A DNA stretch of 64,000 nucleotides from positions 1,831,001-1,895,000 of the forward strand of contig OY282373.1 of assembly GCA_958295805.1 (NCBI GenBank), in the 5' to 3' direction. Position 1 is the first letter of the stretch; each line of letters begins with the position of its first letter. The stretch comes from an uncultured Nitrospirales bacterium. Its GTDB lineage: Bacteria; Nitrospirota; Nitrospiria; Nitrospirales; UBA8639. Positions 1-64,000 of the stretch are shown here, piece by piece. The translations under genes were made by a program, and so were the position numbers. The notes below the pieces were generated by a model. The model searched no databases. It worked only from the letters and a program-made list of their open reading frames with translations, and was not told the origin of the DNA.

Positions 1-828
1 TTCTACACCACTCCAACCGCCATTCGCCTGCTCATGAAATACGGCGAAGACTGGCCCGGCCGCTACGATCTCTCCACCTTGCGCGTCCTGGGCTCCGTCG
101 GTGAACCCATTAACCCCGAAGCGTGGGAATGGTTCCATCGCGTGACCGGCGGAGACAAGCCGATCATGGACACGTGGTGGCAAACGGAAACCGGGGCCAT
201 TCTGGTGACGCCGCTTCCCTGCGTGCCGCTGAAACCCGGGTCGGCCACCCGACCCTTTTTAGGAATCGAAGCCGACGTCGTGGACAAGGCCGGCAACAGC
301 ATCGGCACGGGCGGCGGGTTTGCCGTCATCAAAAAACCCTGGCCCTCCATGATGCGCACGATTCACAACGATCCCGAACGCTACCTCGGCTACTGGAACA
401 ACATTCCCGGCTGTTACACCGCCGGCGACGTGTGTCACAAGGACGAAGACGGCTACTTCTGGTTCATGGGACGCGCCGACGACGTGGTCAAAGTCGCGGG
501 CAATCGTATCGGCACCGCAGAAGTGGAGAGTGCCCTCGTGAGCCACGAGAGCGTGGTCGAAGCCGCGGTGATCGGCAAACCCCATCAAACCGCGGGAGAG
601 ATGATCAAAGCCTTTGTGATTTTGAAGCAGGGAGAACGCGACACCCCCGACCTCATCACAGCCCTCAAAACGCACGTCCAAACGGAGCTCGGAAAAATTG
701 CGGTTCCCAGAGAGATTGAAGTTGTAACCGCGCTCCCCAAAACTCGTTCCGGTAAAATCATGCGCCGCGTCCTGAAGGCCAAAGAACTCGGCCAAGACCC
801 GGGCGACATTTCAACGCTGGAAGAATAA
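1..828 (+). CDS. acsA: acetyl-CoA synthetase, C-terminal part (5' end outside window)
   Basis: The reading frame is open from the first base, so this is the last 275 codons of an enzyme usually about 650 residues long. It makes acetyl-CoA from acetate, ATP and CoA through an acetyl-AMP intermediate, in the cytoplasm. The visible part covers the late adenylation domain ([12 protein letters not shown], then DTWWQTETG, the motif that contacts AMP) and the mobile C-terminal domain, ending with [11 protein letters not shown]. That motif carries the conserved lysine that is catalytic and often regulated by acetylation. [11 protein letters not shown] is the hinge between the domains. The TWWQTETG tryptophan favours acetate over longer acyl groups. 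No gene follows closely; the next feature is a dispersed repeat. Confidence 0.95.
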
Positions 829-877
829 CCCCTCACGAACGAAGCATGCAGAACGCTCAGATCATCCTTTCAACCGT

Positions 878-966
878 TGTCATGCTGAGCAACCCCCTGT
901 CATGCTGAGCAACGCGAAGCATCTCGCCGTTTATCAAGCAGACCCTTCGCGTTGCTCAGGGTGACA
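878..966. repeat. dispersed imperfect inverted repeat
   Basis: Two 22-base arms at 898-919 and 945-966 are reverse complements apart from two bases; both contain the 16-mer GCTGAGCAACGCGAAG or its complement with one change. A partial direct copy of the left arm lies at 878-893. A similar copy recurs at 51375-51396. This looks like a REP-type mobile palindrome placed after the acsA stop codon. A transcript could fold into a hairpin, but no T-run follows, so a terminator role is not supported. Confidence 0.7.
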
Positions 967-1187
967 AACTCGTATAGACAACAGGCATGGTGACATCTGC
1001 ATTGAACGTCAGGATTCATTGCAGATATTTTTTGGACTAATAAAACGGTCACATCTGGAGGCAATTTGGCTTTCCATACTAACACAACTATGATAATGCC
1101 CATGACAAGAGCTGCCACCACAAAAAAGTGTAAAGGACTAGCAACGGTTTTAATGAGGCGATACGCCCCTTCGCGAATATTATCCAT
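900..1187 (-). CDS. small single-pass membrane protein, C-terminus running into a repeat
   Basis: This is a 95-codon ORF of unknown function. The N-terminal 45 residues look real: a short amphipathic start (MDNIREGAYRLI), then one strongly hydrophobic helix at about residues 20-38, and an upstream AGAGAAG that could serve as a ribosome site. From about residue 70 onward the reading frame runs through the inverted repeat at 898-966, giving a composition unlike the first half. The original stop codon may therefore have been lost when the repeat was inserted. No family was recognised. It could be a spurious ORF; the hydrophobic helix is the main support. Confidence 0.4.
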   Translation of the reverse strand: MDNIREGAYRLIKTVASPLHFFVVAALVMGIIIVVLVWKAKLPPDVTVLLVQKISAMNPDVQCRCHHACCLYEFVTLSNAKGLLDKRRDASRCSA

Positions 1188-1292
1188 AGCGTCTTCTCTA
1201 AATTATGATCAGCTATCTAAAGGCCAAGCTTATCAGCGGCAATAGATCGCTCTGAAATTTGCTGCCCAGCAGTGTATCACCTGATTGGATGT

Positions 1293-2009
1293 TCATTTTC
1301 TGAGTGCTTTTGTGAGAACCTCTTTCACAAAGTCAGGAATATTCATTCCTGCCCGAGCCGCGTCGCTTTTCAGTTCTTCATACTTTACCACATCATCCCC
1401 CCGCCACATGAGATCGAGTCTCCTGATCTGTCGCATTGCAACGTGGGTGTAGTTCTCTGGATAGGCCCAGTAGCAAGACAAGCATACTTCTTTCTTTTTA
1501 TCCTTTTGCCAATTTTCGCAATGTTCACATGACCACGATTTGGCCCGATTGGCAGAGCCACATAGCAACATGAAATCGCCTGGATTCAATTCATCTGACT
1601 CTCCCGCAACCTCATACGGGACACGATGGTCAATCTGAAGTTCACGCGCATCAACCTCTTCAAGATAAATAAAGCAACAACAACCACACTGTTCAATAAG
1701 CTTTTCCTTGATTTCTTTTGAAAAACCAGTGCGCCCGTCGAATCGTCGAAACTGCACCCTTGAAGGATCAGCAAACCGATACGCAGCAATCTTGCGACCG
1801 TCAGGCCCCACGACCCTGAAAGTTTCGAGTGGAATTCCTCTTTCTCGAACGTCTCTCGCGGCTCTTGGTGGGTGGTTGTAACCGTATTTGGTCTTCAGAT
1901 CGTCTGTCGTGATGTGTCCGTGCTTAAGAATGTGATCAATAACCGTCTTAGGACGTTTGTCCGTAACGGACCGGCATAGTTCAAGAAACTCTTCAGGATA
2001 CTTTGCCAT
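1293..2009 (-). CDS. HNH restriction endonuclease (type II R-M partner)
   Basis: A 238-residue protein with a beta-beta-alpha-metal (HNH) nuclease core: LQIDHRVPYEV supplies the Asp-His pair and LLCGSANRAKSWSC the Asn line. Several CxxC pairs (CGCC, CEHC, CLSC) probably bind zinc. The N-terminal 60 residues resemble a small winged-helix unit (HILKHGHITTDDLKTKYG). It overlaps the 3' end of the Dam-type methylase gene by 17 bases, so the two are co-transcribed and probably form a restriction-modification pair: the methylase protects the site that this nuclease cuts. Recognition sequence cannot be read from the protein. Confidence is good for HNH nuclease and moderate for the pairing. Confidence 0.8.
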   Translation of the reverse strand: MAKYPEEFLELCRSVTDKRPKTVIDHILKHGHITTDDLKTKYGYNHPPRAARDVRERGIPLETFRVVGPDGRKIAAYRFADPSRVQFRRFDGRTGFSKEIKEKLIEQCGCCCFIYLEEVDARELQIDHRVPYEVAGESDELNPGDFMLLCGSANRAKSWSCEHCENWQKDKKKEVCLSCYWAYPENYTHVAMRQIRRLDLMWRGDDVVKYEELKSDAARAGMNIPDFVKEVLTKALRK

Positions 2010-2925
2010 ATTTCACGTTAGCTCCGAGAAGACGCATTTGTTCGGCTGTTTGGCTGCGATGAGTACGCGGCTGGACGCCAATTTTCTCTGCAAGCGAACG
2101 GGAAACGTAGAGTGATTCCACCGTCACGTCGTCACGCCCCAGGAGTGTTGCCTGTGATGACCGTCCGGCTTCAAGTTCAATTAAGGTAAGATCCAGGCAG
2201 GCTGGAAGCGGTTCACCATACGAACAAGTTCCGAGCCGACCATCGTAGCTAATCACGTAGCGAATCCCCCGCGTATTAAGCCGTTCAAGCGCAGTAACAA
2301 ATTCCTCAAACGAAACACCGGACAAGTATCGTGCGTCTCTATCTCCACAAACGCCTTGATAGGGAGGGTCCATATAGACAACGTCAGACTCTCTCGTGCT
2401 CGCAAGCACGTCGCGGTAATCAAATGACGTCACAACAGATTTTCCACGCATAAGCATTGACACCCCCAATATGTTTGCTTGCATCGTCTCGGGGCGGGTT
2501 CCAAGTCTTCTATTGTCGGGACTCTGATTGAACAAACCTTCAGAGTTGTAGCGGACGGAGCCTTTCACGCATCGTGCAAGCAAATAGAGAAGGAGACGAG
2601 CATCGTGCGTGCGATTAAAATCCTCACGGACACGATAATAATGCTCAATCGCGTCCTCAAACTCATCGCGCCATATCTGGCGGTAAAAATCACTAAGCTG
2701 TTTCGGTTGGTTGATGATGAGTTCAAGCAACTCAGCCAACGGCTTGTTGAAATCATTGAGCCAATATTCGCTCGCACGGTTTTGAGCCACACACGCGATG
2801 GAAATTGCCGCGGAACCTGCAAATGGTTCGACGAATCGTTCCATTTTTATCGGCAGGTATTGGAGAATGATGGACGCGAGGCTCCTTTTGCTGCCTTGGT
2901 ATTGAAATGGTTGTGGCAGTTTCAT
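1993..2925 (-). CDS. DNA adenine methylase, D12 (Dam) class
   Basis: N6-adenine DNA methyltransferase that transfers a methyl group from S-adenosylmethionine to a recognition-site adenine. Near the N-terminus it shows YQGSKRSLASII, the usual D12-class opening, then FVEPFAGSAAISI (motif I, AdoMet binding) and VVYMDPPYQG (motif IV, catalytic DPPY). Length, about 310 residues, is normal for the class. The ATG at 2925 is chosen because family members begin about eight residues before the YQGSK motif; an upstream TTG at 2985 would add 20 residues. It is followed by and overlaps the HNH nuclease gene. Both genes look like an insertion between acsA and the riboflavin region. Confidence 0.9.
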   Translation of the reverse strand: MKLPQPFQYQGSKRSLASIILQYLPIKMERFVEPFAGSAAISIACVAQNRASEYWLNDFNKPLAELLELIINQPKQLSDFYRQIWRDEFEDAIEHYYRVREDFNRTHDARLLLYLLARCVKGSVRYNSEGLFNQSPDNRRLGTRPETMQANILGVSMLMRGKSVVTSFDYRDVLASTRESDVVYMDPPYQGVCGDRDARYLSGVSFEEFVTALERLNTRGIRYVISYDGRLGTCSYGEPLPACLDLTLIELEAGRSSQATLLGRDDVTVESLYVSRSLAEKIGVQPRTHRSQTAEQMRLLGANVKYGKVS

Positions 2926-3045
2926 GGAAGTATGGTAGAGACAGCAGTGATTCTGGAGTATAAGCCGTTTGAAATTGTGAGCCAATAAATGGCGCGAACA
3001 CTCGTTGGTCTAAAAAATTCCATGGTTTCCTCGCTGAAGAGATCC

Positions 3046-3195
3046 CTATGGCTTCTTCCCCATGGGTTCACAGATGATCCAGGTTGTGCAACTCCATTCA
3101 TAGAATTGAATGATCAGCCACAATCCTAATGGGATGGCAATGGCTACAAACATGGCAAACAACAGGACTCGGACGGGAACGGAAGGTTTTTTCAT
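3046..3195 (-). CDS. short membrane protein, unknown
   Basis: A 49-codon ORF beginning MKKPSVPVRVLLF with one long hydrophobic stretch (AMFVAIAIPLGLWLIIQF), followed by a short Cys-containing tail (WSCTTWIICEP). A longer frame extends upstream but lacks protein-like character, so the internal ATG is preferred. There is no strong ribosome site. It lies between ribE and the methylase gene on the same strand. No family was recognised; single-helix small proteins like this are often missed by annotation. Confidence 0.4.
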   Translation of the reverse strand: MKKPSVPVRVLLFAMFVAIAIPLGLWLIIQFYEWSCTTWIICEPMGKKP

Positions 3196-3298
3196 GAATG
3201 GTAGAAATGAGGATGGCGTTCTTGTTCGCGAAACCCAAACTCCGAAACATTTTCGCCTTCCAAGTGTAGACTCACGGATTCTTTGAGATTCTGAATAG

Positions 3299-3928
3299 TC
3301 ACGATCGATCACCGGGAGTCTGTTTTTCCGGGAGCGTCCCGTTACGTTGGAGCAACCGCTCAACGTATTTGCCGATCAAATCCGATTCCAGATTAACGGA
3401 ATCACCCGGCTGTTTGCCCCCTAACGTCGTCACGTTGGCCGTATGTGGAACAATCGCCACGGACACGCCGCGTTCCGATACCGTATTGATGGTCAGACTC
3501 ACGCCGTCGATGGTGATGGATCCTTTTTGAATGCAGTAACGCAAAATGGCGGCCGGCACTTCGAACGTCAGCAACACCGTCCGGCCGTCTTGCGTGCGCT
3601 CCCGCAAAATGCCCGTCCCATCAACGTGGCCGGTTACAAGATGTCCACCGATCCGATCGTGCAACGTCATGGCCCGTTCCAGATTCACCGCCGTGCCCAC
3701 CGTCAACTCACCCAACGTCGTCACGCGCAACGTTTCGGTTGACACGTCAACGGAAAAGTCCGACGTCCCAATCTCAGCGGCAGTCAAACACGCTCCGGAA
3801 ACGCTCACGCTTTCACCCGGTTTCAGATCGTGGAGAATCGATGAAGCCATGATCGAAAGACGTGTCCCTGCCCGCCCGTGCTCACGGGATTGAACCACGC
3901 CCATTTCTTCGACGATACCGCTAAACAT
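3299..3928 (-). CDS. ribE: riboflavin synthase alpha subunit
   Basis: Catalyses dismutation of two 6,7-dimethyl-8-ribityllumazine molecules to riboflavin and a pyrimidinedione. At 209 residues it has the normal length. It begins MFSGIVEEMG and shows the two tandem lumazine-binding barrels: the first with GESVSVSGACLT, the second with KGSITIDGVSLT, and HLVTGHVDGTG at the junction. The start overlaps the stop of a tiny upstream membrane protein by eight bases (3921-3928), which implies translational coupling. The C-terminal tail after RNGTLPEKQ is short and variable. Confidence 0.95.
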   Translation of the reverse strand: MFSGIVEEMGVVQSREHGRAGTRLSIMASSILHDLKPGESVSVSGACLTAAEIGTSDFSVDVSTETLRVTTLGELTVGTAVNLERAMTLHDRIGGHLVTGHVDGTGILRERTQDGRTVLLTFEVPAAILRYCIQKGSITIDGVSLTINTVSERGVSVAIVPHTANVTTLGGKQPGDSVNLESDLIGKYVERLLQRNGTLPEKQTPGDRS

Positions 3929-4058
3929 CCTTTTTCTCTTTGTCGCCCTCGAAAAACACCATGCGCACGACCCACACGAACACGACCACCAACACCACGA
4001 CTCCGACCCCGGCCACCAAGCCGATGACTACGTCGCCCGTTGTCATGCTTTCTTCCAT
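3921..4058 (-). CDS. 45-residue membrane protein coupled to ribE
   Basis: Reading the minus strand from ATG at 4058 gives 45 residues starting MEESMTTGDVVIGLVAG. A single, almost uninterrupted hydrophobic helix of Val/Gly residues spans about 10-31, followed by RMVFF and a charged tail EGDKEKKDV. AAAGGA lies about ten bases upstream of the ATG, inside the short gap after the MFS gene. The stop overlaps the ribE start codon by ATGTTTAG, so ribosomes that terminate here could restart on ribE. Function is unknown; the position suggests a link with the MFS gene or riboflavin synthesis. Confidence 0.65.
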   Translation of the reverse strand: MEESMTTGDVVIGLVAGVGVVVLVVVFVWVVRMVFFEGDKEKKDV

Positions 4059-4081
4059 GCCTGGTTATCCTTTCTCGCCGT

Positions 4082-5299
4082 CTACGATGACGCGGTCCGG
4101 ACGATTGCCCGTTGACTGGTCAACGTCCAGAACCCCAGCGCCGCAATAAACTGGAGCCCCCCAATAATGGTGAATGCTCCAGTATAACTGATAGACGCCA
4201 CGAGCACACCCGCCAGGATCGGCCCGCCGGCGTGCCCCACGTCCATGATGGTGCCGCGCAAGCCCATGCCTGCGCCGACGTTGGCGGCGTCGGCCAAATC
4301 CGCGATCAAGGCGGCGGACGATGAGGTCACGACGGCTGCTCCAAACCCGAACCCCGCTGCGCAACAGAGCAACCACCCCAAGTGTCCAGCATGAGGAACG
4401 GTCATAATCATGACGCCACAGATGATGAGTCCCAGGGTAATCAAGGGGCGTCGCCCGACTCGATCCGATACCCGTCCCATCACCGGTTTGGCAAGAAGCG
4501 ACGTGATCCCTTGTATGCCGAAGAGGACTCCGCTTTCTGCCAAACTCAGCCCGATTGAAAGAGCATACAACGGCAAAAACGCCATGAGGGTGCCGTTGGC
4601 GACCATCTTCGCAGCCTCCGCGCCACCCGTCGCCACCATCTGCACGTGCCGTAACACGACGCGCAAGCCTTTCCATAGATTCGTCATGAGCACGTTTGGA
4701 TTCTGCTTCACCGGGGCCACCGGATCAGGATCGTACCGGCACAAGGCCAAGTAACACGTGAGGGCCGCTAACCCGAATCCTCCGGCCGTCAGGAAAGTCT
4801 GGTCATAGCCGGCCGAATCCACGATCCATCCGCCCAGCATCGGACCGGACAGTGTCCCGCCTTGGGCGGCTGCGGTATACCATCCCAAAGCCGTTCCTCG
4901 GCCTTGCGGATACATAGCCGCGACCATTGCCAGAACCAACGGGGTAAAGACGGCCGTGGCCAACCCATGCACGACGCGCAACGCGGCCAGAGTTTCGAGA
5001 TTGGTGACGAACGGATAGACAAACGGCGGCAGGGCAAAGGCCAATACCCCGACTCCCAGCAGTCGGCGGCGGCTCACGATATCCGACAGCGCACCCATCG
5101 GCAGTTTCAAGAACACGCCCGTGAGAGTCGAGGCCGCGACAATCCATCCCACTGCCACCGGTCCCGCACCCAAGGTTCCCGCAAACGGCGCCAATGCCGG
5201 TACCCGCACCAGGTTATAACTGACAAAAGAGCAGAACCCCACCGCACACAGGAGAACAAAAACCGGCATGGTCGTTCGTCTTCTACCCACGCGATCCAT
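4082..5299 (-). CDS. MFS transporter (drug-efflux-like)
   Basis: A major facilitator superfamily permease of about 405 residues with twelve predicted hydrophobic helices. Loop 2-3 carries KLPMGALSDIVSRRRLLG, matching the GxLaDrxGrkxxl signature, and the repeat in the second half is KPVMGRVSDRVGRRPLI. It should export small molecules by proton antiport in the inner membrane; the substrate is not readable. Start is uncertain: a GTG at 5341, ATG at 5299 and ATG at 5269 all lack a clear ribosome site. It lies directly upstream of the small membrane protein and ribE, so riboflavin-pathway or flavin export is possible but unproven. Confidence 0.88.
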   Translation of the reverse strand: MDRVGRRRTTMPVFVLLCAVGFCSFVSYNLVRVPALAPFAGTLGAGPVAVGWIVAASTLTGVFLKLPMGALSDIVSRRRLLGVGVLAFALPPFVYPFVTNLETLAALRVVHGLATAVFTPLVLAMVAAMYPQGRGTALGWYTAAAQGGTLSGPMLGGWIVDSAGYDQTFLTAGGFGLAALTCYLALCRYDPDPVAPVKQNPNVLMTNLWKGLRVVLRHVQMVATGGAEAAKMVANGTLMAFLPLYALSIGLSLAESGVLFGIQGITSLLAKPVMGRVSDRVGRRPLITLGLIICGVMIMTVPHAGHLGWLLCCAAGFGFGAAVVTSSSAALIADLADAANVGAGMGLRGTIMDVGHAGGPILAGVLVASISYTGAFTIIGGLQFIAALGFWTLTSQRAIVRTASS

Positions 5300-5484
5300 T
5301 CGTGCCGTTACCGTTTTTTTTCTCCCGAGTAGACGACACACTTCACGGTCCAGTTCCGAACGCCGTTTCGAGAGGCTTCGCCGGACTCACCAACGCATCC
5401 GGCGTTCTGACCGGTCTGATCGGTGGGGTTGGCCTTGCAGGAATGAGTGAACGCTTACAAGGATGACAGAGGAGGAGCCAGCTT

Positions 5485-7395
5485 CTAAAAACTGAAGATC
5501 AGACGGCCTTGGATACCGTAGTCCTTCCCGTCGCCTCGTCCGAGAGTCGCCTCTCCCGTGAGTTGAGCGGTCAGTTGGTCACTGGCGCCGAATTCGAGTC
5601 CCCCGCCGACCAAGACCGCGGTCTCGTCGTCGCCGGCGTCACCGGAGATGATCTGACCGGACCCGAGTGTGCCCGTGACCTTCTGTTCTTCAGCGAAATC
5701 CTTCTCTACGGTGACCCGCACGTTCGGCACGATCCAGACTTCACCGGATTCGAAACGGCTCGTCACTTGGCCGCCGACGTAGCCCACCACGCTGTCGATG
5801 GTCGTTTTGCGGACCGAGATTGCCATCGGCCCGGCGTCTTCCGTGTAGGGATCGATACGGGATTGAGATATACGCCCGCCGATCATCGGGCCGAACACGG
5901 TGTTTCCCACCTTGAAGTCATAGCCGCCGTTCAACAAGCCGAACCACGTATATCCGTCAACATCGGCCGACGCAGTGGGACGCGGCCAGAAGTAAGTTGG
6001 ACGTGAGAAATCGAAGTCGTCGGCGGAATAACCCAGTCCCACGTCTGCATAAGGCCCTCCACCCCCACTGCCGAAGGTCCCGTAGACCGTTGCGAAATAG
6101 CTTTCGAGGTCGGCGTCGCCGCGTCCACGGTCCAGCGACTGGTCAGCATTGGAATAGCCGACCGCGGCACCGGTCGCGACCAGTTGACTGAGTCGCCAGT
6201 CCATGCCCAGCATACCGGTCTTCACGGCGTAGTCAAAACCGCGACGAGTTGATTTGCTATCCCGGTCGCCGGAGCCGTAATCCCCCACGAGGTACAGCGT
6301 ATGATCCCCCATCTTTTCTTCCTGCGCTTCCCTGCCCATGGTGCGTCCAAAACGCATGGACAGCAGCCGCGACTGCACCAGACGCTGCTGCGAACGCAAC
6401 GAGAGGGTCGCAAGCATCGAACGTGAAGCCACGTCGGCGCCGGCGTCGGCCTTCATGTCCAGATACGCAGCCACGTATTCGGCGGTGATGCGATGAACGT
6501 GCGCGGTCGGGTGGATGTTATCGTAGAACAATCCGGAATTCGTTGCCTCAAGGGTTGAGCAATCACGGACCCCACCATCGAAATGGGGGCAGTAATCCTG
6601 CGTATTGGACAGCTTGTACAGCCCGGGGTTGTCCAACATGTCGTCGAACAGGTCGTCAAGAGCAACCAGCGTGATATCGACGCCAAGCCCGGTTTCAAGA
6701 CCATCGACCGTTTGCGCAAGCGCCGCATTGTGTGCCGCGGTCAACTCGCCGAACGCTTTACTCAGACCAAGGATTCGGCTCGCGGGCGTATAGCCCATGT
6801 TCGGCAGGTTGAGAACCACAAAATTCTTCTGACCGGCCCGCGCCAGCGTGCTGATGCCGGTTTTGATATTGCCGATGACCGTCGGCACCAGCGTTTGATG
6901 ATCGGTGCTACTCGCCCGGTTCTGATAATCGTTGCCTCCGATGAAGTAGACGGCCAGTGTGTTCGGACCGACTGCGCCGGCACTGACCGCCCGATCGACC
7001 TGATGAAGCGCATCCACCTTCAGCAAGTTGAATAACGCAGCCGCGCTCTGATGTGAGTTCATATCTCCCGACTCCGCGCCGCCAAAAGCAAAGTTTTCGA
7101 CGTTGGAATCGGGCACGCCACGCAAGCCGGGTAAGTGCTCCGCATACGTTGGACCGTTAGAATATCGGCCCTGGTAGTACGGGGGGCTGGGCGGCAGGAC
7201 CCACACCCCAGGATTTTGAGCGTTCAATGCTCTGGTAGCCTTATACAGTCTCTCTTTATCCGTCAGGCTGTCGCCAAAGAAAATGAGGCTGTTCTGCGCA
7301 ATGACCGGCTGACTTGCCAGCACGACCGCCAAGGCGGCGACGCCGGCACACGTCCAAACGACGCGACGTTCTTCCTTCGTGTTTGCAGATTGCAT
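5485..7395 (-). CDS. autotransporter with GDSL (SGNH) esterase passenger
   Basis: A 636-residue type Va secreted protein. ATG at 7395 is chosen because AGGAGGG sits eight bases upstream. Residues 1-34 form a signal peptide (hydrophobic VAALAVVLASQPVIA). The passenger is an SGNH hydrolase: FFGDSLTD supplies the nucleophile Ser block, FIGGNDY the Asn block, and YDNIHPT the Asp/His pair. The last 280 residues are a beta-barrel autotransporter domain with alternating Gly/aromatic strands, ending in Phe (GRLIFSF) as required for BAM recognition. Known relatives (EstA/EstP type) hydrolyse short-chain esters or lipids at the cell surface. It is divergent from the helicase gene. Confidence 0.92.
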   Translation of the reverse strand: MQSANTKEERRVVWTCAGVAALAVVLASQPVIAQNSLIFFGDSLTDKERLYKATRALNAQNPGVWVLPPSPPYYQGRYSNGPTYAEHLPGLRGVPDSNVENFAFGGAESGDMNSHQSAAALFNLLKVDALHQVDRAVSAGAVGPNTLAVYFIGGNDYQNRASSTDHQTLVPTVIGNIKTGISTLARAGQKNFVVLNLPNMGYTPASRILGLSKAFGELTAAHNAALAQTVDGLETGLGVDITLVALDDLFDDMLDNPGLYKLSNTQDYCPHFDGGVRDCSTLEATNSGLFYDNIHPTAHVHRITAEYVAAYLDMKADAGADVASRSMLATLSLRSQQRLVQSRLLSMRFGRTMGREAQEEKMGDHTLYLVGDYGSGDRDSKSTRRGFDYAVKTGMLGMDWRLSQLVATGAAVGYSNADQSLDRGRGDADLESYFATVYGTFGSGGGGPYADVGLGYSADDFDFSRPTYFWPRPTASADVDGYTWFGLLNGGYDFKVGNTVFGPMIGGRISQSRIDPYTEDAGPMAISVRKTTIDSVVGYVGGQVTSRFESGEVWIVPNVRVTVEKDFAEEQKVTGTLGSGQIISGDAGDDETAVLVGGGLEFGASDQLTAQLTGEATLGRGDGKDYGIQGRLIFSF

Positions 7396-7483
7396 GTTGC
7401 GCCCTCCTGATTGTGGCTTTTCAATTCGGTGAAAATATCTTACAGATTGCAGGAATGTCAAAGGCATTCACGTCTTGACGCCT

Positions 7484-7512
7484 TTGTGCTTTCAGTAAGA
7501 TATTGTTATACT
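7484..7512 (+). promoter_or_regulatory. putative promoter for split-helicase genes
   Basis: TTGTGC at 7484-7489 and TATACT at 7507-7512 are separated by 17 bases. The predicted start of transcription falls within a few bases of the ATG at 7523, and no Shine-Dalgarno sequence is visible before it. The mRNA may therefore be leaderless. The -35 match is weak. Confidence 0.3.
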
Positions 7513-7522
7513 TCTTTGCTTC

Positions 7523-9382
7523 ATGCCGCCTGCCATACATCCAGTCGATCTCGTTCACGTCCTGCGTCACCAACGTCTGACTCCGGCCATTATCTTTTTG
7601 ACCTCTCGACGCGCATGCGATGAGGCCATTGACAGCTTTGAACATCGCCACGTCCCGATTCCGGCCAAGCGGTCCGCGGCAATCACTCAGGTGATCCAAA
7701 CGGTCACGGCAAACTATCCCAGTATCACCAACCATCCCCTTATTCCCACGGTTCAACAATACGGCGTCGCCGCACATCACGCCGGTCACCTCCCGTCCTG
7801 GAAAATTGCCGTTGAAGAACTCATGCGCAAGGGCTGTCTCGATGCCGTCTTCGCCACGACCACCTTAGCCGCCGGCGTAGACTTTCCGGCACGCACCGTC
7901 GTCATTACCCAATCGAGTGTACGGAAGTCCCGAGACTTCACGGACTTGACCGTCAGCGAAATTCAACAGCTCGCGGGACGTGGGGGAAGACGGGGCAAAG
8001 ATCACGTGGGCTTTGTGGTAGTCACGCCGTCGCCGTATATCGACGTCCAGCACATTGCCAAGGGATTCACCGGCAACCCGGAACCCATCGACAGTCAGTT
8101 TGTCATCTCCTACGCCATGGTGTTGAACCTCTTGAAAGCCCATGCCATTGACCACATTCAACCTATCCTGGAAAAGAGCTTCGCACAGTTTCAACTCAAT
8201 CAACGCTCCGAAATCTTCGAAACCAGATTGGATACGGTGACCGTGCAGTTGGAGGACTACGGTCAGCGAGAATGCACCGATTGGATTACCCAATGGCAGG
8301 CCTTCGACCTTGCCAGAAAACGCCGTTCGCACCGTAGCGTCAAACTCCCCATGGAATCGCCTGAACTCTCGGCTACCCTGGCCTTCCTCACGCCCGGCCG
8401 CGTCGTCGAACTGTCCAAAGATCGAGCCGTGGTGTTGCGCCAATATCGCAGTCGCAGCCAAGCCCACTCCATGCTGACCGTCGTTCGAAGTCGTGGGCGC
8501 ATTATGGAATATCCCGCGGGCTCGGTCACCGCGGTCGTGGACCGAGTCATTGACGTAACGGAGACCCGCCATTTTCCCTGGTGTACGGCCCATAGCCTCG
8601 ATCACGCAATCGACACGTTGGACACGCTTCCCACCCGATTACGACGTCTGCCCATCCGCGTCGATCAGGATCTCATGGAAAACCCGATGCTGACCGACGT
8701 GCTCAGCGACGAGTTTCCCTGTCCCACCTGTCCGTCCCGTCAGGCCTGTCGAAAGGATCATTCTCAGGCTCTCAAGGTGAGTCAGGAACGTCATCGATTA
8801 ACCAAAAGCATTCATACCTTGCGCACGGAACTCTGGCACCGTTTCCAGCAACACGTGGAAGTGTTACAGAAGTTCGGCTATCTCACGCCCACGTGTCAGT
8901 TGACGTCCGACGGCGAATGGGCACGATTGATTCGCATCGATCATTCATTGCTGATTACTGAATTGATCAGGATGAGCGCGTTTGAAGGAATCGATCCTGC
9001 CTTATTGGCCGGCGTCTTGGCCAGCATCGCGCACGACGATGACCGGCCCGGATCGTTTCCGCGACGCAGTTCGGCACTGGCCTCCGTCCTCGGACAGGTT
9101 CGGAAGGTGGCGCAAGCGTTATCGGCCCATGAAGAACCTCCGTTGTTGCGGTCAGACATTGCCGCAGTGACGGAATTATGGATTGCCCAACCCACCCTGC
9201 CGTGGAACGACCTCATTCGTTCAACCACCATGGCAGAAGGGAACGTGTATCGACTCCTGGCCCGAACGTTGGAATATCTCTCGCAAATCCACGGATTACG
9301 AGCCACCCATCCAGGGCTGGCCAACGTGGCATACCACGCCATGGCCCTGATGCGACGTGACGTGCTGGAAGAATTACCATGA
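7523..9382 (+). CDS. Ski2/DExH-type helicase, C-terminal half (RecA2 onward)
   Basis: A 619-residue protein that begins directly at the second RecA domain of an SF2 helicase. PAIIFLTSRRACDEA (about 22-36) is the start of RecA2, GVAAHHAGHLP (81-91) and ATTTLAAGVDFPA (111-123) match motif V regions, and QQLAGRGGRRG (148-158) is motif VI with the arginine fingers. There is no Walker A motif in this ORF. Residues 400-416 hold a CPTCPSRQAC cysteine cluster. The missing RecA1 domain is encoded by the next ORF, 25 bases downstream, so the halves are in reversed order. An in-frame TAA at 7496-7498 excludes an upstream extension. The two products probably assemble into one RNA or DNA helicase. Confidence 0.85.
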   Translation: MPPAIHPVDLVHVLRHQRLTPAIIFLTSRRACDEAIDSFEHRHVPIPAKRSAAITQVIQTVTANYPSITNHPLIPTVQQYGVAAHHAGHLPSWKIAVEELMRKGCLDAVFATTTLAAGVDFPARTVVITQSSVRKSRDFTDLTVSEIQQLAGRGGRRGKDHVGFVVVTPSPYIDVQHIAKGFTGNPEPIDSQFVISYAMVLNLLKAHAIDHIQPILEKSFAQFQLNQRSEIFETRLDTVTVQLEDYGQRECTDWITQWQAFDLARKRRSHRSVKLPMESPELSATLAFLTPGRVVELSKDRAVVLRQYRSRSQAHSMLTVVRSRGRIMEYPAGSVTAVVDRVIDVTETRHFPWCTAHSLDHAIDTLDTLPTRLRRLPIRVDQDLMENPMLTDVLSDEFPCPTCPSRQACRKDHSQALKVSQERHRLTKSIHTLRTELWHRFQQHVEVLQKFGYLTPTCQLTSDGEWARLIRIDHSLLITELIRMSAFEGIDPALLAGVLASIAHDDDRPGSFPRRSSALASVLGQVRKVAQALSAHEEPPLLRSDIAAVTELWIAQPTLPWNDLIRSTTMAEGNVYRLLARTLEYLSQIHGLRATHPGLANVAYHAMALMRRDVLEELP

Positions 9383-9407
9383 GAGGGAGGGGTGAAAGTC
9401 ATTCACG

Positions 9408-10460
9408 ATGACGAATAATGAACTCGAACGACAACTCACCGACTTGCCGGGCAGACTCCTGCACAACTTGGCCAAGGGGCGCGTCTCTCGACATTTCCGA
9501 ATGGGAAAGGCCCGGCTCGTTCAGAGCCTTCTGAAACTTTCCCCTGATCAACGCACCGAAATCGGCATCGAGATGGCGACAATGTTGTCCGCGTCCGCTC
9601 GCCCCCAATCCACGCCCCAACCCGCAAAACCGCTGCCACCCGACCCGGCATCGCAAACGTCCCGGCATCGGCCTCGCCACGATTCAACCCAGGAACCGGC
9701 CGTCTCAAAAGACGCCCTCTTTGAGGGCATTGGCACCCCCTCACCAGCGCCGTTCACTCCCGATGAGTGGCAACAAGAAGCCATTGAACACCTGACGACG
9801 GGTGACGTGATCGTCAGCGTTCCCACGGGCAGCGGCAAAACCTACGTTGCCGTTGAAGCCATGCGACGAGCCATCAGCACCGACCAAACCGTGATCTACA
9901 CCTCCCCCTTGAAAGCCTTGTCCAACACCAAGTTGACCGAGTTCGCCCATATGTTCGGCTCGGAAAACGTCGGCATTCTCACCGGCGACCGTCGAGACAA
10001 TGCACACGCGCCCATTCTGATTATGACCACCGAGATCCTGCGTAACTTACTCTATGACGCGGCGAGCGGCGAGATTGACATGCGGTTGGATACGTTAGGC
10101 CTGGTGATTCTAGATGAATCGCAATTTCTCGCTGACCCGGAACGCGGGGTAGTCTGGGAAGAAACGATTATTTTTTGTCCTGCTCAATCGCGACTCCTCT
10201 TGCTCTCAGCCTCCATCGGCAACCCCGACGAAGTCGCAGCCTGGATCAACTTGATTCGTTCGACTCCCTGCCGTCTGGTCCACCATCGCAATCGGTCAGT
10301 TCCCCTGCGCGCAGCCTATCTTGATCCTTCAGGAACACTTGTTCCCTTCTTCCGCACCCGCGACATTGCCCAAGGCAAAGCCTTTACCCTGCACCCGGAC
10401 GCCAAACGTCTTTTCGCCCGCTACGAAGACCAGACCCTCGGCACACGCTCTAAAAGGTGA
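9408..10460 (+). CDS. Ski2/DExH-type helicase, N-terminal half (RecA1)
   Basis: A 350-residue protein. The first 60 residues are helical (MTNNELERQLTDLPGRL), then comes a Pro/Gln-rich linker, then RecA1: FTPDEWQQEAI (Q-motif-like), SVPTGSGKT at about 137-145 (Walker A), TSPLKALSNTK (motif Ia), MTTEILRN (Ib), VILDESQFLADPERG at 233-247 (motif II) and LLSASIGNP (motif III). Motif II reads DESQ where Ski2-like relatives usually have DEVH or DEAH. The protein ends shortly after motif III, exactly where RecA2 should follow; that domain is encoded by the upstream ORF. GAGGGAGGGG upstream is a strong purine-rich ribosome site. Frame integrity suggests a working split helicase. Confidence 0.85.
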   Translation: MTNNELERQLTDLPGRLLHNLAKGRVSRHFRMGKARLVQSLLKLSPDQRTEIGIEMATMLSASARPQSTPQPAKPLPPDPASQTSRHRPRHDSTQEPAVSKDALFEGIGTPSPAPFTPDEWQQEAIEHLTTGDVIVSVPTGSGKTYVAVEAMRRAISTDQTVIYTSPLKALSNTKLTEFAHMFGSENVGILTGDRRDNAHAPILIMTTEILRNLLYDAASGEIDMRLDTLGLVILDESQFLADPERGVVWEETIIFCPAQSRLLLLSASIGNPDEVAAWINLIRSTPCRLVHHRNRSVPLRAAYLDPSGTLVPFFRTRDIAQGKAFTLHPDAKRLFARYEDQTLGTRSKR

Positions 10461-10482
10461 AACAAAGACGGGAAGGGAACGA

Positions 10483-10851
10483 TTAGAGTAATCGCCTGGA
10501 ACGAAGGGATTTTTCGACTTCCGGATCTTGATCCGGTTGGCAGATGCGGCATTGGCACATTTGACGAAGCCTGGTAAAGCTATACAGTCCGGTATCGTGG
10601 CCGTCGCTCCAGACCAGGCGTAAGGCGTAATGCCCGACCGGTTCGACGTCCTTCAGCATGATGAACATCGGCACGTCATCGGATTTCACTTTTCGCTCTC
10701 CGGTCCATTCATCCGTACAGGCCGCACAGGGGCACTGTAAACGCAGCGAACGAATCGGATAGACGCCGTGATGATCATCGCTCCAATCGATGCCGAACAC
10801 GCCCTTGTCGAGCCACTTCATATCCGTGGGTTGAATGGCGTCCGTACTCAT
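10483..10851 (-). CDS. DUF971 (GBBH-like N-terminal domain) protein
   Basis: A 122-residue protein of the DUF971 family. It contains the family core with WSDDHHGVYPIRSLR, CPCAACTDEW, and GHYALRLVWSDGHDTGLYSF followed by LRQMCQC. The domain occurs alone in bacteria and fused to gamma-butyrobetaine hydroxylases in eukaryotes; solitary members are associated with Fe-S or redox proteins, but their exact role is not established. The start overlaps the recO stop by four bases (ATGA), so the two are translationally coupled. The Cys pairs near both ends (CPCAAC, CQCRIC) could bind metal. Confidence 0.85.
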   Translation of the reverse strand: MSTDAIQPTDMKWLDKGVFGIDWSDDHHGVYPIRSLRLQCPCAACTDEWTGERKVKSDDVPMFIMLKDVEPVGHYALRLVWSDGHDTGLYSFTRLRQMCQCRICQPDQDPEVEKSLRSRRLL

Positions 10852-11651
10852 TTCATTTCGCTCGCGGCGCGTTGACTGACCATTCCATATTCGGACGATA
10901 CAGGTTCGGCCGCCAAAAAGTTTTTCGCCGGCAGCCGTTTGCCGACCACGGTTCGGGCGTAGGTATCGATCACGTCTTCCAACTCACTCCTGACTTGGCC
11001 CGTGGCCTTCAGCCGCCTTGCCATGGTAAAGGACATCCGACGTGCCTGTTTGAGGAACGCAATGCCGCCCGGGGAAATCGGCAAACAATCGTCCCGACTC
11101 TTTTGCTCACAAGACCTACAGATCAGCCCGCCGGCCCACGGGGAAAACTTGGGTGCGGTTAAGCCAACGTTCCGACCACAACCTGCACAGTGATCAAGCT
11201 GCGGTCGAAACCCTGCTTGTCCCAACGCCTGAATCTGAAAGACAACCGTGAGTAATTCAGGATCATCCGTCTGACCCAACGACCGCAACCCATCCAGCAG
11301 CCCATGAAAAATCGAGGGGCTGGGATCACGATCCGCGGTCACCCCATCGACTAACGCCACCATGCAAGAAGCGGCTGCAATGCGTTCAATGTTGCCTCGT
11401 AAGAAGGCAAATGGTTCGCTGATATCGACCTGACTCACCGAAGCGAGGCTGTCGTGTCGTTTATCAAAGAGCGTGAGATTGACGGATGAAAACAGCTCAA
11501 GCGTTCCACCAAACCGGCTTTTCATCCTGCGTGCGCCTCGTGCGATCCCCCGTATCTTGCCAAGTCGAAGGGTGAAAAACGTCACGATGCGATCGGCTTC
11601 TCCCCATCGCATACTTTTGAGCACGATCGCGTCCGTGGTCACAAGAGCCAT
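10848..11651 (-). CDS. recO: DNA repair protein RecO
   Basis: Recombination mediator that works with RecR (RecFOR pathway) to load RecA on SSB-coated single strands. The 267-residue protein begins MALVTTDAIVLKSMRWGEAD, a typical RecO OB-fold start. It has a CAGC near residue 160 and a CRSC pair (LDHCAGCGRNVG, GGLICRSCEQ), giving the four-cysteine zinc finger found in many RecO proteins. The open frame extends 76 codons upstream, but that part is antisense to mgtE and lacks protein character, so the ATG at 11651 is used. It overlaps the DUF971 gene by four bases. Confidence 0.93.
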   Translation of the reverse strand: MALVTTDAIVLKSMRWGEADRIVTFFTLRLGKIRGIARGARRMKSRFGGTLELFSSVNLTLFDKRHDSLASVSQVDISEPFAFLRGNIERIAAASCMVALVDGVTADRDPSPSIFHGLLDGLRSLGQTDDPELLTVVFQIQALGQAGFRPQLDHCAGCGRNVGLTAPKFSPWAGGLICRSCEQKSRDDCLPISPGGIAFLKQARRMSFTMARRLKATGQVRSELEDVIDTYARTVVGKRLPAKNFLAAEPVSSEYGMVSQRAASEMK

Positions 11652-11772
11652 ACGACGATCACCAGAACGTTGAACGGACCTGCCTCTCTTTCTCTCCTTG
11701 CCTCCCCTGACAAAGGGAACAGAACGGCGTAACGCTCTGAGCGAAGAGAAGAGTCCCGCGCAGGGAACGTGC

Positions 11773-13209
11773 CTATTGCAAAAACTCCAGCATCGCGGTG
11801 GAGAATCCGAGGTAGATGCTGACACCGGTGATGTCCATGGCCGTGGTGATAAACGGTCCGGCTGCCACGGCCGGGTCAACGTGAAATTTCTTCAACAGCA
11901 ACGGCGTCACTGTAGCCAGACTCGCCGAAATGACAAACGTCAGCAGCAATGCGCCACCGACCACCAATCCCAGATACCCGCTTCCCTGCCACAACCATCC
12001 GGCGAAAAAGAGCAACGTCCCACAGACCAGCCCCAAGAGTGATCCAATGCGCAATTCTCGAAACACGACTTTCCAAACGTCACTCGGCTCGACGCGACCG
12101 GTGGCAAGCCCGCGAATGATCAGCGTGGATGATTGTAATCCTAAATTTCCTCCCATCGCCGCGATCACGGGGATAAAGGTCACAATGGCCACAACCTCTT
12201 GAATCGTAAACCGGAACCACCACAGAATGAATCCCGACACCAGACTGCCAACCAGATTGGTAAACAACCATGGAAAGCGCAGACCCGCGGCCTGAAGGCT
12301 GCTCGTGTGCATCTGAGCGTCTTCTTCAGCCGCCCCCGCCATCTTTAACATGTCCTTCGTGTCTTCATCTCGAATGACGTCCACCACGTCGTCCACGGTA
12401 ATAATCCCGACCAGCCGATGATCCCCATCAACGACGGGAATGGCCAGGAGATTGTAATTCGCAACCTGGTGCGCGACTTCCTTCTGGTCGGTATCCACCG
12501 TCACGCTGATCACCTCGCGGGCGAGGATACTGTTGAGGGGCGCCGTCGGCGCGACGACCAATAATTCACGCAACGACACGACGCCGGTGAGCCGACCGTC
12601 GCGGTCCGTCGGATAAATATAAAAGACGGTCTCGGCCTTCGTCGCCTGTTGCAGAAGCTGAATGGCTTCTCGAGCGCTGGTTTCCTCAGGCAGAGAAAAG
12701 AATTCCGTGGTCATGATGCTCCCGGCCGTTCCCTTGGGGTAGGCCATGAGATTGGCAACCTCCTGGGAGTCCTCGGCCTTCATGAGCGGCAAAATATTCT
12801 GCGCCGTCTCCTCAGGCAGCACGCCTAAAATATAGGCGGCATCGTCCGCCGGCACGGTTCGCAACATCCAGGCCAGATCATCGGCGTTGCGATCTTCGAG
12901 GATTTCCAGAATCATCTCGTTACTCAACTCGCTGACCACCTGCCCTTGCTCCGCCACGTCTTCGATCAGCTCAAACACCGTCCGTCGGTCCTGTGGAGTG
13001 TCCAAGTGCATAATCACGCGCGCAAGGTCGGCCGGATGCAACCGGGCAATCAAATTCATGACGTTCGAAATGGCCCCGCGCTTCAAGAGTCGACGCACTG
13101 AGAGTCGCACCAGGTCAAACTTGCTCCGCGTATACGTGGACGTGGACGTCGGTTCATCCTTGGGAGGCTCAGAGACGTCCGGGGAAATGACTTTGGCTGG
13201 TTCCATCAT
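11773..13209 (-). CDS. mgtE: magnesium transporter MgtE
   Basis: Inner-membrane Mg2+ channel with the standard three-part layout: an N-terminal helical superfamily domain (about 40-140, HPADLARVIMHLD, ending VLPEETAQNILPLM), a pair of CBS domains (about 150-270) that sense cytosolic Mg2+ and close the pore, and five C-terminal membrane helices with PVIAAMGGNLGLQSSTLIIRG lining the pore. It lies seven bases after the era stop codon and on the same strand, so it is probably in the same transcript. Two adjacent ATG codons (13209 and 13206) are possible starts. Length, 478 residues, is normal. Confidence 0.95.
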   Translation of the reverse strand: MMEPAKVISPDVSEPPKDEPTSTSTYTRSKFDLVRLSVRRLLKRGAISNVMNLIARLHPADLARVIMHLDTPQDRRTVFELIEDVAEQGQVVSELSNEMILEILEDRNADDLAWMLRTVPADDAAYILGVLPEETAQNILPLMKAEDSQEVANLMAYPKGTAGSIMTTEFFSLPEETSAREAIQLLQQATKAETVFYIYPTDRDGRLTGVVSLRELLVVAPTAPLNSILAREVISVTVDTDQKEVAHQVANYNLLAIPVVDGDHRLVGIITVDDVVDVIRDEDTKDMLKMAGAAEEDAQMHTSSLQAAGLRFPWLFTNLVGSLVSGFILWWFRFTIQEVVAIVTFIPVIAAMGGNLGLQSSTLIIRGLATGRVEPSDVWKVVFRELRIGSLLGLVCGTLLFFAGWLWQGSGYLGLVVGGALLLTFVISASLATVTPLLLKKFHVDPAVAAGPFITTAMDITGVSIYLGFSTAMLEFLQ

Positions 13210-13216
13210 GAGCAGC

Positions 13217-14104
13217 TTAATATCCGAATTCGAGCAACAACCGGTCGTCGTCACGCCACGCTTCTTTGACTTTCACGTGCAGATCTAAAAACACTTTGCG
13301 CTCCAGGGCGCCCTCTAATTCCAAGCGGGACGCGGTACCGATCTCTTTCAAGCGGCTCCCCGCTCTCCCGATCACAATCGCTTTCTGTCCCGGTTTCTCC
13401 ACACAAATATCCGCGGCGATCATGGTCAAGCGGCCGTTTTCTTGAAATTCTTCCACCTTCACCGCCACGGCGTAGGGAAGTTCGGCTTTCGTCGATTCAA
13501 TGACTTTTTCCCGTATGGTCTCCGCAGCCAGACGGCGCCACGACTGATCCGTGACGAACTCTTCATCAAAGCCTTCTTCCCGTTCATCAACGTGCTCGAA
13601 CATCAGCGACGTCAGTCGGTCCACGTTCAAGCCGGTCTTAGCCGACAACGGCACAATCTCCGTCCACTTTCCCAAGGCACGATACGCTTCGATCACCGGC
13701 AAGAGTTTTATTTTATTCAGAATATCGATTTTATTCAGTATCAAAAAAACGGGGAACCCCGCGGATTTCTCAGCCAGTGAGAAAATTTGCTCTATCACCA
13801 ACCGATCTCCAGTACCAGGGAAATGTCGTCCATCGACCATGATTGCCACCACGTCGGCATCGTCGATCGTCTCCAACGCGGCTCGCACCATCCGTCTATT
13901 GAGCCGATGCAGAGGTTTGTGGACCCCAGGCGTATCCAGTACGGCCAGTTGACCTTGCGGAAAATGCGCCACGCCCAAGATCCGCGAACGCGTGGTTTGC
14001 GGCGCATCAGAGACAATCGCAATCTTTTGATTGACCAACGTGTTCACGAGGGTGGATTTCCCTACGTTGGAACGTCCCACGATCGTGACTGTGCCGAATT
14101 TCAT
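13217..14104 (-). CDS. era: GTPase Era
   Basis: Ribosome-assembly GTPase that binds the 3' end of 16S rRNA. At 295 residues it has the expected length. GTPase motifs are G1 GRSNVGKST (about 9-17), G3 DTPGVHK, G4 NKIDIL and G5 SAKTGLN; the C-terminal KH RNA-binding domain contains KPGQKAIVIGRAGSRLKEI. The ATG at 14104 gives the family-typical MKFGTVTIVGRSNVGKS opening; the frame stays open further upstream without similarity. mgtE follows after seven bases. Confidence 0.96.
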   Translation of the reverse strand: MKFGTVTIVGRSNVGKSTLVNTLVNQKIAIVSDAPQTTRSRILGVAHFPQGQLAVLDTPGVHKPLHRLNRRMVRAALETIDDADVVAIMVDGRHFPGTGDRLVIEQIFSLAEKSAGFPVFLILNKIDILNKIKLLPVIEAYRALGKWTEIVPLSAKTGLNVDRLTSLMFEHVDEREEGFDEEFVTDQSWRRLAAETIREKVIESTKAELPYAVAVKVEEFQENGRLTMIAADICVEKPGQKAIVIGRAGSRLKEIGTASRLELEGALERKVFLDLHVKVKEAWRDDDRLLLEFGY

Positions 14105-14277
14105 TGCGCAACCAACGGTGAACGGAAGGGAAGAACAAGAAGAGCGCGGAGGCCGACCGACTTTCATGACTATGCTACCATGACGTTGCCCCTCCCGTTC
14201 TCTCGTGGTATCCCGCAAGCAATCGACCGGTCACCCTGGTTGTCCGAAAGGCCGCGGACGCCATTGTCCGGCGTTGG

Positions 14278-14610
14278 TTACGGGGAATCCACGAATTGAT
14301 ACACCACCTCTCCTTCCTTCACGTACCCCAAACGCTCCCGGGTTAACTTCTCAAGAGTAAAGAGATCGGAGTCCACGAGATGAATGTCCCCTCGAAGCGC
14401 GGCATTTGCCTCCTCCAACGCGAGAATTTCTTCACGTGTCTTTTCAAGTTCCTGCGTCATCTGGATGTACTGCCGCACTCCCGTGACCTCCAACATCCAC
14501 ACCATTAACAACCCGATGCCAACGAGCAAGCCGAGGGAAGAGGCGACGGAACGCGGAATCAACCATTTCCCCTGTTGAACGGCCGGGCGTCTGAAGTTTG
14601 GGCGAATCAC
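14278..14610 (-). CDS. ftsB: FtsB/DivIC-type septum formation initiator
   Basis: A 110-residue bitopic membrane protein of the cell division complex. It has one membrane helix (about 25-43, SLGLLVGIGLLMVWML), then a coiled coil rich in Glu/Leu (QELEKTREEILALEEANAAL), and the conserved end segment LEKLTRERLGYVKEGEVVYQF. In the family this protein bridges FtsL and FtsQ in the divisome. It follows eno on the same strand, an arrangement common in many bacteria. The N-terminal 22 residues are cytoplasmic and basic. Confidence 0.9.
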   Translation of the reverse strand: MIRPNFRRPAVQQGKWLIPRSVASSLGLLVGIGLLMVWMLEVTGVRQYIQMTQELEKTREEILALEEANAALRGDIHLVDSDLFTLEKLTRERLGYVKEGEVVYQFVDSP

Positions 14611-14742
14611 GTGAAAAACCTCCGACGACGTTCAGAATTCTGAACGCCCATGGTGCCATGAGAAGCAACCAAGCACAAGAGAAAAACACCGTTCGTGTAA
14701 GAGCGTTGATTCAATAAGAGCGGCAGCACATTCAAGAGACCG

Positions 14743-16032
<1,290 letters not shown>

Positions 16033-16139
16033 TCACCGTTCTCTTTCTCTCCACAAACTCCCCTTGTTATCAAGCCCGCAACGGCACTGCGGAGGGCAGT
16101 CTTCTCCGTTCAAGTGAGAGTCGTGGCACTTGAGTTGCA

Positions 16140-17027
16140 TCAATGACCGCCATTTGACTGATTCGGATCATAGATGGGTTTCCCCATTGGGCGCGTACGC
16201 AACACACCGGCATGGCATTCACGTACTCGTTGACGAGCCACGTCCACGTATTCAGGGACAATGTCGCAACCGTAAGCCATCCGGTCGTGCATCAACGCAG
16301 CAATGATCGACGAACCAACCCCCATGTACGGATCAAGCACGACGTCCCCGACATCCGTCATGGCGAGCACAAGCCGTTCAACCAGTTCGACGGGAAACTG
16401 GCACGGGTGAATCGTCTTCTCCGGGTGATTGTTTTTCACGTTCGGGAAGTCCCAGACGTCACTGGGATTCTTCCCTTTCGGGTTCCCCGACAACTTGCCG
16501 ACGTTCGGTCCCTTGAAATACCGCTTTCCCGGGTACTTCGCCGGCACCCGAATCGCATCAAGGTTCCACGTATACTGATCGCTCCTGGTCCACCAGCTAA
16601 TTGTTTCATACCGGCCAGACAGACGTTTTGTGCAATGCAACCCGTGTCCGAAATGCCAGATAATCCGATTGCGGAGTTTGAGACCGTGCGCACGAAACAC
16701 AGGGTAGAGCATCACGTCCAACGGAACGATCTCACCCTGTTCGACGTAGTTCCCGACTTGCCAACACAGCGAGCCTCGCCGGTGCAGCAGTCGTACACAT
16801 TCGGCAATGACGCGCTCTTGTGTTTCGAGGTACGCATCAATCGACGTCTTGTTTTCATAGTTTTTTCCCAAATTATACGGCGGCGACGTCACGACGAGTG
16901 TTACCGCTTCATCGGAAAATTGACGCATGAAGACAAGGTTGTCTTCACACGCAAGAACGGGCTGGTTCTTACTCTCTACCCGCGGCGTATCGCGTTGTGA
17001 TAACAAAAAAGTCTGTGTCCCACTCAT
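16140..17027 (-). CDS. site-specific DNA methyltransferase, TSPPY (beta) class
   Basis: An amino-methyltransferase acting on adenine N6 or cytosine N4. TSPPYNLGKNYE near residue 50 is catalytic motif IV and VVLDPYMGVGSSIIAAL near residue 240 is motif I, so motif IV comes first, as in the beta class. The intervening region has GLHCTKRLSGRYETI. The ATG at 17027 is preferred because TAAGGAG lies about 11 bases upstream; a GTG four codons earlier overlaps that site. No nuclease gene is adjacent; a second, unrelated methyltransferase follows upstream on the same strand. Site specificity is unknown. Confidence 0.88.
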   Translation of the reverse strand: MSGTQTFLLSQRDTPRVESKNQPVLACEDNLVFMRQFSDEAVTLVVTSPPYNLGKNYENKTSIDAYLETQERVIAECVRLLHRRGSLCWQVGNYVEQGEIVPLDVMLYPVFRAHGLKLRNRIIWHFGHGLHCTKRLSGRYETISWWTRSDQYTWNLDAIRVPAKYPGKRYFKGPNVGKLSGNPKGKNPSDVWDFPNVKNNHPEKTIHPCQFPVELVERLVLAMTDVGDVVLDPYMGVGSSIIAALMHDRMAYGCDIVPEYVDVARQRVRECHAGVLRTRPMGKPIYDPNQSNGGH

Positions 17028-17134
17028 CCTGCAACACACTCCTTATACGACAAGCATGTTCCATTCAGCTTGCTTGCCAATGAGGAACGTTGTTGGAACG
17101 GTCGTGGTTACGGCGAAGCCCAGACGCCACCTTT

Positions 17135-17713
17135 CTACGTGGACGAGCGTGACGCCCTCCGAAAATAATTGGGGATCGTCTGTCCTAATTCGTCACCCCA
17201 TTGAACCCAGCCTGGTCGAGGCTCACGGGCAAATAACTCGAGATAGGGACCAGGACTACAGGATTCAATCACGTCGTAGGCTTCATCAGGTTTCCTGGAA
17301 TGCTCCCGTTTTCGGGATGTGATCAAATTCACTTGACGACGTCCCGGGGCTAACGTGCGGAGACGACCACGCACGCCAAACAAGAGCATTTCCGTCACGT
17401 TTCGGAAGTAGAACCCCACGCCGCGACCATCTGGGCCGCCATCTTTTCGAACTTTGTACCAGATCACGTTCCCCTTATACTCAAACCCCCATTGCTCAAT
17501 AACTTGGAGCCCCCAGGGAAGCAAGGCATTGGGGCACCAGAGGTAGAGATGGCACGAGTCGTTGGCGACACGCTGAACGGGAAGGGCACAAATCGCTTCG
17601 ATACTCATGGTCTGATACCGATGCAGGCGCTGATGTTCAGGAGCCATCTTTCCTGTTCGGTTGGTAAACCGCCACGGCGGATCAGCTAAAATCGTTGAAA
17701 ATGATCCGTTCAC
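17135..17713 (-). CDS. MT-A70 family adenine methyltransferase
   Basis: A 192-residue AdoMet-dependent N6-adenine methyltransferase. ILADPPWRFTN at the N-terminus is the DPPW catalytic motif, followed by MSIEAICALPV, CHLYLWCPNALLPWGLQVIEQWGF and KPDEAYDVIESCSPGPYLELFARE, all typical of bacterial and phage MT-A70 proteins. The GTG start at 17713 has no strong ribosome site and lies inside the end of an upstream ORF. It sits 107 bases before the TSPPY methyltransferase. Such genes are common on prophages and in R-M loci; no phage structural genes are nearby. Confidence 0.87.
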   Translation of the reverse strand: MNGSFSTILADPPWRFTNRTGKMAPEHQRLHRYQTMSIEAICALPVQRVANDSCHLYLWCPNALLPWGLQVIEQWGFEYKGNVIWYKVRKDGGPDGRGVGFYFRNVTEMLLFGVRGRLRTLAPGRRQVNLITSRKREHSRKPDEAYDVIESCSPGPYLELFAREPRPGWVQWGDELGQTIPNYFRRASRSST

Positions 17714-17879
17714 GTTTGATGCTCGTACCCATGGAGTCCGCGAGAATCCCCGTGTTCATATCTATAGACGACACCGTGAAGTTGTATATCCCGTTGAATG
17801 ATGCCTTGCCGTGCGTCACGAGAAGATGAACGGCATTCCGTATGACCTTAGACTCAGCGTGAACAAGGTTCCAGATCAA
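17682..17879 (-). CDS. hypothetical short ORF upstream of MT-A70 gene
   Basis: A 65-codon ORF with a TTG start that overlaps the MT-A70 start by 32 bases and begins 16 bases after gatB. Composition is protein-like (MIWNLVHAESKVIRNAVHLL; SVSSI-like beta segment), but no family was recognised. It may be the leftover end of a nuclease that once belonged with the two methyltransferases, or a chance frame. Low confidence. Confidence 0.2.
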   Translation of the reverse strand: MIWNLVHAESKVIRNAVHLLVTHGKASFNGIYNFTVSSIDMNTGILADSMGTSIKRERIIFNDFS

Positions 17880-17895
17880 TTTTTCCGTTCGGAGC

Positions 17896-19326
17896 TTATT
17901 GCGAGAGTCGCGTCTTGAGTAAGACGTTGACTTTTTGCGGATTGGCTTTTCCTTTGGACGCTTTCATGACTTGTCCGACGAAGAAGCCGAGTACGCCTTC
18001 TTTGCCGCCCTGATATTGTTCGACTTGTGCCGGATGTTTCTCGATCACGTCATCGACCAAGGCTTGCAACTCGGTTTCATCGGACAGTTGACGAAGACCC
18101 TTGGCTTCCACCAGTTGGGTTGCGGATTGATCGCCGGCGTAGAGTTCAGGGAAAAGCTCCTTGGCAACGTTCAGGCTGATGGTGCCGTCATGCACCAGCC
18201 TCAGTAATTCCACCAGCCGTTCAGGCGACACGGGAGAGGATTCCACGGGCGAGCCGGATTGATTGAGTTCCCGCAATACTTCGCTCATGACAAAGTTGCT
18301 GATGATCTTGGGTTCGGCAAACAGAGCAACGCAGGCTTCAAAATAGTCGGCCAGCGCGCGCGCGCTGGTCAGCACGCCGGCGTCGTAGTCCGGCAACCCG
18401 TAGTCGCTCGTGAATCGCTGATACCGATCCTTGGGCAATTCCTGAATGGTGGATCGCAATCCGTCAACCCACGCGTCGTCAAGGGAAACGGGGAGCAAAT
18501 CAGGGTCGGGAAAATAGCGATAATCATGCGCGTCTTCTTTGCTGCGCATGACCACGGTTTGACCACGGTTGACGTCCCATAATCGGGTTTCCTGGTGAAT
18601 CGTTCCTCCCTCCGTCAGGACTTTGGTCTGCCGGGCGATTTCATACTCAACGGCGTCTTTGACAAACTTGAACGAGTTAATGTTTTTGAGCTCCACCTTG
18701 GTGCCCAAGGCGTCGGACCCCACGGGTCGCAACGACAGGTTGGGTTCACATCGAAGGCTGCCCTGCTCCATGTTGCCGTCGCAGACGTCAAGATACATCA
18801 GCACGTCCCGCAAGGACTTCAGATACGTGACGGCTTCCTCCGCCGAGTGCACGTCCGGCTCGGTCACGATTTCCAACAACGGCGTGCCGGCGCGGTTGAG
18901 ATCAACGAAACTACCGGTGCGCTGATCCGCGTGAAGGTTTTTCCCGGCGTCTTCTTCCAAGTGCGCTCGTCGAATGCCCACCGTTTTGGTCGTGCCGTTC
19001 AGGGTGAGCGCAATCCAGCCGTGCTCACAAATGGGCAGATCGTATTGAGAAATCTGATACCCTTTCGGCAAATCGGGATAGAAATAATTTTTCCGCGCGA
19101 ACTGGTTGGTCGCACGCACGGTACAGTTCAAAGCCAATCCCGTCCGCACGGCCATTTCCACCGCACGGGCATTGACGACGGGAAGCGCCCCGGGTAATCC
19201 CAGACACACCGGACAGGTCTGCGCGTTGGGAGGCAATCCAAACGCCGTCGCACAGCCGCAAAACATTTTCGACCGTGTACGGAGTTGGGCGTGAACTTCT
19301 ATCCCGATAACCGGTTCAAACGTCAC
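17896..19326 (-). CDS. gatB: Asp-tRNA(Asn)/Glu-tRNA(Gln) amidotransferase subunit B
   Basis: GatB phosphorylates the mischarged tRNA-bound Asp or Glu and directs ammonia from GatA to it. At 476 residues it has the usual length. Opening block [19 protein letters not shown], then [53 protein letters not shown] and the C-terminal YqeY-like tail ending [11 protein letters not shown]. The YtxH gene upstream overlaps the gatB start by four bases, and gatA lies two genes upstream, so the subunits are probably co-transcribed. Presence of GatCAB implies indirect charging of tRNA-Asn and/or tRNA-Gln. Confidence 0.97.
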
Positions 19327-19652
19327 GACGGCAAGTTGGGTCGTTCGGTGGACGAGGGACGATCCTGGTGCATGGCCTCCCGACCCGCGTCAACCGCGTC
19401 TTTGACGATGCCTCCGGCCTCATCCAGAAACTCGCGGCCTTTGGTCACGACCTCATCCCACGTATCCGTCGCTTTGTCCGAAAGATCTCGCAGGTCATCG
19501 CTCGCCCGTCGCGCCATGCGAGAGATCGTTTCCCGCGATTCCCTGCCCGTTTGGGGAGCCAATAAAAAGGCCGTCACGGCGCCCAACGCCATCCCGCTCA
19601 AAAAGGCGACTAGCACGCTGCCGGCCGAGGTGCCGGAACTATTGTTTCCCAT
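19323..19652 (-). CDS. YtxH domain protein
   Basis: A 109-residue protein with a glycine-rich N-terminal membrane helix ([27 protein letters not shown]), the YtxH signature, followed by an amphipathic helical segment with repeated Asp/Glu/Lys ([24 protein letters not shown]). Such proteins are general-stress or envelope-associated in other bacteria; exact role unknown. It overlaps gatB by four bases and the upstream DUF948 gene by 14 bases, so the three are one translational unit. Confidence 0.8.
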
Positions 19653-20043
19653 TCATCTGCCCTCCTTCTTTTTGAACCCGATCTTTAATCGTGGTGGCCG
19701 CGGCCCGCATCCCCAGCAACACGCGTACCAAGTTCGTCACGACAGCCAAGCCTCTCTGCCTCACCACCCCGTGGACTTGCGTCACCGTCTGTCCCACGTC
19801 GCCGATGGCCTTCATCAACACGGAGGCCCGCTCCACCCCTTCCCGCGCCTGCATGGAGATGGCCTGGATGTTTTTATTCGTCTGTCTGACCTCCTTCAGA
19901 ATTCCCGGCAACGCGTCGTTCATCTGCGACAGCAGTTGCTCGGATTGGGACACGGTCCTTCTGATCTGAATCACGGTCGGCACGACGTATCCCACCAACA
20001 CCACAAAGGCGACGGCAATGACAACGACGGCAAACTCAATCAT
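19639..20043 (-). CDS. DUF948 membrane protein
   Basis: A 134-residue protein with an N-terminal membrane helix (VVVIAVAFVVLVGYVVPTVIQ) and a long coiled-coil-like helix with heptad hydrophobics (SEQLLSQMNDALPGILKEV), matching DUF948, whose members often neighbour YtxH genes as here. The C-terminal [13 protein letters not shown] is charged. It probably forms membrane-anchored helical bundles; no enzymatic residues are seen. It ends inside the YtxH gene (14-base overlap) and follows gatA by 12 bases. Confidence 0.8.
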   Translation of the reverse strand: MIEFAVVVIAVAFVVLVGYVVPTVIQIRRTVSQSEQLLSQMNDALPGILKEVRQTNKNIQAISMQAREGVERASVLMKAIGDVGQTVTQVHGVVRQRGLAVVTNLVRVLLGMRAAATTIKDRVQKEGGQMNGKQ

Positions 20044-20055
20044 GCAACACCTTCC

Positions 20056-21525
20056 TTATCGAATACGTGGTCGTTTCTGACGCCACGTTGTTGCCAGTTC
20101 ATAAGCTCGGGCCGCCCGAAGAATGACCTCTTCTTCAAACGGCCGTCCCATGAGTTGCACCCCGATCGGCAATCCTTCACGACTGAACCCACACGGCAAC
20201 GAAATCGCAGGGAGACCGGCGAGACTCGCGGACAGGGTAAAGAGATCCGATAAATACATTTGGAGCGGATCTTCGATTTTTTCACCGAGTTGAAACGCCG
20301 TGGTGGGCGTCACCGGAGTGACGAGCACGTCCACGTCCTCAAAAGCCCGTTCAAAATCTTGTCGAATGAGCGTCCGCACGGCCTGCGCCTTGGCATAATA
20401 GGCGTCATAATACCCGCTGCTCAAGGCGTAGGTGCCGAGCATGATCCGGCGTTTGACCTCAGGCCCGAATCCTTCCTGCCGAGTGGCCCGGTACATCTCC
20501 AGGAGATCGTGACTTTCTTTCGCGCGGAATCCGTATTTCACGCCGTCATATCTGGCCAGATTCGAACTCGCCTCCGCTGTCGCCACCAGATAATAGGTCG
20601 CCACCGCCACCCCGGTGTGCGGCAGAGACACCTCCTGCACGGTTCCACCCAATTCTTCAAGCACCGCGATTGCGTGACACACGGCATCATGCACTTCCTG
20701 ATCGACGCCTTCACCGAAAAATTCAGCGGGGACGCCAATTTTCAGTTTTTTCACGTCTTTCTTTTTCAAGCCCCGGGTAAAATCAGGAACCGGCCCGTTG
20801 GCGGAAGTCGAATCCCGAGGATCATGGCCGGCAATGACGTTCAACATCAACGCGGCGTCCATCACGTCTTTGGTAATCGGCCCGATCTGATCCAGCGAGG
20901 AGGCAAACGCAATCAGCCCATAGCGAGACACCCGGCCATACGTAGGTTTCAAACCGACGACCCCGCAACACGCCGCGGGTTGACGAATCGAGCCGCCGGT
21001 ATCCGTCCCCAGAGCCGCGACGCATTCATCAGCCGCCACGGCCGCCGCGGACCCGCCGCTTGATCCACCCGGCACACAAGTCAGTTTCCAGGGATTTCGA
21101 CTCGGCCCAAACGCCGAATGTTCCGTTGAGGAACCCATCCCGAATTCATCCAGATTGGTTTTCCCGATGAAAAAACATTGATGGGCCCGTAGCGCCTCCA
21201 CCGCCGTGGCGTCATACGGCGGGATAAAACCTCGGAGCATACGAGATCCACAGGTCGTCGGCAGACCTTCCGTACAAATATTATCTTTGATCGCAATGGG
21301 CATCGCCATCATCGGCATGGTCTTTCGCCACGTTCCCATCGTTTCATCCAGCGTCCTGGCCGCAGACAACAGCGACTCTTTCTCATTCACCGTAATGTAG
21401 GCTTTGACTTTGGATTCCACCACGCTGATTCGAAGAAAGTAGGCGCGGACGATCTCCGTGGCACTGACGTCGCCTCGCGTAAATCGATCCTGAAGCTCTT
21501 TCAGAGTCCACTTAACAAGTGACAT
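20056..21525 (-). CDS. gatA: Asp-tRNA(Asn)/Glu-tRNA(Gln) amidotransferase subunit A
   Basis: Amidase-signature enzyme that releases ammonia from glutamine for GatB. The 489-residue product shows the Ser-cisSer-Lys triad region: PIAIKDNICTEG (Lys), CVPGGSSGGSAAAVAADE (cis-Ser) and LGTDTGGSIRQPAACCGVVG (nucleophile Ser). GLKPTYGRVSRYGLIAFASS follows. The ATG at 21525 gives MSLVKWTLKELQDRF, matching family N-termini; a 14-codon upstream extension has no similarity. It is upstream of DUF948, YtxH and gatB and downstream of panD. Confidence 0.97.
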   Translation of the reverse strand: MSLVKWTLKELQDRFTRGDVSATEIVRAYFLRISVVESKVKAYITVNEKESLLSAARTLDETMGTWRKTMPMMAMPIAIKDNICTEGLPTTCGSRMLRGFIPPYDATAVEALRAHQCFFIGKTNLDEFGMGSSTEHSAFGPSRNPWKLTCVPGGSSGGSAAAVAADECVAALGTDTGGSIRQPAACCGVVGLKPTYGRVSRYGLIAFASSLDQIGPITKDVMDAALMLNVIAGHDPRDSTSANGPVPDFTRGLKKKDVKKLKIGVPAEFFGEGVDQEVHDAVCHAIAVLEELGGTVQEVSLPHTGVAVATYYLVATAEASSNLARYDGVKYGFRAKESHDLLEMYRATRQEGFGPEVKRRIMLGTYALSSGYYDAYYAKAQAVRTLIRQDFERAFEDVDVLVTPVTPTTAFQLGEKIEDPLQMYLSDLFTLSASLAGLPAISLPCGFSREGLPIGVQLMGRPFEEEVILRAARAYELATTWRQKRPRIR

Positions 21526-21600
21526 GCGAAAAATACAGAAAGGGCCGACACCCGTGGAGAGGATCAAAAGCAGACCAGATGATCTGAATCTCCTGGGCGA

Positions 21601-21957
21601 TTACGAGCAATTGATGATCTGATTCCGTTCATCTACTTGAATGATCTTCGGGCAATGACGCTTGGCTTCGTCCTCGTTGTAATATTCATAACAAAAAATA
21701 ATGATCTGATCCCCCGTCACCCCTTTTCGAGCGGTGGGGCCATTGAGCACGACCTCGCCGGACCCGCGCTTGCCGTTGATCGCGTAGGTGGTAAACCGCT
21801 CGCCGTTGTTCAAATTCGAGACCATAACCAGTTCATAGGGCAAAATGCCCGCGGCATCCAACAAATCTTCATCGACCGTCAAGCTGCCCTCGTATTCCAG
21901 GCAGGCATCCGTCACCACCACCCGATGAATTTTAGCCCGCAACATGTGACGTAACAT
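21601..21957 (-). CDS. panD: aspartate 1-decarboxylase precursor
   Basis: Pyruvoyl enzyme that makes beta-alanine for pantothenate and CoA synthesis. The 118-residue proenzyme has the start MLRHMLRAKIHRV and the self-cleavage site YEGSLT, where Gly24-Ser25 is split to form the pyruvoyl group. YAINGKRGSGEVVLNG and TARKGVTGDQIIIF are core blocks. It lies between gatA and gatC, which suggests co-expression by position rather than pathway. Confidence 0.96.
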   Translation of the reverse strand: MLRHMLRAKIHRVVVTDACLEYEGSLTVDEDLLDAAGILPYELVMVSNLNNGERFTTYAINGKRGSGEVVLNGPTARKGVTGDQIIIFCYEYYNEDEAKRHCPKIIQVDERNQIINCS

Positions 21958-21975
21958 AAGCGCGTCCTCGATTTT

Positions 21976-22278
21976 CTAGCGATCACGAATAATGTGCGGG
22001 ACGTGAAAAAATCCATCGACCGCCTCAGGCGCGTTGCGCAACGCTTGCTCCTGGGAGAGCGACGGCCGCACCTCATCGTCCCGTAACGTCCCGGCGTCGT
22101 CTGCCACGACGGAAGTCGTCGGACAAACACCGGTGGTATCGACTGCATTTAACTCTTCCACGTACTTCAAAATATTGCTCAGTTGAAGAGTGAACTGCTC
22201 TGATTCTTCCCGGGTCAGTTGAAGCCTGGCCAATTCCGCCACGTGCTCGACTTCTTCTTGACTGATGGTAACGTTCAT
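21976..22278 (-). CDS. gatC: Asp-tRNA(Asn)/Glu-tRNA(Gln) amidotransferase subunit C
   Basis: Small stabilising subunit (100 residues) that wraps around GatA and GatB. It opens with ISQEEVEHVAELARLQLTRE and has LSNILKYVEELNAVDTTGV and the C-terminal APEAVDGFFHVPHIIRDR, all diagnostic. It is the first gene of the gatC-panD-gatA-DUF948-YtxH-gatB series, separated from panD by 18 bases. Confidence 0.95.
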   Translation of the reverse strand: MNVTISQEEVEHVAELARLQLTREESEQFTLQLSNILKYVEELNAVDTTGVCPTTSVVADDAGTLRDDEVRPSLSQEQALRNAPEAVDGFFHVPHIIRDR

Positions 22279-22443
22279 TGACGGCCGTCTGTTCCCTGAC
22301 GGATGGATTCACCGACTCGGAATCGTGGCATCCATTGTAGCATTTCGACCTGAACCAGGACAAAGCAGAAGCGTCGTTGTACCACGAAGGCCGATCAAAA
22401 AGCTATTCGTGCCGGGACTCACCCTTCCCCTTTCCCCCATCTA

Positions 22444-22474
22444 CCCTCCTTTGGAAGAAGGGGTCAGAGGAGGG
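22444..22474. repeat. GC-rich imperfect inverted repeat between gatC and radC
   Basis: The 216-base gap between radC and gatC holds no gene. CCCTCCT at 22444-22450 pairs with AGGAGGG at 22468-22474, within a pyrimidine-rich stretch (CCCTTCCCCTTTCCCCC). It resembles the other CCCTCACCCC-type palindromes in this window in composition. There is no T-run to make a classical terminator for radC transcripts. Confidence 0.4.
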
Positions 22475-22494
22475 AGCCCCGTTTGGCATTCGAC

Positions 22495-23211
22495 CTAGAG
22501 CCGAGAACCGGACGGGCGGGACATCCACCCCTCATCGGCAAAAGAGACGTAGCGTCCATCTCCGATGATGACGTGGTCAAGCACCTGCACGCCCAGAATT
22601 TCACCGGCCTCTTGTAACCGCGTCGTTAACACCCGATCCTCCCTGCTCGGCTTCGGATCTCCGCTTGGATGGTTGTGCAACACGATCACGGCAGCGGCCG
22701 ACGCACGGACGGCTTCATTGAACACCTCCCGCGGATGCACCAGACTGCTGTTCAACGTCCCTTCGGATATCGTGCGTTCCTGAATCACCGCGTGTTTGGT
22801 ATCAAGCAGGATCACCTTGAAGACCTCCTTCCGGAGGTCCCTCAAATGCGGATAATAATGATCAAAGACCGTTTGGCTGTGGGTAATGACCGTCCCTTCC
22901 GTCAGCGGAGTGGATAACACGCGTTTCCCCAGTTCAATGGCCGCCTTGATTTGGGCTGCTTTGGCGGGTCCGATGCCCGGCACCTTGCAGAGTTCCTCCC
23001 CGCTTCGATTCGCCAACCCTTTCAACCCTCCCAGATGAGCCAGCAGATCCATGCCCACTTCAACCGCCGACTTGTCATGCTTCCCTACCCGAAGCACAAT
23101 GGCCAACAGTTGGCCGTCCGTCAGCGACGCTGCCCCTTTTGCCAACAACCGCTCCCGTGGCCGTTCACCTTCCGGCCACTGCGCAATCCCTTTTGAAGAG
23201 AGTTTCCCCAT
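22495..23211 (-). CDS. radC: RadC family protein (JAB/MPN domain)
   Basis: A 238-residue protein with an N-terminal helix-hairpin-helix region (SGEELCKVPGIGPAKAAQIKAA) and a C-terminal JAB1/MPN metalloprotease-like domain: EVFKVILLDTKHAVI, STGTLN-like SEGTLNSSLVHPREVF, and VLHNHPSGDPKPSRED, which holds the HxHx7-10D metal motif. Historically linked with DNA repair; the biochemical role is still uncertain. It stands alone, divergent from rsmD. Confidence 0.93.
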   Translation of the reverse strand: MGKLSSKGIAQWPEGERPRERLLAKGAASLTDGQLLAIVLRVGKHDKSAVEVGMDLLAHLGGLKGLANRSGEELCKVPGIGPAKAAQIKAAIELGKRVLSTPLTEGTVITHSQTVFDHYYPHLRDLRKEVFKVILLDTKHAVIQERTISEGTLNSSLVHPREVFNEAVRASAAAVIVLHNHPSGDPKPSREDRVLTTRLQEAGEILGVQVLDHVIIGDGRYVSFADEGWMSRPSGSRL

Positions 23212-23372
23212 CCACGCCTTTCACGTCCGAAGGCCGGACATTTGCCGACCGGACAATGCCCGAAATGTAGACCACCTCCTCCACCCTGTCAAAGAGGACG
23301 AGGTATCGGCCGACGCGTCTTGCCGCTGAAAAAATCGGTGTGCTACTGTTGTTCGTTCAGATGGATTCAGCC

Positions 23373-23954
23373 ATGCGCGTGGTAGCCGGCACACAAAAAG
23401 GTCGTCACATCAAGAACCCGCAAGGATGGGACTGTCGTCCCACCTCTGCCCGCGTCCGAGAAGCCCTGTTCTCGATCCTGTCCGCTCACACCGCGGGAGC
23501 ACAGGTCCTGGACCTCTACGCCGGAACCGGGGCATTAGGCCTTGAATCATTGAGTCGAGGGGCCAGACACGTGGTGTTCGTGGAAAATCAAGCCAAGACC
23601 GTGCGGCTCCTTCGTGAAAATATCGAACGTTGTGGATATACCCGGCAGTGCGTCGTCCTCACACGAGACGTGGAAACCTTCTTAACCGCGCCTCCGACGT
23701 GGGATGAACCTCCGGCGTTTGATCTCGTGTTTGCCGATCCACCGTACCAACGCACCGACCTGACGCAATTCCTGGAACGCCTCAGCCTGAGCGGAACACT
23801 CGCGCCCGCCGGCCGAGCCATTCTCGAACATGGGACCAAGCGCCCGGTCCCGACCCGCGTCGGATCACTCGCACAAACGCGCCAGGCACGGTACGGCGAC
23901 ACCACGTTGACCTTTTATCAACGCATACCCGAAGCTGAAGTCATATGCGAATAG
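23373..23954 (+). CDS. rsmD: 16S rRNA (guanine966-N2)-methyltransferase RsmD
   Basis: Methylates G966 of 16S rRNA. The protein starts MRVVAGTQKGRHI and shows RPTSARVREALFSIL, VLDLYAGTGALGLESLSRGA (AdoMet site) and FDLVFADPPYQ (catalytic DPPY). ATG at 23373 matches the family start; ATG at 23361 and GTG at 23340 are alternatives without a ribosome site. It overlaps coaD by ten bases, a very common pairing. Confidence 0.95.
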   Translation: MRVVAGTQKGRHIKNPQGWDCRPTSARVREALFSILSAHTAGAQVLDLYAGTGALGLESLSRGARHVVFVENQAKTVRLLRENIERCGYTRQCVVLTRDVETFLTAPPTWDEPPAFDLVFADPPYQRTDLTQFLERLSLSGTLAPAGRAILEHGTKRPVPTRVGSLAQTRQARYGDTTLTFYQRIPEAEVICE

Positions 23955-24433
23955 CCGTCTATTCAGGCACCTTCGACCCCATTACCCGTGGGCACACGGA
24001 CATTGTCAGTCGCAGTCTTCGGATCTTCGACCGGTTGATCCTGGCCGTGGCGCCCAATCCACGGAAAGAACCGCTTCTCCCCCTTGCGGACCGAGTCGAA
24101 CTGGCCCAAATCGCCACCAAAAACTTTCCCAACGTGACGGTCGAATCGTTCAACGGCCTCCTGGTCGAATACGTCCGACAACGCGGGGCCCAGGCCATCA
24201 TTCGAGGACTCCGGGCGGTCTCCGACTTTGAACACGAGTTCCAAATGGCCTTACTCAACCGGAAACTGGATGATCGGCTGGAAACGGTCTTTCTGATGCC
24301 GAGCGAAGAATATTCGTATCTCACCTCCAGCATCGTCAAAGAACTGGCCTTGTTCGGAGGAGCGTTGGACGCCTTTCTCATCCCGGAAGTGGCGGACCAT
24401 CTCCGCAAACACTATGGACGTCACGCACCATGA
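23945..24433 (+). CDS. coaD: phosphopantetheine adenylyltransferase
   Basis: Transfers AMP to 4'-phosphopantetheine in the penultimate step of CoA synthesis. The 162-residue product has YSGTFDPITRGHTDIV (the HxGH nucleotidyl-transferase region), NGLLVEYVRQRGAQAIIRGLRAVSDFEHEFQMA, and PSEEYSYLTSSIVKELA, the family signature. It overlaps rsmD upstream by ten bases and the aminotransferase downstream by four bases (ATGA), giving a compact three-gene unit. Confidence 0.97.
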   Translation: MRIAVYSGTFDPITRGHTDIVSRSLRIFDRLILAVAPNPRKEPLLPLADRVELAQIATKNFPNVTVESFNGLLVEYVRQRGAQAIIRGLRAVSDFEHEFQMALLNRKLDDRLETVFLMPSEEYSYLTSSIVKELALFGGALDAFLIPEVADHLRKHYGRHAP

Positions 24434-25623
24434 AACTCGCCGACCGAACCACGCGCATTGTGCCTTCACCCACGCTGAAAGTCTCGGCTACCGCGAAAAC
24501 CATGGCGGCGCAGGGCATTGACGTCATTGATTTTTCCGCGGGAGAACCGGCCTTTGATACCCCAGATTTCGTGAAAGAGGCCGCCCACTCGGCAATCGCA
24601 GCCGGGTTTACCAAATACACGCCGGCATCAGGCATTGATGAACTCAAACGGGCCATTTGTGACAAACTGTCACGCGACCAGGGCATTCAATACGAACCGT
24701 CTCACATTCTGGTTTCCTGCGGAGCCAAGCACACCCTCTACAATCTGGCCCAAGCCCTGTTAAATCCCGGAGATGAAGTCATCATTCCTGCCCCGTATTG
24801 GGTTTCCTACCCTGATATCGTCCGCCTGGCCGACGGACAACCGGTTATGCTCGAAACCAGAGAAGCCGACGGGTACGCCATTGACCCTCAACGATTAGAA
24901 GCCTGTATCACCCCTCGCACCAAGGCACTCATCCTCAACGGCCCGTCCAATCCGACCGGTGCCGTGTATGACCGGAAGACGCTTGAAGCCGTGGCCGACG
25001 TGGCAACGCGCCATGACGTGCTGGTGGTATCCGACGAAATCTACGAAAAACTGGTCTATGAAGACACGCCGTGCATGAGTATCGTGACCGCGGTCCCGGA
25101 AATGGCCGGCCGGACGCTCGTCGTGAACGGAGTGTCCAAGGCCTTTGCCATGACCGGGTGGCGTATCGGCTACGCAGCGGGACCGCAAGCGTTAATCACC
25201 GCCATGGCCAACGTTCAAAGCCAGAGCACCTCGAATCCAACGTCAATCTCACAAAAAGCAGCGGTGGCCGCACTCCACGGCGGCACACAATTTTTCACCG
25301 AGCTGCTTGATGACCTCACGCCGAAGCGTCGCCTCATCGTTGACGCGCTCAACGCCATCCCGGGCCTGACCTGTCCAACCCCGGCAGGGGCCTTTTACGT
25401 GTTTCCCAACGTATCAGGCCTCTTCGGCAAACGCCACGCCAACGGCACGATTGCCTCGGCAACGGACCTGGCCGCCTATCTATTAACCGACACCCATCTC
25501 GCGTGCGTCTCAGGCGAACCCTTCGGCAGCGTCAACCATCTCCGGTTGACCTATACCCCGACGATCGAAACCATCCAACGCGGCCTGACAAAACTCAAGA
25601 CGGCCGTGCAGAATCTCTCGTGA
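24430..25623 (+). CDS. pyridoxal-phosphate aminotransferase, aspartate type
   Basis: A 397-residue fold-type I class I/II aminotransferase of the AspB subfamily. It opens LADRTTRIVPSPTLKVSATAK and shows DFSAGEPAFDTPDFV, NGPSNPTGAVY, SDEIYEKLVYED and VVNGVSKAFAMTGWRIGYAA, where the Lys forms the internal aldimine and the Arg in the RIGY block binds phosphate. LRLTY near the end carries the substrate-carboxylate Arg. Most such enzymes use aspartate and 2-oxoglutarate; some also act on prephenate. It overlaps coaD by four bases. Confidence 0.93.
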   Translation: MKLADRTTRIVPSPTLKVSATAKTMAAQGIDVIDFSAGEPAFDTPDFVKEAAHSAIAAGFTKYTPASGIDELKRAICDKLSRDQGIQYEPSHILVSCGAKHTLYNLAQALLNPGDEVIIPAPYWVSYPDIVRLADGQPVMLETREADGYAIDPQRLEACITPRTKALILNGPSNPTGAVYDRKTLEAVADVATRHDVLVVSDEIYEKLVYEDTPCMSIVTAVPEMAGRTLVVNGVSKAFAMTGWRIGYAAGPQALITAMANVQSQSTSNPTSISQKAAVAALHGGTQFFTELLDDLTPKRRLIVDALNAIPGLTCPTPAGAFYVFPNVSGLFGKRHANGTIASATDLAAYLLTDTHLACVSGEPFGSVNHLRLTYTPTIETIQRGLTKLKTAVQNLS

Positions 25624-25703
25624 CGCCCACAAGGGCTTAACTTCGGTAGAAAACACGTTATTGAGAAAAGCCATGAAGTGGTTGGTAAAAAAGGAGGAAA
25701 TCC

Positions 25704-26084
25704 GTGCCGATCTACGAATATGAATGTGAAACCTGTCATCATCAATTTGAAGTCCAACAAAAATTTTCCGATCCTCCCGTTGAGACGTGCGGCAAATGCG
25801 GGAATGGCGTGCGAAAACTCATCTCGGCTCCGGGCATCATGTTCAAAGGCACGGGCTGGTACGTCACGGACTACTCCAACAAGCTGAAAGATCCCAGCCA
25901 GACCAAGCCCAGTGAAGGAAGTGAAAAGAGTGAAAAGGACGGGGCCAAGAGTGGGGAAAAAGCAGAGAGCCCATCTGCAAAGAGTGAATCCGGCACGACC
26001 GCTCAACCACCATCCTCGTCACCCTCATCACCATCAAGCTCACCCCCCTCAAACACAGGGTCCTCGCCAAAAGCCACCACCTGA
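25704..26084 (+). CDS. FmdB family zinc-ribbon protein with low-complexity tail
   Basis: A 126-residue protein from a GTG start with GGAGGAAATCC directly upstream. Residues 1-45 form a zinc ribbon: PIYEYECETCHHQFEV and ETCGKCGNGVRKL give two CxxC pairs, the FmdB/regulatory-protein family pattern. SAPGIMFKGTGWYVTDY follows, as is usual for the family. The last 60 residues are disordered, rich in Ser, Pro and Lys (SSSPSSPSSSPPSNTGSS). FmdB proteins were named from formamidase operons, but the general function is unknown. The next gene is an IS30 transposase on the other strand. Confidence 0.88.
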   Translation: MPIYEYECETCHHQFEVQQKFSDPPVETCGKCGNGVRKLISAPGIMFKGTGWYVTDYSNKLKDPSQTKPSEGSEKSEKDGAKSGEKAESPSAKSESGTTAQPPSSSPSSPSSSPPSNTGSSPKATT

Positions 26085-26181
26085 CGCCGGTTCAATTATC
26101 TCCCTCACCCATCTGCCGTACCTGATAGACGGGAGAGAGGGCGAGACCAAGAGCGAGACAGGGCAGGCCCGAGAGCGAGGC

Positions 26182-26259
26182 CGGGATGCTACTGGCATTC
26201 TGACCCCCATTGACATTCCTACCCCCCCCCCCATTGTCATTCCCGTGTCAACGGGAATG
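26182..26259. repeat. repeat block flanking the IS30 element, left side
   Basis: CGGGATGCTACTGGCATT at 26182-26199 is repeated exactly at 27423-27440 on the other side of the insertion sequence, and both are followed within 50 bases by CCCCATTGTCATTCCCG. An 11-C homopolymer runs at 26222-26232. A palindrome with arms CATTCCCGT and ACGGGAATG occupies 26238-26259, immediately next to the IS end. Confidence 0.7.
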
Positions 26260-27244
26260 TGGATTCACATTTCAAGTGCAACACTTGGTGGATAAAAACC
26301 TCCGCGGGCGTGGCATACCCGAGGCACTTCCGCGGGGTGTGGTTGTAAGCGTGGACCAGGTGATGAAACCGCTGGTCGGACAGGGTGGCCAGGTCGGTTT
26401 TGCGGGGCAGGGTGCGGCGCAGGCGGCCGATGGCATTCTCGACGCCGCCTTTCTGCCAGGGGGCGTAAAAGTCACAGAAGAAGGTCTCAATGCCGAGGGC
26501 ATGGAGGCGATGATGAGAGGCGAACTCCGTCCCATTGTCGAAGGTGACGGTCTGGCGGCCGTGAGGGGGCATCGGGGTGAGGAGGTGGGTGAGGGCGTGG
26601 GCGATGGGGGCGGCGGCTTTGCCCGGGGGGCGCACGGCCAGGAGGAGGCGGGAGGTGCGTTCGTGGAGAGTGAGGACGGCTTGGCCGTAGGTGCGGAAGA
26701 GCATCAGATCGGCTTCCCAATGGCCCGGGGTCTGGCGGTCGGCGGCTGCGGCGGGGCGGTCGGCGAGGGGGCGGCGGTGAGCCATCAAGGCGGCGGGGCT
26801 GCGACGTGTGCGTCGGCGGCCGCGGGTGGCTTTGGCGTGAGGCAGATAGTGGCGCCAGGCATAGGTTTTTGTCCGGGCGATCTGAGCGTAGAGGAAGCGG
26901 TAGATGGTTTCGTGCGAGAGGACGGGGCGCCCGGCGTCGCGGGCGAGGCGGCCTGCGACTTGCTCGGGGGTCCAGCCCTGTTGCAGGCGGGTGAGGACTG
27001 TGGTGCGGAGGGGGGCATCGCGATCCAGCTTGGCGCCGCGCCACCGGCGGGCGCGGGCCTGCTGCTCGGCATAGCGGGGCTGGTAGCCCTCGGTGCGGGA
27101 GCGATTGCGCTTCATTTCGCGAGCCACGGTTGATGGCGGGCGATCCAGAGTTGCCGCGATTTGCCGGAGCGAGCGCCCGTCGGCGTGTAAGCGGGCCAAG
27201 TCACATCGGTCTTCCAGGGTGAGGTGGTGATAGTGGGTTCCCAT
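26237..27244 (-). CDS. IS30 family transposase
   Basis: A 335-residue DDE transposase. The N-terminal helix-turn-helix reads LTLEDRCDLARLHADGRSLRQIA with STVAREMKRN after it; the catalytic residues are in PGHWEADLM (first D), VTFDNGTEFASH (second D) and QKGGVENAIGRLRR (E). GWTPEQVAGRL and SHETIYRFLY are further IS30 marks. The last ten codons lie outside the IS end and are supplied by the neighbouring CATTCCCG palindrome, so the natural stop codon may have been lost or lies beyond the terminal repeat by design. The frame looks intact. Confidence 0.95.
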   Translation of the reverse strand: MGTHYHHLTLEDRCDLARLHADGRSLRQIAATLDRPPSTVAREMKRNRSRTEGYQPRYAEQQARARRWRGAKLDRDAPLRTTVLTRLQQGWTPEQVAGRLARDAGRPVLSHETIYRFLYAQIARTKTYAWRHYLPHAKATRGRRRTRRSPAALMAHRRPLADRPAAAADRQTPGHWEADLMLFRTYGQAVLTLHERTSRLLLAVRPPGKAAAPIAHALTHLLTPMPPHGRQTVTFDNGTEFASHHRLHALGIETFFCDFYAPWQKGGVENAIGRLRRTLPRKTDLATLSDQRFHHLVHAYNHTPRKCLGYATPAEVFIHQVLHLKCESTFPLTRE

Positions 27245-27283
27245 GACAACACCTTAGCAAGGTGTTGCACTTCGTTTGTGAAT
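26263..27283 (-). mobile_element. IS30 family insertion sequence, about 1.02 kb
   Basis: Terminal inverted repeats are readable at 26263-26284 and 27262-27283: both ends carry ATTCACA then, after four variable bases, AAGTGCAACAC. They enclose one IS30 transposase gene. The ends lie next to two GTCATTCCCG-type palindromes, consistent with IS30 elements choosing hairpin-like targets. No clear target duplication of 2-3 bases can be assigned. GC content of the transposase is higher than the neighbours. Confidence 0.85.
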
Positions 27284-27349
27284 TTAGAAAATCCAGGGGA
27301 AAGCCTAGGCGCCTCCGGCAGGTCTGTACACCGTGAGGGCTTTCCTGGA

Positions 27350-27367
27350 TTCCCGCCTTCGCGGGAA
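27350..27367. repeat. palindrome beside right IS end
   Basis: TTCCCGCCTTCGCGGGAA is an 18-base inverted repeat with a short loop, preceded by CTGGA, like the GGATTCCCGC-type intergenic repeats found dispersed in many genomes. A related hairpin closes the tandem array at 27592-27614. The whole gap from 27284 to 27727 contains only repeats; no gene is seen in it. Confidence 0.6.
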
Positions 27368-27422
27368 GGACAGAGGGGGCAGGGAAGGATAGAGAGGGGG
27401 AAAGAAGGCAAGGGGGAGGGGT

Positions 27423-27614
27423 CGGGATGCTACTGGCATTTCGGCTTCCCATTGGGAGTCCGGCTTCCCCCATTGTCATTCCCGCCGGCTTGCCCCCTGT
27501 CATTCCCGCCGGCTGCCCCTGTCATTCCTGCTGGCTGCCCCTGTCATTCCTGCTGGCTGCCCTCTGTCATTCCCGCTGGCTGCCCTCTGTCATTCCCGCA
27601 GTTTTTAGCGGGAA
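27423..27614. repeat. tandem array of 22-24 base units ending in a hairpin
   Basis: The array starts with the 18-base direct repeat shared with 26182-26199. From 27474 there are five consecutive units with consensus TGTCATTCCYGCYGGCTGCC and unit starts at 27474, 27498, 27520, 27542 and 27565. A sixth begins at 27588 and converts into a hairpin (ATTCCCGC paired with GCGGGAAT). Units differ by C/T changes, mostly in the middle. No spacers exist between the units, so it is not a CRISPR array; it looks like local amplification of the dispersed GTCATTCCCG palindrome. Confidence 0.8.
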
Positions 27615-27644
27615 TCCAGTGGAAGGGGCCAGGACGGCCGGCCC

Positions 27645-27680
27645 CCCTCACCCCTGCCCTCTCCCGCCAGGGGAGAGGGA
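27645..27680. repeat. CCCTCACCCC-type dispersed palindrome
   Basis: CCCTCACCCCTGCCC is followed by a CTCTCCC arm and a GGGAGAGGG arm. The same opening 15 bases and the same arms occur at 50298-50333 inside the Mod methyltransferase gene, so this is a dispersed repeat family in this genome. Confidence 0.7.
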
Positions 27681-27727
27681 GGAAGAAGGCCGGGGAGAGG
27701 GAAAAGGCTCAGCAGGGAGAGGGGAAG

Positions 27728-28162
27728 CTACAGACCGACCGTTTCTTTAATGTCTTGCCGAAGCTTGTCTTGTTCCTGGTGCATCCAGGATTCCAGGCGA
27801 GGGAAGAGGTGGGCTAACGTTCCTGTAAAGGGGTCAATCATCACGTCTCGACGCTCGTTAAAGAAGTTTTCTTCATTGGCGATTTCCAGCTTGCGGTCGC
27901 CAATCGCCCGTCCGAGTATTTGATTCACGCGCAGTTGCTGACCGGCGGTCCCGCCTGAAAGCTGCATGATGTTCGTTTTCAGCACGTCCAATTCTTCTTC
28001 CAGACCGATCTTTACGCGGATGCCCTGCGGGGTCGGCCAGTTGGGACGCTGGATGGAATAATCAAAGGACAACGCCGATTCTCTCGGCTCACGATAGGGT
28101 CCCATGACGTTCAGAATCGTATACGGTTCTGCCATGCTGCGCTCATCGGGCGAGACACCCAC
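27728..28162 (-). CDS. conserved-looking hypothetical protein, cytoplasmic
   Basis: A 144-residue soluble protein without membrane segments or recognised family. The middle is charged and helical (VKIGLEEELDVLKTNIMQL), with an acidic/basic C-terminal helix (ESWMHQEQDKLRQDIKETV). A second ATG at 28135 (MAEPYTILNVMG) is an equally possible start; neither has a good ribosome site. It begins nine bases after the rhodanese gene and probably shares its transcript. The DNA downstream is repeat-rich. Confidence 0.6.
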   Translation of the reverse strand: MGVSPDERSMAEPYTILNVMGPYREPRESALSFDYSIQRPNWPTPQGIRVKIGLEEELDVLKTNIMQLSGGTAGQQLRVNQILGRAIGDRKLEIANEENFFNERRDVMIDPFTGTLAHLFPRLESWMHQEQDKLRQDIKETVGL

Positions 28163-28170
28163 GTGACTCG

Positions 28171-28776
28171 CTATGCTTTGGATTGAATGTGGATCAATTC
28201 AACGTTTCCCGTGCCGCGAACGGGCCCCGTCCAGTTTTGAAACCCGTCATGCACGGTCACAAGATTCGCGTATCCCCGTCGGCTCAAAAAATCGCACGCC
28301 AGCCGGCTTCGTTCGCCTTGTCCGCAATACACGAGAATTCTGTCAACGTCCCTGGGTATTTCGTTTTGGAAACGGATTTCCAGTTGTTCAAGCGGGAGAT
28401 TTTTGGCTCCCGGGATATGACTTTTTGCAAACTCCCGTTGCGTTCGGACGTCAACGATCACAAGAGGTGACGACGCCTCGGAAGATTCGGGTTCGATCAT
28501 CTTCCGTGCTTCCTCGGCACTCGCTTGGTGATACAGCCGTCCCGTTTGAATCAGCGTCTGATCGGGTTCCCGTCCCGCTGCCAACTGGGCGAGTTGTAAT
28601 CGCAGAACCTCAATCGATTCAGTCTGCCGGCGGGTTGTTTCCCGAAATTCGCTCAGACCGTAATACTGCTGGCGAGTGATCGTTTCGACCTTTTGAGACA
28701 GAGCGCGGAAGCGCCACCAGAGCCATACCAGCCCTCCGGCCAGTATTCCACCGCCCGTCACCAACCAGAAATCCAT
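28171..28776 (-). CDS. membrane-anchored rhodanese-like protein
   Basis: A 201-residue protein: one N-terminal membrane helix (about 4-22, LVTGGGILAGGLVWLWW), a short coiled coil (residues 25-65), and a C-terminal rhodanese domain with VIVDVRTQREFAKSHIPGAKNLPL and the active-site loop VYCGQGERSR, whose Cys would carry the persulfide. The loop CGQGER is six residues, as in sulfurtransferases. The domain is likely cytoplasmic, held at the inner membrane. It precedes the hypothetical gene at 27728-28162. Confidence 0.88.
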   Translation of the reverse strand: MDFWLVTGGGILAGGLVWLWWRFRALSQKVETITRQQYYGLSEFRETTRRQTESIEVLRLQLAQLAAGREPDQTLIQTGRLYHQASAEEARKMIEPESSEASSPLVIVDVRTQREFAKSHIPGAKNLPLEQLEIRFQNEIPRDVDRILVYCGQGERSRLACDFLSRRGYANLVTVHDGFQNWTGPVRGTGNVELIHIQSKA

Positions 28777-28880
28777 GAGATCAGGTTTCGTCCAGAAATA
28801 CGTCGTGACACACGTGACGAACCGGACAAGAGAGGTAGTGAATCATTGAGAGCACGTGTGGCTGATTCATGCAGAAATGC

Positions 28881-28934
<54 letters not shown>

Positions 28935-28957
<23 letters not shown>

Positions 28958-30086
28958 ACACCATGACGTTTCTTGACTCCGTTCTAACCAGGGGCTCACA
29001 CGAGAATCCGTGTGCCTCCGCTACCGCCGGGTAGGTGATTGCCCCTCCGCGAACGTTGACTCCTCGGGCTAATCCGGGATCCGCCTGAAGAGCCGCGTCT
29101 CTCCCCATGTTGGCCAACCGGACTATAAAAGGTAGCGTCGCGTTGGTCAAGGCATACGTGGCGGTTTGCGGCACAATTCCAGGAATATTCGTGACCCCAT
29201 AATGCCGAACGCCCTCCACCTCAAAAATGGGATCGGAATGCGTGGTCGGTCTCGTCGTTTCAATACATCCTCCCTGATCAACCGCCACGTCCACGATCAA
29301 GGCTCCGTGTTTCATCGTCCTCACCATGGCCCGAGAGACCAGGACCGGGCTTCTGCTACCTTTCAGCATCGCGGCCCCAATCAACAAATCCGCCTGTTTC
29401 ACGGCTTCCTCAATCATGAGTCTCTGTGAGGCCAACGTCGTCACCCCGCGCTTAAACCGTTCGTGCAGGCTTTGCAGTTGGTGCAAATCATTGCCGATGA
29501 CCGTGACTCGGGCTCCCATCCCCAAAGCGGTTTCCACTGCGGCTGACCCTACTCCGCCGGCTCCGAGAATGACGACGTGACCGGGCAAGACGCCGGGAAC
29601 GCCACCCAACAGAATGCCCACTCCCCCGTGCGTACGTTCGAGAAAATGCGCCCCGATTTGAACGGCCATTTTCCCGGCAATGTGACTCATGGGTCGCAAC
29701 ATGGGCAAACGCCCCAACTCGTCTTCCGTCGTTTCATAGGCAATGGCGGTGCTCCCTGATTTTATCAAGGCTTCGGTTAAGGGCCGGGAGGCCGCCAAAT
29801 GCAGAAACGTAAAGAGCGTATGGCGAGGTTGAAAATGCGCCATCTCCGACAGAAGAGGCTCTTTCACCTTGAGGATCAATTCAGACTGATCGAACAGTTC
29901 ATCCTTGGTCGAAGCGATTCGAGCACCGACGGCGCGATACGAATCATTCTGAAAGGCGCTGCCTTCGCCGGCCCCGGTTTCAATCCACACCTCATGGCCG
30001 TTCCGTATGAGTTCATCAACGCCCGCTGGCGTGAGGGCCACGCGAAATTCATGGTCTTTGAGTTCTTTGGGAATACCGACGTTCAT
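28935..30086 (-). CDS. ald: alanine dehydrogenase
   Basis: NAD-dependent interconversion of alanine with pyruvate plus ammonia. It opens [20 protein letters not shown], with [10 protein letters not shown]-like [21 protein letters not shown], and the nucleotide-binding [57 protein letters not shown] is diagnostic. ATG at 30086 matches the family start. The protein runs about a dozen residues beyond the usual end, and its TAG stop (28935-28937) lies inside the tRNA-Pro gene, so the native stop may have been lost. It is monocistronic by context. Confidence 0.95.
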
Positions 30087-30243
30087 CTCAATCAAACCGG
30101 TTTGCTTTCCAGATCGCCTCTCTCGGCGAAACGACATCTATGCGGAATCCCATCCATGCCCGGAAGAACTGGACACTGGAAAGAACCCTCTTGTATCATA
30201 GCACGGTTTTGATTTTTGGTGAGACCTGAAAGGAGATCGGCGC

Positions 30244-30609
30244 GTGAGTGGATTCAAGCATCATATCTTTATCTGCATCAACCAACGCCCTAAAGGAGAT
30301 CCACGGGGATGTTGCGCGGACAATCGATCCGTGGAACTTCACGCCTTCTTCAAAAAGGAAGTTCAGCGGCTCGGGCTCAAAGGCGTGGTTCGCGCCAACA
30401 AGGCGGGATGCCTGGATCATTGCGAATATGGTCCGAGCGTCGTCATTTATCCGGAAGGGGTCTGGTATTGGGTGGGCAGTGAAGCCGACGTGACCGAAAT
30501 CATGGAACAACACGTGGTCAAGGGTGAACTGGTGGAACGCCTGTTGATGCCGGACCATGACGCGCCTCCGATCACACTCGAATCCCGTGCCACGGTCGTT
30601 TCCTCATAA
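30244..30609 (+). CDS. thioredoxin-like [2Fe-2S] ferredoxin
   Basis: A 121-residue protein from a GTG start with AAAGGAG upstream. HIFICINQRPKGDPRGCC supplies the first Cys ligands and GCLDHCEYGPSVVIYPEG the second pair, the pattern of thioredoxin-like 2Fe-2S ferredoxins (the Aquifex Fd4 / NuoE-like fold). VWYWVGSEADVTEIMEQHVVKGE follows, as in relatives. It should carry electrons in the cytoplasm; the partner is unknown. A hypothetical gene and a 4Fe-4S ferredoxin follow on the same strand. Confidence 0.9.
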   Translation: MSGFKHHIFICINQRPKGDPRGCCADNRSVELHAFFKKEVQRLGLKGVVRANKAGCLDHCEYGPSVVIYPEGVWYWVGSEADVTEIMEQHVVKGELVERLLMPDHDAPPITLESRATVVSS

Positions 30610-30679
30610 TCCTTCACGGTCACGCGACGAGACGATGCCGACTTCCTCATCGTAACATCCAAGCCTTTCAAGAGGACGC

Positions 30680-31096
30680 ATGTCAGCGAATGACGCCAAA
30701 TGGAAAGCGAATCAAGAGAAGGTCGCCTTCCTCAAACAGTTTCCCGGGTTACTTCATTCCTGGGACGAAATGGTCGGTCAGACGGTGGCGTCCGTCACCC
30801 CCATCGAACGGGGCGAGGGAACGGTGCTCACGCTCACGAACGGCACGTTTGCCATTGTGCCGACTCTGGCACCTGAGCCGAAACAACTCCGGGACGGCGT
30901 CACCACGGCTCGCGCTCGACTCGAACCCCTGTATCCCGACGCCTATGCCGAGTATGACGTCCTGGCCCAACGGGACGCACGCGCAACCCGAACGGCGAGA
31001 ATGGAAAACATCGTTGGGGCAATCCATAATAATCTGCAAGAGATTCCAGAGTTACAGGACCGAATTCGTTCACTCGTGAAGGAGTGGGATTCTTAG
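30680..31096 (+). CDS. hypothetical protein between two ferredoxin genes
   Basis: A 138-residue soluble protein, no family recognised. The N-terminus is helical (KWKANQEKVAFLKQFPGLL), the middle appears to be a small beta domain (GQTVASVTPIERGEGTVLTL, then NGTFAIVPTL), and the C-terminus is a long helical region (ENIVGAIHNNLQEIPEL). There are no cysteines, so it does not bind a cluster itself. Position between the 2Fe-2S and 4Fe-4S proteins, same strand, suggests a shared transcript. Confidence 0.7.
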   Translation: MSANDAKWKANQEKVAFLKQFPGLLHSWDEMVGQTVASVTPIERGEGTVLTLTNGTFAIVPTLAPEPKQLRDGVTTARARLEPLYPDAYAEYDVLAQRDARATRTARMENIVGAIHNNLQEIPELQDRIRSLVKEWDS

Positions 31097-31168
31097 ATTC
31101 TTACTATGCGACGCCCTGAACACATGTTGGATATGTTTTCAGGAGGGCTCTTTGAAGGAGTACAACCC

Positions 31169-31396
31169 ATGATGGTTACGCGGGATCATTTAGTTCGTCA
31201 TCCGGATCGTTGCACGCATAACGCGGTGTGTATCCCCGTGTGTCCCACCGGGGCCTGGTTATCCACCCCTCCCTATAAGTTCGACGAATCACGGTGCATG
31301 GAAACGTGCCGGGTGTGCCTGGATGCGTGTCCGACACAAGCCATTTATACCGTGTTTCGAAAGGGCGAAAAACTCATCGGCCCACGGGCCGAATAA
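31169..31396 (+). CDS. dicluster 4Fe-4S ferredoxin
   Basis: A 75-residue electron carrier. The cysteine patterns are CTHNAVCIPVCP and CMETCRVCLDACP, eight ligands for two clusters, although the first motif has four residues between Cys 1 and Cys 2 rather than two. The ATG at 31169 follows GAAGGAG with eight bases spacing, so it is preferred to the ATG at 31106, which has no ribosome site. Convergent with the squalene/phytoene synthase gene, four bases apart. Confidence 0.85.
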   Translation: MMVTRDHLVRHPDRCTHNAVCIPVCPTGAWLSTPPYKFDESRCMETCRVCLDACPTQAIYTVFRKGEKLIGPRAE

Positions 31397-31400
31397 CGAT

Positions 31401-32447
31401 TCACCCCATCCCCTTTCGGACGTGCCCCCAATACGCCGTGCCGGTGACCTTCCCGGCGCCGGTCATCGTCGTCGTCGCAATGATGCGATAAACTTCACAT
31501 CGAGAAATTTTCAACGGGTGAGCGGGATCTAAAACGTTGTCGCACGTCGTGAGCAGGCGCAGGGTTTTCAGGGCAATCAGAATCGGCCACATACAGGCTA
31601 AGCGCAGGCGGACTTCGAGGCCTGGAATGGCCATGGTATAGACCCAACCTTGATCCAGATGGGCCAGGGTTGTTCCTACCAACTGATGAAGAATGGGTCT
31701 GAATTTCGTCATGGCCGCCTTCTCCAGCAAGTCTCCGGGTTGTAAGCCCGCCGGCGCTAAGAATTCCAACGGGATATAACATCGCCCGCGGCGTAGATCC
31801 GTGGGAAGGTCTTTCAGAATATTGGTCAGTTGCAAGCCTTTGCCGAATCGAACGCCTATCTGCCGTTTGGCTTCACGGTTCCAGTGCCGACGTATACGCG
31901 ACAGATGGGCACACATGAGATCAGTCCAGAATTCGCCGACGCAACCCGCAACTTTGTAAATATAGTCATCCAGTTCTTCCATGGAAGACAGCGCGGTAAG
32001 CTGCGATTCCGACTCCCCCGGAAACCGATCCAAATCCATTTCCATGCCGCTGATGAGAACCGACAACACTTGGCGGATTGCCGCTCGATCATCGGCAGTC
32101 AAGCCCTGATACATCTGAAAGCAGGACGGAAGCTGCTCCAACAACGTCCGTTCACCCGGATGATTCTGACGTGGAGCCAGCATGGCTTGAATCGCCTCAA
32201 TCTCATCCCAGTCCAGATGGTCACGAACAAATTGACGCTTGAACCGGTGCAGAAACGTGACTCTGACGTTTCGGTCCACCTGCCCCGTATCTGCAATCGT
32301 ATCCGCGGCTCGTGCAAACAGATAGGCCAAACCCACTTGCTTCACCACGACGCGGGGCAAGACGGCCAACGTCAGATAAAACGAACGCGAGACCTGTCGT
32401 AAAATATCTCGCAATACATGTGTTTCAAGACGTTTCGACTGCATCAT
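31401..32447 (-). CDS. squalene/phytoene synthase family protein
   Basis: A 348-residue trans-isoprenyl diphosphate synthase of the squalene/phytoene class, which condenses two prenyl diphosphates head to head. The N-terminal VSRSFYLTLAVLPR is a family mark. The two Asp-rich Mg2+ sites are FARAADTIADT (first) and LQLTNILKDLPTDLRRGR (second), followed by CYIPLEFL. Likely product is squalene or dehydrosqualene for hopanoids or carotenoids; no other such genes are nearby. Its start overlaps the end of the upstream cupredoxin gene by four bases, so they are coupled. Confidence 0.9.
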   Translation of the reverse strand: MMQSKRLETHVLRDILRQVSRSFYLTLAVLPRVVVKQVGLAYLFARAADTIADTGQVDRNVRVTFLHRFKRQFVRDHLDWDEIEAIQAMLAPRQNHPGERTLLEQLPSCFQMYQGLTADDRAAIRQVLSVLISGMEMDLDRFPGESESQLTALSSMEELDDYIYKVAGCVGEFWTDLMCAHLSRIRRHWNREAKRQIGVRFGKGLQLTNILKDLPTDLRRGRCYIPLEFLAPAGLQPGDLLEKAAMTKFRPILHQLVGTTLAHLDQGWVYTMAIPGLEVRLRLACMWPILIALKTLRLLTTCDNVLDPAHPLKISRCEVYRIIATTTMTGAGKVTGTAYWGHVRKGMG

Positions 32448-32896
32448 CTTCCTTCAGCCAGAACTTCGATCCGGCCTTCCATGCCCTCTTCACGATGACT
32501 GGGGAAAAACAGCAACTGTTTATCGCAAAAGAACGTGTAGGTTCCCGGGGTACTCAGCAAAAACCGAACGCTGACGCTCTCCCCGGCACTCACGTTGACG
32601 TTCACGGGCACCTCCATGCTCGGCGCATCGATGACGACGTTATGCGGGGTCAGAAAACTCTGGTTTTCAAGATGAAGTTCGACCGGCACGTCCGCCCGAA
32701 TCCTGAGATGATGGGGCGTAAAGGAATAACTGTCCAGAACAATGCTTGCCCGCTGCACTCCGTCTGCGTCCGGCTCAAGAACGATGACGTCGTTACCGGC
32801 GTTCGCAGGCACAACGCCTGAAAAAACAACCAGGACCACGCAACCGATCAGCCCGACCATCCACGGACGAATTTCAGGGAGGGAAATCATTCTCAT
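32444..32896 (-). CDS. exported cupredoxin-domain protein
   Basis: A 150-residue protein with a signal peptide (VGLIGCVVLVVFSGVVPANA, cleaved before GND) and a single cupredoxin fold. Type 1 copper ligands are visible as the His in LTPHNVV, the Cys in YTFFCDKQ, then His in FPSHREEGM and the Met in the same segment. The spacing Cys-x8-10-His is longer than in plastocyanin. It would sit in the periplasm as an electron carrier or copper-binding protein. It is the first gene of a two-gene unit with the squalene/phytoene synthase. Confidence 0.82.
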   Translation of the reverse strand: MRMISLPEIRPWMVGLIGCVVLVVFSGVVPANAGNDVIVLEPDADGVQRASIVLDSYSFTPHHLRIRADVPVELHLENQSFLTPHNVVIDAPSMEVPVNVNVSAGESVSVRFLLSTPGTYTFFCDKQLLFFPSHREEGMEGRIEVLAEGR

Positions 32897-33071
32897 CTTG
32901 ACTCAAAAAAAGACGATATTATAGAACAAATCATTGGAAATGTAGATGGGACCGAGAAACGCCGTCACGCACCGTCCCGTTGCACGTGACATTGTTCTAG
33001 ACGTGGCACTGTGATTTCGCTGAGGATCATCGCTTACCCGGAAACAACGCGAGGTTTTAGAGGAGGAACCC

Positions 33072-33956
33072 ATGAAAAACCTGAAAGGCATCGGCTTGCT
33101 GCTGCTGTCCAATATTCTGATCTTTATCACCCTGTCCGTCACCTTCACGATTCTGTCGGAAGTGGTGCTCCCCGCCTTCGGGATCGACCTGCGCGGATCG
33201 ATCGTGCATCAGGATCTCTTGTGGGCCTTCGTCATTGGATTCGGCGGCGCGTTTATCAGCTTGGCGTTTTCCAAACAAATGGCGCGAGCCATGCTGGATT
33301 GCCGGCAGATCACCCAACCGCGCAATCACGCCGAAGGACTCCTCTATGAAACGGTACAAAAAATCGCCAATCGGTTGACGATTTCCACGCCGGAAGTGTG
33401 GATTTACGACTCGCCGGATCCCAATGCCTTTGCCACGGGGCCGTCGAAAAACAACTCGATGATTGCCGTCTCCACCGGCCTGCTGAACAATCTGAATGAA
33501 AATGAAGTACGGGCCGTCCTGGCTCATGAGATGGGCCACGTCTACAACGGCGACATGTTTACCACGACGGTGCTCGCGGGCTTGATGAATACCTTCGTCC
33601 ATTTCATCAGCAGGATGGTCTATCGACACGTAGCCGAACGCAATGCCATGTTGGCGCTCGGCGTCTACTTTTTTCTGCAAATTGTCCTGTCGATCCTCGC
33701 GATGATTCCCATCAGTTGGTGGTCACGACGCCGGGAATTTTCCGCTGACAGGTTTGCCGCCAATACGGTAGGCAAAGACCACATGATCTCAGCCCTGCAA
33801 TCGATTGGTCGGTGGGTGAATCAAGTCCAATATCAGTATCAAACGGAAGACGCCCTCGCGACCATGAAAATCTCTGGGAAAACTCGAAGTTTCATGCAAG
33901 TCTTTTCCACGCACCCTCCCATTGAAGCTCGAGTCGCCGCCTTGCAGAAGCTGTAA
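33072..33956 (+). CDS. htpX: membrane metalloprotease HtpX (M48)
   Basis: A 294-residue inner-membrane zinc protease for membrane protein quality control. It has N-terminal helices (LLLLSNILIFITLSVTF-like and a second at about 35-55), then the family segment PNAFATGPSKNNSMIAVSTGLL, the HEMGHVYNGD zinc motif (HExxH), two further helices and REFSADRFAA with the third ligand Glu. GAGGAGGAAC directly before the ATG is a strong ribosome site. A hairpin terminator follows. Confidence 0.95.
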   Translation: MKNLKGIGLLLLSNILIFITLSVTFTILSEVVLPAFGIDLRGSIVHQDLLWAFVIGFGGAFISLAFSKQMARAMLDCRQITQPRNHAEGLLYETVQKIANRLTISTPEVWIYDSPDPNAFATGPSKNNSMIAVSTGLLNNLNENEVRAVLAHEMGHVYNGDMFTTTVLAGLMNTFVHFISRMVYRHVAERNAMLALGVYFFLQIVLSILAMIPISWWSRRREFSADRFAANTVGKDHMISALQSIGRWVNQVQYQYQTEDALATMKISGKTRSFMQVFSTHPPIEARVAALQKL

Positions 33957-33983
33957 ACCCTTCATTCGGCACATGGTGTTTGG

Positions 33984-34018
33984 CTGCTCGTCTATTGACA
34001 ATAGACGGGCAGGGTTTT
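33984..34018 (+). terminator. Rho-independent terminator after htpX
   Basis: CTGCTCGTCTATTG (33984-33997) pairs with CAATAGACGGGCAG (33999-34012), 13 of 14 positions, followed by GGTTTT. Long stem plus T-run immediately after the htpX stop codon. Confidence 0.75.
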
Positions 34019-34096
34019 CACCCATTCATAACGTTTTGGCACGGTATTGGCGTATAAAATTGCGAGTAGCTAAGCTTCAATCAAGAGGAAATCCAG

Positions 34097-34354
34097 ATGA
34101 GTGCCGATACTGTTGTACGTGCTCGGATCGATAGCGACACCAAAGCACGAGCTACGGAAACCCTTCAAGCCATGGGCTTGTCGGTATCCGATGCGATTCG
34201 CTTGCCGTTGCCGCGAATGGCGGATGAGAAACGGCTGCCGTTCACGGTCCAAGTTCCGAATGCGACCACACTTCAAGCCATGAAGGAATTGAACGAGGGT
34301 ACGGCCAGACGGTTCAACGGCGCCAAGGAACTGTTCCAGGATCCGGGTGTCTGA
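34097..34354 (+). CDS. RelB/DinJ-type antitoxin (orphan)
   Basis: An 85-residue ribbon-helix-helix antitoxin. The N-terminal VVRARIDSDTKARATETLQAMGLSVSDAIRL-type segment is the RelB/DinJ DNA-binding signature, followed by an unstructured toxin-binding tail (LPFTVQVPNATTLQAMKEL). AGAGGAAATCC upstream is a good ribosome site. One base after its stop a reading frame begins GTG and stops after seven codons, so the cognate RelE/YafQ-type toxin has been lost. It may still act as a repressor or neutralise related toxins. Confidence 0.85.
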   Translation: MSADTVVRARIDSDTKARATETLQAMGLSVSDAIRLPLPRMADEKRLPFTVQVPNATTLQAMKELNEGTARRFNGAKELFQDPGV

Positions 34355-34355
34355 C

Positions 34356-34379
34356 GTGCTGATTCCGGTTCGAGAATGA
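34356..34379 (+). pseudogene. seven-codon stub of the cognate toxin
   Basis: The GTG at 34356, one base after the antitoxin stop, encodes VLIPVRE then TGA. RelE/YafQ-type toxins paired with RelB/DinJ antitoxins often start with a similar short strand (M-L-x-P-V-R). The remainder of the toxin is absent: the PAP2 gene ends at 34387 on the other strand. This identification is by position and a seven-residue resemblance only. Confidence 0.45.
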
Positions 34380-34386
34380 AAGCCCG

Positions 34387-34929
34387 TCAAGCCGCGTGCT
34401 CTTTTCCGTACCACGGTAGTTTCAGCACGAGATAGCCGATGGTCATCCCCAACGTGCCGCCAAGCGACCAGCCTGCGATCACGTCCGTTGGATAGTGCGC
34501 CCCAAGATACACGCGGGACAGACCGACGAGAACCATGAACGCGCCCACGACCCACCGCGTGGAGGGGAACAACACCCACAGGAAAGCCGCAGCCGTCGCG
34601 GCATTCAACGCATGATTGGAAGGCAAGCTGAAGGTGCCGCCGCACTGGTCCAATGCGTTGACACCCAGAAACACCTGACAGGGCCGAGGACGAGCCACCC
34701 AGAGTTTGATTTGAGCCCCCAGGAAATCTCCCGCGCCGATGAGCAAACCCAGGACGGACGCAGCCAGCACGCCCTGACGCCAATCAACCCACACGCGATA
34801 GGCCAGATACCCCACGGCCAACGCGATAAAATTTCGAGGCCGTGAACACTGCACCATCAACCAATCCAAGGCCGTTGATTGACCGACCCATCCATTGACG
34901 GCGTGAAACAAGGCGGTATCCCAATCCAC
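34387..34929 (-). CDS. PAP2 family phosphatase, membrane bound
   Basis: A 180-residue integral membrane phosphatase with five to six hydrophobic helices. The three acid-phosphatase motifs are KLWVARPRP (KxxxxxxRP), PSNHALNA (PSxH) and SRVYLGAHYPTDV (SRxxxxxHxxxD). Substrates in this family include undecaprenyl pyrophosphate, phosphatidic acid and lipid A phosphates; the substrate here is not readable. It stands between the orphan antitoxin and tatD, convergent with the former. Confidence 0.92.
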   Translation of the reverse strand: MDWDTALFHAVNGWVGQSTALDWLMVQCSRPRNFIALAVGYLAYRVWVDWRQGVLAASVLGLLIGAGDFLGAQIKLWVARPRPCQVFLGVNALDQCGGTFSLPSNHALNAATAAAFLWVLFPSTRWVVGAFMVLVGLSRVYLGAHYPTDVIAGWSLGGTLGMTIGYLVLKLPWYGKEHAA

Positions 34930-35014
34930 TCGCTGACAACTCCTGCTGATCTTCTTACACGATGAATGATATAGTCGTCTTCTCCGAAGATTTGACCACG
35001 GAAAGGAACGCGTT

Positions 35015-35794
35015 GTGATGCTGATTGACAGCCACGTTCATTTAGACGATCCCCGATACGATCACGACCGAGACGAGGTCTTCCGGCGTGCCCACGTTGC
35101 GGGCATTGAAGCCTTTGTCACGATCGGCTGCGATTTAGCCACCAGCCGGTCGGCCGTAGCCTTGGCACAAGCGCATCCACCCGTGTTTGCCACTATCGGG
35201 GTTCATCCGCATGAATCCAAGGAAATCGTCGAAGACTGGTATGAAGCCTTTCGGTCGTTGTCCCAACACCCCAAAGTCGTGGCCTACGGAGAAATCGGGT
35301 TGGACTATCATTATGACCATTCACCGCGTGAAGTCCAACGTCAACGGTTTCGTGAACAAATTCAGCTTGCCCGGGAATTGCGCCTTCCCCTTGTCATTCA
35401 CACGCGTGAGGCCCCGGAAGACACCGTGACCATCCTGCGTGAAGAAGGGGCCGCCGACGTGGGAGGCGTGTTTCACTGTTTTTCAGGGGATGCCTGGCTC
35501 GCAAAGGATGCCCTGGATTTAGGCTTTTATCTTTCCTTTTCCGGGGTGCTCACGTTCAAAAATGCGACCATGCTCCGAGAGATCGCCAAAACCGTTCCCC
35601 TTGACCGTATCCTGGTTGAAACGGATGCTCCCTACCTGACTCCGGTTCCGCATCGCGGCACACGCAATGAACCCGCCTTCGTGCAACACGTGGCCCGGAC
35701 CCTGGCGGAGACGATCGGAACCGGTTCTCAATCCTTTGAATCCATCGCCCACGCCACCGTCCAAAACACGAAACGTTTATTCAAAATCCCTTAA
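35015..35794 (+). CDS. TatD family metal-dependent hydrolase
   Basis: A 259-residue TIM-barrel nuclease of the TatD/YcfH type, active on single-stranded DNA ends and possibly D-aminoacyl-tRNA. It opens LIDSHVHLDDPRYDHD (HxH metal ligands), with GVHPHESKE, GEIGLDYHYD, LVIHTREAPEDT, VFHCFSG and the end block VETDAPYLTPVPHRGTRNEP. The GTG at 35015 lies seven bases after AAAGGA; an ATG follows immediately. It overlaps the convergent NYN gene by 14 bases. Confidence 0.93.
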   Translation: MMLIDSHVHLDDPRYDHDRDEVFRRAHVAGIEAFVTIGCDLATSRSAVALAQAHPPVFATIGVHPHESKEIVEDWYEAFRSLSQHPKVVAYGEIGLDYHYDHSPREVQRQRFREQIQLARELRLPLVIHTREAPEDTVTILREEGAADVGGVFHCFSGDAWLAKDALDLGFYLSFSGVLTFKNATMLREIAKTVPLDRILVETDAPYLTPVPHRGTRNEPAFVQHVARTLAETIGTGSQSFESIAHATVQNTKRLFKIP

Positions 35795-36335
35795 GCCGGC
35801 GTTTGCGAACACGGATCGATTTCGGCAATTTCCGAGGATTGCCTTTTTTATCATGACGTTGCAACGTGACGTCATCCTCGGTCTTTCCATATCGTTGACT
35901 CAATGATGCACGTGGGTTGCTCCTCAAACGCGCGCCCCTTTTTTCAAAATCTTCAAGTTTTCCATAAAATTCTTTCGACCTCATCACAAAGGCACCGTGG
36001 GCTTCTGCCGTCCGGATGATTTCCAAATCCGAAGACACTACCGCGCAGTCCCTGCCATAATGTCTGGCCAAACGCTGAATCACCTGATCTGCACGTTCTC
36101 CCCTTTTGCTATACACCACCTCCACGCCGGTTCGGTGTTCCCGATGTTCAAGGCTCTGAAGCCCTCGCCAGGCATCAAACACCACGGTCACGGCATAGCC
36201 TTTGCCCTGACTGTAGCCTGACAGCCGACGAATCAGCATTTCCCGCGTCTCGGCACCCTCGGACGGTTGCTCCGACTTCGTATCGGTTTGAACCCCGAGC
36301 AGATTATATCCATCAATGATGACGTGCCGCGACAT
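35781..36335 (-). CDS. NYN domain RNase (YacP-like)
   Basis: A 184-residue PIN-like nuclease. HVIIDGYNLLG at the N-terminus supplies the first acidic residue, VVFDAWRG the second, SKRGERADQVIQRLA and AVVSSDLEIIRTAEAHGA the rest of the acidic centre. YacP-type proteins are ribosome- or mRNA-associated endonucleases in Firmicutes. ATG at 36335 is used since the upstream frame extension has no similarity. The C-terminal tail is very basic (KKGNPRKLPKSIRVRKRR). It is divergent from the amidase gene. Confidence 0.85.
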   Translation of the reverse strand: MSRHVIIDGYNLLGVQTDTKSEQPSEGAETREMLIRRLSGYSQGKGYAVTVVFDAWRGLQSLEHREHRTGVEVVYSKRGERADQVIQRLARHYGRDCAVVSSDLEIIRTAEAHGAFVMRSKEFYGKLEDFEKRGARLRSNPRASLSQRYGKTEDDVTLQRHDKKGNPRKLPKSIRVRKRRLKGF

Positions 36336-36429
36336 CGTGCGCGACAGGCTATTCCAAGGGTTCCCGTGTGTCAATGACAGAACGAAAAGACTCTGGTATC
36401 CTATTGGAAACTTCATGGAGCCAACGTCG

Positions 36430-37614
36430 ATGTTCATGCAGACCGTCTTTCGCACGTTCCTCATTCTTGTTTTTTGCCAGATCGCATCAGGATCGGTGGC
36501 ACTATCAGCACCGTCTTCGGTTATCGTCGAAAATATCCGCCATCACGTTCACAAAACCTATACCCGCGTCGTCCTGGACTTGAGCGGACGCGTCGGGATC
36601 AAAGAGACCAAAAGCCAGAGACAGGTCACGATTTCGCTTTCCAACGTCCAGTTGAGTCAAAAAGCTCAACGGGCACTCAAGAGAAAAAATTTTCCACGTG
36701 CCGTTGCCGTCTCTCAAGGACGATCACACACCGTCGTCCTGACACTGAAGAAAGAGGCGATCCGGACCTACAGCCTTACGACGTTCCAAAAACCGAATCG
36801 CGTAGCCGTGGACCTCTATTATAAAAAAGACTCCCCCGCCACGGTGACAACGCCCTCTCCGGCCCCACAACGGGCTCTGAAGCCTGAACCACCCGTGACG
36901 AAACCAAAACTCGCGGACCGTCCCGGCCGAAAGGCCGTTACGGTGGTGCTCGACCCTGGACACGGCGGAAAAGACCCCGGAGCAGTCGGACGAAAAGGCA
37001 CCAGGGAAAAAACAATAACCTTGCAGATTGCCAAACATCTGCGCGACCTCCTGAGAAAACGGCTGCACGTCAAGGTGCTGTTGACTCGATCAAAGGACAT
37101 GTTTCGTGATCTCGAACATCGCGTCGACTTTGCCAACAAGAAAAAGGCCGATCTGTTTCTCTCCATTCACGTCAACTCTCATCCGAAAAAATCCATTCAG
37201 GGCATAGAAATTTACCATTTTGGAAAGGCCAGTGATCCTCGTGCTCTAACCGTGGCCGCTCGAGAGAACGGCATGAAACTGGAAGATGACGCCCCCCCGT
37301 GGCAATTCATTATTGCCGACAAATTGAACGACCAGAAAATCGAAGGCTCTCGCAACTTTGCCTGGACCGCAAGGACGAGACTGGTCACCGCGTTACACAA
37401 GGATTACACCGTCAAAGATCATGGGGTCAAAACCGCGCCGTTCTACGTCCTGCGCTTCACAACCATGCCCAGCATCCTGGCTGAAGTGGGGTTTTTGTCC
37501 AATCCAGGCGAAGAAAAACGGTTGCGGAATGAAACGTTTCAGAAAAAATTGGCACAGGGGATTTATGAAGGGATCCAAGCCTATCTCAAGTCACTGCGTC
37601 CCAGCGCGTCATGA
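36430..37614 (+). CDS. N-acetylmuramoyl-L-alanine amidase with AMIN domain
   Basis: A 394-residue periplasmic peptidoglycan amidase of the AmiC type. Start at 36430 is chosen because GGAG lies nine bases upstream; residues 1-26 form a signal peptide (FRTFLILVFCQIASGSVALSA). An AMIN domain (about 30-120) follows, then a Pro-rich linker and the amidase_3 domain: VVLDPGHGGKDPGAVG (zinc His), EKTITLQIAKHL, FLSIHVNSHP (second His) and AEVGFLSNPGEE with the catalytic Glu. It cuts septal peptidoglycan in cell division and is usually activated by an EnvC/NlpD-type partner. Confidence 0.93.
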   Translation: MFMQTVFRTFLILVFCQIASGSVALSAPSSVIVENIRHHVHKTYTRVVLDLSGRVGIKETKSQRQVTISLSNVQLSQKAQRALKRKNFPRAVAVSQGRSHTVVLTLKKEAIRTYSLTTFQKPNRVAVDLYYKKDSPATVTTPSPAPQRALKPEPPVTKPKLADRPGRKAVTVVLDPGHGGKDPGAVGRKGTREKTITLQIAKHLRDLLRKRLHVKVLLTRSKDMFRDLEHRVDFANKKKADLFLSIHVNSHPKKSIQGIEIYHFGKASDPRALTVAARENGMKLEDDAPPWQFIIADKLNDQKIEGSRNFAWTARTRLVTALHKDYTVKDHGVKTAPFYVLRFTTMPSILAEVGFLSNPGEEKRLRNETFQKKLAQGIYEGIQAYLKSLRPSAS

Positions 37615-37638
37615 AAACGATCCCTTCACGAAGATTTC

Positions 37639-38415
37639 ATGACCACCTACAAGCTCCGCCTCGAATATGACGGCACGGCATACGCCGGCTGGCAACGGCA
37701 ACCCGATCAGCCTACGATCCAACGGGCACTCGAAGAGGCCCTCCACCAGATTACGCAAAATCCGATCTCGACCGTGGCCGCCGGCCGAACGGACGCCGGC
37801 GTTCACGCACTCGGGCAAATCATCAGTTTTCGTTCGGATACCCCGCTCTCACCACGTGAATGGACCCGCGCGTTAAACGGCATGCTGCCCAAAGACATCA
37901 GTATCCTCGATGTAGAAGCGGTCGCCGATCAATTCCACGCACGGTACGACGCGCGTTCAAAAACGTATGAGTACCGGATTCTCAACCAACCGACGCGACC
38001 GGCACTGGAGCGTCTGCGGGCGTGGCAGATTGCCATTCCCCTTGACGTGCGTCTCATGCGGGAGGCCTTCCGTCACGTGCTGGGGAAACATGATTGCACC
38101 TCGTTTCAAGGCTCACCGACTGACACGCAGAATCCGGTGTGTGACGTTCAACGGATTGACCTTGTGCAGGAAGGCCGATTGATTCGTTTCACGATTCAGG
38201 CTGATCGGTTTTTGAAACAAATGGTGCGGGCATTCGTCGGGACCCTCGTGGAAATTGGGCGAGGAAAAAGAACACCCGATGAAATGGCCGCTATTCTCGC
38301 AGCCAAAGATCGACGAGCAGCCGGACCAACGGCTCCGCCTCAAGGACTCTATCTTCTTCACGTGACCTACGAAGAGGGAGCACCTTCACGAGAAGAACAC
38401 ACTACAATTCCGTAA
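37639..38415 (+). CDS. truA: tRNA pseudouridine synthase TruA
   Basis: Makes pseudouridine at positions 38-40 of the tRNA anticodon arm. The 258-residue product begins TTYKLRLEYDGTAYAGWQRQP and has AAGRTDAGVHALGQ with the catalytic Asp, RSKTYEYRILNQP, and RFLKQMVRAFVGTLVEIGRGK. It follows the amidase by 24 bases on the same strand and overlaps the convergent cupredoxin gene by 14 bases. Confidence 0.96.
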   Translation: MTTYKLRLEYDGTAYAGWQRQPDQPTIQRALEEALHQITQNPISTVAAGRTDAGVHALGQIISFRSDTPLSPREWTRALNGMLPKDISILDVEAVADQFHARYDARSKTYEYRILNQPTRPALERLRAWQIAIPLDVRLMREAFRHVLGKHDCTSFQGSPTDTQNPVCDVQRIDLVQEGRLIRFTIQADRFLKQMVRAFVGTLVEIGRGKRTPDEMAAILAAKDRRAAGPTAPPQGLYLLHVTYEEGAPSREEHTTIP

Positions 38416-38776
38416 TGCCGTCGTGTCGCTCAGAGTACCGTACCCGAACCACGCCGCGCATAAAGGGATGGATATCGCAATGATAGGCATACGTCCCTGA
38501 TGGTAAATCTCCCACGCGAAACCGCTCACCAGGATGAAGGTGCCCTGAGTCAAAGGCACATGCCCCGCCTCGCCGACAGCCGTCATGAGTGACGGTATGA
38601 GGCTGCCTCGACTGATTCTGCCACTGCACCGGTTGACCCGGAACGATCGTCACGGTAGCGGGAGCATAAAAAGGCTCTCGATCCAACAGCGTGACGTGAG
38701 AAACCCCTGCGTCACTCACTCCAAAAGGCAGCGCGACAACAAGCAGAAGCCACGCACGACAACAAAAAACGGACAC
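38402..38776 (-). CDS. exported plastocyanin-like cupredoxin
   Basis: A 124-residue protein from a GTG start at 38776, preceded by AGAGGAA with a good spacing; the open frame runs further upstream but would overlap the res remnant. It has a signal peptide (AWLLLVVALPFGVSDA) and a cupredoxin domain with VTIVPGQPVQWQNQS, the His pair in HTVTHD, and YHCDIHPFMRGVV, giving the Cys-x2-His-x2-Met copper site. An extra CRRGGACAFDSGH loop is inserted before GTYAYHC. It probably is a periplasmic one-electron carrier. It closes the housekeeping block that borders the first defence island. Confidence 0.85.
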   Translation of the reverse strand: MSVFCCRAWLLLVVALPFGVSDAGVSHVTLLDREPFYAPATVTIVPGQPVQWQNQSRQPHTVTHDGCRRGGACAFDSGHLHPGERFRVGDLPSGTYAYHCDIHPFMRGVVRVRYSERHDGITEL

Positions 38777-38795
38777 GGGTTTCCTCTTGGTTGCC

Positions 38796-39385
38796 TTACG
38801 CAAAAATCGCCTCCGGGCTGTCGTGCCAGTAACGCGCATAACGCTCGGCCGGTTGCGACGCCGCGTCGGGATTGAACAGCACCAGCTTGACCGTGACGTT
38901 CCTGGCCAACGCGAATCCGGTTGAAAACACGCGACAATCGTCGTTCTTTTCGAACAGTCCGGCATAACCGTCTATCCTGGCATGAACGGAGGCGTGTGCC
39001 GTGCCTTTCGGATCGACAAAGACGATCCGGTACTGGTTTTTCTTGCACATCCAGAAAAAAAGTCCGGCAGAAAACGGCGATGCTCGTTGACGGAGTGATC
39101 GAAATACGGGATGGACACGTGATCCAGCGACTCATCAATTTTGCTGAACATCCAGGCGTCCCATTCCGGGTTATGGTCTTCCAACCAACGTTCCAGATCG
39201 TTGAGAAATTTCACTTCACTTTCTATTTTTACAATATGCTTCATAAAATCGGCTTTTTCGGTTTCTGCCGTCACGATGGGCACGTAATAATGTTCAGCAA
39301 TATGCTTGATTGTCAGTCCGTTGAACGAATCTTCAGATCGGCCGTGCGATAATGTTTCAAACTCCGTTCTCGTGATTTCACCTTT
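38796..39385 (-). pseudogene. severed C-terminal nuclease part of type III Res
   Basis: Directly after the TAG of the Res helicase the same frame continues without further stops for over 100 codons (KHIAEHYYVPIVTAETEK), up to FLPDFFSG, where it leaves the frame. One extra T in the 7-T run around 39057-39063 restores FLPDFFFWMCKKNQYRIVFVDPKG and the frame then runs to TAA at 38796. PDFFFW followed by FVDPKG fits a PD-(D/E)xK nuclease motif, as in type III restriction subunits. The nuclease is thus separated from the helicase by an amber codon and broken by a homopolymer deletion. Either sequencing error or real inactivation could explain the second lesion. Confidence 0.75.
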
Positions 39386-41539
39386 CTAATCCTTTTCCGG
39401 CTTGATGCTGATGTGTTTCCGTTGTTCCACCATTTCACGCAGACGACGCATCTGTTGCACTGCCAAATTATCTCTGACCACAAAGACTGAATCCGAGGTT
39501 CTCTCAAACCAGTGTTGGAGTCTGCTCAGCGTTTTATCGCTCACGGCGAACGTTGCCCGCGTGGCGACGTGATGCTTCGTTTTCTTATATTCGGGAACGA
39601 GCAACGGCATGTCCTTGCCGTTGACTTTCGGCCTTTCGGATTTTTCAAACCCGGTCAACTTTTCAAATGCACCGCTTTTTTCGGCGGCTATTCCTTCCAG
39701 CACGGCCTTGATTGCCGTGCGGTTCGTTGCAAACAAAAAAAGCGTTTCCGGCGGGCCTATCCGGTCATGGCAACTGTGCAACGCGCCCGCGTCTGCCTGA
39801 TTCAGGTAGGCAAGGCGTCGCTTTTGACCGGGGACGGGCTCAATGCGCACGCCTCGACCCACTGCTTGCACGACGAATTCCTTTGCGTCGATCCCGCCAA
39901 TATTGACGAAATTGATGACGTTCGGCCGTTTGGAATCCCAGCTTTCAAAAAAGGCACGGGAACCCATAAGAATCGTGATGTCACGTGTTTCCAGATTTTC
40001 AAAAAAGGAGTGCTCCTTCAAAGCCACCGTTTCCTCGAAGTCGACTAAAAATTCGTGACGCCATCTGGATGTATCCCCTATTTTGAACATGGCGAAGGGT
40101 CTATCGGCGTTGACCAATTGAAAGGCCAGTTCCTTGTTGGATTCTTTATTACAAATGAATTGCAGCGCGCCCTGGTTGCGGCTTAAAAATACGGCCTCAC
40201 GCAAATCTGCGACGTTCATATCCCTCATTGAGGTTGAGTCCATCCCCACAATTGCGCCGCCCCCAGTTCCGAAAAGAGGCAGGGCATGATGCCAATCTTC
40301 CAAGAGTTCATTTTTGACTTCACGGAAAAGCTCTTCGTCGATATCGCCTTCCGCAATTTGTCGCAGGATCTGAAAAAACATCCATAAATCGTTACTGGCG
40401 TTCTCAGCGTCGGTATTCACCGAGTTGACAAGCGTCAGCATCAAGGGCACGTGATAAAGATCATTGCGCCCGGTCTCGCCACGCAATTCGGCCACCCGTA
40501 TCGAGACATGGGCAAGTGTCATCAGCGATTTCAGGACGATTGTTGTTTTTTCCGCAACGCTGATTTCTTCCGATCTCGACTTGAACGCCTGATATTCGCT
40601 TTCATTCAAGTAGATGTTTTTGCCGTGTCCGTTCTTGATAAATTCTTCCAGATTGTATTTCTTGACGGTGGTGACAATATCTTCCGGGTCGGTGAACGTC
40701 GCGGAGAAATTAAACAAAAATCCCTCGCGCGCCATCAGCGCGTAATACGCCTGCCGCTTCGAATCTTCCTTCCCGCCCTTGTGTGCCTCATCCAACAGCA
40801 CGTACCATTTGCCGTCATGTTCGTACCTGCGGTAATCGGTCAGTGCATCTTTCTGGACGTCCGAGATATTGTCGCTACGGTGGTAATACACCGTGACCGC
40901 GTCGTCCAACCTGCCTTGATACATCCGTCCGCTTTCTCGCAAAGGCACAAACTCGACGTGCAATCCTGACTGGTTGAATTCTTCTATCGTGCGGCGTATC
41001 TGACCGATGAGGTAATCGCTCGGCGCCAGAACAAGAACGTTGTGCGGCGGAATGAGTCGATGCTGTTTCAGCCGATGCAGGGACTCAATGATCTTCACCA
41101 TGACCAGAGTCTTGCCGCTGCCGGTCGCCATCCAGAAACACATGCGGTTGATGAGTCGGCCATACGGAATCGTGTCGCCTCGCGGCGAGATGTACTCGGC
41201 AAGGATTTTGAAGACGGGATTATGTTTCTGGTTCCTCCTGTCCGCGTGGCTCTCATACCGATTGACGGAAAATTCAGCGATCTCGTTTCCGTACAATTCA
41301 GCAAAGCCTTGCTTGCGCTGCTTACCGGCCTCCTGCGGTTCGGTGGGTTGCCAGCCGTTTGTCTTCCCGTAATACAGGTACAGGGCCCGCGCCGCGTTCT
41401 CCAGTGCGTGTCTCTGGTAGTCATAGAGCGTCTTGTGCCGAGAAAAACGGGCAATCTCAGGAACGCGCCAAATTTCGGGGAGGTCGCCGTAGTTCAGGGA
41501 TTGGACAATGGATTCGAGTAGCGGGGCGGGAGCAGGCAT
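39386..41539 (-). CDS. type III restriction enzyme Res subunit, helicase part
   Basis: A 717-residue SF2 translocase. MATGSGKT (about 137-144) is Walker A, VLLDEAHKGG (248-256) is motif II, FNFSATF motif III, and QAVGRGVRIEP motif VI. In an intact gene it would continue for about 200 further codons to a PD-(D/E)xK nuclease; here a TAG at 39386 stops it after HISIKPEKD. As predicted, the product lacks nuclease activity. The start abuts the ParA stop (41540), and the AlbA gene overlaps ParA, so these three form a unit. Its N-terminal 65 codons are duplicated as a remnant at 43851-44021. Confidence 0.88.
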   Translation of the reverse strand: MPAPAPLLESIVQSLNYGDLPEIWRVPEIARFSRHKTLYDYQRHALENAARALYLYYGKTNGWQPTEPQEAGKQRKQGFAELYGNEIAEFSVNRYESHADRRNQKHNPVFKILAEYISPRGDTIPYGRLINRMCFWMATGSGKTLVMVKIIESLHRLKQHRLIPPHNVLVLAPSDYLIGQIRRTIEEFNQSGLHVEFVPLRESGRMYQGRLDDAVTVYYHRSDNISDVQKDALTDYRRYEHDGKWYVLLDEAHKGGKEDSKRQAYYALMAREGFLFNFSATFTDPEDIVTTVKKYNLEEFIKNGHGKNIYLNESEYQAFKSRSEEISVAEKTTIVLKSLMTLAHVSIRVAELRGETGRNDLYHVPLMLTLVNSVNTDAENASNDLWMFFQILRQIAEGDIDEELFREVKNELLEDWHHALPLFGTGGGAIVGMDSTSMRDMNVADLREAVFLSRNQGALQFICNKESNKELAFQLVNADRPFAMFKIGDTSRWRHEFLVDFEETVALKEHSFFENLETRDITILMGSRAFFESWDSKRPNVINFVNIGGIDAKEFVVQAVGRGVRIEPVPGQKRRLAYLNQADAGALHSCHDRIGPPETLFLFATNRTAIKAVLEGIAAEKSGAFEKLTGFEKSERPKVNGKDMPLLVPEYKKTKHHVATRATFAVSDKTLSRLQHWFERTSDSVFVVRDNLAVQQMRRLREMVEQRKHISIKPEKD

Positions 41540-42529
41540 CTATTTGTTCTTGTCAAGTCGCTTGATGATGTCACGTGCCAGGTTTCTAAAATCTCCGTAA
41601 CAACTCTGAACCGCACGTTGATGCGCGCCGATGACGCCGTCGGCAGGCTTCAGCATGAACATGGGTTTGTTCGCCTCCTGTGCCATCGGCATCAGCGAGC
41701 GGTAGTCCTTCAAATGCGCCAACCGATTCCCGTCGTCATCATGCTGAGTGGAGGGCACGTGTTCCTCTCCCATAACGGATTTCGTGTACTCTCCGGGTAT
41801 CTGTTCAATCCAGCGCGCGAACGCTCTGACGGGTCTGTCCAGCCTGATGGCGTGGCGCATGATGATGTACCCAAGCGGTTCCATGTCGCCTGCAGGCAGA
41901 TGAATCTGTAAGTCCCGTGGCTTGTTCCTGACGCGCTCTTTCCAAGCGTGTCGCCACGTCTTCAAGGTTGGCCCCACGTTGCGCAGCCCTTGCAGGGAAA
42001 ACAGATCCGGGGCAAGAGGCACCACCACGTAATCGCTGGCAATCAGAGCCGCTCTGTTCATGGCGCCAAGGTTCGGGCCGACGTCCACCAGCGCCAGTTC
42101 TGCTTCAAATATTCTTCCGGCCCGCGCAATCAGACGCGCAAAGGCCGTCGTCACGCGGAACGCGCGCGTATCCCCGTCAAGACATTTCGGCCATTGTGCA
42201 GACAGTTCGTCTTCCCGTCTGGAAAGCGCAAGATCGCTTGCCAGCAAGCCGATTCTGTCGGTCACTCGTTCAAGATGGGGACAGTCGGCAATGTCTCCGG
42301 TCCCCTCAAACAGAGGGGCGATATCACCGTCAATTGTTTTTTTGTCCTGTCTCGTCCACAGCTCCGAGAGCCTGCTCTCATCAAGAAACATCCCGCTCAA
42401 ATTCGCCTGAGGGTCCAAATCCACCGCGACAACGCGGCGTTCAAGTTCCCCAAACATCCAAGCCAGATGATAGACGAGCGAAGTCTTGCCGACGCCGCCC
42501 TTGTTGTTGAAGAACGCGATGGTTTTCAT
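41540..42529 (-). CDS. ParA/MinD-type P-loop ATPase
   Basis: A 329-residue protein beginning MKTIAFFNNKGGVGKTSLV, the deviant Walker A (KGGVGKT) of ParA-family ATPases, followed by VVAVDLDPQANLSGMFL and VDVGPNLGAMNRAALIASDYVVVPL. No ParB gene or parS-like site is next to it, so plasmid partition is unlikely; solitary ParA proteins also occur in defence and mobile loci. It overlaps the AlbA/HATPase gene by four bases upstream and abuts Res downstream, which suggests function together with them. Length is on the long side because of the C-terminal 80 residues. Confidence 0.88.
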   Translation of the reverse strand: MKTIAFFNNKGGVGKTSLVYHLAWMFGELERRVVAVDLDPQANLSGMFLDESRLSELWTRQDKKTIDGDIAPLFEGTGDIADCPHLERVTDRIGLLASDLALSRREDELSAQWPKCLDGDTRAFRVTTAFARLIARAGRIFEAELALVDVGPNLGAMNRAALIASDYVVVPLAPDLFSLQGLRNVGPTLKTWRHAWKERVRNKPRDLQIHLPAGDMEPLGYIIMRHAIRLDRPVRAFARWIEQIPGEYTKSVMGEEHVPSTQHDDDGNRLAHLKDYRSLMPMAQEANKPMFMLKPADGVIGAHQRAVQSCYGDFRNLARDIIKRLDKNK

Positions 42530-43716
42530 CGTGACTTCCTGATGGTCGCAAAGACAAACGTATCCTGAACGTCGAATTCAGGCGGTGGATTGCCGTTTTC
42601 CGCCAGTGCCTGACGTGCCAATAGTATGCCCATGCCAAAGCGTTCCATGAAGCCCTGATTTCTCATGACCTCGGCAATGGAAGGATTGCGGTAGCTCGTT
42701 GCATCAGGCGTCCCGAAGTTTTGCTTCGTTACCGCTCCATAGACGGAGCCGGGGCTGCTGATTTGTATATGGCCGTTAAACCACGTCACCCGCACGGGCG
42801 TATGAGAATTTTCGTAGTTTCTGTGAACCACTGCGTTGCGGACAAGTTCCCGCAACGCGATAAACGGGTAGTCCGGTTTTTCAACGTGCCTTTCCCCTTT
42901 TGTATCAAGCGCGGTGGAGATCTGCAGCTTCAACAGGCGATCCGCTTCTCGCAACTGGTCAGAAAGGGGGCCAATCAATTTGGCTTGATCCAAGATAGGG
43001 GCCGGCACTTCATCGCCATCGTAACGCACGAACTGAACGTACGCGCCTGGGAACCAGTCGTGCGGATTCTTGCTAAGCATAAGAATTGCCGTAACGGTTG
43101 GCGTGCCGTCCCGCGTGACAAGACGCAACGCTTTCATCTGTTCTCGTTCATCGCGCCTGTTTTCCGCCAACACTTCAGGGGAAACCGCTGCAGGAAGATA
43201 CTCGTTCTGGAATCTCTGCATGTCCAAGTCGTTTTCCACGGTGGCCCCGGCAACCCCCTGCATATCGTAGGGGACGTTTCCCCAGCGCCGCTTTTCCGTG
43301 AGACGACGTTCTTCCTCGGGGCTGGCTTGCGCACGCCGGGGACCAGTGCGAATCCAGCAACGGCCATCCATTTTCACCGGCGGATTATCCGAGGGTTCAA
43401 CCTGAACCACCGCAACTTCACAACCTCGCAAATTCTTCTTGTCAACTTCCATGCTGGGGAACGGAAGTATCTTCCCGTCACTACGAAGGCCGCCGAGTTG
43501 CGACAACAAGGCGTCGTCAATGGGCAGATTGGCGCACTTGCCCTTGTCATCTATCCCGATAAAGAGAATCCCCGGTCGTTCACTGCCGGGCAGGTCATTT
43601 GCAAACGCACAAATCGCCTTCCGAAACTTGTCCAGATCGTTCGTGGCAACAGTGAATTCCACCCGGTCGCTTTCGCCGCCTTCGATGAGGCGGATAAGTT
43701 CCTCATCGCTCAGCAT
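42526..43716 (-). CDS. AlbA_2/Schlafen-type ATP-binding protein
   Basis: A 396-residue protein. The N-terminal domain has ESDRVEFTVATND, FANDLPGSERPGILFIGIDDKG, the AlbA_2 (Schlafen-like) signature of putative nucleic-acid binding; the C-terminal half contains FIALRELVRNAVVHRNYE, a GHKL-type ATPase (HATPase_c_4) N-box, then VTWFNGHIQISSPG and ERFGMGILLARQALAENG. Such proteins are often annotated as transcriptional regulators, but biochemical roles are mostly unknown. It is the first gene of the AlbA-ParA-Res unit and overlaps ParA by four bases (ATGA). Confidence 0.85.
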   Translation of the reverse strand: MLSDEELIRLIEGGESDRVEFTVATNDLDKFRKAICAFANDLPGSERPGILFIGIDDKGKCANLPIDDALLSQLGGLRSDGKILPFPSMEVDKKNLRGCEVAVVQVEPSDNPPVKMDGRCWIRTGPRRAQASPEEERRLTEKRRWGNVPYDMQGVAGATVENDLDMQRFQNEYLPAAVSPEVLAENRRDEREQMKALRLVTRDGTPTVTAILMLSKNPHDWFPGAYVQFVRYDGDEVPAPILDQAKLIGPLSDQLREADRLLKLQISTALDTKGERHVEKPDYPFIALRELVRNAVVHRNYENSHTPVRVTWFNGHIQISSPGSVYGAVTKQNFGTPDATSYRNPSIAEVMRNQGFMERFGMGILLARQALAENGNPPPEFDVQDTFVFATIRKSR

Positions 43717-43850
43717 GGTTCTGCTTCTCCCGTTTAATTATCATATCCCCTTATCTCTTTTTTCAGCAGCCCGCCTTTGATTCTCCGGTAAGGAATCGAA
43801 AGTGTCTTGTATTTCCCGTGGCTCAGTTTGGTGGGTTGCCAGCCATTTCC

Positions 43851-44021
43851 CTACCCGTAATAAAGATAAGACCGCGCCGCGTTTTCCAGTGCATGTCTCT
43901 GGTAGTCATAGAGCGTCTTGTGCCGTGAAAAACAGTCAATCTCAGGGACGCGCCAAATTTCAAGGAGATCGTCGTAATTCAGAGATTGAACAATGGATTC
44001 AAGGATAGGCAGTATGCTCAC
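43851..44021 (-). pseudogene. N-terminal remnant of a second res gene
   Basis: From a GTG at 44021 the minus strand encodes 56 residues then TAG. ESIVQSLNYDDLLEIWRV and CFSRHKTLYDYQRHAL match the intact Res start (ESIVQSLNYGDLPEIWRV, RFSRHKTLYDYQRHAL) almost residue for residue, and DNA similarity continues past the stop to about 43822 (GNGWQPT). The rest of the gene is missing. The 360-base stretch between 43717 and 44076 contains nothing else. It lies just downstream of the receiver gene, where a res gene would be expected. Confidence 0.85.
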
Positions 44022-44076
44022 GAAGTCAACTTGGATTTCAGCAGTTTCGGTATCATGATTTCGGCATTGGGGACTC

Positions 44077-45240
44077 TTATGTGATTGCTTCCTCTGGTAT
44101 TCGAGGAAGTCCTTGGCGTTGAAGATACGAGGAATAGCGTTGCTGAATCCTTGTTATATGAGGGTGAGTGAGCCGTCCAACACGTTGATCTTTTATTTCT
44201 GAATATTTTGCCAAACGCAGTTCTCTAAAATTGAACTTGATAGTTTTATTATCATGCCCGGCAAAGACAATACTTTCGGATACTCGCTCATTAAAATGCC
44301 CTTTGTCATATAACCTCTCTATCTCAGATGCACCTATGCGTTCTCCCTTAATACAATACAATTCAATATCTTCTTGGTCATTTGATCTAGGAACACAATC
44401 GCAATCAGGGCGAATGTTAAGCAAATATTTGCCTTGTGGCTGTTTGAACAGGTCCCCGGCTCTTAATTCATTTCCCGATAGATTTTCTTTTTGGACGAAA
44501 CTCGCTTCCGTTATAATTGATTTAATCTCCTCGCTGGAGATATTGGAAATGTTTGAACTGAGATACTCTTCCTTAAAAAGCCCAGTTTCCATTCGACCTA
44601 GCACACTATCATTTATGAGGTGTGTCATAGATGAACTTGGGGCTACCCCATCATCAGTGTAAGCCTTCCAGAAGACCTTCGGCCAATCGGGGCTCTTGCC
44701 ATACATTGAACTGAAAAGACTTCTCTTTGCTTTGTAGAACGTCTGTTCCCAAGTCTTCAACGTATAGACCGACGCATTTCCCTGTAGCCAATCCCTTATC
44801 GGCTCGGAAATTCCTGATGCTAATTCAGCTTTATTCTTTATAAAGATGAAGTTTTTTTCTGGATTATCTTTGTCATAAAGCTCGCTAATTTTGTTGGTAA
44901 TATCATCTTGACTTTCATTGGTAAAAATAAAGACAGGAACAAAATAATCTTTTGCTTGTTTAAGAAAGTTGATGTTCTTTGCAATCCCATCACGTTCCAA
45001 ATCCGTTGCACCACTTGGCCACAATTTCCAATCCAATAGTATGAAACTTGCAGATTGAAGAAGATTGTTGACCATCTCACCAGATGGAATTTTATGAGTT
45101 CTGTAGAAAGGTATTTTCCATTCGTTTTCTATACTTTTTACTAACTCAAAAATCTTGTCGCCACTATCTGCCGAACCGTCTTTTTCATAAGCATCGTCAA
45201 TAACAACAGCGATTCCCGACATCAGGTACTTAATGTTCAT
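44077..45240 (-). CDS. receiver-domain protein with novel C-terminal domain
   Basis: A 387-residue protein. The first 140 residues look like a full response-regulator receiver: acidic pair D15/D16 (IAVVIDDAYE), phospho-acceptor D70 (FILLDWKLW), Thr107 (VFIFTNES) and Lys135 (FIFIKNK). The C-terminal 240 residues match no DNA-binding output known to me; they contain LLNIRPDCDCVPRSNDQED and FAGHDNKTIKFNFRELRLAK. It starts one base after the kinase stop, so the two are a cognate pair. DNA is AT-richer than in the housekeeping blocks. It is probably phosphorylated by, or sensed through, the upstream dual-ATPase protein. Confidence 0.75.
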   Translation of the reverse strand: MNIKYLMSGIAVVIDDAYEKDGSADSGDKIFELVKSIENEWKIPFYRTHKIPSGEMVNNLLQSASFILLDWKLWPSGATDLERDGIAKNINFLKQAKDYFVPVFIFTNESQDDITNKISELYDKDNPEKNFIFIKNKAELASGISEPIRDWLQGNASVYTLKTWEQTFYKAKRSLFSSMYGKSPDWPKVFWKAYTDDGVAPSSSMTHLINDSVLGRMETGLFKEEYLSSNISNISSEEIKSIITEASFVQKENLSGNELRAGDLFKQPQGKYLLNIRPDCDCVPRSNDQEDIELYCIKGERIGASEIERLYDKGHFNERVSESIVFAGHDNKTIKFNFRELRLAKYSEIKDQRVGRLTHPHITRIQQRYSSYLQRQGLPRIPEEAIT

Positions 45241-45241
45241 A

Positions 45242-47437
45242 TCAGCTTTCCCTTACAAAACTAACTAAAAAATTGGCGCCTGGCAGTTTTCTTTGCTGAC
45301 GAGGTGCTAGAGATATTCTGTGGTCGTGCCTTTCCAGCAACTGACGGGCGATGTAAAGGCCGAGACCTCTACCTTCCTGTCCCTTGCCGGAATAGAAAGC
45401 TTCAAAAATATACGGTTCATCTTCTTTGTCTATGCCCGGCCCATTATCTGAAAAAATCAACTCTCCCTGGTCACCATCTACAGTGATAATTATTTTTTTG
45501 TCCTTCCTTCCTACGGTATCCAGCCAATATGAAGCATTGTCAAAAAGGTTTATCAATACTTGCATCACAACACCGTCAGTGGTATCCGCCACCAGTGGAG
45601 AGCCGCGGACTACAAGCTTTTCACAATCAATGTTTCTCTTTTTCAACAAGTCTTCGTACAACTGGTTAATTTTGTCTAAAATCGGCACAACTTTTAACGC
45701 TTTTTTTCGCCTCTTGGATGATTTGAAAAGACTCTGAACATCCTGCATTCCTTCTGTGATTTGAGATATACACCCCAGCAACATATCGGCTTGTTCTTGA
45801 ATTTCGTTATTATCTGAATCCCTTGACATCTTGGCAATTTGTTTGGCTATATCTTTTGCCCTGCCCATCATCAGCATGATGTCGTGGGAAGCCATCTCGA
45901 CTGACAAACCAACACCCGCCAAGTCTTCAGTTGTTTCAGCCCGCTGAATAAGGAAATCTTTTTCTCGTTGGTATTTTTTCTCTATCTTTGTAACTTCACG
46001 GACTCCCTGTTTGTCTCCCTTTTTTTCAAGACTTGTTTTCAGGTCAGCCAGATGACCGGCTACAATTTTCTGGCGTACGATTCCTGCTATGTTCCGGTCT
46101 TTTTGCTTTTGCTGATAACGCGAATATGAAGATTGCTTGATATAGGATAAGAAAGTCGGGATAAGAAACATGAAATCACGTACCGCGCTGCCTTTTTCTA
46201 TCAGGCCTTCGCGATTGGTTTTGTCTCTCAACTCAGGGTTATGTTGCTGAGAAATATCAATCCAGCCAATCAATTGGTCGTTGCTAAAAAAGTCTCCTGC
46301 CCTGCCCGTGCCCCGAGTTACATCTATGTTTAACCAATCATCATCGGGATCACCGTAGGGATAAACTCGAACTCCATCCCTGTAAAGATAGATTCTGTGT
46401 TCCTTGAGCAAGTTTTTTTGTTGCTGGCTAAGCTCATGCTTTCCGGATATCCCTAGCGAAAAATCAAAAATATAAAAATGAAACTTGAAATCCCCGCATC
46501 TGAATTCCTTGTTTTCATTCCGTTCATATCCGAAAAGCTTTCTCCATATCCATAAGCCCGTTATTTTGGGATCATTCAATTTTATTTCTGTTTTATTATC
46601 TTTATCTTCACCTTCCGTAAAGACAAAAGCATTCTTTTCAGAATTAAATTCCCCTTGTATTTTTAATACAGGTTTATTTTCTATTAGCCCTCTCAAATTT
46701 TCTGTATTTTTATCTTCTATGGACTCAGACTTGCCATTACAGATGATTGATATATCGAAACTGTCCTCTGCCTTCTTTCCGGTGATCCTTGAAACAGGAT
46801 CGGTCAAGCTGGAAATATCCTGGCATAATTTTTCTATAATGCGCTTGCCCCATTCTTCTTTCAGGGATTTTACCTCTATAACAGTCCCTTGAGATTGTCT
46901 TATTATCTTGGATGGAGAAAATTCTGAACAATCAATTTTGATTTCATCTAAAAAAATCTCTTTTTTCTCTCCATTCTCCGAAACAAAATCATCATCAAAT
47001 TTTGTGAAGTCGTACTCTAACACTGACTCAAATTTTGAGTCTTTGGTCCGAGTCGTTATTGTTATATTCCGACCCAATTTTAGGATGGCAAAACGTCCGA
47101 TGCCTTTTTCACCTTGTATAATTCTGTTCTTTCCAGGCGTTCGTCTTTTTCCCTCTTTCTTTCCGGAGTATTTTTGTGGAGTGGCCGGATTCATCCATGA
47201 CCTACGTATATCTTCAGGAGTCATACCACTGCCGTTGTCTTCTATCACAATGCTGGATTCTTCATTTGCCGACATGTCTTCATTGAAGTTTTCAAAGCGT
47301 ACTCGAACCCAATCAGCATCTGCGTCGTAGGAATTTTTGATCAACTCCACTAAGGCAATCCGCTCATTCTTGATGAGTTGATCCCCCAACATGGTCAACA
47401 GCCTCGCATAGGGGCGAATCTGTAGTTTTTCTTTCAC
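45242..47437 (-). CDS. dual GHKL ATPase: Hsp90-like plus histidine-kinase-like
   Basis: A 731-residue protein with two Bergerat-fold ATPase domains. The first (about 10-180) is Hsp90/MutL-like: ALVELIKNSYDADAD (N-box), VIEDNGSGM and IQGEKGIGRFA. Residues 200-450 form an unidentified middle region. Then comes a long helix with EMASHDIMLMM (His518) that resembles a phospho-accepting DHp helix, and a second ATPase with INLFDNASYW (N-box), FSDNGPGID and GRGLGLYIARQL. No membrane helix is present, so the sensor is cytoplasmic. It overlaps the MTase gene by four bases and is one base from the receiver gene. Confidence 0.85.
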   Translation of the reverse strand: MKEKLQIRPYARLLTMLGDQLIKNERIALVELIKNSYDADADWVRVRFENFNEDMSANEESSIVIEDNGSGMTPEDIRRSWMNPATPQKYSGKKEGKRRTPGKNRIIQGEKGIGRFAILKLGRNITITTRTKDSKFESVLEYDFTKFDDDFVSENGEKKEIFLDEIKIDCSEFSPSKIIRQSQGTVIEVKSLKEEWGKRIIEKLCQDISSLTDPVSRITGKKAEDSFDISIICNGKSESIEDKNTENLRGLIENKPVLKIQGEFNSEKNAFVFTEGEDKDNKTEIKLNDPKITGLWIWRKLFGYERNENKEFRCGDFKFHFYIFDFSLGISGKHELSQQQKNLLKEHRIYLYRDGVRVYPYGDPDDDWLNIDVTRGTGRAGDFFSNDQLIGWIDISQQHNPELRDKTNREGLIEKGSAVRDFMFLIPTFLSYIKQSSYSRYQQKQKDRNIAGIVRQKIVAGHLADLKTSLEKKGDKQGVREVTKIEKKYQREKDFLIQRAETTEDLAGVGLSVEMASHDIMLMMGRAKDIAKQIAKMSRDSDNNEIQEQADMLLGCISQITEGMQDVQSLFKSSKRRKKALKVVPILDKINQLYEDLLKKRNIDCEKLVVRGSPLVADTTDGVVMQVLINLFDNASYWLDTVGRKDKKIIITVDGDQGELIFSDNGPGIDKEDEPYIFEAFYSGKGQEGRGLGLYIARQLLERHDHRISLAPRQQRKLPGANFLVSFVRES

Positions 47438-48669
47438 CTTTTTTGCCCCACGACTATAAACTCCTTAGCGTAAACCTCTTTTTGTCCCGTCTGCTTGGTG
47501 AAACGTCCTATGGAATCTCTGTATGGAGTTAGCGTTTTTAACGACATCTTACGGCTGATCTTCTCGATATGTTTGAATCCGGTTGATCTCATACATGATT
47601 CCAAATGTCCGGCGTTATCAATTTCTACTCCTTTGTATTCAGTATTTCCTATAACAAAAACCGCCATGCCATTCCTGTGTAACAGACTCGCACATTTCAT
47701 CATGCTCTTTTCTATATCAAGAAAGTATTTAGCAACAGCATTCGCTTTGTGTTGATCTTTTTCCATCAGACTATCCCGGATTCCTTTTGCTGCCTTGGGA
47801 AGTTTACTCATGACTGAATTTTCCACGGTATTGACTCCATAACGATTCCCTATCATATCCTTTCGCAATTCACGATAATCCTGTAGGAAACCGAGCCAAA
47901 GGAGAGAGAGTTGGTGCAAATCAGCATAATCATAAGAACTGACATACGGGGGACTTGTGATAATCAAATCAACAAAAGGATCCGTTGGTCGTGTGGCCAG
48001 GAAATTTCCATTGCATACCCGTATGACAGGATTGTAGTTATGTGCCACGGGATTATTTTTAGTGGCTTTCCGCATTTGATTAAATTGATGCTCGAACGAA
48101 TCGATAACATCAAATGGGCGTTTATTCGGGTCTATTTGCGGTTTAATGGATTTTGTCAACCATCGGGAAGTCGGCTTCAGGATATTTGAAAACGCACACA
48201 GAAAGAACTTCCTATAGGGGCTTGGCGCGCTAATCCCCTCGCAGATCGCGCTTCGTAATTTCAGCAGGTCTCTAATTTTTTCATCATGAAACCAATACCG
48301 TATCCGGGCATGAACTCCTTCAATCTCCTTCTTGCTGATGCGTATCCTTGAGAAGTCATCCTTTATCTTCTCAAAGTGCTTCTCAAGTTTTTCATCGTTG
48401 TAAGAACCGCATTTTGTACGAGTGATTAACGTGGCAACCGGGTTTACGTCCCATCCCCAAAAATCCTTGTTGTTTCTTTTTGCTTCGACGGCGGTTGTTC
48501 CACAACCACAGAAAACATCCGCCATTGTCTTGACCTTCACGCCTTTTTCTTCGGCATAACTCAGGGCTTCAGTCACAATAAATGCCGGAAACCTTGCCGG
48601 ATAATTATGTATCCTGTGTATGAGCGGTTCAGGCCCTTTGGCAAAATCCCATCGCTCGTTATTCGACAT
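47434..48669 (-). CDS. DNA methyltransferase (island MTase 2)
   Basis: A 411-residue AdoMet-dependent amino-methyltransferase. Motif I is MADVFCGCGTTAVEA (49-63); motif IV is LIITSPPYVSSYDYADL (about 235-251). Motif I comes first and IV later, an order unlike the neighbouring Mod. The N-terminal HNYPARFPAFIVTEAL is characteristic of a subgroup that associates with accessory ATPases. The substrate base is probably adenine N6 or cytosine N4. It starts six bases after the Mod stop and overlaps the kinase start by four bases, so it belongs to the Mod operon. Confidence 0.87.
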   Translation of the reverse strand: MSNNERWDFAKGPEPLIHRIHNYPARFPAFIVTEALSYAEEKGVKVKTMADVFCGCGTTAVEAKRNNKDFWGWDVNPVATLITRTKCGSYNDEKLEKHFEKIKDDFSRIRISKKEIEGVHARIRYWFHDEKIRDLLKLRSAICEGISAPSPYRKFFLCAFSNILKPTSRWLTKSIKPQIDPNKRPFDVIDSFEHQFNQMRKATKNNPVAHNYNPVIRVCNGNFLATRPTDPFVDLIITSPPYVSSYDYADLHQLSLLWLGFLQDYRELRKDMIGNRYGVNTVENSVMSKLPKAAKGIRDSLMEKDQHKANAVAKYFLDIEKSMMKCASLLHRNGMAVFVIGNTEYKGVEIDNAGHLESCMRSTGFKHIEKISRKMSLKTLTPYRDSIGRFTKQTGQKEVYAKEFIVVGQKR

Positions 48670-48675
48670 ATTCTG

Positions 48676-51348
48676 TTATTCCCCCCACCAGAGGTAGGGT
48701 TTGATGAGTGAGATGAAGTGCTGTTTTTCAGGTTCGGTCATGTTGGCGGGGTTAGTTTTTTCTACGGTGCCGTCGGTGAAGGTGACTTCGTTTGCGGTGC
48801 GGCGGCGGATGGGTTTGCCGAGGATGTTGGAGAGGGATTCGGCAATATCCACGTCGGGGTAGAGGTCTTGGAGGTTGATGTTCAGTTTTCCGTTCTTTAA
48901 CGGCTTGACGGCGTGGGCGAGTTTGTCGTCGCCGAAGAACACGTATTGTTCAAAGTGGGATTTCAGGCTATCGATTTCCAGTTGTTCGCCGTCTTCATAG
49001 CGGGCGTGTCTCAAGGTTTCTTCGTATTGCTCCAGGGCGTAGTATTTGAGGAAGTGGCTGCTGCCTTCGTGGGAGACTGGTTTGCCGTCTTTCCAGTCTT
49101 TGGAATACACCACGTTCTTGATGCGGGGGAGCAGGACAGTGTGAAAGTAGTCTCCCATTTCAACAAGCACGTATTTTCGGTTTCCGCCATCTTCACGGTT
49201 GAGATTGATAACCGCATGGGCAGTGGTGCCGGAACCGGCAAAGTAGTCGCCAGCAACATCCCCATCTTCCAACCTGCCTGTAATGAGACAGTTTGCAACC
49301 AAGTGAGGGGATTTAGGAAAGGAGAAACCGCGGGCATCCCCAAACAAATTGGCGATCATTCGCGTGCCGTGCTCAGAAGCTGAATATTCCTTCTTGTCCC
49401 ACCACGTTGTCGGTAAAGTTCCTTCCTCATTCATTCTGGATTTCATATAGACATTCATGTGACCGCTTTTATTCGGTTTGGCGCACAACTCTGATAGATT
49501 GTTTGCTGCTGTTTCCCCTCCCCATTTCCAAGTTTTTTCTTCCCCTTTATCATTGATGGGCCAAACTTCAATCTCATTTTGCTGTAAGGCATCTTCTATC
49601 TGCCACTCTTTATTTTCTTCAATCCACGTCATGTTAGGGATTCGAATTTTCGAGCTAACATACAAGGGATAAAAGAGTCTAGGGCGAGCCGTTCTGTAAG
49701 CGTTGAGTCCCCCATGTTTGCGAAAATTGACCCATTCGAAGCTGCCGGCTTCATCTTTTTCTTTGTAACGTTCATATTGCATCTTGGTGCGTTGAAGACG
49801 ACCTATTTCCACCCCGATATTTTTACTAAAAAACAGGGCATATTCGTGTGATGAGGAAAAACCTGTCGGAGTGGAACGTCCTGCTGGATTACTACGGACG
49901 GCTACGGTTCCTAAAGCAGAATCGTTGCCATGAATTTTTGATAGAAGAATCTGAAGGTTGGGGTATTCTATGTCATCTATAGCTACACACAAGATTCCAT
50001 TTTCCGTCAAGATGTTGCGAGAGAGCTGCAACCGATTTTCCATCAGGGAAAGCCACGCTGAGTTTTTATAATTATTTTTGTAGGGAATTGCCGACGCATC
50101 CGTGTTATACGGCGGATCAATATGGACGCACTTGACCTTCCCCTTGTAGCGTTTGTGCAACGTGTTCAACGCCTGCCAGTTTTCGCTGTGGACCAGTTCG
50201 CCGTCCAGTGCCTCGTCCAAGTCGCCGAGGGCATCGAAAATTTCCAATTCCAAATCTTTGAAATACTTGGTGTCCAGGGGAAGGTGTTGCCATTTTTCCC
50301 TCACCCCTGCCCCTCTCCCAGAGGGAGAGGGGGATAAAGAGAATCCCTTTTCTACCATACCTAGCTGCTGCCATTCTTTCATCTGTGCCTTGATGCCCTC
50401 GTGCCTGGTGATTCTCTTCAGCAGTTCGGCGGGAAGTTTGTCCAACGTCACCACGTAATGAACCCCGCGCACAAACTTGGGTTTCTCCCACGCCCTCAGT
50501 AATTCATCCTCAAACTGGGCAATGAAATCGATGATGTCGTAGGCGGTGTGTTGAAGCGCCTGCAACTGGGTGAGCCGCTGTTGTTCAAAGATGGTTTCCT
50601 CCTGGAACATGTACTGATAGAGCCAGAGATCAAACTGTTCGCGCAGAAAGCCGCGGGCGTCCTTGTTGATGAAAAAGTCGGCTTCCGTCTGGAGGCGGAA
50701 GATGCGGAATGCCTTTTCCAGTTCGTCTTCGCTCAGGATGACCCCACCCTTCCGCGCCTGTTTGATGATTTCATCAGGTTTCGTTTTTCTCCCGTTGGCG
50801 GAGTGACACACGTTCAGATTCAGGACGCACCAGCCCTTGGTGTTGTCCACTTTGGAAAACTCAAACATAAACTCGCGCTTTTCGTTGTTGCGTTTGTGCT
50901 CAACCTCAGAGGCGTCAAAGTACACCCGCTTGGCGTATTCAGGATTGTCCCTGTCGCGCAGTTCCACCGGCATGGAGCGCACCAGCACGTCGGATTTCAC
51001 GTAATAGAGCATCCGGGTTTTCCACGACAGTGCCATGTCCTCACTATCGGCATAGACGCGCTCGTAGGTCTTGGCAAAGGCAGGCAGGTGGCGGAAGTAA
51101 ATCGAACCGCTTTCACAGAAGTAGCGGCTGAAGAACGTGTAGCGTTTGTCAAACAATTCCTCGCGAAAGGAGGTCTGTTTTTCAGCACGCCCATCAATCG
51201 CCTCCATCAGTGTCCCGCGTATGGATTGGAAGTACTTGCGCTTTATCCGCATCAGATTGACGAAGCCGGACTCGCCTTCCACCTCGGCGCCGGTAAACAG
51301 CGATTCCAGCGCGTCGAGAAAACGCTTTTCTTTGGCCGTCTCGCTCAT
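48676..51348 (-). CDS. type III Mod-like DNA methyltransferase, long form
   Basis: An 890-residue adenine methyltransferase of the beta class: KCVHIDPPYNTDASA (catalytic motif IV, residues 407-420), later DYFAGSGTTAHAVINL (motif I). Typical Mod proteins are about 550-700 residues; this one has an added N-terminal 380-residue region, mostly helical. Residues 336-351 (FSLSPSPSGRGAGVRE) are encoded by a dispersed CCCTCACCCC palindrome inserted in frame. It is the first gene of the minus-strand operon. Upstream lies a repeat at 51375-51396. With Res it would make a type III R-M complex, but the two genes are 7 kb apart here. Confidence 0.88.
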   Translation of the reverse strand: MSETAKEKRFLDALESLFTGAEVEGESGFVNLMRIKRKYFQSIRGTLMEAIDGRAEKQTSFREELFDKRYTFFSRYFCESGSIYFRHLPAFAKTYERVYADSEDMALSWKTRMLYYVKSDVLVRSMPVELRDRDNPEYAKRVYFDASEVEHKRNNEKREFMFEFSKVDNTKGWCVLNLNVCHSANGRKTKPDEIIKQARKGGVILSEDELEKAFRIFRLQTEADFFINKDARGFLREQFDLWLYQYMFQEETIFEQQRLTQLQALQHTAYDIIDFIAQFEDELLRAWEKPKFVRGVHYVVTLDKLPAELLKRITRHEGIKAQMKEWQQLGMVEKGFSLSPSPSGRGAGVREKWQHLPLDTKYFKDLELEIFDALGDLDEALDGELVHSENWQALNTLHKRYKGKVKCVHIDPPYNTDASAIPYKNNYKNSAWLSLMENRLQLSRNILTENGILCVAIDDIEYPNLQILLSKIHGNDSALGTVAVRSNPAGRSTPTGFSSSHEYALFFSKNIGVEIGRLQRTKMQYERYKEKDEAGSFEWVNFRKHGGLNAYRTARPRLFYPLYVSSKIRIPNMTWIEENKEWQIEDALQQNEIEVWPINDKGEEKTWKWGGETAANNLSELCAKPNKSGHMNVYMKSRMNEEGTLPTTWWDKKEYSASEHGTRMIANLFGDARGFSFPKSPHLVANCLITGRLEDGDVAGDYFAGSGTTAHAVINLNREDGGNRKYVLVEMGDYFHTVLLPRIKNVVYSKDWKDGKPVSHEGSSHFLKYYALEQYEETLRHARYEDGEQLEIDSLKSHFEQYVFFGDDKLAHAVKPLKNGKLNINLQDLYPDVDIAESLSNILGKPIRRRTANEVTFTDGTVEKTNPANMTEPEKQHFISLIKPYLWWGE
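50298..50333. repeat. CCCTCACCCC-type palindrome inside mod
   Basis: Starts CCCTCACCCCTGCCC, as at 27645, with arms CCCCTCTCCC and GGGAGAGGGG. It adds about 12-16 codons to mod without shifting the frame. Confidence 0.75.
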
Positions 51349-51374
51349 TATTCACTTTCCAGGTTGTCGAGATT

Positions 51375-51396
51375 CTTCGCTTTGCTCAGAATGACA
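51375..51396. repeat. copy of the 898-966 dispersed repeat
   Basis: CTTCGCTTTGCTCAGAATGACA matches the arm at 945-966 (CTTCGCGTTGCTCAGGGTGACA) in all but three positions. It lies upstream of mod in the 248-base gap before gdhA. The rest of that gap has a small hairpin-like stretch (CCCTCACGCC...GACAGTGAGG) and no gene. Confidence 0.65.
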
Positions 51397-51596
51397 GAAA
51401 GTGTACCGTCCACGTTCAAGAAAGTCACTCTAACCCTCACGCCTGATCCCTACTCAGCGATGGACAGTGAGGCACGCTCCCCGTCCGTCCGGGTTGTCAA
51501 GTGACATGGTGAATCGAAAAGAGTAGGATTGAAAAAGAAGGCATGGCACCCGACTCAGCACGCTGAATTTCAAACACCCGGACAGACGGTATTTCC

Positions 51597-52853
51597 ATGA
51601 TCCCTGAATTCGATCACCCCACGTATCGGCTCGCCGTCGCTCAATTTGACCAGGCGGCGGAGGCCATGAACTTGGCTCCCAATTTGCGGGAACGCCTCAA
51701 ATCCCCACAACGTTCATTGGTTGTGGGATTGCCTATTCGCATGGACGATGGTCAGGTTCGAGTCTTTCAAGGGTACCGCGTGCAGCATGATTCTGCGCGC
51801 GGACCATCGAAGGGTGGCCTTCGTTACCATCAGGCCGTCAATCTCGGAGAAGTGGCCGCGCTGGCCATGTGGATGACCTGGAAGACCGCGCTCGCGGGAC
51901 TTCCCTATGGCGGGGCAAAGGGCGGCATCACGGTCAATCCCAATACGTTGTCCAACACCGAACTTGAACGGCTTACCCGACGGTACGCCGCGGAAATCTT
52001 TCCTCTGATTGGGCCGGACAAAGATATTCCCGCGACGGATATAGGCACAACTCCACAAGTCATGGCTTGGCTCATGGACACCTACAGCCAGCAGGTCGGA
52101 TTCTCCGTCCCGGGCGCCGTCACCGGCAAACCCCTTGCCATCGGAGGCAGTTTGGGACGTGAAGAAGCCACGGGACAGGGAGTGGTCTACGTCACGCTTG
52201 AAGCGCTTCGGAAGAAAGGCCTCGCTCTTGAGGATACAACCGTGGTGATCCAAGGGTTCGGAAACGTTGGATCGCACACGGCAAAAATCTTCAGTGAAGC
52301 CGGGGCTCGCGTCATCGGCGTCAGTGACGTGACGGGCGGGATCGTAAATCCGAAGGGGCTGCCCATTGCCGATATTGTTCAACGACACCGGCACGGCGTC
52401 TCCTTCCAGGACATGAATGTCGGCGATTTCTTGACCAATGACGAACTGTTGACGCTGGAGTGTACGGTTCTTATTCCCGCCGCGATTTCAGAACAAATTA
52501 CCGTCCACAACGCCGAACGCCTCCGCTGCCGCATTCTGTCGGAAGCCGCCAACGGTCCAACCACGCTGGACGCCGACGCGATTCTGCAGGATCGGGGCGT
52601 CTTCATTATTCCCGACATCCTGGCCAACGCAGGCGGCGTGATCGTCTCATATTTCGAGTGGGTCCAGGACGTGCAACGTTTCTTCTGGAAGGAGGACGAT
52701 ATTCGTGAACGGTTGCACGAAATCATCACCGCCGCCTTTCATCGGACGCTCGGCTTTGCGGAGGAGAAAAAAACCACGATGCGAATCGCCGCGCTCATGA
52801 GCGGGATCGATCAGGTCGCGCAAGCGCACACGGCCCGAGGACTCTACCCGTAA
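51597..52853 (+). CDS. gdhA: glutamate dehydrogenase
   Basis: Glu/Leu/Phe/Val dehydrogenase family enzyme converting 2-oxoglutarate plus ammonia to glutamate. The 418-residue product has RGPSKGGLRYHQAVNLGEVAALAMWMTWKTAL (substrate Lys), LPYGGAKGGI with the catalytic Lys, DKDIPATDIGT, VVIQGFGNVGSHTAKIF (nucleotide fold) and NGPTTLDADAIL. Length of about 420 suits the hexameric, often NAD- or dual-specific subgroup. It marks the return from the defence island to metabolism. Confidence 0.96.
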   Translation: MIPEFDHPTYRLAVAQFDQAAEAMNLAPNLRERLKSPQRSLVVGLPIRMDDGQVRVFQGYRVQHDSARGPSKGGLRYHQAVNLGEVAALAMWMTWKTALAGLPYGGAKGGITVNPNTLSNTELERLTRRYAAEIFPLIGPDKDIPATDIGTTPQVMAWLMDTYSQQVGFSVPGAVTGKPLAIGGSLGREEATGQGVVYVTLEALRKKGLALEDTTVVIQGFGNVGSHTAKIFSEAGARVIGVSDVTGGIVNPKGLPIADIVQRHRHGVSFQDMNVGDFLTNDELLTLECTVLIPAAISEQITVHNAERLRCRILSEAANGPTTLDADAILQDRGVFIIPDILANAGGVIVSYFEWVQDVQRFFWKEDDIRERLHEIITAAFHRTLGFAEEKKTTMRIAALMSGIDQVAQAHTARGLYP

Positions 52854-52919
52854 AGCTCGCGTTTTCGTTCGATTGTGTTCAACGAGCCGTTTCACCTGAC
52901 GGCGAGTGAGCAATCCGGG

Positions 52920-53861
52920 CTACGCCATTTCACCGGCGTATAGTTTGATGCAGGTCTCTAAAAACGTCAGCGCATCCGGCTTGGAGCGTTGGAACGAATT
53001 CCGGCCGATGATCGAACCGAATCCTCCTCCATCACGAATCGCCCGGATTTCGTCAAAAATTTTCTCGTCCGCACCTTTTGCCCCACCGGAAAAAATCACG
53101 ATCCGCCGCCCATCGAAGGTGCTCTGGACGACGTGCCGGATTCTGTCGGCTGGAGTCTTGATCGGAATATTCTCAGCTTCATAAACCTTTTTGGCCTCCG
53201 CCTGTTCAATGTGATCCGTGGGCACTTTGACCTTGACAACGTGCGCGCCCAGTTGAGCCGCAATCTGAGCCGCGTAACACACCACGTCGATGGCCGTCTC
53301 GCCGGCCTTGGTTAATCGGCCCCCACGCGGATAGGACCAGACCACGACCGCGAGTCCGACGGACTTGGCTTCCAATGCGATCTCTCGCAAATGCTCATAC
53401 ATCTCCTGGCTGTACGCCGACCCGGGATAAATGGTGTACCCCACCGCACAACACCCTAATCGAAGTGCGTCTTGCACGCTGCCGGTCACGGCCTGATTAT
53501 AATCATCACCACTCAACAGCGAATCGCTGTTGTTCAACTTCAAGATCAAAGGAATTTGCCCGGCACATTCAGCCGCACCGGCTTCTATAAAACCCAACGG
53601 CGCGGCATACGCGTTACATCCGGCCTCAATGCCGAGTTCAACGTGATACAGAGGATTATAACCCGACGGATTCGGCGCAAAGCTTCTGGCCGGACCATGC
53701 TCAAACCCTTGATCCACCGGCAAGATCACCAGTCTGCCGGTTCCCGCTAATCGGCCGCTCATTAATAATCTGGCCAAATGAGCCCGAACGCCCGGCACTT
53801 CACTTTGGTAATACCCGAGGATTTCTTCAACACGCTTGGTGATTCGGAGACTTCCACTCAC
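52920..53861 (-). CDS. class I fructose-bisphosphate aldolase, DhnA/archaeal type
   Basis: Schiff-base aldolase that splits fructose 1,6-bisphosphate. A GTG at 53861, eight bases after GGAGGG, gives a 313-residue protein starting SGSLRITKRVEEIL; the longer frame from 53927 lacks support. Diagnostic parts are VILPVDQGFEHGP, YPGSAYSQEMYEHL, VVVWSYPRGG and AHVVKVKVPTDHIEQ, which contains the probable Schiff-base lysine, then RRIVIFSGGAKG. The DhnA type also occurs in archaea and often has bifunctional relatives. A separate fbp gene lies 3 kb downstream on the same strand. Confidence 0.93.
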   Translation of the reverse strand: MSGSLRITKRVEEILGYYQSEVPGVRAHLARLLMSGRLAGTGRLVILPVDQGFEHGPARSFAPNPSGYNPLYHVELGIEAGCNAYAAPLGFIEAGAAECAGQIPLILKLNNSDSLLSGDDYNQAVTGSVQDALRLGCCAVGYTIYPGSAYSQEMYEHLREIALEAKSVGLAVVVWSYPRGGRLTKAGETAIDVVCYAAQIAAQLGAHVVKVKVPTDHIEQAEAKKVYEAENIPIKTPADRIRHVVQSTFDGRRIVIFSGGAKGADEKIFDEIRAIRDGGGFGSIIGRNSFQRSKPDALTFLETCIKLYAGEMA

Positions 53862-53923
53862 AAGTGTTTCCCTCCTGTGACTGTTCAACCCTGTCTGCGT
53901 GCCCCGCGCAGGCAGGTACGTGT

Positions 53924-54574
53924 TCACGAATTCCGTGGAGCATCGTTTTCCAGTTTTTTCCGGAGTTCGATCATTTCCCGTTCCATGGCTTGAAAGCGTT
54001 CTGCAATCGGGTCGGGAACGTTCGCGTGATCCATAAACTCTTCAGGGACGCGAACGCCGACCGACTTGATCACGCGACCCGGAATGCCGATCACCGTTGA
54101 ATTGGACGGCACCGACCGTAACACCACGGAATTTGCCCCGATTTTCACAAAATCTCCAATCCTGATGTTCCCCAGGACTTTCGCCCCGGACCCGACGACG
54201 ACGTGATTCCCCAACGTGGGATGGCGTTTCTCTTTTTCTTTCCCCGTCCCGCCCAAGGTCACGCCCTGAAACAGCGTGACGTAATCACCGATCTCCGTCG
54301 TCTCGCCAATCACCACGCCCATCCCGTGGTCAATAAAAAACCCATGCCCGATCATGGCGCCGGGATGAATCTCCACCCCCGTGACCCAACGGGCCGCCTG
54401 CGCAACGAGTCGAGCCAATAATCGCAACCGCACCTTCCACAACCGATGCGCCACCCGATGCGCCAACAAGGCCTGGAACCCGGCATAAGTCAAAAATACC
54501 TCAACCGTGGTCCTGGCGGCAGGGTCTCGGTCAAACACGGCCTGAATATCTTGCTTAATCACGTCGAACATCAT
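53924..54574 (-). CDS. cysE: serine O-acetyltransferase
   Basis: Acetylates serine from acetyl-CoA as the first step of cysteine synthesis. The 216-residue protein begins [19 protein letters not shown] and has the left-handed hexapeptide repeats typical of the fold: [27 protein letters not shown], then [19 protein letters not shown]. The catalytic Asp/His pair is in FIDHGMG. It is 22 bases upstream of ispF in coordinates but transcribed after it, so ispF and cysE are probably co-transcribed. Confidence 0.95.
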
Positions 54575-54596
54575 TCAACCCGGCGACGACGCCCCA

Positions 54597-55079
54597 TCAG
54601 TCCTGCCCCATTCGATCAAGCAGACACACGGCCTGGGCGGCAATCCCCTCCCCTCTTCCAAGCGTCCCGAGATAATCATGGCTTTTGACCTTCACGTTCA
54701 CCAGCGACGAATCAACCTGTAAGACCTCAGCCAAGTGCTTGCCCATCTGAGCCACGTACTGCCCCAACCGTGGCGCTTGTGCGACGACCACCGTATCAAG
54801 ACTCACCAGACAAAGCCCTCGCTGTACAAGTTTGGCCTGAATGCCCCGTAACATCTCAAGGCTATCCATATTGTGAAAGGCGGGATTGCTGCTGGGGTAG
54901 TGCCGGCCTAAATCGCCTTCTCCCATGGCCCCCAACACCGCGTCACACACGGCATGAGTCAGCACATCCGCGTCTGAATGGCCGTCTAGTCCATGGGTAT
55001 GCGGAACGTGAACGCCGCCCAGAATCAGCGGCCTTCCTTCCTTCAGTTGATGAATGTCGTAGCCGATCCCGACGCGCAT
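54597..55079 (-). CDS. ispF: 2-C-methyl-D-erythritol 2,4-cyclodiphosphate synthase
   Basis: MEP-pathway enzyme closing the cyclic diphosphate. The 160-residue product begins MRVGIGYDIHQLKEGRPLILGG (DxH zinc ligands), then GLDGHSDADVLTHAVCDAVLGAMGEGDLGRHY and the C-terminal GRGEGIAAQAVCLL. The family trimer needs zinc and a divalent cation. ispD lies upstream, 68 bases away. Confidence 0.96.
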   Translation of the reverse strand: MRVGIGYDIHQLKEGRPLILGGVHVPHTHGLDGHSDADVLTHAVCDAVLGAMGEGDLGRHYPSSNPAFHNMDSLEMLRGIQAKLVQRGLCLVSLDTVVVAQAPRLGQYVAQMGKHLAEVLQVDSSLVNVKVKSHDYLGTLGRGEGIAAQAVCLLDRMGQD

Positions 55080-55147
55080 ACCGTCCCCGAAACGATCAAT
55101 TCAGTAAGGATACAGGAAAAAAGGAATCAGTGAAAAGGGATGCTGGT

Positions 55148-55864
55148 TTATGAAGAAGGACCATTCCTTTTGGCGGCTACGATGGCTTCGCCTATCAACA
55201 AGTCTTCCGGGCGGGTCATTTTCATGTTGTCCGCGGTTCCGGGTACGATGGAGACCGGATGTCCTAATCGTTCGACCAGACACGCGTCGTCGGTCACGTC
55301 CGCCTCGGCCCGTTGACCGGATTGATGGGCTTCCCGTAACAACTCGACGTTGAAGGCCTGAGGCGTCTGCGCCGACCAGAGTCGTTGACGGTCAAGGGTT
55401 GTTTCAATCATCCCGTCAGGCCCGACCCGTTTGATCGTATCACGGAGGGGAATCCCCACGAGAGCCGCACCATGGCTTCGTGCACGATCAACTACGGCTT
55501 GCACCATGGCTTCCGTCACGAACGGCCTCACGGCGTCATGAATGACGACGACGGCGGTGCGGCCGTCAACCGCTTGCAGTCCATTCCACACGGAATCTTG
55601 CCGTCGTGCCCCGCCGCTCACCACCCGGCTGACTTTGGATAATCCGAACGCCGGCACCAGTTCGTTTTGACAAGCAGTCATTTCCGTCTCGGGCACGACA
55701 AGAATGATTTCGCCTATCGTCTGACTGGCTTCAAACACGCGGAGGGAATGAACGAGAAGCGGAACGCCGGCTAATTGAAGAAATTGCTTGGGGGTCCGGC
55801 TCCCCATTCGAACACCACGCCCTCCGGCGAGTACGACCGCGGCAACCCATTCATCCACGAGCAA
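55148..55864 (-). CDS. ispD: 2-C-methyl-D-erythritol 4-phosphate cytidylyltransferase
   Basis: Activates methylerythritol phosphate with CTP. The 238-residue product has AAVVLAGGRGVRMGSRTPKQFLQLAG (CTP loop), HDAVRPFVTEAMV, GIPLRDTIKRV and SIVPGTADNMKMTRPEDLLIGE. It overlaps the PIN/TRAM gene by 14 bases, the same order as in many Firmicutes and Nitrospirota. Confidence 0.96.
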   Translation of the reverse strand: MLVDEWVAAVVLAGGRGVRMGSRTPKQFLQLAGVPLLVHSLRVFEASQTIGEIILVVPETEMTACQNELVPAFGLSKVSRVVSGGARRQDSVWNGLQAVDGRTAVVVIHDAVRPFVTEAMVQAVVDRARSHGAALVGIPLRDTIKRVGPDGMIETTLDRQRLWSAQTPQAFNVELLREAHQSGQRAEADVTDDACLVERLGHPVSIVPGTADNMKMTRPEDLLIGEAIVAAKRNGPSS

Positions 55865-56876
55865 GACTCAACACGTCCCAATCAATTTCTTCTTTCAGAC
55901 GGGAAAAGATCATTCTGCCGGCGCTGGTCTGTAGCACGCTGGTGACCACAACGTCCACGTTTTTGCCGATACATCGTTTAGCATTGTCAATGACCACCAT
56001 CGTTCCATCATCCAGATACGCAACCCCCTGACCGGCTTCCTTCCCTTCTTTCAACACAAACACGCGAATCGTTTCGCCGGGAAGCACAACCGGTTTCAGC
56101 GCATTGGTCAATTCATTAATATTCAAAACCCGGACTCCCTGCAGCTCGGCGACTTTATTCAGATTCAAATCATTCGTTAAAATTTTCGCGCCCAGTTTCT
56201 TGCCTAATTCCACTAACTTGGCGTCCACTTCCTTGATGTTGGGAAAGTCGTCTTCAACGATCCGCACGTCGATCTCGACGTTCTTCTGGATATGATTAAG
56301 AATGTCGAGCCCACGGCGGCCCCGGGCCCGCTTTAATCCATCAGCAGAATCAGAAATATGTTGAAGTTCCTGCAAAATAAATTGTGGAATGATGAACCCT
56401 CCCTCAATAAACCCCGTTTCACACAGGTCGGCAATGCGCCCATCAATGATGACGCTGGTGTCCAGCAATTTGGGAATGGGAGCCCGGCCCGCATCGTTCA
56501 CTCCCATGATCTTTACGTCCAGCCCGTCTTCTCTCCCATACCGAAGACCGACAATCAGGCCGAGATATGGAAAAATCAGGAGCGTGGCTAACGTTGCAAA
56601 TTGCGGTATGACGGAGGAAGGAGAGAATATCTGGCTTGACGAAAAAATGAGCACTCCCGAGAGGAAGACTCCCAGGCCGAGGCCAATGCCTCCTCCGAGG
56701 GTCATACGGGCAGGCAACTGTTGTAACGACGTCTCCAAGGCAACCATGGCGCCACTGACCAGGGCACCAAAGACGGCCCCACCCGCCAGATGGACCACTT
56801 GTCCCTCTCCCGAGAGATACCCCACGGCAAGTCCGAGAAGAATACTGATAACAAGAAAAATAGATTGCCGAGCCAT
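55851..56876 (-). CDS. PIN/TRAM domain membrane protein (YacL-like)
   Basis: A 341-residue protein. Four N-terminal membrane helices (residues 5-115) precede a PIN domain starting LLDTSVIIDGRIADLCETGF, with acidic residues in GLKRARGRRGLDIL and ILTNDLNLNKVAEL, and a C-terminal TRAM domain (GQGVAYLDDGTMVVIDNAK). It is likely a membrane-anchored RNase or RNA-binding protein. Family members lie next to ispD and cysE-type clusters, as here. Confidence 0.9.
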   Translation of the reverse strand: MARQSIFLVISILLGLAVGYLSGEGQVVHLAGGAVFGALVSGAMVALETSLQQLPARMTLGGGIGLGLGVFLSGVLIFSSSQIFSPSSVIPQFATLATLLIFPYLGLIVGLRYGREDGLDVKIMGVNDAGRAPIPKLLDTSVIIDGRIADLCETGFIEGGFIIPQFILQELQHISDSADGLKRARGRRGLDILNHIQKNVEIDVRIVEDDFPNIKEVDAKLVELGKKLGAKILTNDLNLNKVAELQGVRVLNINELTNALKPVVLPGETIRVFVLKEGKEAGQGVAYLDDGTMVVIDNAKRCIGKNVDVVVTSVLQTSAGRMIFSRLKEEIDWDVLSLARG

Positions 56877-56939
56877 GCAGGGTCCTGTGGCGTCGTAGAG
56901 GCCTGAACGTGCTCCACCACGTTTGTCCAGGCAGAAACA

Positions 56940-57929
56940 TCAACAATCCAACTGCCGGCACCGTCCACTCAAAAATTGCTCAACACGTTCGACGTCGTCA
57001 CGACTGCCGATAATCAGCGGTACACGTTGATGAGGGGACTTGGGTTGAATGGACGCAATCCGTTCCACTCCCGTGCTTCCAATGCCTCCGGCCTGCTCAA
57101 CCACAAAACTTAAAGGAGCCGCTTCGTACATCAACCGAAGTTTGCCTTCAGGTTTTTTCACTTCGCCGGGATACAGATAGAGTCCCCCTTTCAACAGGAT
57201 TCGATGCACGTCAGCCACGAGACACCCCGTGTACCGGGCGGTATAAAGACGCCCGGTCTTTGGATCGACCTCTTGAAAGGAATCAATGACGTGTCTCACG
57301 TCGGCCGACCATTTCGACCGATTGCCTTCATTCACGCTATAAATGGCTCCGCACGCGGGCACGTGGACGTTTGCAATCGATAAGAAAAACTCATTGTCCC
57401 GCGGATCAAGCGTAAATTGATGGACGCCGTCGCCACACGTGTACACCAGAAGCGTTCCGGGCCCATACAACAGATACCCACCGGCCAGTTGGTCCCCTCC
57501 TTCCTTGAGAAAATGACCCGCCGCGTCTAATCGATGGATGGAAAAAATCGAGCCAAGCGGCGCATTGACGTCAATGTTCGAGGACCCATCCAACGGGTCA
57601 AAAAACACGGCATAGGATCCGGACCGGGCCGCCCGTGGAACGACAACCGGTTCTGCCATTTCCTCGGAAACCACGATTCGCACGATCTCGCTCTGCTCAA
57701 AAACCTCCACAAAAATCTGATTGGCCCGTTCATCCAACTTCTGGACTTGCTCGCCCTGGACGTTGGTCTCACCCGTTGTTCCGATCATGTCGGTGAGTCC
57801 CGTTCGACACAGGTCCCGGGCAATCCTTTTCCCGCCCAAGGCTATCTGCGTCATCATGTCGGACAAATCACCCACAACTTCAGGAGACAACCGCTGCTGT
57901 TCACGAATGTGGCGAGTCAAAGAGACCAT
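56940..57929 (-). CDS. fbp: fructose-1,6-bisphosphatase, class I
   Basis: Gluconeogenic (or Calvin-type) phosphatase. The 329-residue protein has SEEMAEPVVV, AVFFDPLDGSSNIDVNAPLGSIFSIHR (metal and phosphate site), LLYGPGTLLVYTCGDGVHQFTLD, ARYTGCLVADVHRILLKGGLYLYPG and AAPLSFVVEQAGGIGS. Nine bases separate its end from the upstream DUF3108 gene, so the two may share a transcript. Class I aldolase nearby suggests a local carbohydrate cluster. Confidence 0.96.
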   Translation of the reverse strand: MVSLTRHIREQQRLSPEVVGDLSDMMTQIALGGKRIARDLCRTGLTDMIGTTGETNVQGEQVQKLDERANQIFVEVFEQSEIVRIVVSEEMAEPVVVPRAARSGSYAVFFDPLDGSSNIDVNAPLGSIFSIHRLDAAGHFLKEGGDQLAGGYLLYGPGTLLVYTCGDGVHQFTLDPRDNEFFLSIANVHVPACGAIYSVNEGNRSKWSADVRHVIDSFQEVDPKTGRLYTARYTGCLVADVHRILLKGGLYLYPGEVKKPEGKLRLMYEAAPLSFVVEQAGGIGSTGVERIASIQPKSPHQRVPLIIGSRDDVERVEQFLSGRCRQLDC

Positions 57930-57937
57930 TGGACGAC

Positions 57938-58774
57938 CTAAGCGGCGAGGGTTGAGTCAAGCTCAAGAGAGGATTTCTGTAAAAAAGTCGAAAAGGATTC
58001 CGGTTGCGGCGTCCATCCTTCAATCAACGCCCTGACCGACCCGACAATGACGCGGGCTTCCATCATCACGGGAATCCGTTCTGCTGTATTGGTCAACCAA
58101 AATCTGATGTTGCCCTCATTCAAAAAAATTCCGCGAAACGGCATGACCGCCAACATCCGAATCGCCTCGACGTTTCCCCATGGGCCGCTGATTTGTTCAA
58201 CGGCTTCCACTTTGACTTCGACCTCGTAATTTTTTCGGTCATGATGAATATTCAGATACACGGACGATCCCGGCACGAGGTTCGGCATCGTGCGCAAATA
58301 ATAGAGGCACGATAAAGGGTCATGCGTCCCTTGAACAATGGAATGAACTGAAGATTCGCCGTCCTTCAGTACGGTGGCCTGATGAATCACGTGATCAAAG
58401 GTGACTTCAAAATTTTCACGGCGACTGCCTTCACGACGTCGAAACATCAACCGTTGGGGAAGCATGGTTCGGGCATCAGTGATCGACTCAACGTCATTTC
58501 TCACGGGAAAGAAGACGGAAATAAAATCATTGGATCGAATCGTGGTCATGAACCGTCGAAGAGAGTGCCCGTCGTCCGACGTCAGCGACTCAGTGTTCAT
58601 CGTCGCGGTACCCGCCGGAATTCCCCACAGTGAAATGGAATAACGATACTCCTCATTCACTGGGGCGGCGAGAACAGTATGGGAAAACACCAATCCGGCG
58701 AGTAGCCCCAAAAGAATTTCAAGGCCAATCACACTGAACCCAGGCGTCTTTGCTTGACCGGATACGGAGAACAT
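57938..58774 (-). CDS. DUF3108 periplasmic protein
   Basis: A 278-residue exported protein with an N-terminal signal segment (FSVIGLEILLGLLAGLVFSHTVLAAP) and the DUF3108 domain: EEYRYSISLWGIPAGTATM, LMFRRREGSRRENFEVTFD, HDPLSCLYYLRTMPNLVPGSSVYLNIHHDRKNYEVEVKV and ISGPWGNVEAIRML. DUF3108 proteins are outer-membrane or periplasmic with a beta-rich structure; their role is unknown. The ATG at 58774 lies six bases after TATAAT, which suggests a leaderless transcript. fbp follows. Confidence 0.85.
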   Translation of the reverse strand: MFSVSGQAKTPGFSVIGLEILLGLLAGLVFSHTVLAAPVNEEYRYSISLWGIPAGTATMNTESLTSDDGHSLRRFMTTIRSNDFISVFFPVRNDVESITDARTMLPQRLMFRRREGSRRENFEVTFDHVIHQATVLKDGESSVHSIVQGTHDPLSCLYYLRTMPNLVPGSSVYLNIHHDRKNYEVEVKVEAVEQISGPWGNVEAIRMLAVMPFRGIFLNEGNIRFWLTNTAERIPVMMEARVIVGSVRALIEGWTPQPESFSTFLQKSSLELDSTLAA

Positions 58775-58780
58775 CCCCGA

Positions 58781-58786
58781 ATTATA
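58781..58786 (-). promoter_or_regulatory. putative -10 box before DUF3108 gene
   Basis: TATAAT on the minus strand, ending six bases before the ATG at 58774. No good -35 box is visible and no Shine-Dalgarno site lies between, so the transcript would be leaderless. Confidence 0.35.
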
Positions 58787-58799
58787 CAGAACGTCGTCG

Positions 58800-59125
58800 C
58801 TAAAAGCACGAGGTTGGCCCGTCGCGCCGCCAGTCATTCAGCAACTCCATCGTCACTCGGCTGACGCTACCTCCGCCACGCAAGACCAAGTGCCGCCATT
58901 CGGCAAACCGTTCGCGCACCTGCGACACCAGTCGCGGTTCCACCTCGCAGTCCACGTCGCGCTCGTTCTCGCCGTCCGTCCACGCTCCGTAAGGCAAGTC
59001 CATGTACGTTGACTTGCGCCGTCCGCTGATTTTTCCGGCGACTCGTGCTCGTGGATTTTCCAGCGCGCCGTCGGCTTTTTATAAGAAGAGTTGATGATTG
59101 AATCGTGGACTTCGGAGGCAGGCAT
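58800..59125 (-). pseudogene. 5' fragment of a restriction helicase/nuclease gene
   Basis: ATG at 59125 overlaps the DUF4276 stop (TAATG), so the original gene was coupled to it. The first 28 codons (INSSYKKPTARWKIHEHE) continue after a frameshift near 59050 into RRKSTYMDLPYGAW, VDCEVEPRLVSQVRERFAEW and SRVTMELLNDWRRDG. This sequence resembles the N-terminal domain of large BPTD_3080-type restriction endonucleases with SF2 helicase and nuclease domains, which are about 1000 residues. The remainder is missing; it ends at TAG/TGA near 58800, in front of the DUF3108 gene. Confidence 0.6.
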
Positions 59126-59721
59126 TACAGCTTGGGGGTTTTCAAATTTTGCCGAACCAACTTTTGCACACCCGTTACCATGTGGGTAAAGCTCCTTGAA
59201 GAGTTGTTGTTTATATCCATATATTGAGGCACTTTTTTCGCCGCGATACTTTTATGAAAGCCTTTGATGATGCGTTGAAGTTCCGCGCTTGGACAGATGA
59301 TGTTGTCGGAGTTCCGGTACTTTGCCTTATTTCGATATTTAACCATTTCAAAATTGGGAAACGCCCTCTTAACCGCGTCAAGGTCGCCGAAATACCATGC
59401 CTCCAATTCGCGGCATGCAATACGAATCAAAGGTGAATGTTTGTTTTGCTCGGCACATATTTTCTGCAATTCTTGTTTAAGTTTCCTGCAATCGTGGCTA
59501 TCTTGATCGTGCAGGATAACAAAAAAGGTTTCCGGTTTGCGCCAAGCTTTAAGTTTGATGGGAATCGATCTTTGCAAATCGCTTTTGCCTTGATGCGGAA
59601 TGCACAGACAGTTTACTGAAGGAAACCCGGACAAGATCAGGGGCAGCAGCGATTCGATTACATGCTTGGCGGACTCCTCTTCCAGCATGAAGACCAAGTT
59701 CATCGGCGCAGCGTGATTCAT
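59125..59721 (-). CDS. DUF4276 family protein (Toprim-like)
   Basis: A 198-residue protein with the DUF4276 pattern: LVFMLEEESAKHVIESLLP gives the N-terminal acidic motif, FVILHDQDSHDCRKLKQEL the DxD-type metal motif, and IACRELEAWYFGDLDAVK the family block. The core is Toprim-like, a metal-dependent nuclease fold found in OLD-type and PARIS-like systems. It is the second gene after the AAA ATPase (nine bases apart), a pairing common in anti-phage loci. It may act as the effector nuclease that the ATPase controls. The next gene in the unit is truncated. Confidence 0.82.
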   Translation of the reverse strand: MNHAAPMNLVFMLEEESAKHVIESLLPLILSGFPSVNCLCIPHQGKSDLQRSIPIKLKAWRKPETFFVILHDQDSHDCRKLKQELQKICAEQNKHSPLIRIACRELEAWYFGDLDAVKRAFPNFEMVKYRNKAKYRNSDNIICPSAELQRIIKGFHKSIAAKKVPQYMDINNNSSRSFTHMVTGVQKLVRQNLKTPKL

Positions 59722-59730
59722 TCCTTTCTG

Positions 59731-60909
59731 CTACTGAATTTCCAGCAGGTCTTGAATCCACAACCAGCCCAGCTTATCACCCGCTTCAACCAGTTCCTTG
59801 ATTTGCTGATTGTCTGCAAGCGGATGGATCGCGGTTACACCTTGTTCCTTTTTCAACAAAAACGCTTCGTCAAGGTCTACATGATTCAGAACATCAGGTG
59901 AATGGGTGGAAACGAAGACCTGTCCGCCCCGCACTGCATAATCGCGCAGTTCTTCCACAAGCGTTCCGAGCAATCGGGGGTAAAGCTGGTTTTCAGGTTC
60001 TTCAATACACAAAAATGGATGCGGTCTGGGGTCATGTAGAAGCACCAAATAGGCAAACATTTTGATCGTACCGTCGGAGACATAGCGGGAAATGAAAGGA
60101 TCCTTGAATGACCCATCGGCAAAGCGCAACAACACGTGCCCATCTTCCGTGACTTTTGCGTCCACCTTGGACATACCGGGAATTCTTTCCTCGAACTTTT
60201 GCAGAATCCCGTTGAATGTTCCCGGCTCGTTTTGATGCAAATACCGGGCAACCAAGGGCAGGTTATCACCAGATTCCGAGAGATGTTCTGCAACTCCAAC
60301 TTCTACCCGTTGGCGGGCGGCCGTTATGTGAAAATCGGAGACATGCCAGTTCTCAATCAAATGGCGAAAATTATTTGCCGCTTTGAAGCGTTGAAACTGC
60401 CCCAGCCCCTTGATGGCAAGCACGTCGGGAGAATCCAGCGTTTGGAAATCCTTGGTTAATGCTTCGTCCGATTTGTCGAAGTCTTCCTCGTTGCTGATCG
60501 CATAGCCTTGCCCCTCGCTGAAATCCAGAAAGTGAAAAGGCGAACCATAGGCACCTCTCTTGTAGCGCAAAATTTCACGTTGCGCGACAGATGCACCGTT
60601 CCGGTTTGTGATTTCCAGATGATAGGTAACCAGCCGTTCCTTGCCAGTAATCGCCATCCGAAACTGAATTTCAATCACGATGGGCTCACCAGTATGACCC
60701 CGGGTCGCCACCTCTTTATAGCCGCCCATCCTTTGCATGGCAGTATTGAGATTATTCATCAGGGCATCTTTTAGAAACCCGAAGACCTGAAACAGCGTGG
60801 ATTTACCGCTGCCGTTTTCGCCGACAAACACCGCAAACGGTGGAAGATCCTTTAGTTCCACGTCATGCAAAGCGCGGAAATTCTTCAGGAGAATGCGTTC
60901 GATTTTCAT
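59731..60909 (-). CDS. AAA (SMC/OLD-like) ATPase
   Basis: A 392-residue ATPase of the AAA_21 type. ATG at 60909 gives MKIERILLKNFRALHDVELKD, with GENGSGKS at residues 30-37 (Walker A), FLCIEEPENQLYPRL (Walker B) and VFVSTHSPDVLNHVDLDEAF (H-loop). The middle region is divergent. In OLD, RloA/PARIS-like and similar systems such ATPases sense a phage signal and release a nuclease; here the DUF4276 protein follows. The last residues (WIQDLLEIQ) overlap nothing. Upstream, 60910-61144, no gene or clear signal is seen. Confidence 0.85.
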   Translation of the reverse strand: MKIERILLKNFRALHDVELKDLPPFAVFVGENGSGKSTLFQVFGFLKDALMNNLNTAMQRMGGYKEVATRGHTGEPIVIEIQFRMAITGKERLVTYHLEITNRNGASVAQREILRYKRGAYGSPFHFLDFSEGQGYAISNEEDFDKSDEALTKDFQTLDSPDVLAIKGLGQFQRFKAANNFRHLIENWHVSDFHITAARQRVEVGVAEHLSESGDNLPLVARYLHQNEPGTFNGILQKFEERIPGMSKVDAKVTEDGHVLLRFADGSFKDPFISRYVSDGTIKMFAYLVLLHDPRPHPFLCIEEPENQLYPRLLGTLVEELRDYAVRGGQVFVSTHSPDVLNHVDLDEAFLLKKEQGVTAIHPLADNQQIKELVEAGDKLGWLWIQDLLEIQ

Positions 60910-61144
60910 AGGGTCTCTAGGGGTTAAAACCAGGCCATGTCTTTCCAATTACGCAGTGCTTAATTGGCTTGGTTTTTGTTCCTCAATGAAACTTTGGCAT
61001 CTCTTAATTTACGGCGCAGAGTAAGCTTGCTAGACCATCTGCACCTGCCCGCCGAGGCACTTGTATCCAGCAACGAGTTCATCACTTTCAGGGAGTCGCC
61101 GAGAGCGACTTTCCGTGGATTCCTGGACATGAGGGAATGTTACT

Positions 61145-62005
61145 TTAATTCTGATGTGGCGCAGGGTTCTCTCGTTTGCCAACATCATACCATGGAACTA
61201 ACCTTAAATCTGCCACCTCAGCGACTTCCGTCATATTCGCTAAAATATACTGATATTCCTTCCCTCTCAGACTCGCATCTGGTGAACAATCAATATTCCA
61301 AAGCTGAAGAAAATACCCAGCCATAGCCGCACGAATTTTGACAATGCGAATCTCATTGTCCATATCAAATGACTGGACATCAATCAGATTATGTGGGTGT
61401 GCTTTTATTTTCAATTCAATAGATGAATGCCACTGGATATCATTATTTGGGTGTTCATGAGACTGTATTGTGTCATTTTCAATAAGTTTCACTTCTTGAA
61501 TTCTGCTAAAGACAAAATCCACATAATCTTCTCGTTTCCTATCGTATGCACGTAAATGCCATCGAAGCAGATTATCGGCAAAAGCCACAGGAATAATTTG
61601 TCGCGTGCTTTTTCCACCAGAAACAGAAGAATACTTGATAGTCAATGATTGTATTCTTTGAATCGCTCTTGATATGAGCGCAATTTTTTCGATGGCGTCG
61701 TCGTCTACAGGTTTTTGTAACTTGGGCATGGTGTACACCGGGATACGCTCAATCAACAGGCGAACCTTAAAAATAGGCTTAAAAGATTTACCAATCTCAT
61801 AGCGTTTGAGGCGTATGTTATAGCTCAGGTTTTCAGGAGCCATCTGGCTGTACATGGATAATAGGTTGGTGGCAGATGCCATAGATATACCGAATCTATT
61901 GATAATGTCTTCACGGTTGACAGTACCCTGAAAATAGGCAAGACGCTCGACGAATTCCAGTTTTTCTTCCTGCGCGGCAGGCAAGTTCCTTGTACGTTCT
62001 TTCAA
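61145..62005 (-). CDS. WYL-domain transcriptional regulator
   Basis: A 286-residue protein with an N-terminal winged-helix (TVNREDIINRFGISMASATNLL) and a C-terminal WYL-type ligand-sensing domain (IPVAFADNLLRWHLRAYDRKREDYVDFVFSRIQEVKLI). In CBASS and BREX loci related proteins (CapW, BrxR) repress transcription and respond to a nucleotide or nucleic acid. It follows the SLATT gene by 11 bases, so it is the last gene of the CBASS operon rather than the usual divergent one. Confidence 0.82.
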   Translation of the reverse strand: MKERTRNLPAAQEEKLEFVERLAYFQGTVNREDIINRFGISMASATNLLSMYSQMAPENLSYNIRLKRYEIGKSFKPIFKVRLLIERIPVYTMPKLQKPVDDDAIEKIALISRAIQRIQSLTIKYSSVSGGKSTRQIIPVAFADNLLRWHLRAYDRKREDYVDFVFSRIQEVKLIENDTIQSHEHPNNDIQWHSSIELKIKAHPHNLIDVQSFDMDNEIRIVKIRAAMAGYFLQLWNIDCSPDASLRGKEYQYILANMTEVAEVADLRLVPWYDVGKRENPAPHQN

Positions 62006-62016
62006 TTTTCTTCCCT

Positions 62017-62577
62017 CTAATTCCCCTCTATGTTTTCTAAGGACACCATGTCGATTTCCTTGGATTTCAGTCTATATAACCTGAATTTCTTCTTGTATTT
62101 CAGAAACTTGCTATTTGGTATTTGTTCCGTACTACCCATACAACCGTTATATTTTTCTTGTATGTTCTGCATCTTTTCATTCGCCACATCACTTGAATGC
62201 TGATCGATACGCTTCTCAAGAAAATCTGCCTCTCTGATCCAATCTCCCCAAATGGCTACTGCTGACTCGTGCCGTGCTACTTTGTGCGTCCACTGAAATA
62301 TAGTGCAATCCAGTGCCTGTACTATTGCTGTGACAAGAGGCAAGATAAAAATAAACGACAATATCAAATCACCCACCAACATTCCCCGATAATAAAAACC
62401 AATTAGTGCGGCCAAAGTTACAGACAATAAAACAACAAAAAATTCTTTCCAGTTACGAAATCTGGCATATCTTTCTTTTAACTCCGAGTGAGAAAAACGG
62501 CAAAGTTCCGCTTTTCCCCTCAGTTTTTTGAGAAATTCCTGATTTGATTGAACAGCGTCGTTTTGCATGTTAGTCAA
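62017..62577 (-). CDS. two-TM SLATT-like effector
   Basis: A 186-residue protein with two membrane helices (about 46-63 and 69-89) separated by a very short loop, a soluble N-terminal helical segment, and a basic C-terminal cytoplasmic region (KFLKYKKKFRLYRLK). The layout fits SLATT (SMODS- and SLOG-associating 2TM) effectors, which are thought to oligomerise and breach the inner membrane upon nucleotide binding. It overlaps the TRIP13-like gene by eight bases. Assignment is by topology and neighbours, not by residue motifs. Confidence 0.7.
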   Translation of the reverse strand: MTNMQNDAVQSNQEFLKKLRGKAELCRFSHSELKERYARFRNWKEFFVVLLSVTLAALIGFYYRGMLVGDLILSFIFILPLVTAIVQALDCTIFQWTHKVARHESAVAIWGDWIREADFLEKRIDQHSSDVANEKMQNIQEKYNGCMGSTEQIPNSKFLKYKKKFRLYRLKSKEIDMVSLENIEGN

Positions 62578-63460
62578 TACGAGGGCTTGGTTTCACGACC
62601 AATGCTGCTTCTTTCAGAATGTCAAACGTTAATCCCTGATTCGGAAAGGCACGAGCAATAGCTTCTGGAAGAAATCGTAGACGAAAGTCTGAAAATGTAT
62701 AACCATTATCTCCGTAATGACCCCCTGCTGAAGTCAAAGACGCTAATTCTCTTAGCTCTTTCGATGTCAACCCTATTCCTTGAAGATCATGTTTCAATAG
62801 TTCCAGACACTCTTCTTCATTCGGTCGAGAAAATTCTATGTGTAACGCAGCACGCCTAACGACAGCCTGATCAATGACGTTTGCTCTATTCGTACACAGA
62901 AACACAACCGCTCGGCCGCCTACCTGTCGAATTTCATCAATTTTCTGTATCAGTGTGTTGACGGCAGCCTTTTCTTCCTGGTGCATTTGTTCGGTAGACC
63001 TAAGCGATGCGATAGAATCTGCTTCGTCTATCAATAGAAAGGACAGGCGTCTTTTGCCTGCTTGAGTTGTCAAATTTTCAAAGGCATCTTGGATAAGTTG
63101 GCTCATTTCTCCATGTAACCCCTTGCCTCTCACGCGGGTACTCAGTTTGAGGAGGAAACCTTCTCTTTCCATTTCCTTTGTCAGTCGGTTTGCCGCACAC
63201 TCAGCCGTAACGGTTTTTCCCGTCCCAACATCCCCACTAAATAGAAAAAGCGGATATCTTTGTTGGATTACCTTACATAATGGGATAATTTGTTCGTAGT
63301 ACTTCTTACTCCACTCATCTACACGATCAGACATTAACACTACCATTAAATGGTTTTTCAATGCTTCATAATGTCTCTCAAAGCCGACAAGTGTTTCGGC
63401 AATATTTTCTAACTCACGTGACGGGAGTTCTCGCTGAGTATCAAACGTATCTTGTACCAT
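62570..63460 (-). CDS. TRIP13/PCH2-like AAA+ ATPase (Cap6)
   Basis: A 296-residue AAA+ protein: LFLFSGDVGTGKTVTAECAA (Walker A, 76-83), RLSFLLIDEADSIASL (Walker B), AVVFLCTNRANVIDQAVVRRAAL (sensor 1 and arginine finger region), and a C-terminal lid. In CBASS this ATPase disassembles the HORMA-nucleotidyltransferase complex and so switches off signalling. The HORMA gene lies four bases upstream, and the SLATT gene overlaps its 3' end. Confidence 0.9.
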   Translation of the reverse strand: MVQDTFDTQRELPSRELENIAETLVGFERHYEALKNHLMVVLMSDRVDEWSKKYYEQIIPLCKVIQQRYPLFLFSGDVGTGKTVTAECAANRLTKEMEREGFLLKLSTRVRGKGLHGEMSQLIQDAFENLTTQAGKRRLSFLLIDEADSIASLRSTEQMHQEEKAAVNTLIQKIDEIRQVGGRAVVFLCTNRANVIDQAVVRRAALHIEFSRPNEEECLELLKHDLQGIGLTSKELRELASLTSAGGHYGDNGYTFSDFRLRFLPEAIARAFPNQGLTFDILKEAALVVKPSPRID

Positions 63461-63464
63461 CGTT

Positions 63465-63956
63465 TTATCCCTTTAAGCCCACAAATGTATTCCGCTGTAA
63501 TCCGTAGTTATTGCTAGAATAGAGTCTGACCCCATCGTTTCGCATTCCAGAGTCATTGGTTGATAAGGATGATGGTCCCCAATTTAATTTTAACTTTCTT
63601 GATTGTTTAAGCTTTTCAAACTTTTGGTTATCAGAGCATTTAATAAGCACACATAGTGTGCCATTAGGTAAACGTGGCCACCTGTTCTCCCCCGGTCTTT
63701 GGGAATCTGATACTATGCCGCCTACCACGGAATATCGATAAACTCTGACCAAATGTCCATAGAAGTCATACAATTGTACATGAACGTCACTCAAGCACTC
63801 TTCTTGGGCCATTAGAAGTATGTCGTATGCATGATTTTGGGCATGCTCTAATCCCATTGCTTGTGTTCTTATAGCAAGCATTTGCAAGTTCGCCTGAAAA
63901 TTTTCGAAAACTTTACGAATATCTGTTCTAGTATATGTCTGCGTAATGGTGCTCAT
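63465..63956 (-). CDS. bacterial HORMA protein (Cap7)
   Basis: A 163-residue protein matching the CBASS bacterial HORMA family 1 pattern: TQTYTRTDIRKVFENFQANL at the N-terminus, RYSVVGGIVSDSQRPGENRW in the middle, KLKLNWGPSSLSTNDS near the safety-belt region and a Tyr-rich tail NYGLQRNTF. The HORMA domain binds a peptide from phage and activates the CD-NTase. AGGAGG lies five to ten bases before its ATG. It overlaps the upstream gene's TAA by one base (TAATG). Confidence 0.88.
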   Translation of the reverse strand: MSTITQTYTRTDIRKVFENFQANLQMLAIRTQAMGLEHAQNHAYDILLMAQEECLSDVHVQLYDFYGHLVRVYRYSVVGGIVSDSQRPGENRWPRLPNGTLCVLIKCSDNQKFEKLKQSRKLKLNWGPSSLSTNDSGMRNDGVRLYSSNNYGLQRNTFVGLKG

Positions 63957-64000
63957 TAGTGTTCCTCCTGAATGTTGAAGCTTGTCCCAAAGACTTCCTT
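63956..64000 (-). CDS. C-terminal end of upstream gene, probably CD-NTase
   Basis: The last 14 codons before the window edge read KEVFGTSFNIQEEH then TAA, in frame to the edge. CD-NTases commonly end in a (K/R)xxFGxxF-type segment, and in type III CBASS operons the CD-NTase precedes HORMA. The identity is inferred from this short tail and gene order; most of the gene lies outside. Confidence 0.5.
   Translation of the reverse strand, partial: KEVFGTSFNIQEEH

Follow-up and report, generated by a model that had tools for sequence, protein, structure and literature searches.

A helicase of the Ski2-like type was found to be divided over two genes in the window, the 64,000-nucleotide stretch of DNA that was analysed, with the gene for the RecA2 half (ORF1) placed ahead of the gene for the RecA1 half (ORF2). 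The Pfam domains and the structural alignment with Mtr4 agree on this arrangement in two pieces of swapped order, which a sequence-only reading of the same DNA had proposed. We hold with high confidence that ORF1 and ORF2 constitute an obligate two-subunit Mtr4/Ski2-type SF2 helicase, for which both complex formation and activity are inferred, and the two pieces very probably join into one working enzyme. Split helicase genes and permuted proteins were known beforehand; what is added here is a Ski2/Mtr4-type helicase that is split and has its order swapped. A literature search of open papers returned no account of a Ski2/Mtr4-type helicase that is both split and swapped in order, nor of helicase gene fission in Nitrospira.

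ORF1 (7523-9382; this and all further features of the pair lie on the + strand) encodes 619 aa comprising RecA2, a winged-helix/ratchet part, an arch with a beta-barrel and a DSHCT domain, and the Walker A motif is absent. Its Pfam matches are Helicase_C (E 1.9e-6) and DSHCT (PF08148, 8897-9367, residues 459-615, E 4e-22, 79.3 bits against a cut-off of 22.7). Motif V was read from the sequence as FATTTLAAGVDFPAR (7850-7894); it takes the form FATTTLAAGVDFPA in 58 of 58 split copies and FATETLAAGINMPA in most fused relatives. Motif VI, QLAGRGGR (7967-7990), was located by sequence and alignment, and both of its arginines are invariant in split and fused copies alike. AlphaFold2 predicts the strands of a beta-barrel at the KOW/SH3-like arch position (8399-8548, residues 293-342, pLDDT about 90). 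A conserved cysteine cluster, CPTCPSRQAC (8720-8749), looks like a putative metal-binding site: the pattern C-x2-C-x4/5-C is present in all 58 split ORF1s, 48 of which have it in an FPCP context. Among fused relatives a comparable C-x2-C-...-H motif was observed in 22 and a form ending in ...-C in two, the histidine variants occurring in cyanobacterial/Melainabacterial and HelY-like relatives. Upstream of the ORF1 ATG the reading frame is open for just 8 codons and therefore no in-frame RecA1 can precede ORF1, as had been argued from the sequence.

ORF2 (9408-10460, 350 aa) consists of an N-terminal helical extension, RecA1 and a linker tail; its Pfam match is DEAD (E 1.2e-22) and it contains no RecA2 domain. 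Walker A, or motif I, reads PTGSGKT (9822-9842), and residues P139, T140, G141, G143, K144 and T145 were found to be invariant in the ORF2 alignment. Motif II is DESQ (10113-10124), exactly as first reported, and this form recurs in 53 of 53 split copies of families f1-f3 with DEAQ in f4, whereas fused relatives have DECH, DEVH or DEIH in 80 of 80 cases (the best 80 of 593 loci). Motif III is SAS by sequence comparison (10206-10214) in the split copies as against SAT in 79 of the 80 fused relatives. Every split copy that was read has glutamine in place of the motif II histidine, so coupling to the nucleotide may be altered or lost. RecA1 and RecA2 with motifs I-VI are thus all present but spread over two proteins, and the earlier description of ORF1 as carrying RecA2 motifs without Walker A, and of ORF2 as carrying Walker A without RecA2, holds in both Pfam and sequence.

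The N-terminal extension of ORF2 forms four helices (9414-9599, residues 3-64, pLDDT 95-98) that are also delimited by the alignment, and it carries the conserved pattern LHxLAxGRxxRHFRxGKxRLI. It is missing from the fused relatives and from family f4, and searches against Pfam, PDB sequences and the fused relatives gave zero matches. Fold searches with the ORF2 model returned lists filled by RecA1 matches and so scarcely probed this domain. At the other end of the protein, the C-terminal tail (10308-10457) corresponds in the junction alignment to the RecA1-RecA2 linker region and stops at the point where ORF1 starts in a normal helicase.

Single-chain AlphaFold2 models (mean pLDDT 88.8 for ORF1 and 88.4 for ORF2) were observed to match consecutive parts of yeast Mtr4. 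Residues 115-342 of the ORF2 model correspond to Mtr4 147-363 (Z 25.3, 40% identity) and residues 1-619 of the ORF1 model to Mtr4 356-1070 (Z 29.4, 598 residues aligned), so that the predicted structures of ORF2 and ORF1, in that order, rebuild Mtr4 from the RecA1 start to the C-terminus almost free of gaps and overlaps. This tiling places the break in the interdomain linker, where it had been expected, with hardly any conserved core lost or repeated; the alignment with single-gene relatives likewise puts it in the variable RecA1-RecA2 linker. Matches of ORF1 to MTR4/Mtr4 cover 594-598 residues (Z 29-31) with an overall rmsd of about 18 A, but the well-fitting cores superpose at 2.5-3.1 A over 403-431 residues, and the large overall value suggests that the arch of the model is oriented differently from that of MTR4/Mtr4. 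The top matches of both ORFs in PDB sequence searches were Mtr4, Ski2 and FRH.

Unsplit homologues, which had been anticipated at about 950 residues, were found with open frames of 670-980 aa. When 84,980 bacterial and archaeal genomes were scanned with a query alignment led by a normal-order relative of the same class (G225), 593 loci were confirmed, and the best 80 of them were kept. Each of these 80 is one open frame with RecA1 followed by RecA2, and two of them (L131 and L143) have a frame that is interrupted or shortened after RecA2. They derive mainly from Cyanobacteria/Melainabacteria, Methylomirabilota/Rokubacteria and Actinomycetota, with a few from Planctomycetota and one from a Thermoplasmata archaeon. 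Given that the best 80 of 593 loci were read, a further swapped split elsewhere, outside the phylum, is possible. Split copies form one clade with support 100 in each of the ORF1 and ORF2 trees, on a long stem of length 2.48 and 2.32 in the two half-trees.

The split gene is distributed throughout the order. Two draws of genomes were used, one of 60 relatives and one of about 200 genomes of the phylum, 56 of which belong to the order. A protein search detected ORF1 in 57 of the 60 relatives, including 48 of 48 near-complete genomes, and in all but one of the 56 same-order genomes of the second draw; no split ORF1 was found outside the order among the roughly 200 phylum genomes drawn. When both draws are combined, ORF1 with the identical start residue occurs in 91 of 95 different genomes of the order. 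Of the four genomes in which it is missing, three are of limited completeness (71-84%), and the remaining one, G151 (99% complete), has lost both halves. The match covers residues 1-619 of the query in almost every intact genome, which fixes the ORF1 start at the RecA2 boundary, and at least 50 genomes have ORF2 immediately 3' of ORF1 in the same orientation. The shared start in 91 of 95 genomes together with the adjoining ORF2 excludes chance or an assembly error. Among the genomes searched within the order no fused copy was found, since ORF1 frames reach 730 aa at most, which is too short for one. The window's own genome is one 2.90 Mb contig with a single copy of each half, and it contains no second DSHCT gene or other full-length match elsewhere. 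The Nitrospira 16S probe site Ntspa662 occurs in G044, G059 and G008, and a look for 16S in the window's genome gave no hit, so the order is putatively Nitrospirales.

The claim that the halves are adjacent stands for the genomes counted above but not for all. In family f4 they are on separate contigs with differing neighbours in G039 and G045 and about 13.6 kb apart in G042, and in G012, a member of the same genus, they are separated by 7.2 kb. These halves must act in trans, and such departures from adjacency add weight to the two-subunit interpretation. The 7.2 kb between the halves of G012 (L077/L167, G012:C15 at about 20.2-27.3 kb) hold ORFs of 1258 and 635 aa with a PSQAK repeat. Co-occurrence in the 60 relatives gave 55 with both halves, three with neither and two with ORF1 alone (G027 and G047), where ORF1 sits at a contig end; allowing for contig ends, the two are always jointly present or jointly missing. 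Both ORFs are under purifying selection, with dN/dS of 0.03-0.17, and this selection on both halves in spite of varied neighbours and unlinking is to be expected of an obligate two-subunit enzyme. As in a split gene assembled in trans, complementary halves of one ancestral gene are both kept and can be unlinked. The gap between ORF1 and ORF2 ranges from -4 to +195 bases with varying relative frames, and four-base ATGA/GTGA stop-start overlaps were observed in L013 (f1), L047 (f3) and L072, L073 and L080 (f2). Their occurrence in three families suggests that the two genes would be expressed in matched amounts.

The swapped order itself was attributed by the sequence-only reading to a tandem duplication, and this origin is plausible. 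We rate at about even the chance that the whole gene was duplicated in tandem, after which copy one lost its 5' half and copy two its 3' half. Such a course yields precisely the observed order and complementarity, it follows an established path to permutation (PMC3320104), and the adjacent overlapping genes of three families suggest that the swapped order is ancestral there. The order and the complementarity of the halves thus fit the proposal, but neither lost half leaves a remnant beside the pair, no intermediate was seen in any of the genomes examined, and the ORF2 N-terminal extension has no counterpart in fused relatives; fission with relocation would give the same outcome equally well. 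A normal-order fission, or a dispersal of the halves, that came first and was followed by rejoining in reverse order is a real though tentative possibility. It is favoured by the unlinked halves of f4, whose ORF2 has no N-terminal extension and which sits at the base of the ORF2 tree without a resolved position. However, the ORF1 tree groups f4 inside with f2 (support 99), so that the unlinking in f4 is probably secondary. The overlaps in members of f1, f2 and f3 suggest that the f1-f3 ancestor already had the swapped and coupled order. The duplication route concerns origin and is compatible with the two-subunit helicase explanation.

SF2 helicases are driven by the opening and closing of a pair of RecA domains, which are as a rule held together by a tether within a single chain. 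In the proposed mechanism, an ancestral single gene would have been cut in the RecA1-RecA2 linker, and its halves would now lie reversed within one transcription unit. ORF2 would contribute the Walker A lysine and motif II and ORF1 would contribute motif V and the motif VI arginines, so that the ATP site would be completed only when ORF1 docks with ORF2; the strand would then be guided by the winged-helix/ratchet, arch and DSHCT parts of ORF1. The catalytic residues were found to be invariant in the alignments of both ORFs. RNA is the likeliest substrate, and unwinding in RNA processing or decay the likeliest role, because the non-RecA parts match those of the RNA-guiding Mtr4/Ski2 enzymes. 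An extended form of this mechanism seems rather unlikely, namely that RecA1 is dissociable, that docking through the lineage-specific N-terminal domain of ORF2 switches on or recruits the helicase, and that motifs II, III and V changed jointly as the ATP cycle was re-tuned for a motor in two pieces.

It is improbable that the two proteins have separate roles, with ORF2 as a stand-alone RecA1 ATPase or RNA-binding factor and ORF1 as an RNA-binding adaptor for another ATPase. The existence of two distinct genes that are unlinked in one family, and the acquisition by ORF2 of a domain of its own, are consistent with such roles; however, ORF1 keeps invariant those residues of motifs V and VI that serve only the ATP site, ORF2 does the same for motifs I-III, the halves are present or absent jointly, and the cut has the precision of the linker. 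Overlapping or very short junctions in some genomes might point to a single permuted polypeptide made through frameshift or stop bypass, but the variable gaps and frames and the unlinked f4 genes make this very improbable. An assembly inversion, the alternative raised at the outset by the sequence-only reading, or a decaying pseudogene has a negligible probability, since the identical order in at least 50 genomes, some on one contig, rules out the former and the dN/dS values with full-length open frames throughout rule out the latter.

The proposed two-subunit helicase shares with the eukaryotic exosome RNA helicases Mtr4 and Ski2 the order RecA1-RecA2-winged helix/ratchet-arch-DSHCT, which ORF2 plus ORF1 cover almost fully; the C-terminal DSHCT domain is present, and the ORF1 model contains the winged-helix/ratchet and an arch of stalk and beta-barrel. 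It differs from them in being two polypeptides encoded by swapped genes, RecA2 first in place of a single RecA1-first chain, in having DESQ (DEAQ in f4) for the DExH of motif II, and in the additional N-terminal helical domain on RecA1. The nearest sequence relatives, among the best 80 of 593 loci, are bacterial DSHCT helicases, namely a cyanobacterial single-gene protein and the actinobacterial HelY-like proteins. ORF1 aligns to residues 258-892 of cyanobacterial proteins and ORF2 to about 17-230, but these helicases are single normal-order ORFs with DECH, DEVH or DEIH. We take the cyanobacterial protein to be probable kin of chloroplast ISE2, and one alignment member matched Pfam SH3_ISE2. 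Assignment to the Hel308/Hjm DNA helicases was rejected, the scores of 60.9 and 56.0 bits lying far below the equivalog cut-off of 1200. For the anti-phage helicase Hachiman HamB, the profile gave 45-46 bits, and the part that matched was the generic helicase core.

Two-gene helicase-containing proteins have been described in Nanoarchaeota, where the large helicase-related protein Lhr and reverse gyrase are assumed to assemble post-translationally (PMC3655853). Those belong to other helicase families and to the very small genomes of parasites in which many genes are split, whereas here one gene is split across a bacterial order with genomes of about 1.7-4.8 Mb. Circular permutants, which are known reordered proteins (PMC3320104), likewise have their parts in a changed order, but in the present case the reordered parts remain separate polypeptides. 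A natural enzyme that has no RecA tether across an order, and whose halves are unlinked in some genomes, offers a direct test of the purpose of the linker and supplies a blueprint from nature for an RNA helicase that can be switched or reconstituted. In addition, ORF1 and ORF2 annotated singly would each be mistaken for a truncated helicase.

An extended -10-like box, TGTTATACT, was noticed in the window at 7504-7523, ending just 10 bases 5' of the ORF1 ATG, and the majority of the f1 relatives and some of those in f2 have similar boxes (TGTTACACT, TGCTACAAT and TGATACAAT) at equal spacing. This spacing and its repetition in relatives suggest that the ORF1 mRNA may be leaderless. The genes 5' of ORF1 vary by family, with a zinc-ribbon gene in f2. 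In the window a divergent GDSL lipase/esterase fused to an autotransporter beta-domain (5485-7467) starts 55 bases from ORF1. Both f3 genomes that were inspected have a glgC-ORF1-ORF2 unit, in which a gene resembling that for glucose-1-phosphate adenylyltransferase (glgC; L082:3857-5236 and L083:2762-4000) has its 3' end overlapped by ORF1. On the other side of the pair, a RecO gene (10848-11879) converges on ORF1-ORF2 in the window, and RecO was also found close 3' of the pair in G010 (L081) and G020 (L172).
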